A stretch of DNA of 27,229 bases, from IMG/VR virus record IMGVR_UViG_3300046463_000927, positions 1-27,229 of that record. One strand, written 5' to 3'. Numbering within the stretch: position 1 is the stretch's first letter; each line of letters starts with the position of its first letter. The notes beneath the pieces are model-generated. The model did no database searches, had not been told where the DNA came from, and saw only the letters and a program-made list of their open reading frames with translations. Made by a program: the position numbers and the translations under genes. Positions 1 through 27,229 of the stretch are shown here, piece after piece. This DNA comes from a virus.

Positions 1-118
1 CAAGAAGTTGCGCAGTACTGTGCAACTTCTTGCGCACTTGGCTGGAGACCTTGAAATACATGGCCTCCAGCGGAATCGGTGAGCATTTTTACAAAACAAG
101 TGCGCAACTTCTTGCGCA
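1..118. repeat. Cluster of three copies of a 14-15 bp motif in both orientations
   Basis: The motif GCAACTTCTTGCGCA is present exactly at 22-36 and 104-118, and its reverse complement (CAAGAAGTTGCGCA) at 1-14. TGCGCACTTG at 31-40 is also the exact inverse of 97-106, and GCTGGAG at 41-47 pairs with CTCCAGC at 65-71. The block could therefore fold into a large cruciform. It lies upstream of the nuclease operon, and 121-387 contains no convincing gene. The copies may be protein-binding sites or the end of a small mobile element; the sequence does not decide. The left boundary is cut by the window. Confidence 0.6.
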
Positions 119-185
119 GTATGGCGTTAGGCCGTGCCTGGCGAGTATTTCGTTCTACCTTCCTGAATAATGTGATGGGGGCTGG

Positions 186-205
186 CTGCTTTCGGCCAAA
201 AGCAG
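186..205. repeat. Intergenic palindrome (CTGCTTT-CGGCC-AAAAGCAG type)
   Basis: This is a near-perfect palindrome with stem CTGCTTT/AAAGCAG around GGCC. The same building block, in varied form, recurs near 2700, 4000-4090, 8620-8670 and 9000-9085. It resembles short palindromic repeats dispersed between genes in P. fluorescens-group genomes. It lies about 180 bp upstream of the nuclease operon. Confidence 0.6.
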
Positions 206-387
206 TCATTCGAACATGTCCATAAGAATGGAGCTTCAGCTTCAGAAATTGAGCTTGTGACGATAGTGGCAAAAGAGTAGCGTACTAAAGGCTCTTTGCT
301 TCGACCAATCGATTGCGGACGATACAATGTCAGGTAGGTTGAAGGGAAAATTAATTTGCATCGGCTATATTTGAAAAGGAGTTTCAA

Positions 388-1302
388 TTGAGCTTAGTTG
401 ACAGCCTGAAAGCTCTAGATCCAAGATTATTCGAAAATCTTTCATACGACCTTCTAGTTGAATTTGGTATTACTAACTTGGTTTGGCGAACCCCTGGTGC
501 TGACCGAGGCAGAGACTTAGAGGGAGAGAATCCCATTATAGACTTTAGTGGGACAGGATTTACAGAGAAATGGTATATCGAGTGCAAACGATACGAAAGC
601 TCGATAGATTGGCCAACTGTTTTTGGTAAGTTATCCTACGCAATAAGCAATGGTGCGGATTACTTGTTGATGATCACAACTTCAAATCTGTCAACAAACT
701 GCGTAGACGAAGTAAATAATTGGAATTCTTCAAATAAGTTTCCAAAAATAAGATGGTGGCCAGGCTATTACTTGGAAAATATGCTACAGCAGACTCCGTC
801 AATATTAATAAAATACGGTCTAGCTACCGGTCAGGCTATCGTGCCGCCCGCGTTCATTGATTTAGCTCAAGCGGTAGCTAAGGCAACTGCGGCGGCAATG
901 GGAAGAGACTCTTTAGGTGCAGGCACAGGTGAAAATCTTGAGCTAACCTTTGCTGGAACTCTAGCGGAGCTAATGCAAGCTAAAATGCAACAATATGAAC
1001 TTGAAGGAAAGTTAAGTCCTACTCGTTTTATTTCCGAGATCGACGGATTTGAAGGTGATCACTACTGCGAAAAAAGCTACGCGGTGGATAAATACGCTTT
1101 CAGAGCCTTGCTTGCATACATCAGACTGATTAAGAAAAGTAGTAATATTCACGTCAATTCTATCGACGACGATAAAAGCTTTAAATTAGATGTCGATATG
1201 TCGAGCAGACCCGGTAGTGATTTTACATTGATGGATATTGTGGCTTTCTGGGGTGGATTTCAAATAAAGTACCCAGCAGATGGAGTTGTGATATATGAGT
1301 GA
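388..1302 (+). CDS. Mrr-like PD-(D/E)XK restriction endonuclease-type protein
   Basis: This 304-residue protein is probably a DNA-cleaving enzyme. The first ~130 residues carry a Mrr/RecB-type nuclease signature: an acidic helix (FENL, E16), then GADRGRDL with D39 and D43, then YIECKRY with E65 and K67, which together form the D...ExK metal site. A strand follows (DYLLMITTS, 91-99), as in Mrr proteins. The remaining ~170 residues contain no domain I recognise and could be a regulatory or target-sensing part. The start is TTG at 388 because AAAGGAG lies just upstream at good spacing. The gene is AT-rich compared with the prophage. Its last 8 bp overlap a histidine kinase gene, which is followed immediately by a response regulator gene, so one mRNA likely makes all three. 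Nuclease assignment is firm at fold level; the target is unknown. Confidence 0.8.
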   Translation: MSLVDSLKALDPRLFENLSYDLLVEFGITNLVWRTPGADRGRDLEGENPIIDFSGTGFTEKWYIECKRYESSIDWPTVFGKLSYAISNGADYLLMITTSNLSTNCVDEVNNWNSSNKFPKIRWWPGYYLENMLQQTPSILIKYGLATGQAIVPPAFIDLAQAVAKATAAAMGRDSLGAGTGENLELTFAGTLAELMQAKMQQYELEGKLSPTRFISEIDGFEGDHYCEKSYAVDKYAFRALLAYIRLIKKSSNIHVNSIDDDKSFKLDVDMSSRPGSDFTLMDIVAFWGGFQIKYPADGVVIYE

Positions 1303-2053
1303 AAGTATTGAAGAGATAAACGTTCGACAAGATGCTCAACGGATTGATCTCTTGTTTCTTGGAAACTTTGTTCACCAGCTAGTTAACCCGCTGAATGGTG
1401 TTGCAGGCACTCTCGACAACGTTGTAGAGGGAATTTACAAGGGTGCGGAAATCAATCAAAAAATAAACGCTGCTCGGGCGCAGATAGAACAGTGCATTCA
1501 TCTAACAAAGAACTTGGCGTTCTTTTCTGAAATATCTTCTGAGCAAAAAATGCTTAGCGCTCCTAAAAAAGAAGGCATTGTCATTCTTCCTCAATCTATT
1601 ATTGAGGCGCTACAGTTTTACGCAGAACTAGGTGCAAAGAAAGACATGAAAATATCCTTGCTAGACAAGGTTACTCAGTACAAGGTAAAAGGTAGGCCTG
1701 AAGCACTGCGGCAGGTTTTCATGAATTTATTTGATAATGCAGTAAAGTACGGACTTAAGGGTAGTCATGTCACTGTGAGTCCTATGATTCAAAAACGGAG
1801 CGGTGCGTTAAGGGTTGTATTTGAAAATGAGAGCATTGGTTTCGCAGCAAGTGACGCAGAGAATATCTTCCTGCTCGGCTATCGAAGTGCAGAGGCAAAA
1901 TCTTCGATTGCATTGAGCACAGGACTTGGTCTCTATTTGTGCCGCGAGATCATGAGAACTTTTTTTAATGGTGATGTTGTAGCCGAACATAGTAAGCGAC
2001 GTGGAATTTCTACGTTTACTGTGATTTTCCCAAAAGGGTCTTGGTACATCTAA
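1295..2053 (+). CDS. Sensor-less histidine kinase (HisKA-like plus HATPase_c)
   Basis: This 252-residue protein has the core of a histidine kinase and little else. The H-box reads FVHQLVNPLNGVAG with phospho-acceptor H27 and the usual NPL after it. The ATP-binding domain has an N-box (VFMNLFDNAVKYG, N144 and N148), an F-box-like IFLLGY and a G2 box STGLGLYL (208-215). The usual DxGxG of the G1 box is replaced by ENESIG near residue 178, so nucleotide handling may be unusual. No transmembrane segment, PAS, GAF or TPR region is visible, so the protein should be cytoplasmic with its signal coming from a partner. The start ATG lies inside the nuclease stop region (8 bp overlap). The stop overlaps the next start as TAATG. 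The likely partners are the receiver protein downstream and the nuclease upstream. Confidence 0.85.
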   Translation: MSESIEEINVRQDAQRIDLLFLGNFVHQLVNPLNGVAGTLDNVVEGIYKGAEINQKINAARAQIEQCIHLTKNLAFFSEISSEQKMLSAPKKEGIVILPQSIIEALQFYAELGAKKDMKISLLDKVTQYKVKGRPEALRQVFMNLFDNAVKYGLKGSHVTVSPMIQKRSGALRVVFENESIGFAASDAENIFLLGYRSAEAKSSIALSTGLGLYLCREIMRTFFNGDVVAEHSKRRGISTFTVIFPKGSWYI

Positions 2054-2496
2054 TGAAAGCCTATCTTGAAAAAACAATACTTCTCGCAGATGATGAGCCG
2101 ACCAATTTAGATTGGCTTGTCGATTATATTACTTCGTTGGGTTTCAATGTTGAGTTGGCTTTGACCGCTAGCGAGGCTATAGAAAAGTTGAGGAGGGACG
2201 ATTACAGGGCAGTCATAGTTGACCTTAACATTCCTAAAGGCGCCGGTTTCAATTCCACTACAAGCGAAACAACTTTGTACAACCAATACCCAGGTCTCCA
2301 CATAGCAAGATTTGCTAGAAATATCGGAAACCATCACAGAAGAGTGATTATATACTCAGTTTATCAAACTGAAGAGCTCGCAGAGGAAATAGAAAGATTC
2401 TCCTGTGAATACGTTTCTAAACAGAGACCAAGACATATTAAAGAAGTTATATTGTCGGCAACTCGATTTGATCCCAGAGCGAACCCTTCAAGCTAA
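2053..2496 (+). CDS. Single-domain response regulator (receiver only)
   Basis: This 147-residue CheY-like receiver domain has no DNA-binding output domain. It shows the acidic pair D13/D14 (LLADDEP), phospho-acceptor D57 in VIVDLNIP, a Thr/Ser position in VIIYSVY near residue 105, and the conserved Lys in YVSKQR near residue 123. A segment of about 30 residues after D57 (GAGFNSTTSETTLYNQYPG and neighbours) is longer than in CheY and may be a contact loop. The ATG at 2053 shares one base with the kinase stop (TAATG), which indicates translational coupling. Without an output domain it probably acts by binding another protein; the nuclease of the same operon is the obvious candidate, which is an inference. 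A TTG at 2041 in the same frame is a poorer start choice. Confidence 0.85.
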   Translation: MKAYLEKTILLADDEPTNLDWLVDYITSLGFNVELALTASEAIEKLRRDDYRAVIVDLNIPKGAGFNSTTSETTLYNQYPGLHIARFARNIGNHHRRVIIYSVYQTEELAEEIERFSCEYVSKQRPRHIKEVILSATRFDPRANPSS

Positions 2497-2541
2497 GCCC
2501 ATTAAAGGTTTCTTCACGAAAATCAGAGGATTGCGATGGTT

Positions 2542-2568
2542 TGGCGGCGAAGGAAAGATTCGAACTCC
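2542..2568 (-). other. Possible tRNA 3'-end remnant (T-arm and CCA-like)
   Basis: Read on the minus strand, this segment has GGAGTTCGAATC followed by a 7-base acceptor-like strand, G and CCA, which is the layout of a tRNA 3' end. The T-stem pairs poorly (two G-T pairs and one mismatch), and no anticodon arm follows upstream. It is either a decayed attachment-site copy left by an integrative element or chance resemblance. The surrounding 2497-2942 has no solid gene, only this fragment, a repeat near 2690-2740 and a doubtful 44-codon frame. Confidence 0.3.
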
Positions 2569-2680
2569 AAAAAACTATTGCCATCATCAATGTATCCGGG
2601 CTTTATCACTATTACGAGGATCACGCCGTCGCATTGCATCTGGAGAAACGCATTCTCCAGCACCGTGAGTCACGAGTCAC

Positions 2681-2740
2681 TATCCGCTTGTGGCCGATAC
2701 GACCAGAAGCAGTCACTCATGAGTGGCCGCTTTCGACCCC
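2681..2740. repeat. Dispersed intergenic repeat block
   Basis: The block holds a GTGGCCGATACGACCAGAAG segment and GTGGCCGCTTTCGACCCC, with ACTCATGAGT as a small palindrome at the centre. It belongs to the same loose family as the blocks at 186-205, 3987-4092, 8617-8672 and 8996-9090. It lies between the response regulator gene and the DUF4238 gene. Confidence 0.5.
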
Positions 2741-2758
2741 TAAATGCGCTCCACAAAG

Positions 2759-2893
2759 ATGGTAATTGACCGCGCAAGCCATGGATATTCTGCTAGAGCT
2801 CCAAGTAATCTGCATACGGATGATCTTACTAAGCTCGTTAAAGTAAACTCTAGAGCTTCAAAGTCAAAGCCCGGTTACCGTGGCTCGTTTTAA
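2759..2893 (+). CDS. Doubtful 44-residue open frame
   Basis: A frame from ATG 2759 to TAA 2893 would encode MVIDRASHGYSARAPSNLHT and 24 further residues ending KPGYRGSF. The ribosome-binding site is weak and no family is recognised. It could be a small protein, the tail of a decayed gene, or non-coding. It is listed because it fills part of the 446 bp gap between the response regulator and DUF4238 genes. Confidence 0.2.
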   Translation: MVIDRASHGYSARAPSNLHTDDLTKLVKVNSRASKSKPGYRGSF

Positions 2894-2942
2894 TAAAAAA
2901 CTTGGAAAAACCAAACAAACTGATCATGGAGTGCAATAATTC

Positions 2943-3953
2943 ATGAACTCAAGCTCTAAGCCCCCAAAAACTGAGTATGCGAATCAACATTACGTCCCCA
3001 AACTACTCCTAAAGCGATTTTCGTATGAAGACAAAATTAACATCGGATTGATGAGTGCTTCGAGTGGTGAGGTAAGGTCGCCGATTCCGTATAAGCCGCA
3101 GTGCGCCAAGCACTATTTTTATGGCAAGGATCTGGTTATTGAGAAAAAATTGGGGGAGATTGAGGATGAAATTGGAAAAATTATTGATTCAATAAGCTCC
3201 ATTCCCGAACCTCATATAGAGCGATTAAGCCGCGCTCATATACTTTTAACAATATTCTCTGTTTATCAGTATGTTCGGACTGACAGCACCTTGAAATTTG
3301 CGGAAGAAGTGGTTGCAAAAAGCTATTCTGTTATCAAGGAGCATGCAAAGCCTAAACTTATGCTTAAGCTGGCAGAGAGGGCGAATGGGCGACTCTCTGA
3401 ACAAGAGTTGTCTGAGTTCTACGATAGTGTGACGGCCTCCATGACCAACCCACATTCCATCCTGTTTGAAACCGCTAACAGCGTCATGCTTCCTAGCTTA
3501 CAGCTTGAGATGAAAATAATTATAAATGATACTAAAACGCCATTCATCATTAGCGACAATCCTTTGATTTATATGGACGCAGAAAGCCAGGATTGCTTCT
3601 ACAGGATGCTCCTACCACTGACGCAAAAACTATTGCTTGTCTTTTATGATGGATGCAAGTACAAGATCGGACCAAGGAAAGCCAACTTCCACAAATTGAC
3701 GAGTGAGACCGACGCATTCTATCTTAATGTTCTCCAGTACCTAAACTGCCAGAAGAATATTTATTTTGGGCCAGGCACTCCAACAAAACATCTTATTTCT
3801 TTGAATCGCTCATTTAAAAAAATCAGAGCAAAAGAGGCAACGACGCTAACCGAGCTAAATGGTCGAGCTTTTCTAAAAACTAATAGACCTAAAGTCAATC
3901 ATAGGTTCAGCTTTGTAAGAAGGATCGCTTCCTTGAGTGACTTGCAAGACTAA
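2943..3953 (+). CDS. DUF4238-type protein of unknown function
   Basis: This 336-residue protein starts with the signature QHYVPKLLLKRFS (residues ~15-27), which is the hallmark of DUF4238. It keeps the later family features: a helical middle with a tyrosine-rich segment (FSVYQYVRTD), the TPFIISDNPLIYMD strand-loop near residue 200, and LLPLTQKLLLVF. No catalytic motif, signal peptide or membrane segment is visible. The start ATG has GGAG about 11 bases upstream. The gene stands alone: a repeat-bearing gap precedes it and another follows. It is AT-rich like the nuclease operon. DUF4238 genes are widespread and often lie in accessory regions, but no role is established that I can name, so a defence role here is only suggested by position. 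Confidence 0.8.
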   Translation: MNSSSKPPKTEYANQHYVPKLLLKRFSYEDKINIGLMSASSGEVRSPIPYKPQCAKHYFYGKDLVIEKKLGEIEDEIGKIIDSISSIPEPHIERLSRAHILLTIFSVYQYVRTDSTLKFAEEVVAKSYSVIKEHAKPKLMLKLAERANGRLSEQELSEFYDSVTASMTNPHSILFETANSVMLPSLQLEMKIIINDTKTPFIISDNPLIYMDAESQDCFYRMLLPLTQKLLLVFYDGCKYKIGPRKANFHKLTSETDAFYLNVLQYLNCQKNIYFGPGTPTKHLISLNRSFKKIRAKEATTLTELNGRAFLKTNRPKVNHRFSFVRRIASLSDLQD

Positions 3954-3986
3954 ATACTTCCCGCCTTCCTCCGTAGGAGACTATTT

Positions 3987-4092
3987 TGAGCGGCAGCAAT
4001 TGGTCGGTAGCGGTCGCTTGTGAGCGTCCGCTAATGGCCGACAGCGGTCATTCATAAGCGTCTGCTTTCGGCCAAATGAGGTCATCCGGTTC
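3987..4092. repeat. Tandem block of dispersed intergenic palindromes
   Basis: Three related units follow each other: AGCGGTCGCTTGTGAGCGTC, then CGCTAATGGCCGACAGCGGTC, then GTCTGCTTTCGGCCAAATGA. They repeat the GGCC-centred stem pattern of 186-205. The block separates the convergent DUF4238 gene (+) and the Gabija-linked operon (-), where it could also serve as a terminator-like structure. No gene is visible between 3954 and 4235. Confidence 0.55.
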
Positions 4093-4235
4093 GTTAATGC
4101 CAGGGGCTCATTTGTGCTTACCGGCAGCCAGTCAGTTTCGAGTCTGGTGCAGAGTTTGGCCTAGTTAGCCTAGAAAACCTGCACTCTTAACTATCTGTCC
4201 ACCTGCTCTTGGACAGACCAAGCTGCTATCTGCTA

Positions 4236-4793
4236 CTAATCACCATCCATGGCATGCCAGTGGAGCGACGATTCAATTGAGCGCCGGTACTGAGTATCAA
4301 TCTGCCGCGGAGCTAGGCGAATGTATCGTTCGGCTATCTCACGTTGTTCGCCGGTTAGGGTCTCCAGGTACTCCACGACTTGCTCTGCTGCGGGAGTGGT
4401 TTCTGCACCGTTGAATTTGGGGGGTAGACCGGTCCATACCACGTGGACTAAGTCGTGGGCGTTAGCCCACTCGGATAAGTCTGGAATCAGACTTGGAGAA
4501 GGCTCGCCGGCAGACCATCGGCAAACGTGCTTTTCCACATTTTTTATCGGAATCCCTTCACGGCTGCGTAAGGCTTCAACTGCAGAAGCTAGATCAGCAG
4601 TCTCCATCAACGCCCATAGGGAGGGGACCATTGCTGCAGCTTCGACCAGTACGAGAGTAATTCGCCCATCTTTTGACTGCCTGGCGAACTCAACTGGTAT
4701 CAATGGCCCGTCTTCAAACCATTGTCCCTGAACCACGAAACCTTTCGGCTCCCAAATTAGGGAGCCCCATCCGAGACAAGCGACACGAGCCAA
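4236..4793 (-). CDS. Gamma-glutamylcyclotransferase-like (GGCT/ChaC-fold) protein, third gene of the Gabija operon
   Basis: The protein (185 residues from the chosen start) begins ARVACLGWGSLIWEP, the glycine-rich G-x-GSL loop with which GGCT/AIG2-like proteins bind a gamma-glutamyl group. A strand pattern follows (PLIPVEFARQ, RITLVLV) that fits the same barrel. Enzymes of this fold release 5-oxoproline from gamma-glutamyl compounds; the substrate here is unknown. I chose TTG at 4793 because a strong GGAGG lies 5 bases upstream and it puts the GGCT loop close to the N-terminus, as in the family. An upstream ATG at 4835 in the same frame has no ribosome-binding site. The gene follows gajB by about 60 bp on the same strand with no terminator between, so it is probably co-transcribed with Gabija. 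Confidence 0.7.
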   Translation of the reverse strand: MARVACLGWGSLIWEPKGFVVQGQWFEDGPLIPVEFARQSKDGRITLVLVEAAAMVPSLWALMETADLASAVEALRSREGIPIKNVEKHVCRWSAGEPSPSLIPDLSEWANAHDLVHVVWTGLPPKFNGAETTPAAEQVVEYLETLTGEQREIAERYIRLAPRQIDTQYRRSIESSLHWHAMDGD

Positions 4794-4855
4794 TGTGACC
4801 TCCGTTGTGACCTGAACGTTGATTAGCGGAGTCATGTTATCAATTTAGGTGAAGT

Positions 4856-6637
4856 TCACGCCTGCTGGCTCCGTCGATAGAGCTCAGCGACCCAAGGCGA
4901 GTGATTTCCCTTCTCAAAAACCAGACACAGTTCTTTTCTCGGCCGAGTCACACCAACATAAAAAAGACGCCGAGCCTCGCGCATCGCCCGCTCTGACTTT
5001 TTATCGCGCCAACTCGGGAAGTCTTCTGCATTGATACCAAACAGAATAACCGCATCAAATTCGCGGCCTTTGGCGCTGTGGAGGGTACTTAGGGTCACTC
5101 GGCCAGAGCCATTGATCCGCCCAGAGAAGATGCTAAGTGGCATGTCTAGTCCCAGTGCTGGGTCGGTCCGAGCTAGAAGCTCCGAACACACCTCCCACTC
5201 TTGATGGGTGTTTCTGGCAATAGCTCGCCACGGCGCGATCAGCTCGCGACCAAAACGGGCCAGCCAAAGATGGGTAGTCTCGTTACGGTCGATTCCGCTG
5301 CGCAAGAAGGCCATTAATTGGCAAGACATAGCCTGCTCCTCGGCCGCGCTTACTCTTCCGCCATACACAATCGCCAGAGCCTGGCCCAGCAGCCGATGAT
5401 AGGGGGGCGTGGCATCACGCCACCCCCCAGTGACCCACTGGGTGCAAGCTTCGACGAATCGAGCAAGACGGGAGTTTCGCTTCACCAGCGCATTACCGTC
5501 CGTGCGCAGGATGGCGATGTCCTTCTCCTTGAATACATCGGCAACCTTATCGCCGAGCCAGGCTGCGCGGTAAAGAATCCCTATATGTTCAAGCTGAAAT
5601 CCACGAGCAAGCAGTGACGGCAGGACGACCTCAGCGATGTATCGGGCCTGTTTATCGTGGTCGCCCACTACAGGCAAGAAACTCAATTCCCCTTCAGGAG
5701 CCCCGTCCCTACAGCAGTAATCGCGCTCTTCGCCAAGCGCCCCCAAAGAGGCCCTGATGATCTTTGCACCTGAGCGGTAGTTGAAGCGTAGGCGGATTGT
5801 TCTGACGTCGCCGCGTTCGGTGAGACTTTGCAGCAAGCTGGGGTTAGCACCATTGAACCCATAGATCGACTGATCAGCATCACCGACAGCAAATAGCCGA
5901 ATTCCACTTTCAAAGCAAAGCAGCAGTACCAGTTCATGGAGCGCGTAGCCCAGGTCCTGATACTCATCAACAAATAGGACGGGAAATCGGGCCCTCAGGG
6001 CGTCACGAACCCAACGGTGTTCCTTGATCATTCGAAAGGCAATGAGGGGCATGTCATCGAAGTCGATCAGTGCCTTGTGACGCAGCTCCGCCTCATAGGC
6101 CTCGATAAACGTAGCGAGCTCAGGATTCTTCCCCTTCCAGGTGGGTAGAGTGCGGTCAACATCCCGACGTCGCTTTTCCTCGGCGAAACGCCAACGCTCG
6201 AGTGCATTGCCCATATCGCCAAAAACGGATTTATAAGCGGCTTCGACAGCCGCTCGGCACTCGCTACTCGTAGCAACGCGAAAACCGTTCGGGAGCAGCT
6301 GAGCAATACACCGGGCATAAGGTGCAATGACTTGAGTGAGCGCGAAGCTATGGACTGTGCCGATGAAGCTGCGATCGCTGTTGGCAACGCCGAACTTAGC
6401 TAATCGCTCCTCAAGCTCCGTCGCGCACTCGGTGTTGTAGGTAATGCAGGCGACTCCACGCGGGTCGATAACCTCGTCCATCAAAGCACGCGCCATGGCG
6501 GTGGTCAGGGTCTTGGTCTTCCCGCTGCCAGGACCTGCCAAAACCACACAGTGCCCGCGTTCAAGGACTGCATCATCTTGCTCGCTATTGGGTTTGAGCT
6601 CTGCAAGCGCGTGTTCCAACGCGAGCCGATTAGACAC
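4856..6637 (-). CDS. gajB: GajB: UvrD/Rep-like SF1 helicase of a Gabija anti-phage system
   Basis: This 593-residue superfamily 1A helicase has all core motifs: Q-motif (Q20), Walker A AGPGSGKT (34-41), motif Ia CITYNTECATELEERL, motif Ic GTVHSF, motif II VDEYQD (DE at 224-225), motif III VGDADQSIYGFNGA, motif IV LRFNYRSG, motif V LSTLHSAKGREFD and motif VI RRLFYVGVTRPRK. It is longer than the roughly 500 residues I associate with well-studied GajB. The start is GTG at 6637, which overlaps the gajA stop by 8 bp and so suggests coupled translation. In known Gabija systems GajB is an accessory to the GajA nuclease complex and senses DNA ends or ssDNA. The gene pair identifies the system more than either protein alone. 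A housekeeping UvrD/Rep would be longer and would not follow an OLD nuclease. Confidence 0.9.
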   Translation of the reverse strand: MSNRLALEHALAELKPNSEQDDAVLERGHCVVLAGPGSGKTKTLTTAMARALMDEVIDPRGVACITYNTECATELEERLAKFGVANSDRSFIGTVHSFALTQVIAPYARCIAQLLPNGFRVATSSECRAAVEAAYKSVFGDMGNALERWRFAEEKRRRDVDRTLPTWKGKNPELATFIEAYEAELRHKALIDFDDMPLIAFRMIKEHRWVRDALRARFPVLFVDEYQDLGYALHELVLLLCFESGIRLFAVGDADQSIYGFNGANPSLLQSLTERGDVRTIRLRFNYRSGAKIIRASLGALGEERDYCCRDGAPEGELSFLPVVGDHDKQARYIAEVVLPSLLARGFQLEHIGILYRAAWLGDKVADVFKEKDIAILRTDGNALVKRNSRLARFVEACTQWVTGGWRDATPPYHRLLGQALAIVYGGRVSAAEEQAMSCQLMAFLRSGIDRNETTHLWLARFGRELIAPWRAIARNTHQEWEVCSELLARTDPALGLDMPLSIFSGRINGSGRVTLSTLHSAKGREFDAVILFGINAEDFPSWRDKKSERAMREARRLFYVGVTRPRKELCLVFEKGNHSPWVAELYRRSQQA

Positions 6638-8414
6638 GGGACACCACGTGCTTGATGGCCGCAGCGATGTAGTCAGGTGGCGTCAGCCCTGGCAGTTTGA
6701 TCGAAAGCTTTGCACTCAACCGGCCTTTGCCAATATCGGCAACCATCGCAAGTAGCTGGGCGGAATTGACGGGCGTTCCAGAACGCCAAGCTTCAATGCG
6801 CGCCGAGCGAGTAGAACCGAAGCCTTGCTCGTCAAGGATGTCCAGCAGCGCCCCCTGGAGACTGGGGGTGTTTGCCACAGCTACTTCGAAAGTCTGATCG
6901 TTCAGAAATATCCCATGCGTTGCCCAGTTACCGCTAAATTGTGCGAAGTCGGCTTTTTCGCACCATGCACGTCCCTCAGGCGTTAACGGAGTCGCTCCGG
7001 GAGTAACCGTACAATAGGCGTCCCAGACACCTACAGTCCGAGCTTTGCCGAGCGGAGGTTTTGTTCCGTCTAGCGGATCCCAATCAGTGACGACCGCAAA
7101 AGGTAAACCGAGACTACCCGCCAGCTTCACATAAGGTTCGAAATTCACCCCCGCCACATTGCAAACGGTAATGCCAAGATGGTCGAGGTTGTGCCCTAGC
7201 GCATCGGCGAAACCGGGGAGTAAAGCCTCCTCTGCGTCACCTTCGACGAAAATTACGCCTCTCGCGAAGAGCAACTCAGATCGCGTAGCAGTGAGATACC
7301 GTTCGATATCGTCGAGCTCGTTAGATGTTACCGGCAGTGCGGCAAGCGAGTAAGCCTGGGACAAACCAGCAGGCGTTCGCCGCAGAGTAACGATTGAACG
7401 CAATGGTGCGATCGCAGCCAGAGTCGGAGAGTGGCTGGTCACGATCAGAGCCTGCGCGGTATCAGGGGTGTTGAAGAGCTTGTCGAAAACTGCCCGCTGC
7501 AGCTGGGGATGAAGGTGCGCCTCAGGTTCCTCAATGCAAAGCAGCGAGTAGTTCCGCTCATTTTTTTCACGGCGCCAGGCGAACTCGGCCAACTTCAGTG
7601 CGATCAGGGCAACGTTCGCGGAGCCCAAGCTTGCCTCCGCGATGCCACGCTTTCCGTCGTCTATGAACATGGCGATCGAACGAACAAGCCGAAGCGGGTC
7701 GGTCGGCGCGAAGCGCAGCCGTGCATTGAGATCATGCGCGCTGCCGGCCAGATCGAGGATGCCTCTACGTAGCGATTCCTCAAGTGTTTTAACGGATGGG
7801 AAGCTCTCCATCTTCTTCGTCGCCGCCTCAAGGTCAGTAGCGACGCCCTCCAGCTCAGTCCGACTGACTGAAGAAAACGCATCCTCGAGCAAAGGTCGAA
7901 GTGGGGAGTGTCGCCAAGACGCAAGCTGTGCTTCGGCATCGCGCAACGCATCAAGCATGTCTAGCGCGATACGGCGGCGTACGCGATTGGGCACGCTGCG
8001 GGATTCATCACCGCCACCATAGACAACGAACTCACAATCTTCGCTGGACTGTGGTGCACCAGTGATATCAGCTCTCTTGCGATAGACATAGCTAAGCCGC
8101 GCGACCGTTGGGTTGGCTGCTATGCGGAAGTCAGTTAACAAGGCAACCAGCATGTCGTCGCTGTCGAAGTCCGCAAAATCCAGATGCACTTCAATTTGAG
8201 GGTTCGTTGTCAGATCGCAACCGTCCCAAAAGTCTGACAGTTTCAACTGTCGCATCGAGTCAGGAAGGGTGGGATCAAGCACCAACCGAATGGCAAACAG
8301 CAGGTTGCTTTTGCCGACTCGATTCTCGCCTAGCAACACGATGTTGCCGGCGAGTGGAATATCGATTGACACAAAATTTCGGAGGTTGCGAATGCTCAAA
8401 CTTGTTAGGCGCAT
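6630..8414 (-). CDS. gajA: GajA: OLD-family ATPase-TOPRIM nuclease of a Gabija anti-phage system
   Basis: This 594-residue protein has an N-terminal ABC-type ATPase split by an insertion. Visible parts are Walker A GENRVGKSN (K35), a signature-like LGSANVALIAL near 263-273, Walker B LLCIEEPEAHLHP (290s) and an H-loop SHSP (H328). The C-terminal TOPRIM domain shows VIFVEGDAEEALLP with E391 and VVTDWDP with D444 and D446, the metal ligands. This is the class 2 OLD layout (OLD gene beside a UvrD-like helicase), and the length is close to the usual ~580. GajA cuts DNA when phage activity depletes nucleotides, according to published work on the family. The start ATG has GAGGGAG upstream. It is the first gene of a three-gene minus-strand operon with gajB and a GGCT-like gene. 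Confidence 0.92.
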   Translation of the reverse strand: MRLTSLSIRNLRNFVSIDIPLAGNIVLLGENRVGKSNLLFAIRLVLDPTLPDSMRQLKLSDFWDGCDLTTNPQIEVHLDFADFDSDDMLVALLTDFRIAANPTVARLSYVYRKRADITGAPQSSEDCEFVVYGGGDESRSVPNRVRRRIALDMLDALRDAEAQLASWRHSPLRPLLEDAFSSVSRTELEGVATDLEAATKKMESFPSVKTLEESLRRGILDLAGSAHDLNARLRFAPTDPLRLVRSIAMFIDDGKRGIAEASLGSANVALIALKLAEFAWRREKNERNYSLLCIEEPEAHLHPQLQRAVFDKLFNTPDTAQALIVTSHSPTLAAIAPLRSIVTLRRTPAGLSQAYSLAALPVTSNELDDIERYLTATRSELLFARGVIFVEGDAEEALLPGFADALGHNLDHLGITVCNVAGVNFEPYVKLAGSLGLPFAVVTDWDPLDGTKPPLGKARTVGVWDAYCTVTPGATPLTPEGRAWCEKADFAQFSGNWATHGIFLNDQTFEVAVANTPSLQGALLDILDEQGFGSTRSARIEAWRSGTPVNSAQLLAMVADIGKGRLSAKLSIKLPGLTPPDYIAAAIKHVVSRV

Positions 8415-8475
8415 GAAACTCCCTCTTGCACGCGGATCTCGTATTTCCGCTTATACGGTCATCCTGTCGAATTAC

Positions 8476-8619
8476 CTACCGACGCTCGAATAAGGAGATT
8501 CGCGGTACGTAACGGTACTCTTGGCTGCCAATGAATACTCGATAGCCATTGGCCTCTATCGTAATCTCATCAACTGCTGCCCGTCTGCTTGAATCGACTT
8601 GAAATTCGTAGATGCTCAA
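8476..8619 (-). CDS. Small 47-residue protein or gene remnant upstream of gajA
   Basis: A frame from TTG 8619 to TAG 8476 encodes MSIYEFQVDSSRRAAVDEIT and a tail containing EANGYRVFIGSQEYRYVPRI. The amino-acid pattern (alternating strand-like residues, charged, no rare-residue runs) looks coding. The start lies within a palindromic repeat and the ribosome-binding site is weak (AAGTGG). An in-frame stop lies a short way upstream, so the frame cannot extend far. It may be an intact small gene ahead of gajA or the remains of a larger one. Family unknown. Confidence 0.4.
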   Translation of the reverse strand: MSIYEFQVDSSRRAAVDEITIEANGYRVFIGSQEYRYVPRISLFERR

Positions 8620-8672
8620 CGGCCACTTCTGGCCGAAAGCTGACGGCCACGCTTGACCGCCTTATGGCCGAT
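8617..8672. repeat. Dispersed intergenic palindrome block
   Basis: It contains CGGCCACTTCTGGCCGAAAG, GACGGCCACGC and TTATGGCCGATTGCTGCC, GGCC-centred units like those at 186-205 and 3987-4092. It lies between the Gabija operon and the next small gene. Confidence 0.5.
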
Positions 8673-8692
8673 TGCTGCCTGCAAAGGCAATA

Positions 8693-8911
8693 TTAGGACT
8701 GCCGTATCCGCATAATCGCATCTGTGATTGCTTTTGCATTTGTGTCTAAGGTCTTCATTGCCATCACAGCGTTATCTGCAACCACCTCCACGCCAGTGGC
8801 TGAAAGCCAAACGGCGACCTCCTCGATTGCCGCCGCCAGTGCATGCTGGTTGTGCAGAAGCAATGTCAGCGCGTCCGCAGTGGCGATATTGGAAGCCGAG
8901 TTACTTGGCAT
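8693..8911 (-). CDS. Small helical hypothetical protein
   Basis: From the ATG at 8911 this encodes 72 residues (MPSNSASNIATADALTLLLH...), mostly alanine-rich amphipathic helix with no Cys or catalytic motif. It resembles the many short helical proteins encoded singly in Pseudomonas genomes, but I cannot name the family. I preferred 8911 because AGGATGG sits at workable distance. An ATG at 8920 and a TTG at 8941 are in the same frame. Repeat blocks lie on both sides, so it stands as a separate cassette. Confidence 0.55.
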   Translation of the reverse strand: MPSNSASNIATADALTLLLHNQHALAAAIEEVAVWLSATGVEVVADNAVMAMKTLDTNAKAITDAIMRIRQS

Positions 8912-8995
8912 GCTATCCATCCTGTAAATGGGGTTTTGCAAAGCCTAGCTCATGCGGCCGCAGTTGAGTGGCTTAGATTCGCATCATTGGAGCCA

Positions 8996-9090
8996 GCAGC
9001 CGTTTTCGACCCAAAGCGGCCTTTCGTGAAGGCCAGCTAACGGCCAAAAGCAAAAGTTATATTAAGACCTGCTTTTGGCCGATACTGAAT
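8996..9090. repeat. Dispersed intergenic palindrome block
   Basis: Units GTTTTCGACCCAAAGCGGCC, then GTGAAGGCCAGCTAACGGCC, then ACCTGCTTTTGGCCGATACT follow each other, the last being a clear copy of the GGCC-centred element. It sits between the 72-residue gene and the 339-residue gene. No gene is seen in 8942-9189. Confidence 0.55.
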
Positions 9091-9189
9091 AGGGTGGTGG
9101 GTGCCAGCTGGAATCGCTTAACAGCTGCATGCCTCCCCGCTTGGCATTATCTATTACCCAACGCAGGCGATTCAGCGCCTGCGCCCTCG

Positions 9190-10209
9190 CTAAGCGACTT
9201 CTAACAGCCCATTGGTAGCTTTCACATGATTCACGACTGCTTCAGTGATTTGAGGAATACTCCACCCTTCGGCATTAATAATGGTGCTGTCTGGATAATG
9301 GGCTTGTATCTGCAACACATGGTCATGCAGACATACAAACAACACATCATTATTTTTTAGGCGTGCCTTGAGCGCTATCAAATATTCAGGTGTAGCCTCC
9401 GATCCCACCACCATGATACGCGGAGACGCAAAATTCGCCATTGCAGAACGGTCAATTACGGTAACTGAACGATTTGACGTGCGCATTGCTTCCAACCAAA
9501 AACCGTCTATTAACGATTCAATCAAAGTGAATTGGTTCGTGTCGAAGATGATATCCACAACCTTTGGGAACCAGGCAACATATCCGATGGAGTATGGTTT
9601 GAGCTCTTCAGTCGTAAAGCATGCCCGAACCAACTCCTCAGCTAGTTCAGTCAGTTTTTTATCAACATACATCAATCTTGAAACCAGCTCATCGTATTCA
9701 TGCTTTTGTACCGGGTGACTCAGATGCAGTATTTCAATAGGATCAACATGACCGTTACCTCGGCTCGGTTTTAGGTCAAAGCGGGTCGCGACATAGGACC
9801 TGCGGAGCATCTGCAGTTGCTCATCTGAAACCTGACTGAGCGTAATGATCAGGAAACGTCTGCTCTTTCCATGCACCTCGCCACGACCAATGGCCGCAGC
9901 CAGGCGCCCATAGTATTTGGCCTTCTCGTTTTCCATATCTGCCATGCAACCTGACAGCAAAGCGGTGTAATCATCCGCTGTCAGGTGCTCCGTGACCTCT
10001 GGAGTAACCTCCCCAGCAAAGACGCTTTGGATGAATTCCTGATAACGTTTTTCAGACCGACGCTCCATCTGCGCTGCCGCCTGGTTACTAAGCAGCTGCA
10101 ACCCTTCATAGCCCGCTGTCAGCAAACCTCCTCCGGGGAGCAATCCAATTCCTGCCTTGGCTGCGATGGAGATCAGCTCAGTGAGGGGGTGTTCCGCGTC
10201 CTTCGTCAT
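9190..10209 (-). CDS. Unrecognised 339-residue protein with hydrophobic Gly-rich N-terminus
   Basis: I do not recognise the family. Residues ~10-35 (ISIAAKAGIGLLPGGGLLTA) form a glycine-rich hydrophobic stretch that could touch or cross the membrane. Next comes a charged helical region (ERRSEKRYQEFIQSVF) and a helix-rich part with a C-x-DMENEK-KYYGRLAAAIGRG pattern. The C-terminal ~70 residues look alpha/beta, with strands RIMVVGS, DVLFVCL and TIINAEG. GGGAGAAG precedes the ATG, so the start is sound. It is a single gene between a repeat block and the tRNA-Ser/prophage junction, close to Gabija. A membrane-linked defence effector is possible, but nothing catalytic is visible. Confidence 0.7.
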   Translation of the reverse strand: MTKDAEHPLTELISIAAKAGIGLLPGGGLLTAGYEGLQLLSNQAAAQMERRSEKRYQEFIQSVFAGEVTPEVTEHLTADDYTALLSGCMADMENEKAKYYGRLAAAIGRGEVHGKSRRFLIITLSQVSDEQLQMLRRSYVATRFDLKPSRGNGHVDPIEILHLSHPVQKHEYDELVSRLMYVDKKLTELAEELVRACFTTEELKPYSIGYVAWFPKVVDIIFDTNQFTLIESLIDGFWLEAMRTSNRSVTVIDRSAMANFASPRIMVVGSEATPEYLIALKARLKNNDVLFVCLHDHVLQIQAHYPDSTIINAEGWSIPQITEAVVNHVKATNGLLEVA

Positions 10210-10535
10210 TCCACTTCTCCCATTGTATGGCTAGGCATTAACCATCGCAGAGCTTAGGCCGGCTGTGCGCGGTAAGCCATTAGACGTAGAGCTGTTCTCG
10301 GCTGCGGTGCTGAAGGGGTCGCATGCAACACGGTTCCGAAAATCAAGGCGAGCAAAATTCATTCAAGCTGAAATAGCTGAACCCTGGCAGCCCGCACGCG
10401 AAACGTATCAGGCACACATTCAGGTGCGTCGAGGTCGAAACAGTGATGTCGGAAGGGAAGGGTTGCGGAAATGGCCGAAAAGATGCGGAAACGATCCATA
10501 GAGAGAGGAGCCAATTTCCTGAATGCCAGAAACGA
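10210..10535. other. Gap between the 339-residue gene and the tRNA-Ser remnant
   Basis: No convincing gene is seen. A 78-codon plus-strand frame (10265-10501) contains RFRKSRRAKFIQAEIAEPWQ, which looks somewhat protein-like, but it lacks a clear ribosome-binding site and conserved motifs. It could be a remnant of an earlier gene at this insertion-prone site. The right end carries the tRNA terminator. Confidence 0.4.
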
Positions 10536-10561
10536 CAAAGCCCTGGATAATCAGGGCTTTG
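10536..10561 (-). terminator. Terminator hairpin downstream of tRNA-Ser
   Basis: The palindrome CAAAGCCCTG-gataat-CAGGGCTTTG lies about 14 bp beyond the CCA end of the tRNA remnant on the minus strand, where the tRNA gene's intrinsic terminator is expected. The T-run is short. Confidence 0.65.
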
Positions 10562-10574
10562 TCGGTACAGAATA

Positions 10575-10633
10575 TGGCGGAGGCGATGGGATTCGAACTC
10601 ATGGACCTGTTACAGTCGACGGTTTTCAAGACC
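10575..10633 (-). tRNA. tRNA-Ser(UGA) 3' portion; left attachment site of the prophage
   Basis: On the minus strand this reads from the anticodon arm GGTCTTGAAAACC (anticodon TGA) through the variable arm, the T-loop GAGTTCGAATCCC and the acceptor strand to CCGCCA. The 5' half (acceptor 5' strand and D-arm) is missing. Upstream the sequence changes abruptly to non-tRNA DNA (GTATATC...). This is what a phage that recombines inside a tRNA gene leaves at one end. The full tRNA-Ser, rebuilt with a phage-borne 3' part, should lie at the right end of the prophage beyond this window. The identity segment is about 59 bp at most. By itself this copy cannot make a tRNA. Confidence 0.85.
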
Positions 10634-10758
10634 GATATACAAAGCCAATAAAACCGGGGCCTGTAGCCGTTTTTCGTTACGACACGTTTATTTTTTGACA
10701 CCTCTACAGCCCGCGTTCTACAAGGGGCGGATTTTGAGTTTTGTAACGGTTTTTGGGG

Positions 10759-11808
10759 CTATTTTGATGGCTTGGCAATGGCGCCAATTCGTCGATAAAC
10801 GCGCTCGGTAATGTCTCCTTTGGTGTGCCCCAAGAGTAGGCTCGCATCGCCGACGTCGAGGATTTCCGAAGCCGCTTTCGGCCTGATGTCTCTGAACTGG
10901 AAGCCTCCGATTTTCTCAGCCAGCTGAACATCGCCTTTTTCTTCAGCTTCTTTCTTGGCCCTTTCTCTGGCGTCGTCCCATCGATCGCGAAGCATCTTCG
11001 CGGTCATTCGCTTGCCGCGTGCGCTCACGATCAAATAGCTGCAAATGTGCTGAGCATTACGCTCGGCCATTTTCCCGATCAACAGGCCCAAACTGTTTGG
11101 CTCATCGCCGTCAGTGATCTGGATACGCAGCTTTTTGTGTGTCTTGTTCTGCTGCACACCCAAATAATTTCCCTCGACATCGTCCTTCCTCATGACCAGG
11201 ACATCTGCCGGTCTTTGCCCGGTCAGATAGGCCAAGTCCATCGCGTCCTTCAGCTCTTGAGCTGCCTTCATGTAAACAGCATCCCAAACCACATCATTTG
11301 CGTAATAGTCCCTCGGTGTTTCCTTGTTTTTTCGCACGCCCTGGCAGGGATTTTCTTTGGTCGTCAGTCCCCATTCTCGAGCAATGTTGAAAACGTGGGA
11401 GAGGGTGGCAATCTCGCGATTCGCGCGAACCTTGGCGGTCCGCGCGTCGCGGTACCCTGCGATAGTTGCTGGGGTGATTGAGTCGATGGGAGCGCTGTCG
11501 AACATGGGCCGAAGCTGCTTGATCTCCGCCAAATTGTCCTTCTGCGTCCGAGACGCTTTCTTCGATACGATGTCGCGGATATATCGGTCGAAGATGCCTT
11601 TCATGGTGCGCAGATCAAGCGGCTTTTCCTTCGCCTCCAGCTCCGCCCATTTGACCCGGGCCAAGTCCAGATCCTTGCCCAGCGGGATCGCCTTGCCTGT
11701 CATATCCAGATAGTAATAGGCGATCCAAACCTTTCCGCTTTTTCGTGTTCGTGTCCACTGGTACATCCGAGGCGGCAAGCTGCGTGTTTCGGCCTTGCGG
11801 GGGCGCAT
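10759..11808 (-). CDS. int: Phage tyrosine-recombinase integrase
   Basis: This 349-residue site-specific recombinase has a basic N-terminal arm-binding part, a SAM-like core-binding domain (about 65-165, FDRYIRDIVSKKASRTQKDN) and a C-terminal catalytic domain. Catalytic residues are R199 (TGQRPADV), K222, R309 in FRDIRPKAAS, H328 in LLGHTKG and Y338 in ERVYRRIG. The usual first H of the HxxR box is R306, as in many phage integrases. The gene ends about 125 bp from the tRNA-Ser remnant, the normal place for an integrase whose target is that tRNA. The small DUF4224-like gene upstream ends one base before this start, so the two are probably co-transcribed. Confidence 0.95.
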   Translation of the reverse strand: MRPRKAETRSLPPRMYQWTRTRKSGKVWIAYYYLDMTGKAIPLGKDLDLARVKWAELEAKEKPLDLRTMKGIFDRYIRDIVSKKASRTQKDNLAEIKQLRPMFDSAPIDSITPATIAGYRDARTAKVRANREIATLSHVFNIAREWGLTTKENPCQGVRKNKETPRDYYANDVVWDAVYMKAAQELKDAMDLAYLTGQRPADVLVMRKDDVEGNYLGVQQNKTHKKLRIQITDGDEPNSLGLLIGKMAERNAQHICSYLIVSARGKRMTAKMLRDRWDDARERAKKEAEEKGDVQLAEKIGGFQFRDIRPKAASEILDVGDASLLLGHTKGDITERVYRRIGAIAKPSK

Positions 11809-11809
11809 A

Positions 11810-12052
11810 TCAATTCACTCGCGAGTAGTCAGGTGTCCATACCGGTGCTGCCGGAGGGGGGGGCGGATCGGCAATCGTAGGGCCGGTCATGCCCAGCTTC
11901 ATGCGGGCATACATGCGGCCCACTAGCGGGCGCTTGCCGCGGCTTTCGACAAACACCCATTGGCGATCAATTAGCCAGCGGCGCTGGTAGGCCCGAGCCT
12001 TGTAGCCAGTGAGTTCGGCCAGTTCCTCGTCGGAGAGGATTTCTGTTTTCAT
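11810..12052 (-). CDS. DUF4224-like small phage protein next to integrase
   Basis: From ATG 12052 (GGAG 8 bases upstream) this encodes 80 residues: KTEILSDEELAELTGYKA, RAYQRRWLIDRQWVFVE, RGKRPLVGR. That is the DUF4224 pattern of short helix-turn-helix-like phage proteins found directly upstream of integrases. The tail is proline-rich (DPPPPPAAP). Its position suggests an excisionase or other recombination-directionality role, but this is inferred from position and not proven for the family. An extended frame to 12139 would lack a ribosome-binding site. Confidence 0.75.
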   Translation of the reverse strand: MKTEILSDEELAELTGYKARAYQRRWLIDRQWVFVESRGKRPLVGRMYARMKLGMTGPTIADPPPPPAAPVWTPDYSRVN

Positions 12053-12096
12053 TGTGATGCTCCATGCCGCGCGTGGCGGCAGAAGGTGGTGATGGG

Positions 12097-12345
12097 TTAT
12101 GCGGGCAGCAAGCCTTTTGCTTTGGCTTCTGTCCGGCACTGCTCGCGAAACTCCCTAGCCTTTTCGATTGCTTGCTGTTTGGTGGCTGCCTTCCAGGTGG
12201 GGCCGATCTGGATGAATTTGCCGCGCAGCTTGCCGCACCAGTGCTTCACGAAGTCGCCGTTCTCGATCTGGCAGATGGTGCCCGCCGATGGTTTCGGCGC
12301 CGTCGCGTAATCCACCAGTTTCTGGTCGTACTTTAATTTAGGCAT
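12097..12345 (-). CDS. Small phage hypothetical protein
   Basis: This 82-residue protein starts MPKLKYDQKLVDYATAPKPS. It has a small core with Cys (GTICQIENGDFVKHWCG), then a lysine-rich helix (KQQAIEKAREFREQCRTEAK). The start at 12345 is set by GAGGAAC just upstream. It belongs to the leftward early operon and has no recognised function. The strand-rich, Gly-containing N-terminal half suggests a small beta domain. Confidence 0.7.
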   Translation of the reverse strand: MPKLKYDQKLVDYATAPKPSAGTICQIENGDFVKHWCGKLRGKFIQIGPTWKAATKQQAIEKAREFREQCRTEAKAKGLLPA

Positions 12346-12456
12346 GAGAGTTCCTCGCCCGCCGTACACCGGCAGGCTGTTGAGTTGGGGAGGGGTTAAA
12401 AAAGAATCGCTTTTAGAATTTGCAGCTAAGATCAGGTCTCCACTGAGGGCTCGACA

Positions 12457-12966
12457 ATGGAAGATCTGTTGGCTGAACTGAAGGCAGTAGCAGGCGCAGG
12501 CTTTTACTCAGTCGCGCTTTTTACGGCACTTTCTATACCGGATATCTGTGCCGCTTTAGAATCAGAAGATGGACTAGCGAGAGGGCCAAGGTACAAAGCT
12601 TGGTTTGATAAATGGGTCGCGAGCAAATATCCGCCTATGCGTGATGGGGAAGTCGCGATTACTGGATCTGTCTGTTATGCATATCGTTGCGGGCTACTTC
12701 ACCAAGGCAAGGCGATGCACAAAGACCTGGGTTACTCCAGAGTGCTATTTCTAACGCCAGGCCCTCTCACTTTGCATAATTCGATTTTGATGGATGCTCT
12801 TGCCGTTGATATACCTTCGTTTATTGAGGATATTTCTACTGGGGTTAGGGAGTGGCTAAAAAGCGTGAGTGGTACAGAGCCGTTTGACACCCACTATAAG
12901 AACTTCATGAAGCGTCATCGGGGAGGGCTGGCACCATACGTGGTAGGGGTTGATTTGATTTCTTAG
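12457..12966 (+). CDS. HEPN-like protein with RxxxxH motif (plus-strand moron)
   Basis: This 169-residue, largely helical protein has YAYRCGLLHQGK, in which R77-C-G-L-L-H82 matches the Rx4-6H motif of HEPN RNase domains. The motif is preceded by a conserved-looking helix, SVALFTALSIPDICAALES. HEPN proteins with this motif often cut RNA in toxin and anti-phage systems; whether this one is active cannot be told. It is transcribed opposite to the surrounding phage operon and has its own ribosome-binding site (GAGGG), as lysogenic-conversion genes do. The 3' end is only 6 bp from the convergent gene at 12972. Confidence 0.65.
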   Translation: MEDLLAELKAVAGAGFYSVALFTALSIPDICAALESEDGLARGPRYKAWFDKWVASKYPPMRDGEVAITGSVCYAYRCGLLHQGKAMHKDLGYSRVLFLTPGPLTLHNSILMDALAVDIPSFIEDISTGVREWLKSVSGTEPFDTHYKNFMKRHRGGLAPYVVGVDLIS

Positions 12967-12971
12967 CACTT

Positions 12972-13847
12972 TTAATCAACCCGTTTGAACTCGACGACCC
13001 AGACCCAAGGGTTGGCGTCCCAGTCGCCGCCGGTGGAGTTCCACAGGTTGGCGAACGCAGAGCGCGGCGTGGTTCCGACACCATCAATCCCCGGCACCGA
13101 ATACCAGTCCGTTGTTGGCTGCTTGTGGACACCCTCAACCATGGCCTGCTCTTCGCTGATGTCCTGCAACCGCTCGACGCGGACTTCGGTGATCTCCAGC
13201 AGGATGCGGCACGCCCAGCGCGGCATGTGGATGCTCGGCTTCCAAACCGGCTGCTCCGCTTCGTACGGCGTCAGACCGTCGGCTGCATAAACCAGTGTCC
13301 CGTCGTTGCGCGCCTCGCCAATATCCAAGTCATGCGGTTTTATATAAGGGCCGCGCATGACCTCGTCATGATCGCAGTACCAAGTCTCTCGCACCCACAA
13401 CCGATCACCGCTCCGGCCGTATGGGCATCCGCCGTACATGGCGAGCTCAGCGGCGCATTCCTGCTCGGTCGCGCCGAACGCGGCGAATCCCCATCGCGGA
13501 TGGTGTTGAACCACGGCAATCCACTGATGTTCCGGTGAGTCGGATTTACTAGGGCTTGGGATCTGATTACCTTTGACCGGTCGACGTGTGACGGTCTTTT
13601 GCCCGGACAAAATCGCGCGAACCATAGCCCCGCTGAAAAGGATAGGCCGCTCTTTATGGAATGGTTCCGGCGCTAGGCGTGGCTTGGCCATTTTCGCCTG
13701 GCACCGCTTGCAACTCACAAACTCGCGGTTGTGCGTGCCGTCCCACGCAACTTCGGATTCTTCGGTTAGTCCGCAGGCTGAGAGCGACCAGCGCTCGTTG
13801 TCCTGAGTGCACCCTGAGTCGACGATCAGGTGGTTTTTTCTGGGCAT
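12972..13847 (-). CDS. ASCH-like phage protein with Cys-rich N-terminus
   Basis: This 291-residue protein has its start at 13847 chosen for AAGGACG upstream; a longer frame to 13910 overlaps the previous gene. Residues ~10-60 hold four cysteines (SGCTQD, SACGL, VSCKRCQ), a probable zinc site. Then comes the ASCH/PUA-like region: RPILFSGAMVRAILSGQKTV, TRRPVK, GDRLWVRETW, IHMPRWACRILLEI, and the C-terminal NPWVWVVEFKRV. Such proteins are common in early operons of Gram-negative phages and probably bind RNA or modified nucleotides; no precise function is known to me. Confidence 0.75.
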   Translation of the reverse strand: MPRKNHLIVDSGCTQDNERWSLSACGLTEESEVAWDGTHNREFVSCKRCQAKMAKPRLAPEPFHKERPILFSGAMVRAILSGQKTVTRRPVKGNQIPSPSKSDSPEHQWIAVVQHHPRWGFAAFGATEQECAAELAMYGGCPYGRSGDRLWVRETWYCDHDEVMRGPYIKPHDLDIGEARNDGTLVYAADGLTPYEAEQPVWKPSIHMPRWACRILLEITEVRVERLQDISEEQAMVEGVHKQPTTDWYSVPGIDGVGTTPRSAFANLWNSTGGDWDANPWVWVVEFKRVD

Positions 13848-13894
13848 CACTTCGTCCTTGCCGCTATAGCGGCTGACTTTGAAGGGGGAGGGAG

Positions 13895-14794
13895 TTACTG
13901 CGGGGTGCAACGATTGGAGCGCTTGCGGAACTCGTAAACCATGCCGCGCATATCTACCAGGGATTCCTGCAAGTCCTGCCGCGCTGAGTCGATTGCCTCA
14001 AACAGCTCGCCTTCGCCGTCGTCGCCACCCTCATCGACTGCCAGCAGAGCCAAGCCGTATGCTTGGAACTTCGCCAGTACGTCGTCGGCTGACTTGGCCA
14101 TGTATTCGGCATGCTCAATGGCGTAGTCCTCTGGCGATCGATCAGGCATCACCACAGTGACCGGCAATGGTAGGTGCGTAGCGTTCCATCGCTCGAAAGC
14201 CTCCTGCGTGGTCGCGGCCTCGATCTTCTCGTCGCACTGGTTGCACGCCGCCACACCGCCCGAGGCGCCGACATCGCGGTGACCTTGCTTGCACGGGTTC
14301 ATGTGCCAATCATCATCCTGTCCCGACTCGGTGCTGGCGGAAAGCTGGGCATCGATATCAGCCATAAGCTCTGCAGGAAGGTCGAAATCCGCTTCGCCCG
14401 GATCACAATGCTGTTCGCGGACGGAGCTCACACAACGCCGCAGCAACCCTGCCTGCTCATCAATCTGCTGATCCGCTGCGTTCAGGCGCTGCTGCAGGGC
14501 ATCCCGCTCGTCTCGGTACCGCTGACCTTCCGCATGTTTGCCCTGGGCTGAATTGGCATTGATTTCCACGTAGCCCTTCTGGCGCTTCAGTTCGTCCTGC
14601 AACTCGCTGATCTGTTCCTGCGCTTGATCGACGATCTTCTGCGCTTCGTGCACGTCGATCCAATTGCCCATGGCCTGGTCTTCGAACTTCTGCACGGACT
14701 TGCCGGACGGCGAAAGGAGGAAGGCGTAGCGGGGCAGCGCGTTCAGCTTGTCCCAGAGCTCAAAGCCTTCGCGGGTTTTGATGTCACGCATCAT
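13895..14794 (-). CDS. Phage coiled-coil protein with Lar-like zinc motif
   Basis: This 299-residue protein has a coiled coil over roughly 50-115 (AQEQISELQDELKRQKGYVE, RYRDERDALQQRLNAADQQI). The middle holds HMNPCKQGHRDVG and AACNQCDE followed by TTQEAFERWNATH, which resembles the Cys4 core and the NxxAxxxWN end of Lar-type restriction-alleviation proteins. The C-terminal ~80 residues are acidic and helical. The ATG at 14794 has GGAG 6 bases upstream. It overlaps neither neighbour at its chosen start and lies 11 bp after the frameshifted gene. An antirestriction role is only suggested. Confidence 0.65.
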   Translation of the reverse strand: MMRDIKTREGFELWDKLNALPRYAFLLSPSGKSVQKFEDQAMGNWIDVHEAQKIVDQAQEQISELQDELKRQKGYVEINANSAQGKHAEGQRYRDERDALQQRLNAADQQIDEQAGLLRRCVSSVREQHCDPGEADFDLPAELMADIDAQLSASTESGQDDDWHMNPCKQGHRDVGASGGVAACNQCDEKIEAATTQEAFERWNATHLPLPVTVVMPDRSPEDYAIEHAEYMAKSADDVLAKFQAYGLALLAVDEGGDDGEGELFEAIDSARQDLQESLVDMRGMVYEFRKRSNRCTPQ

Positions 14795-14805
14795 GCAATC
14801 TCCAG

Positions 14806-15392
14806 TCAGTTATCCGAATTTGTGTAGGTGCGCCAAGGCACCTTCACGCCGTTTACGAGGAATCCCCAGTCACCGCGCCACTTGCTGGTGATGAAGAGGG
14901 TAATGACGCCGCCGGGGGATACCTGGTCGATGCGGTGGTATTCGCCGTGGTTGAGGGTGGCGGTGTCGCCTTCGGAGCGCTTCAGCCATTCGCGGGCGTC
15001 CTTCATGACCCACTCAACGATCCTCGGGTCTGGGTTTGGAACCATCGACGACCTGACCGCTTTCTTCCACCAATCGCTCGCCGGGCGCTGCTCGTTGTAC
15101 CAGCCGCGCAGGATGATGGTTCGGGCGTTCCACGGGTGATCGTGTAGATCCCGATCTTCGTCCGGCCGCATGATGTGGTGAATGCGGAACGACCACGGGC
15201 ACCACCAGAACCGCGCCTTGTGCGTCTCCCGGCTGTACGGGTTGAACAGCCACCAGCGGCCATGTACATCTCGGTGCCGTCGGCGGACATGATGTGCTGG
15301 TACGGGGTGAGCTTGGCGCGGGCGATGAGCCATTCGGCGATGGCCGGGCGCGCGAGTACCTTGGCGAGGATTCGCCAGAAAAGATTGATCAT
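14806..15392 (-). pseudogene. Frameshifted cupin-like phage gene
   Basis: Two frames together make one protein of about 195 residues. The first runs from ATG 15392 (MINLFWRILAKVLARPAIAE ... SADGTEMYM). The second continues GRWWLFNPYSRETHK, HIMRPDEDRDLHDHPWN, EYHRIDQ and ITSKWRGDWGFLVNG to the stop at 14806. The break is at about 15258-15263, where ATGGCC would need one more G (ATGGGCC) to join the frames. The histidine cluster HDHPWN is typical of small cupin-like phage proteins. The start overlaps the upstream stop as ATGA, so the 5' end is genuine. The cause may be a real 1-bp deletion, a sequencing error or, less likely, recoding. Confidence 0.75.
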
Positions 15393-15988
15393 GCTGCACG
15401 CTCCTGCTGGTAGAAGTCCCACGCGGCCTTGTCGCCCTGGGCCACGTACCAGGTCAGGGTGCCGTCACCGTCGTGATCACTCACCGACCCGCCATACTGC
15501 GAGCCAGGGAACTGGAATTTTGCCGACATGGAAATCCGTGGCCACCCGATGCTCCACTCGGTAAAGGTCAGATCCGGTCGCTCTGCCAGTACCTTTTCCT
15601 TGAAGGTCTCGCCCTTGGCGTTTGCATCAGCGATTTCCTTGTCCCGCGCGTCTTTGCATCCCTGATCGCAGTAAGCGTGCCGGCCGTCGTAGACGATCTG
15701 GAGCGGGTTACCTTCGTCGTCTTCCTCGTCTTCGTAGATCTGGTTCTCGCAGTTGTTGCAGTACATCCACCAGCCCTGATCGTGGTAGGCCTTGGCCGGG
15801 ATGAAGCGCTGACCCGCGAACTGATCTGCCCACGGCGCGCGCCGGCAGAAATCCACCTCTTCGAAGGTCAGGTTCAGCTCGTTGCCGCCTTCGCGGCGCG
15901 CCGTAGCGCTGTTGGTGGCGAACGTGATCACGTGTTCACCTTCGGAGCCTTCACCGACGTGATAGGCCTTCATCTTTTCTGTGGGCAT
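15389..15988 (-). CDS. Phage protein with Cys-rich zinc-binding middle
   Basis: This 199-residue protein has its start at 15988 (MPTEKMKAYHVG) chosen for AGGAC just upstream. The centre has MYCNNCENQIY and, 30 residues later, HAYCDQGCKDARD, a CxxC...CxxxC arrangement that probably binds zinc. Tryptophan-rich strands (FTEWSIGWPRISMSAKFQFP) and a C-terminal TWYVAQGDKAAWDFY follow. It is an early-operon protein of unknown role. The last codons overlap the next gene's start (ATGA). Confidence 0.7.
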   Translation of the reverse strand: MPTEKMKAYHVGEGSEGEHVITFATNSATARREGGNELNLTFEEVDFCRRAPWADQFAGQRFIPAKAYHDQGWWMYCNNCENQIYEDEEDDEGNPLQIVYDGRHAYCDQGCKDARDKEIADANAKGETFKEKVLAERPDLTFTEWSIGWPRISMSAKFQFPGSQYGGSVSDHDGDGTLTWYVAQGDKAAWDFYQQERAA

Positions 15989-16090
15989 GGGGCGTCCTAT
16001 GCCGGGACATGCCCGGGCGGTGGAGTTGTTCGTGGAAATGGGATATTTGTGTTTACCCGGCATTACGCTGGATCAAAGGAGATTCAAACG

Positions 16091-16306
16091 ATGGGAATTG
16101 GTAATTGCTGTTCAGCCGCCATGAGCGAGATTGAAGACACAGGAAGCACGGACAAGTTTTCGAGCCACGGGATAGATGAGAAAGGACACAACCTCGTTAC
16201 CATCTACGAATGCAAGGAGTGCGGCGATAAATGGTCACGCGAGATGCATACGCAGGCTCCTGACGAGACACGTTGGTTCCCTACTGATCAGACCCGTTTC
16301 AACTAA
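16091..16306 (+). CDS. Small Cys-containing protein on the opposite strand
   Basis: This 71-residue protein runs against the phage operon. AAAGGAG lies about 9 bases before ATG 16091, a strong site that fixes the start. It contains NCC near the N-terminus and YECKECGDKW, so a half zinc ribbon (CxxC) is likely, with HGIDEKGH possibly adding ligands. The stop overlaps the stop of the convergent TGT-like gene by 3 bp. The function is unknown. Confidence 0.65.
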   Translation: MGIGNCCSAAMSEIEDTGSTDKFSSHGIDEKGHNLVTIYECKECGDKWSREMHTQAPDETRWFPTDQTRFN

Positions 16307-17028
16307 AGCGCCATTTCGGACTGGGTTTCTCGCTGCCAGATTGGCGAACTGTTGTGCGACTCGATTCGGTCGGCGATGACGTTGGCGCGCTGGCCGGCGG
16401 TGGGTGGGGCGTACATACCGAACCGGCTGATGCTGCCGCCGTTTACGGTGGCGTTCGTTGAGTCGGCTGAGGCAAGGGGCAGCGATTGAAAGATCTCCGG
16501 GTTAAGCATTCGAAGTCCATGAAGCTTGCACACTGGCCGCCCCTGGTCGTCACAGATGGCGTCCATCGCCGCGCCGATGCGCTTCCACCATGGGTTGGTT
16601 CCTGGGCTTGACCACTGACCGGAACTGCCAATGGCCACGGTCTGCCAATCAGCGGCGAGTCGCTGCAGACGCTCAAGCGATTCATGCAGATGCCAGACCG
16701 GCACGCCGCGCAGTTCAGTAGGCCAAGCTGCGAGAAGTGCGTCGTTCGCAGCCTCATCACCATCGATCACGTCCGGGATCAGCGCCCAGTCAAAGCCTGG
16801 GTGCCTGTGCCACTTTTCAACCCAGCGGGTGTAACCGTCTACATCGAGGGTTCCACCTTTGTTCCAAATCGAGAAGGCGCCATTGTCGAAGACGAACGAC
16901 TGGCAAACCTCGGCGACAATGCCAATGTCGTCCTGTCGAGGGAAAGGCACCAACGCATGCCGCCCGGCAAGGAAACGAGCGCCGTCCTGCCGAGTGCCGC
17001 CGACCGGCGTGCCGTGGTACGCAATCAT
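16303..17028 (-). CDS. TGT/DpdA-fold TIM-barrel phage protein
   Basis: This 241-residue protein has a pattern I associate with tRNA-guanine-transglycosylase-like barrels in phages: VFDNGAFSIWNKG (D48), FDWALIPDVIDGDEA (86-92), GVPVWHLHES, TVAIGSSGQWS, CKLHGLRML (H170) and PLASADSTNAT. In this superfamily such loops build a base-exchange pocket. DpdA relatives put 7-deazaguanine into DNA; others are uncharacterised. The barrel is shorter than true TGT and lacks the TGT zinc site. Whether it modifies DNA or RNA is unknown. No queuosine-precursor synthesis genes are visible in the window, so any precursor would have to come from the host. It overlaps the upstream gene by ATGA. Confidence 0.6.
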   Translation of the reverse strand: MIAYHGTPVGGTRQDGARFLAGRHALVPFPRQDDIGIVAEVCQSFVFDNGAFSIWNKGGTLDVDGYTRWVEKWHRHPGFDWALIPDVIDGDEAANDALLAAWPTELRGVPVWHLHESLERLQRLAADWQTVAIGSSGQWSSPGTNPWWKRIGAAMDAICDDQGRPVCKLHGLRMLNPEIFQSLPLASADSTNATVNGGSISRFGMYAPPTAGQRANVIADRIESHNSSPIWQRETQSEMAL

Positions 17029-17270
17029 CCGCTGAGCCTAACTGTTTCGATCTCAACACCCTGGTGTGTGGCGATGATTGTTTGATCGCCGCCAAAGGTT
17101 TCAGCCAGGCGGTCTGCGATTTGTTCGTGCCAGCCTTTCTTGATCAGCGCGGTAGCTGTCTTGATGTGTTCTACGTGGATCATCACCAGCGACCGGATCT
17201 CAAGTCGGTAGATGATTGTTTCGCTATCGGCAGGGCAGACGGCCGCGAACGTGTGCCGGTAAATATTCAT
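17025..17270 (-). CDS. Small phage hypothetical protein
   Basis: This 81-residue protein (MNIYRHTFAAVCPADSETII...) has alternating strand and helix, with the centre VMIHVEHIKTATALI and the tail TIIATHQGVEIETVRLSG. The ATG at 17270 has GAGGA 8 bases upstream, and the stop overlaps the TGT-like gene start as ATGA. It could be a partner of that protein because the two are translationally coupled. No family is recognised. Confidence 0.7.
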   Translation of the reverse strand: MNIYRHTFAAVCPADSETIIYRLEIRSLVMIHVEHIKTATALIKKGWHEQIADRLAETFGGDQTIIATHQGVEIETVRLSG

Positions 17271-17490
17271 AGGGGATCCTCGCCGGCTGGCGTGATTCGA
17301 GTTTGTGGGCTATTGGTTAAAGATGTCTCTGCAGAATAAATGCAGAAGTAAAATTGTCTGTATAAGTATTCTGGATTTCTAAAGGTATTAAGAGGCTTTG
17401 ATAGTTTTATGTCGTAGAAAATACAATGCAAGGTTGCATGCAATATGCATCACTTGTCAATTTTGAAGTGCCATATGGATAGGGTGCGCA

Positions 17491-18120
17491 ATGAGACAAT
17501 TCTTCAGTGGGCTTGCTAGATTTGGAATGCGCAATTACAGCGCGGCTAATACGGTCGGCAAATATTCGATTAGTTTGGGTAATACCATAACTCGTCCGAT
17601 AGAGCGCGTCCATATTGGGAGAGAGCGGCATAAGTTTTTAGATGATCAAAGGGAAAAGGCGGTGAAAGATACTTTGCATCAGCCGCCAGGGCTGCCGAAA
17701 GACAAAATCAATATGATACTGTATGGCGAGAATGCGTGGGTGATTGATGTCGAAGGTAAGTTGCGGCCTTCATTCGAGGCACAGTTAGTTAAGGCAAAAA
17801 TATATCCTAATCTGAAAACCCTGATTATTGCTTGTTGTAAGTCTGCTGAAATTGCTAGGCTTGTTAGTTGTAAGTATCCAGATCTAAATGTTGTTGGTTT
17901 TGTCCCCCCTCTTGTGACTGGGGCTCCGCTACTGAAGGCCATCGTTGAGGATGGGGTGCTGCAAACGAACAAAGACGGCAGCTATCTCACTGGCTTTATT
18001 GAACGGGATGATGTTGTTGCGTACCACAAAACCTTTAAACTTTCAGGGGATAAGGCTGATGAGATTATTGAGCCCGTACTGAAGAGCAAATTTGTAGATC
18101 CAAAATCTACCGACATTTGA
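17491..18120 (+). CDS. Plus-strand 209-residue unknown protein (moron)
   Basis: The gene is AT-rich, opposite in direction to the phage operon, and has AGGGTG before ATG 17491. The N-terminal 65 residues are basic and polar. The core (70-180) looks alpha/beta: INMILYGENAWVID, LKTLIIACCKSAEIARLVS and LNVVGFVPPLVTG. The ACCKSAE strand-end Cys recalls caspase-clan peptidases, but the expected HG dyad is absent (YGEN instead), so I do not assign that fold. The 220 bp upstream (17271-17490) are AT-rich and likely hold its promoter. Function unknown. Confidence 0.65.
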   Translation: MRQFFSGLARFGMRNYSAANTVGKYSISLGNTITRPIERVHIGRERHKFLDDQREKAVKDTLHQPPGLPKDKINMILYGENAWVIDVEGKLRPSFEAQLVKAKIYPNLKTLIIACCKSAEIARLVSCKYPDLNVVGFVPPLVTGAPLLKAIVEDGVLQTNKDGSYLTGFIERDDVVAYHKTFKLSGDKADEIIEPVLKSKFVDPKSTDI

Positions 18121-18172
18121 CCGGCTATGTACACCTCACCTCCATTTGTTCAGCGCAAAAGGTGAGGGCGAA

Positions 18173-18394
18173 TCAGGCAGGCGGTTGAGTTGCTTGCTTC
18201 GGAGGCACTCCGAAAAACCCGTGGGTGGGGTGATAGTTGGCGATCCGCTTCTTCGTAGCTTCATCCAGCACCACGCCGATGTAATGACCGCGGTCGGCGA
18301 GGATTACGCCGGGCTTCCCGTAGGCGATGACGCGGCGGCCGATTTCGGCAGGCACCTGATAGTGCTGCCGAACGTATGCGCAGTTGTGGCTCAT
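18173..18394 (-). CDS. Small conserved-type phage protein
   Basis: This 73-residue protein reads MSHNCAYVRQHYQVPAEIGR, then VIAYGKPGVILADRGHYIGV and a His-rich tail. It looks like a small beta-barrel protein of phage early regions, and the N-terminal SHNCAYVRQHY sequence looks conserved. GGAGAAATCC precedes the ATG. It lies in the leftward operon between two plus-strand genes. The role is unknown. Confidence 0.75.
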   Translation of the reverse strand: MSHNCAYVRQHYQVPAEIGRRVIAYGKPGVILADRGHYIGVVLDEATKKRIANYHPTHGFFGVPPKQATQPPA

Positions 18395-18500
18395 GGATTT
18401 CTCCGGTCAGGCGCCGCCCTCCGTGACCGGATGCGCCGCGATGATGGTTTCATTGGGGAGGGCTATTCTTCAGGATCAAACTTCACGAAAGGATTTCGAG

Positions 18501-18725
18501 ATGGTCATTCGTAACGCTGAAAATCACGCCAAGATTGCTGCCGAGATCGGCTGGAAAGCAGAGGACGTCGCCCAGTTCATTGTTCAAATTGATCCAATGG
18601 CGGATGGACAAGGATATCTTTTGTTTCCGCATCAAAATTTTTGGGCAAATGCTCTGCCGAAGCCGCTTCGATTAGGAAATGACTGGGTAATCAAGACGGG
18701 GCCAATTGACCTTGAGCATGGCTAA
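18501..18725 (+). CDS. Small plus-strand unknown protein
   Basis: This 74-residue protein starts at ATG 18501 with GAAAGGA 8 bases before. It begins VIRNAENHAKIAAEIGWKAE (helical) and continues with GYLLFPHQNFWANALPK. No family is recognised. The last 35 bp overlap the tail of a small minus-strand gene (18691-18819), so the two cannot both be freely evolving there. Confidence 0.55.
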   Translation: MVIRNAENHAKIAAEIGWKAEDVAQFIVQIDPMADGQGYLLFPHQNFWANALPKPLRLGNDWVIKTGPIDLEHG

Positions 18726-18819
18726 TTGAACTCTGAGACGGGTTAACAATTTCGTCGTCAGGCTCCGGCGGATCGTCGGCGAGTGACTTGATGCCGGCGG
18801 CCTGAATGATGCGCGACAT
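18691..18819 (-). CDS. 42-residue phage protein
   Basis: The ATG at 18819 has GAGGGG four bases upstream, a strong site. The product begins MSRIIQAAGIKSLADDPPEP and ends AQGQLAPS, hydrophilic and acidic in the middle (DDPPEPDDE). It is too short for standard gene callers. It follows the leftward operon direction, and its 3' end overlaps the plus-strand gene at 18501-18725. Function unknown. Confidence 0.55.
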   Translation of the reverse strand: MSRIIQAAGIKSLADDPPEPDDEIVNPSQSSISHAQGQLAPS

Positions 18820-18877
18820 CTTTCCCCTCACGGTAGAGGATGTCAAAGTGCCACTTTTAAGTTCGGTGCTACGAGCA

Positions 18878-19204
18878 ATGACAATTCGTGAAAGCGCAGT
18901 TTCAGCAGCGTTCTTGGTTATGGCGACTCTATCTGTGCCATGCCATGCCTCACCAAATGAAAATGACATTACCTTCTGCTCATGGAAGGGAGGCGTTGCA
19001 GGGTACGCCCAGCAGGAAAAGCTTGCCGGAAATGATCTCTCTGAGGTTTTAAAGGTCGTTGCTGGCCCTAGTTTCCCCAAGGACTTGTTACCAGAGCTTT
19101 CCATTGAAATAACGAAGGAAATCTATGGTCGTAAGGGAGGTGACTCGGCTCAAGTCGTTGCAGACGGATACTATGACGAGTGTCTTGCAAGCTATTTCAA
19201 GTAG
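18878..19204 (+). CDS. Secreted or periplasmic small protein (moron)
   Basis: From ATG 18878 this 108-residue protein starts with a signal peptide: a short basic start (MTIRES), a hydrophobic core AVSAAFLVMATLSV and a cleavage site after PCHA. The mature part has two cysteines (ITFCSWKGG and YYDECLASYF) that could form a disulfide. It should therefore act in the periplasm. Such products are a known type of phage conversion factor (superinfection exclusion or surface change); no specific role is shown. A longer frame from 18806 would bury the signal peptide and is less likely. The ribosome-binding site is weak (ACGAG). Confidence 0.6.
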   Translation: MTIRESAVSAAFLVMATLSVPCHASPNENDITFCSWKGGVAGYAQQEKLAGNDLSEVLKVVAGPSFPKDLLPELSIEITKEIYGRKGGDSAQVVADGYYDECLASYFK

Positions 19205-19220
19205 GCGAGCACCGATAGAT

Positions 19221-19532
19221 CTACTCTTCGCGCAGGTCACGTCGCAACTCTTTCAAGCTTTCCTCTCGAAACATCCGCGCCACGTTTTCGCTTATATGCA
19301 CTTTGTGGCGCGGGCTTTGAATGGCTTGATATGAGAGCGTTTGCCCGAGCGCATGAGCATTCAGAATCAGGTTCTGCACCGCCTCGCTGATTTCTTCGAT
19401 ATCGTTCCAAGCCATCAGTTCTTCAAGCTTCTGCCTCGTGCCCAGCCGTAACCGGTGCCTCAGTTCCTTCTCGTCGTACTCGATCCGCTTCTCGGCGGCT
19501 TTCGCCGATCGCTCTTGTCCACTCTTGGCCAT
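19221..19532 (-). CDS. Helical, charged phage protein
   Basis: This 103-residue, strongly charged, helical protein reads QERSAKAAEKRIEYDEKELR, then HRLRLGTRQKLEELMAWNDI and REESLKELRRDLREE. It recalls small DNA-binding ribbon-helix-helix-type proteins in which a short strand (LRHRLRLGT) precedes two helices, but this is not certain. GAGGTAGG lies before the ATG. It is in the leftward operon. Confidence 0.7.
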   Translation of the reverse strand: MAKSGQERSAKAAEKRIEYDEKELRHRLRLGTRQKLEELMAWNDIEEISEAVQNLILNAHALGQTLSYQAIQSPRHKVHISENVARMFREESLKELRRDLREE

Positions 19533-19607
19533 GGCCTACCTCTTCAATTCCGCTGGCCGGCAAGTCCAGCCAGGTCTGTCGTTTGCGTTGTTGGGGTCTG
19601 GAACGTC

Positions 19608-20069
19608 TCACGCTGCGACCTTCACCTGATGCCAGGCGCCGACCGATGCCAGCAGCGCCGATAACCGTGCTTCGGGCACCGGCGTGTCACCGGGCACGGC
19701 CAGCCAGCCCATGGCGACGCGGTGATTGGGGTTGCAGTCGGCCATCACCTCTTCGTAGAAATGCTCAAGGACATCCGAGAGCCTTTCCACCAGGTGCACG
19801 CCGTCGGGCTTGATGTCGATCGACTTGATGTATTGGGCGCCGTCCTGACGAACGCAGATGCCTGCGATGTAAATCGTCCAGCGGTGCGCAACATCGCAGA
19901 GTGCGTCGGAAACCGCCCTCGACAGGATCTGCTTGCCGTTCTTCCAGTTGATCATGACCTGAAGGCCGCTTGGATCGATGTTGATCACAGCTGCGTGGTG
20001 GGTGTTGACCAGGGCGCGCATGCTGCGCTCGATCTGCACCCGACGATTGCACGGTTTGCGCTTGCTCAT
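19608..20069 (-). CDS. Phage hypothetical protein
   Basis: This 153-residue protein has a basic N-terminus (SKRKPCNRRVQIERSMRALV) followed by strands HAAVINIDPSGLQVMINW and YIKSIDIKPDGVHLVERLSD. No motif identifies it. Its start overlaps the stop of the previous gene (ATGA), which ties it to the Gp157/annealing-protein block. Composition matches the GC-rich phage genes. Confidence 0.7.
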   Translation of the reverse strand: MSKRKPCNRRVQIERSMRALVNTHHAAVINIDPSGLQVMINWKNGKQILSRAVSDALCDVAHRWTIYIAGICVRQDGAQYIKSIDIKPDGVHLVERLSDVLEHFYEEVMADCNPNHRVAMGWLAVPGDTPVPEARLSALLASVGAWHQVKVAA

Positions 20070-20308
20070 ATCGAGTCCGCCATTTTGCGAAGAGCCTTCC
20101 GGTTGGCCGCCGATATCGGCTTCGGGCGCCGCTTGAGGACCGTTTCAGGGTCTATTTTGTTGGAGCGGGGCGGTGGCAGCGGGTTGTGCGGCGGGCTTTT
20201 CAGTTGGTCGATCCGCCCGCCGGCGGCTACGTACTGGGTGACTTGCGCCGATATCACCTCGGCGCTTTGTCGCTGCTGCTCGACCAGGTTGAGGTGGTTG
20301 CTGATCAT
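20066..20308 (-). CDS. Small basic phage protein
   Basis: This 80-residue protein starts MISNHLNLVEQQRQSAEVIS at ATG 20308, with GAGG 5 bases upstream. A proline-rich linker (SPPHNPLPPPRSNK) leads to a basic tail (KRRPKPISAANRKALRKMA) that may bind nucleic acid. It lies between gp157 and the next gene, overlapping the latter by ATGA. Function unknown. Confidence 0.7.
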   Translation of the reverse strand: MISNHLNLVEQQRQSAEVISAQVTQYVAAGGRIDQLKSPPHNPLPPPRSNKIDPETVLKRRPKPISAANRKALRKMADSI

Positions 20309-20315
20309 GCTGGCC

Positions 20316-20879
20316 TCACTTGATCCGGATCGAGCTTTCGCCGCGCTCCAAGTGCGCGTATGCAGGCTCTTCAATCAGTTCGTGTTCCGCGTCTTCGCCG
20401 GCGGACATGCGCTTGCGCACAGCTTCGTTGTGCTCACGAATTTCCTTGAGCTTGGCGGCGATCGCATTTTTGTCTGGTGCAATGCTGGTTTTCACAGCGG
20501 TCAGCTCGTCCGGTACCGCATCCTCGTTATCGACGATGACCTTTTCCTTGCCCAAGGCCAGGGTGATGGTGAACAGCGGGCGCTTGATTGACTTGAGGTT
20601 GGCGGCTTCCATGTTGCGGAGCAGGTAATCGCTGATCTGCGCAACACTGTTGGACTTGATGCGCTTGAGCTCGGTCAACCGCTCAATTTCCGATTCGATG
20701 GCGGTCACGTCGCTTTCAATGTTGCGGCGCAGCATGACGATGTTGTCGGCCTTCACCTCGAACTCCCCTTGGATCTCGTCCATCGCGTGCTGCAGGGCCT
20801 CTTTCAGACCCTCGTCATCGGTGTCGGCCATTCCCTGAAGTTCGGCGAGCTTGCCGGTCAGTGCGTAGAGCTGGGTCAT
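20316..20879 (-). CDS. Gp157-family phage protein
   Basis: This 187-residue protein follows the Siphovirus Gp157 plan: YALTGKLAELQGMADTDDEG, a long helical segment EIQGEFEVKADNIVMLRRNI, SEIERLTELKRIKSNSVAQI, then a C-terminal beta part (IKRPLFTITLALGKEKVIVD). The family takes its name from a Streptococcus phage and has been linked to phage resistance there. In Gram-negative phages it sits beside recombination genes, as here. Its start overlaps the annealing protein's stop (ATGA), so both are likely expressed together. Confidence 0.85.
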   Translation of the reverse strand: MTQLYALTGKLAELQGMADTDDEGLKEALQHAMDEIQGEFEVKADNIVMLRRNIESDVTAIESEIERLTELKRIKSNSVAQISDYLLRNMEAANLKSIKRPLFTITLALGKEKVIVDNEDAVPDELTAVKTSIAPDKNAIAAKLKEIREHNEAVRKRMSAGEDAEHELIEEPAYAHLERGESSIRIK

Positions 20880-21613
20880 GCTGCGTTCTCCCGTTCAGCT
20901 GCTTCTTTGATTCGTTTCCACTCCAACGAGACTCGCTCAACACCCTTGGTGTCTTTGCGGAGGGTCAGCTTGCGCACGGCAACGTCGTGGATTTTTTTCA
21001 GTTCTTGGGCCGACTGGGCGCCGCCCATTGTGTCGATGACCGACTTGATGTAATCCAGCCGTTCCTGCTTCTGGCGATCTTCCTCTGCTACCCGATCTTC
21101 GGCTTTGTTCAACGCCACCTCATCCCGAACCGTCTCGACATATGCGGCGTCATCGAACAGCCCCATGTGGATGTCCGCGGCGAACCCGAGCGGCTGGAGG
21201 CATTTACCGATGGCATCTGTGAGCGACTTCTTTGCCGCCTCCCAGTCGGTGATGATCTTGCCTTGCTGCAGGAGAACGAACGGAGTGTGCCCGTAATGCG
21301 TCACGGTGCATTTCTGTCCGCCTTCGCCCTGGTACCAAAGCTCAATTCTCACGGTGTGGACTTTCGCGTTGATCAGTGGCGCGGTCGGCCATTCCTTGGT
21401 CGGCGCTTGCAGCGGGCCGCCTTCGTCGAATCGTTCTTCAAGGATGGTCCAGCCCCAACCTTCACCGCATGGGCCGAACACTTCGGTGGCCTTGCGCATC
21501 AGGTAGGTCGGTTTGATGGCCGTACCCTTGAAACCGCCCATTCCTGTGAAGTTCTTGGTTGCACTCGGATCGGTCGTGTCGACCTGATCCCAGATCCGCG
21601 TATTCGTGGACAT
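20876..21613 (-). CDS. Rad52-like single-strand annealing protein
   Basis: This 245-residue protein has the layout of Rad52/Sak-type phage annealing proteins: RIWDQVDTTDPSATKNF, FKGTAIKPTYLMRKATEVFG, GEGWGWTI, ELWYQGEGG, DWEAAKKSLTDAIGKCLQPL and GFAADIHMGLFDD. The DAI-x-KCLQPLGFAADIHMG helix-turn is characteristic of the group. The C-terminal third is charged and helical. Such proteins anneal complementary ssDNA during phage recombination. The neighbouring Gp157 and the position in the left arm, as in lambda, agree. Exact subfamily not decided. Confidence 0.7.
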   Translation of the reverse strand: MSTNTRIWDQVDTTDPSATKNFTGMGGFKGTAIKPTYLMRKATEVFGPCGEGWGWTILEERFDEGGPLQAPTKEWPTAPLINAKVHTVRIELWYQGEGGQKCTVTHYGHTPFVLLQQGKIITDWEAAKKSLTDAIGKCLQPLGFAADIHMGLFDDAAYVETVRDEVALNKAEDRVAEEDRQKQERLDYIKSVIDTMGGAQSAQELKKIHDVAVRKLTLRKDTKGVERVSLEWKRIKEAAERENAA

Positions 21614-21656
21614 GAGGAATCCTTGCCGCGCCTGGCGCAGCGATTGAATGCTTTGT

Positions 21657-21773
21657 TTAGTGAGTGATGCGATCGGCGAGGGCGCTGAGCAGCATCAGAA
21701 AGGTGAAAATGCCGAGGGAAGAGAACGCGCCGCGCCAGATAATCAGGCGGCGCGCCCATTGGCGACCGGTCAC
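21657..21773 (-). CDS. 38-residue single-pass membrane protein
   Basis: The GTG start at 21773 overlaps the stop of the gene before it (GTGA), so it is translationally coupled. The product begins MTGRQWARRLIIW, continues with a hydrophobic span SSLGIFTFLMLLSALA and ends DRITH. Positive residues before the span suggest the N-terminus stays inside. It is too short for standard callers. Function unknown; small membrane proteins in phage left arms often act in exclusion or inhibition. Confidence 0.65.
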   Translation of the reverse strand: MTGRQWARRLIIWRGAFSSLGIFTFLMLLSALADRITH

Positions 21774-21964
21774 TGCCGAACTCTCACCGCAATCCGCTTG
21801 CCCTTCATCGAAGGCGCCAGGCGCTGCGGGAGATTGGCGACCAGATCCTCGCGCTTGCGGCCGATCACCTCGTTAAAGGGAAGGCCGAAACCGAGCAGGG
21901 CGATCTTGTGCTCGATGTCCTCGAGCTGCTCGTCGATCAGCGATTTAACCGGTGCCGTACTCAT
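21770..21964 (-). CDS. Small phage hypothetical protein
   Basis: This 64-residue protein (MSTAPVKSLIDEQLEDIEHK...) has an acidic helix followed by a basic end (KGKRIAVRVRQ). AAGGAGGA before ATG 21964 is an excellent site. It overlaps the next gene by GTGA and the previous one by ATGA. Function not recognised. Confidence 0.7.
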   Translation of the reverse strand: MSTAPVKSLIDEQLEDIEHKIALLGFGLPFNEVIGRKREDLVANLPQRLAPSMKGKRIAVRVRQ

Positions 21965-22152
21965 GCGTCCTCCTTGCGCCGCTGACAGGTGTCACGCAGG
22001 CGTTTGCAGTAGTGGTTGAACTCGTCGATGGTGATTGCGCCGTCGGTGAAGAGGCGGGTGATCAGCGCCTGCACCAGCAGGCTGACGTCTTCTTCGCCGG
22101 CGGGCGCCGACACACCATCAAGGGCTTGATCGATCAGGATGTGAGGGCTCAC
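21961..22152 (-). CDS. Small phage hypothetical protein
   Basis: This 63-residue protein starts with GTG at 22152 (overlap GTGA with the previous stop). It is helical, with SLLVQALITRLFTDGAITID and EFNHYCKRLRDTCQR, an EF-like acidic loop in the middle and two Cys at the end. No family is named. It is part of a tight run of coupled small genes. Confidence 0.7.
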   Translation of the reverse strand: MSPHILIDQALDGVSAPAGEEDVSLLVQALITRLFTDGAITIDEFNHYCKRLRDTCQRRKEDA

Positions 22153-22586
22153 AAGTCGCCATCCACGTCGTCTTCTGCCGCTTCGTGTTCGGCAGCCACC
22201 GCATTGGCAGCGTGCGGACGGAGGAAGTCGGCGGCGATCGCCTCAAGCTGTGTGACCGGACTGTTGCTGCCCAGCAGGTGCTTGGCGTGGGTAAGCGCCT
22301 CGGCCGGGCTGCCTACGACCACCGCCAACACCAGGTTGGCGAACGAGTCGCGATCATCAAGTCCGTCGATCTGTCGCTGGGTCAGATGCTGCTGAAGATG
22401 TTCGGCGTACTGCGCCGAGGTCACCTTCTGCACCGGGCCAAACCGGCGCTTCCATTCCACGTCCGAGCCGCACACCAGCTGTTCAGCGGCGCTTTCCAGC
22501 CATTCCAGCTGTTCTTCCGACTCGCTCACCATCGAAGGCAACTTCGCGTCGTGCATGGCCTGACAGAGTTTCAATGCTGCGTTCAT
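22149..22586 (-). CDS. Phage hypothetical protein
   Basis: This 145-residue helical, acidic protein starts at ATG 22586 (MNAALKLCQAMHDAKLPSMV), which overlaps the previous stop as ATGA. Internal pattern: SESEEQLEWLESAAEQLVCG, SAQYAEHLQQHLTQRQIDGL and a very acidic C-terminus. Its role is unknown. Confidence 0.7.
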   Translation of the reverse strand: MNAALKLCQAMHDAKLPSMVSESEEQLEWLESAAEQLVCGSDVEWKRRFGPVQKVTSAQYAEHLQQHLTQRQIDGLDDRDSFANLVLAVVVGSPAEALTHAKHLLGSNSPVTQLEAIAADFLRPHAANAVAAEHEAAEDDVDGDL

Positions 22587-22861
22587 GCGACCTCCGGCCA
22601 ATGGCGCTCAATGCTTTCTTTGGCGTACGGCGAGAGGCGCGCGTAGCCGTTTACCGATCCGCACCCTGGCATGGTTCCTTCCAGCTCGACGCAGGCGCGG
22701 ATGTCGCAGCGCCGCGAGCAGACCCAGCCGCCGTAATGACAGCGGTGGACTTCACCTTTCGGCTCAGGGTGATAGGCGAGGCCGCCTTTCCACGATGGCG
22801 AGCCGCGCAGCTTCAGCCCGCAACCTCGGCAAACTGCTTGTGTGTCGGTGCAGTTGTGCAT
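22583..22861 (-). CDS. Zinc-ribbon phage protein
   Basis: This 92-residue protein starts MHNCTDTQAVCRGCGLKLRG at ATG 22861, set by GGAGG 6 bases upstream. Cysteines lie as C-x(6)-C-x2-C, then GEVHRCHYGGWVCSRRCDIRAC, so it probably binds one or two zinc ions, then a tail with YAKESIERHW. It is likely a small nucleic-acid or protein adaptor of the early operon. It is the first gene of the leftward block left of the plus-strand NDT/TIR-like gene. Confidence 0.75.
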   Translation of the reverse strand: MHNCTDTQAVCRGCGLKLRGSPSWKGGLAYHPEPKGEVHRCHYGGWVCSRRCDIRACVELEGTMPGCGSVNGYARLSPYAKESIERHWPEVA

Positions 22862-23056
22862 GACGACCTCCAGTGTTTGGTTGATCCAACAAAACTCGAA
22901 TGCACTCATCCGATCCGCTGGTTGCCGTTGGGCGCAGGGGAGAGTACTGACGGATAAAGGCGGTTATAAATGCAAGCAGCACAATTGATGGGGGATGCTA
23001 AGAGTCGAGTGGTATGCCACTATCAGGCCATTATCGTGGGCTGAAGGAATAGATTG

Positions 23057-23908
23057 ATGACTGAGCGTAAAGAACTTGTTGGTGCAATCGAGCAACAAAA
23101 AGATTTAACCTGCGGGCTGATAATGCCAATTTCCACCATTGATGGGTGTGGTCCAGAACACTGGCTTGAGGTAAAAGCCATTATTTCCGAGGCGATTTTA
23201 TCAATCTCTGATTACAAATTTAAAGTTAGTTTGGTTAGCGATCAAGACGATGTTGGGGTTATCCAGAAGCGCATTGTTCAAAATGTCTATAACTCTGATA
23301 TTGTTGTCTGTGATGTTAGCTGTAAGAATCCGAATGTCATGTTTGAGTTGGGTATGCGTCTCGCTTTTGATAAGCCTATAGTATTAATAAAGGATGATAA
23401 AACCGACTATTCTTTTGATACTGGTGTTATAGAGCATGTCAATTATCCTAGGGATTTAAGGTTCTCAAAAATAAACACTTTTAAAACTTTACTGGCCGAA
23501 AAGGTTGCGTCTACCTACAAGGTATATACAAAAAACAACGAGAATTCATTTTTAAGCAGTTTTGGTACGTTTAAAGTTGCTGCCATTAAGCAAACAGAAG
23601 GTACTCCAGATCAGCTTATGATGGATATGTTGCAAGAGATATCTAAGGAAATTACGAGCCTGAGAAAATCAAACTCGAGTTTGGTTAAACGCAGTCGCGG
23701 CTCAATGAGCGAAAGGACTCTATTATTGACCGAAGCGGTAATGGCGTATTTGGCGCAGAATCCGAAGGTAAAACTTCACGAGGTGATTGGGCGCGGAGAT
23801 TTCTATGACGCAATAGAGTCCAAGATTTCTAATCTCCAAATTTTCAATTCTCGTCGAGAGTTTGAATCTGCGGTTGATGATTTTGTTATGACCACTGATT
23901 TGGGGTAG
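23057..23908 (+). CDS. Nucleoside-deoxyribosyltransferase/TIR-like protein (moron)
   Basis: This 283-residue, AT-rich gene is opposite to the phage operon. It begins with LTCGLIMPIS and has FKVSLVSD, IVQNVYNSDIVVCDVS and NPNVMFELGMRLAFDKPIVL (E97). The SDIV-x-CD, NPNV-x-FELG pattern marks a Rossmann-like fold shared by nucleoside 2-deoxyribosyltransferases and TIR-related domains that cut N-glycosidic bonds. The conserved Glu is in place. The last ~130 residues are helical and may oligomerise or sense. ATG 23057 has AAGGAA 7 bases before it. A role as prophage-encoded defence effector is an inference. Confidence 0.65.
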   Translation: MTERKELVGAIEQQKDLTCGLIMPISTIDGCGPEHWLEVKAIISEAILSISDYKFKVSLVSDQDDVGVIQKRIVQNVYNSDIVVCDVSCKNPNVMFELGMRLAFDKPIVLIKDDKTDYSFDTGVIEHVNYPRDLRFSKINTFKTLLAEKVASTYKVYTKNNENSFLSSFGTFKVAAIKQTEGTPDQLMMDMLQEISKEITSLRKSNSSLVKRSRGSMSERTLLLTEAVMAYLAQNPKVKLHEVIGRGDFYDAIESKISNLQIFNSRREFESAVDDFVMTTDLG

Positions 23909-23944
23909 TGATCGCTACTGCGATGCCTCCAGGTTGATTTCCCA

Positions 23945-23968
23945 ATGCACCCGGCAAGCCAGGTGCAT
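23945..23968. terminator. Inverted repeat between convergent genes
   Basis: The stem ATGCACC/GGTGCAT with a 10-base loop lies between the ends of the NDT/TIR-like gene and the small gene at 23983. It may end transcription in either direction, but no long T-run follows, so this is only a possibility. Confidence 0.35.
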
Positions 23969-23982
23969 CAGTGAAAAGACCG

Positions 23983-24201
23983 TCATGCTGCGATGGCCGC
24001 CTGTTGCGCAAGAAGTTCAGTCGCTGCTTCACGTGGCATGCAGCCATCCGAATACAGGTCGAACAGGTCGCTTTCTTCCTGCGATCCCTCAACGACGTAA
24101 TGCCCAAGGACATTTCCAGCCCTGTTAAGCCAGTCGCGATAAGCGAGGAAAGATGAGTCATCGCGGCGCTCGTCGGCCGCCATAGTTGCCATGTTGAACA
24201 T
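23983..24201 (-). CDS. Small phage hypothetical protein
   Basis: This 72-residue protein reads MFNMATMAADERRDDSSFLA, then YRDWLNRAGNVLGHYVVEGS, an acidic stretch SQEESDLFDLYSDGC and PREAATEL. It is a helical, acidic protein of the kind found near the start of left operons. GGAGGGCAAC stands before the ATG. It is the first clear gene left of the operator-like palindrome, so it may be the first gene of the early transcript. Confidence 0.7.
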   Translation of the reverse strand: MFNMATMAADERRDDSSFLAYRDWLNRAGNVLGHYVVEGSQEESDLFDLYSDGCMPREAATELLAQQAAIAA

Positions 24202-24516
24202 TGTGTTGCCCTCCGGTTGTCATCCCAGAACGCCCTGTCTCCAAGGCGTTCCAGTGATGCTTTCCGCCGTGACACGCTGCTGGCGTCAGTCACTGGCTTA
24301 AATCGAGATGTTTGTCCGACCGCGACTCTGTCCGCCGGAAAACTGGATTTGGCGCTTTACGCTGCACGCCCGGGTCAGTTGCCAACCCTCTGAACCGTTG
24401 AGGCCGGTTCATCGCTGCCTTCGAATCTTGGCCGGTAGTGATCCGGCAAGGGGTGTCGCTAAAGAGCAGCGCGGCTTTCGCTGCTGGGCCGGTGTCGTCT
24501 GGCTTGCGAGTAAAAG
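24202..24516 (-). other. Leader region of the left operon, no firm gene
   Basis: The segment from the operator-like palindrome to the 72-residue gene has a 98-codon minus frame (24290-24586). That frame starts inside the terminator hairpin and crosses the palindrome, so I do not believe it as called. The leader may hold an antitermination or other RNA structure; nothing specific is recognised. Confidence 0.4.
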
Positions 24517-24552
24517 TAGCAGCGCTACTATATATTGTAAATAGCGCTGCTA
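24517..24552. promoter_or_regulatory. Operator/promoter-like perfect inverted repeat
   Basis: TAGCAGCGCTA at 24517-24527 is repeated exactly in inverse as TAGCGCTGCTA at 24542-24552. The 14-bp AT-rich spacer contains TATATATTGTAAA. On the minus strand TTTACA and TATAGT-like elements lie in the spacer and flank. Placed ahead of the leftward operon, it fits a repressor site overlapping an early promoter, like oL/pL. Which protein binds is not shown. Confidence 0.55.
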
Positions 24553-24571
24553 ATAATAATTTCTGCGGGCG

Positions 24572-24595
24572 AAAAAACGCCCGCACAGGGCGGGC
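24572..24595 (-). terminator. Intrinsic terminator with overlapping alternative hairpin
   Basis: On the minus strand GCCCGC-CCTGT-GCGGGC is followed by G and six T, a good intrinsic terminator about 15 bp after the stop of the gene at 24612. The second arm also pairs with 24565-24571 (GCGGGCG with CGCCCGC around the T-run), so two hairpins exclude each other. Confidence 0.65.
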
Positions 24596-24611
24596 TTGGG
24601 AAGGGTGGGGT

Positions 24612-24866
24612 TCAGTCGAGAATTGGTGGGTATTTCCCGCTTACGGAATCTCGGTACATGCCTACGCTGAAGAGTCTTGGCTCATTCCGCAGGCGCGCTA
24701 AGGCTTGTTTCGCTTCCTCTTTCGTATCGATCGGGTCAGCGCCGATTGCCGCACCAATCATTGGAACAATTGATAATTCTAGCGCTTTTATCGCCTCGAT
24801 GGTGTTCACCTGTACTGCGCCCGCCTTGCACGGAACAGATGCGACCCACCCGTTCTTGAGTGGCAT
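24612..24866 (-). CDS. Small phage hypothetical protein
   Basis: This 84-residue protein begins PLKNGWVASVPCKAGAVQVN, with a helix TIEAIKALELSIVPMIGAAI and a C-terminal ARLRNEPRLFSVGMYRDSVS. It looks coding, but the ribosome-binding site is weak (GAAGG at a distance). It is followed directly by a terminator, so it may form its own short transcription unit between the immunity genes and the left operon. Function unknown. Confidence 0.55.
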   Translation of the reverse strand: MPLKNGWVASVPCKAGAVQVNTIEAIKALELSIVPMIGAAIGADPIDTKEEAKQALARLRNEPRLFSVGMYRDSVSGKYPPILD

Positions 24867-25016
24867 GACGCTTTAATGCCTTCACCATCAGAGTCAAAAT
24901 TTTTCTAGAGGCTCGCAAGGATTGATTTCTGCATTAAGGATCGCCGCGCTACTACGTCAGTGCCAGGCATCCATCATCAGAAAGTTCGCCTTACGGCGGG
25001 CTAAATCGAGGCGTCC

Positions 25017-25415
25017 CTAACTCATGTCTGGCCGAGTTACGGACTTCAAAGATAGCTTGCCTGAGGAATAATCTTGGTGGGCTTTCGCTAGAAGTAGCAG
25101 TGTTTGCCCCTCGCACTCCTTCATGTCCTTGTAGTAGGTGCTTGTAGGGTCGAGCTGCTTGAGCTGCTTACGCTGCATAGAGAGGTCACGCTTCAATGAG
25201 CCGATATATCGGGCGAGATCAGGCTCAATTGAAACTCTGATAAATATCCAGAACGCGAGATGAATAATCAGAGGGGACAGGAAGCTAGATAGTAGAATTC
25301 CTATCTGCTGGTATTCTTTTGGCAGAAAACCACACAGCCCAACCAGCAGAGTCCCTATTCCACCAACGCTAAGCGGTTTACCGATTTTCTCAGAAGTCAC
25401 TATTCCGTCACTCAT
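25017..25415 (-). CDS. Membrane protein of a three-gene prophage module
   Basis: This 132-residue protein starts at ATG 25415 (MSDGIVTSEKIGKPLSVGGI); AAGGA 9 bases upstream favours it over ATG 25424. Two hydrophobic spans, GGIGTLLVGLCGFLP and IGILLSSFLSPLIIHLAFWI, are followed by a long charged, partly coiled-coil tail (YIGSLKRDLSMQRKQLKQLD). The tail probably faces the cytoplasm. It overlaps the 81-residue membrane protein gene upstream by 8 bp. AT-rich. Function unknown. Confidence 0.7.
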   Translation of the reverse strand: MSDGIVTSEKIGKPLSVGGIGTLLVGLCGFLPKEYQQIGILLSSFLSPLIIHLAFWIFIRVSIEPDLARYIGSLKRDLSMQRKQLKQLDPTSTYYKDMKECEGQTLLLLAKAHQDYSSGKLSLKSVTRPDMS

Positions 25416-25653
25416 TGGCGGCATTCCTTCTGGTCATTATCTTTTTCGCAATCGAGGCGTCGGATTTTGTTTTTATTTTGATCTGCGAGCTTATCTTTCC
25501 ATGGTCTCGATAGGTGATAATTAAAACAGTATCTGCCACATATACATCCAGAAGGTACTTAGAAACTCGATGCGAAAAAATAGCAATAAATGGGCTGGCA
25601 ACTATCAGCCCAATTGATATGAATAGCCAAGCTAAATTTTTATCGAGTATCAT
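25408..25653 (-). CDS. Small single-pass membrane protein of the same module
   Basis: This 81-residue protein has one membrane span near the N-terminus (LAWLFISIGLIVASPFIAIF) and a basic, beta-leaning remainder (VLIITYRDHGKISSQIKIKT). GAGG stands before ATG 25653. It lies 10 bp behind the 295-residue gene and overlaps the next membrane protein gene, so the three are one operon. Function unknown. Confidence 0.7.
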   Translation of the reverse strand: MILDKNLAWLFISIGLIVASPFIAIFSHRVSKYLLDVYVADTVLIITYRDHGKISSQIKIKTKSDASIAKKIMTRRNAANE

Positions 25654-25663
25654 GCAATATACC

Positions 25664-26551
25664 TCAAATCAGGCGGTTTTCCTTGCCTACCCAGTGACGG
25701 GTTATTTCCATTACTTCATACAGTATAGTCGATCTTATTGGTCTTTCGGTAGTAGTTACTCGGATTCTTGCTTCATAGGAGTCGCCTTTTTTGAATGCTT
25801 GCTGATTGGCCTTGGCCTTTGAAAGGAACGACGTGTCCTGCATTAGAGCGGACTTTTCTCTCCCGTCGGGGAGAACTATTTTCCAGCCTCTTTTTGAATC
25901 AAAATTAACTTGGGCAAAGCTGATGCTTATGTGAAGATTCTCTACGCTAACCTCTTCTAAGCTCCCAGTTGGCATTGGGGCAAAGTCGCCTAGTTTGCTT
26001 TCTTCAATTTTTACAATTGGGTCGTGCTTGCTGTTGAGTACTTTAAATTCTGCATCAGGCTTGTCATGTAGTGGGGCCTGAATGATTTTGTGCAGGGAGT
26101 TGCGAATTTTTTTATTACCAATCATTTCAGCAATTTTTGGGTCACATTCAAAATCGCCGTTTTCGGTTACGACAGTCGCTCGCTTTGAGCTTGTTTCAAT
26201 ATTGATTCTAATTATTTTTCGGTTGTTAAGTTTTTTTATTGTGTTGATCAGTGTCGGCACTGTCAGTGCACCGCCCGCAACGGTGAAACCAATATGTTTT
26301 AGAATTTCTAGTGTCGCGGGAGAGCTTGCTTGTACAAGGAAGTCAACAATTAACGATCCCTTCTTTGCCGGAGTGGTGACCATTAACTCGACGTCCGCTC
26401 CTCCTTTTGTATAAAGCAGCGTTGCTTCTTCAAGCAGATCAGACATGGCAGATATTGCTTCCCCCAGGTCTTTTGCATTTATCTGGTGGTGTGACAGATC
26501 GGCAGACTTCGCGTCGTAAGAAATGCTGAACTTTTCAAAGTCCTTTTTCAA
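25664..26551 (-). CDS. 295-residue soluble protein heading the three-gene module
   Basis: The start is TTG 26551 with GGGGAT upstream; no ATG lies nearby in frame. The protein begins KKDFEKFSISYDAKSADLSH, then a helix LGEAISAMSDLLEEATLLYT and a segment TTPAKKGSLIVDFLVQASS. One moderately hydrophobic stretch follows (HIGFTVAGGALTVPTLINTI), then a beta-rich second half. The layout resembles a broad family of uncharacterised prophage proteins that I cannot name with certainty. AT-rich and located between the repressor and the left operon, where immunity and exclusion genes are often found. Confidence 0.7.
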   Translation of the reverse strand: MKKDFEKFSISYDAKSADLSHHQINAKDLGEAISAMSDLLEEATLLYTKGGADVELMVTTPAKKGSLIVDFLVQASSPATLEILKHIGFTVAGGALTVPTLINTIKKLNNRKIIRINIETSSKRATVVTENGDFECDPKIAEMIGNKKIRNSLHKIIQAPLHDKPDAEFKVLNSKHDPIVKIEESKLGDFAPMPTGSLEEVSVENLHISISFAQVNFDSKRGWKIVLPDGREKSALMQDTSFLSKAKANQQAFKKGDSYEARIRVTTTERPIRSTILYEVMEITRHWVGKENRLI

Positions 26552-26744
26552 TTATTAATCCCCGGTTAAATTTTATAATTTGCAGCGATTTTATTTATTC
26601 ATTTTTCTTTGAACCCCTGACCTGATTCAGACATCTTCGCTATGGCTTGCATCACGTTCAAGTCTGACCATTCAGCAGGACATGGGCTTGCTTCAGGTAC
26701 GGCGCACTTATTGGTTTGGTTTTGTAAAGGCCATTTTAGACCCT

Positions 26745-27229
26745 CTAACGCGAGTACATCGCCCACCAAAACACATGCCCCAGTATCGAGATCTGCTGTT
26801 CCTGGATCTGCTGGAACGTGTAGTCCTCGTCCGGATGTTCGTCGCGGTTGAAGCTGCGCAGGCGAATACCGACCGGGATCCGGTAGACCTGCTTCACGCG
26901 AAGCTGGCCGTTGTGGTTGATGGCGTACATCTCGCCGTCGACGATATCGCTCAGTGAGTTTTTTCCCACATTCACGCCAACCGTAGCGCCGTCGCGCAGC
27001 ACAGGCATCATGCTGTTGCCGCCGACCTTCACGCACTTTGCGTTGCTGAATTGAACGCCGTTGTGGCGCAGGTCCTTCTTGTTGAAGCGCAGACGCGAGT
27101 TGGCGCTTTCCTCAATCGCAAACCTGCCAGATCCGGCCGCCAGTTCGACTTCATGAAGGAAGGGGACGTAGACCTCATCGTCATCGAGCGGGGTTTCGTC
27201 GTCCCAAGTCTCGATGCTTCCTAATTTTA
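26745..27229 (-). CDS. CI/LexA-type S24 phage repressor (5' end outside the window)
   Basis: The visible 160 residues are the C-terminal half of a self-cleaving repressor. They begin LGSIETWDDETPLDDDEVYV and then HEVELAAGSGRF, where the Ala-Gly pair is the likely cleavage site. The catalytic Ser lies in GGNSMMPVLRDG, 40 residues later, and the Lys in QLRVKQVYRI, 40 residues after that. This spacing fits LexA and lambda CI. The N-terminal helix-turn-helix part should lie beyond 27229. The protein would keep the prophage silent and be inactivated by RecA after DNA damage. It is transcribed leftward, so the cro side and lytic genes should be to the right. Confidence 0.9.
   Translation of the reverse strand, partial: KLGSIETWDDETPLDDDEVYVPFLHEVELAAGSGRFAIEESANSRLRFNKKDLRHNGVQFSNAKCVKVGGNSMMPVLRDGATVGVNVGKNSLSDIVDGEMYAINHNGQLRVKQVYRIPVGIRLRSFNRDEHPDEDYTFQQIQEQQISILGHVFWWAMYSR

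Follow-up and report, generated by a model that had tools for sequence, protein, structure and literature searches.

The window, by which we mean the whole stretch of 27,229 nucleotides analyzed here, carries three consecutive plus-strand genes at positions 388–2496. They encode, in this order, an Mrr-type PD-(D/E)XK nuclease, a sensor-less histidine kinase and a lone receiver. The nuclease (388–1302, + strand) is 304 amino acids long, with a C-terminal domain at about residues 150–304 that is specific to its family, and its TTG start is preceded by a Shine–Dalgarno-like AGGAG (370–390, + strand). The kinase (1295–2053, + strand) is a soluble protein of 252 amino acids consisting of DHp and CA domains; it has the motif HQxxNPLNG and is missing the D-box Asp. 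The receiver (2053–2496, + strand) has 147 amino acids, with the acidic pair D13/D14, the phospho-site D57, S102, K123 and a long beta3–alpha3 loop. The nuclease and kinase frames overlap by 8 nt, and the kinase and receiver frames meet in a TAATG with a 1-nt overlap, all of which is as the original prediction described it.

The surroundings of the triplet contain a recognized defence system. About 2.4 kb downstream, and outside the triplet, there is a complete Gabija pair on the minus strand, GajB at 4856–6637 and GajA at 6630–8414, both near full-length PADLOC matches (5e-238 and 4.5e-235, respectively). Between Gabija and the triplet, a DUF4238 protein is encoded (2943–3953; Pfam 2e-31). 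Window 1–220 has short repeats (CTGCTTTCGGCCAAAAGCAGTCATTCG-like), both inverted and dispersed, with copies at 4028–4088 and 9000–9060, and they flank and separate the defence genes. A 3' fragment of tRNA-Ser(UGA) at 10575–10640 lies beside an integrase gene (10759–11808) and forms an att junction. The position of this fragment next to the integrase indicates that window 1–10574 is on the outer side of the prophage junction, either host DNA or a tandem island, and the idea that the triplet is internal to its prophage was dropped. A second remnant resembling a tRNA 3' end is found at 2542–2567, just past the triplet; the two remnants together suggest stacked integrations. Inside the prophage, the frame at 23054–23908 encodes a Nuc_deoxyrib_tr-like protein (Pfam 1e-4, below the cut-off), possibly a nucleotide-related defence.

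This trio of genes recurs, with order and strand unchanged, at 15 other loci, making 16 with the window, in alpha-, beta- and gammaproteobacteria, on one plasmid and in four prophages. A search with the nuclease alone, in which a five-sequence profile was run over 84,980 GTDB species genomes, returned 16 loci, where all three protein profiles were then run. The kinase and then the receiver are encoded directly downstream in all eight of the full-length nuclease relatives, which are from Pseudoduganella, Hyphomicrobium, Bradyrhizobium, an alphaproteobacterial MAG, Nevskia, Rubrivivax, Sphingopyxis and a gammaproteobacterial MAG. The kinase and receiver are beside none of the eight distant relatives whose similarity is limited to the Mrr core (Mucilaginibacter, Clostridium, an actinobacterium, a cyanobacterium and others). 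Further triplets come from a Diaphorobacter plasmid, from four IMG/VR phages and from two more genomes reached through the kinase. In that reverse search, four draws of 369–399 genomes (about 1,540 further genomes) were used, and the best few candidates per genome were scored; kinases of the family (E ≤ 1e-30) were found only with the nuclease, and both new matches carry it. The family is rare, at roughly 2 in 1,540 genomes beyond the seeds, an approximate figure given that the draws may overlap. Among 72,556 plasmids, the Sphingopyxis kinase as query (E ≤ 1e-20) found only the Diaphorobacter triplet, again with the kinase beside the nuclease. Similar DNA was not found in E. coli genomes, nor the nuclease in INPHARED phages.

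The gene junctions of the 16 triplets range from −20 to +16 nt, so that the genes are overlapping or near-contiguous throughout. Mean identities are 33% for the nuclease, 43% for the kinase and 36% for the receiver, and the pairwise distances of the three proteins co-vary (Mantel r 0.81, 0.80 and 0.79; p = 0.0002), with r of 0.72, 0.59 and 0.66 when one near-duplicate is left out. This co-variation shows a shared history of the three genes as read from their sequences, and alone it says nothing of physical contact. The original prediction had allowed that the link would be accidental if the triplet existed only here or if such nucleases were rarely next to a kinase/regulator pair. Neither turned out to be the case, given the 15 other loci and the 8/8 nuclease relatives. 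It is true that each component family is common, which would favour an accidental meeting of a lone Mrr gene with a two-component pair. An accident of this kind is hardly credible at 16 loci with reciprocal exclusivity and co-variation, and the arrangement downstream of every full-length nuclease relative led us to reject chance neighbourhood. A real link between nuclease, kinase and receiver is thus strongly supported. At the level of sequence, the three genes are shown to be one conserved, co-evolving unit in which the nuclease and the receiver have kept their catalytic residues and the kinase its phospho-His. The order is unchanged in bacteria, in prophages and on a plasmid, so it is very probable that the three make up a single machine.

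The nuclease matches Mrr_cat in Pfam (E = 6.2e-9), as do 12/12 of the family nucleases scanned, and none of those 12 matches Response_reg or PNP. It carries the D...(E/D)xK site by which an Mrr or PD-(D/E)XK nuclease is recognized: D43 and K67 are invariant in 16/16 members, and E65 is E in 15/16 and D in one. The residues named in the original prediction (these three, H27 of the kinase and D57 of the receiver) are correct, and E65 is the only one of them that varies. D39, C66 and W33-R34-P36 are further invariants. The member in which ExK has become DxK (WYVDCK) is present as two protein-identical triplet copies in one genome (locus L038, 7002–9077, and locus L039, 8567–10642), beside resolvase and metal-efflux-like genes. 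A TnsA/TnsB-like identity considered for the ORFs beside L039 was not confirmed by Pfam.

The AlphaFold model of the nuclease (pLDDT 83, pTM 0.54) has an AspBHI/MspJI-like core according to an N-terminal Foldseek match, and no SRA-like recognition domain is seen. The C-terminal domain has no match in Pfam, in a PDB sequence search or among the plasmids. In the model, it consists of two long helices followed by alpha-beta-beta-alpha-beta-beta, an arrangement reminiscent of a DHp hairpin plus a lid-less CA fold; the likeness is only suggestive. Weak Foldseek matches to the nuclease model include kinases (9a5d, 4kp4) and the hybrid regulator LvrB (8vc9). Homology of the domain to the kinase was not sustained: profile comparison of the domain with kinase or receiver by hhalign found nothing (E = 0.22 over 20 columns), and the PDB sequence search gave no support. 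It is a rather unlikely elaboration that the system is a defence in which a degenerate-site, sensor-less phospho-switch gates the nuclease and the C-terminal domain is a remnant kinase-like docking platform of DHp/CA topology for the lone receiver, so that effector and kinase would be structural kin sharing one receiver.

The kinase matches HATPase_c (E = 6e-15) and, below the 26.9 cut-off, HisKA (E = 1e-4, 22.4 bits). Its AlphaFold model (pLDDT 81, pTM 0.74) is a plain DHp–CA protein whose best PDB structure matches are WalK, HK853 and HprS, and neither Pfam nor the model has a sensor or transmembrane domain, which bears out its description as sensor-less. H27, N31, N144, D147, N148, K151, Y152, G210 and G212 are invariant in 16/16 members. 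The phospho-His and the N and G2 boxes of a two-component kinase are present, and the acid next to the phospho-His and the D-box (DxGxG) Asp are absent from 16/16: Gln28 gives H-Q in place of the usual H-E/D, and position 178 is N, G or S, as is also seen in the PDB alignments. These two departures, which the original prediction does not mention, raise doubt about ordinary autokinase activity. The second we take as a caution and not as proof of inactivity, since HPK10 kinases, AgrC among them, work without a D-box. The two might also be taken to mean that the main role of the kinase-like protein is that of a phosphatase or a platform for phosphotransfer; it would hold the nuclease off until phage takeover upsets the balance, and acetyl phosphate or a host kinase would charge the receiver. 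The invariant Asn at +4 of the phospho-His would suit such a role, as this residue is used in the phosphatase chemistry of HisKA proteins. We consider it improbable, since the strong conservation of an intact N-box and G2 box argues for ATP binding, and AgrC-type kinases work without a D-box.

The receiver matches Response_reg (E = 2.3e-10). D13, D14, D57 and K123 are invariant in the 16 members and position 102 is S/T, which completes the DD/D/S-T/K set of a two-component receiver. As originally predicted, the receiver in the window has no output domain. Four homologues have Lys/Pro-rich basic C-terminal tails (L009, 7662–8246; L010, 7633–8241; L013, 1910–2539; L040, 6777–7301), which perhaps serve DNA contact.

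The places where the triplet is carried bear on its purpose. In four phages, it adjoins a tail assembly gene, an endolysin, a Dam methylase or terminase genes, and these are typical cargo sites. Such hotspots in prophages are known to harbour anti-phage genes (PMC9122126). Among the neighbours of eight non-prophage loci, there is no PADLOC match to a defence gene at E ≤ 1e-10, so that enrichment of the triplet in defence islands is not evident from them. A defence role is plausible from the prophage cargo positions, the nearby Gabija and the mobility, but the non-prophage loci lie outside recognized defence islands. The triplet is carried in mobile contexts, prophages and a plasmid among them, and eight loci have no defence genes around them, which could also describe a cargo that is selfish or regulatory, such as one that stabilizes its carrier element or acts in prophage induction. 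Such a non-defensive role seems to us doubtful, in that single chromosomal copies are found in unrelated contexts, the nuclease has no antitoxin-like partner, and Gabija stands beside the triplet in the window.

A kinase that lacks a sensor and a receiver that lacks an output domain would have to work through contact with other proteins. The contact partner would be the third protein of the triplet or else host proteins, and the nuclease, with a C-terminal domain confined to its family, is their only constant partner. The sequences gave no sign of contact between nuclease and receiver, which counts against this view. We infer defence and phosphotransfer from these sequences, and propose that an infection cue would alter the phosphorylation state of kinase and receiver, upon which the receiver would license or release the nuclease, and DNA would be cut. 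No conserved methyltransferase gene is found beside the triplet, and because there is no cognate methyltransferase, the nuclease would need a regulated off state. With the nuclease as the sole constant partner and no conserved methyltransferase to protect self DNA, we prefer the reading that receiver phosphorylation gates the nuclease.

The sequences themselves are compatible with either direction, a phosphorelay that controls the nuclease or a nuclease that feeds the relay. In the second case, the Mrr-type protein would sense modified, foreign or broken DNA by binding or nicking it, and the kinase and receiver would alarm a host partner outside the operon. This would supply the kinase with the sensor that it lacks; the nuclease gene always leads and in most cases overlaps or directly adjoins that of the kinase, and the protein has modification-dependent enzymes, AspBHI and MspJI, as its neighbours in fold. 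Nevertheless, the nuclease has conserved catalytic residues, and a pure sensor could do without these; no SRA-like recognition domain is seen, and a shared host target would be required in species as distant as Hyphomicrobium and Diaphorobacter. We therefore hold the reverse flow to be unlikely, if worth keeping in mind. Somewhat on the favourable side of even, we judge the triplet to be a mobile, self-contained module whose Mrr-type nuclease is under the control of a cytoplasmic two-component phospho-switch acting as its gate, most likely for defence against phages or mobile elements.

The nearest described system is Detocs, a defensive two-component system made of the kinase DtcA, the phosphate buffer DtcB and the response regulator-effector DtcC (PMC11728103, PMC11249213). 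The two are alike in having three genes and in linking the chemistry of a histidine kinase and a receiver to an effector that acts at the level of the cell. DtcA carries a TPR sensor region, whereas the kinase of the triplet is 252 amino acids of HisKA/HATPase only. Detocs has a separate buffer receiver in DtcB; the triplet has one lone receiver, the sequence of which would fit buffering as well as activating. The effector DtcC contains a receiver, classically with a PNP domain (PMC11728103), whereas the effector of the triplet is an Mrr nuclease that has no receiver domain and no PNP. The original prediction that the layout differs from Detocs therefore holds. The triplet has neither a TPR kinase nor an effector with a receiver fused to it, and by the descriptions of that system it is not Detocs, although the outline of working is alike. 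In DefenseFinder, Detocs also has variants whose effector is a REase.

Other systems share single parts. The modification-dependent type IV restriction enzymes Mrr, MspJI and AspBHI have the Mrr_cat domain and the D...ExK site in common with the triplet nuclease, which differs in having no visible SRA-like domain, in its unique C-terminal domain and in always being coupled to a kinase and receiver. PADLOC candidates show partial, domain-level similarity (best E 1e-15 to 1e-5): PDC-M58A to the nuclease, PDC-M43B to the kinase, and PDC-M60B/C and SduA to the receiver. The candidate system is a different one for each component, and none was seen to combine all three. In BREX loci, a Schlafen RNase is fused to a minimal histidine kinase (PMC12839542). 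This too joins a nuclease effector with a minimal histidine kinase in defence, but in one fused protein, with an RNase instead of a DNase and no receiver described. No model in Pfam, PADLOC or NCBIfam fits the triplet, and a nuclease–kinase–receiver defence operon was not found in the literature searched.

The triplet is thus most likely an undescribed anti-phage system with phosphorylation predicted to control DNA cutting, and, with its function predicted, it would extend the idea of two-component defence as a variant. Two-component signalling is among the commonest signalling chemistries of bacteria and is hardly known in the direct control of immune nucleases. If our reading is true, this compact mobile unit would show how a restriction-type nuclease can stay safe without a methyltransferase.
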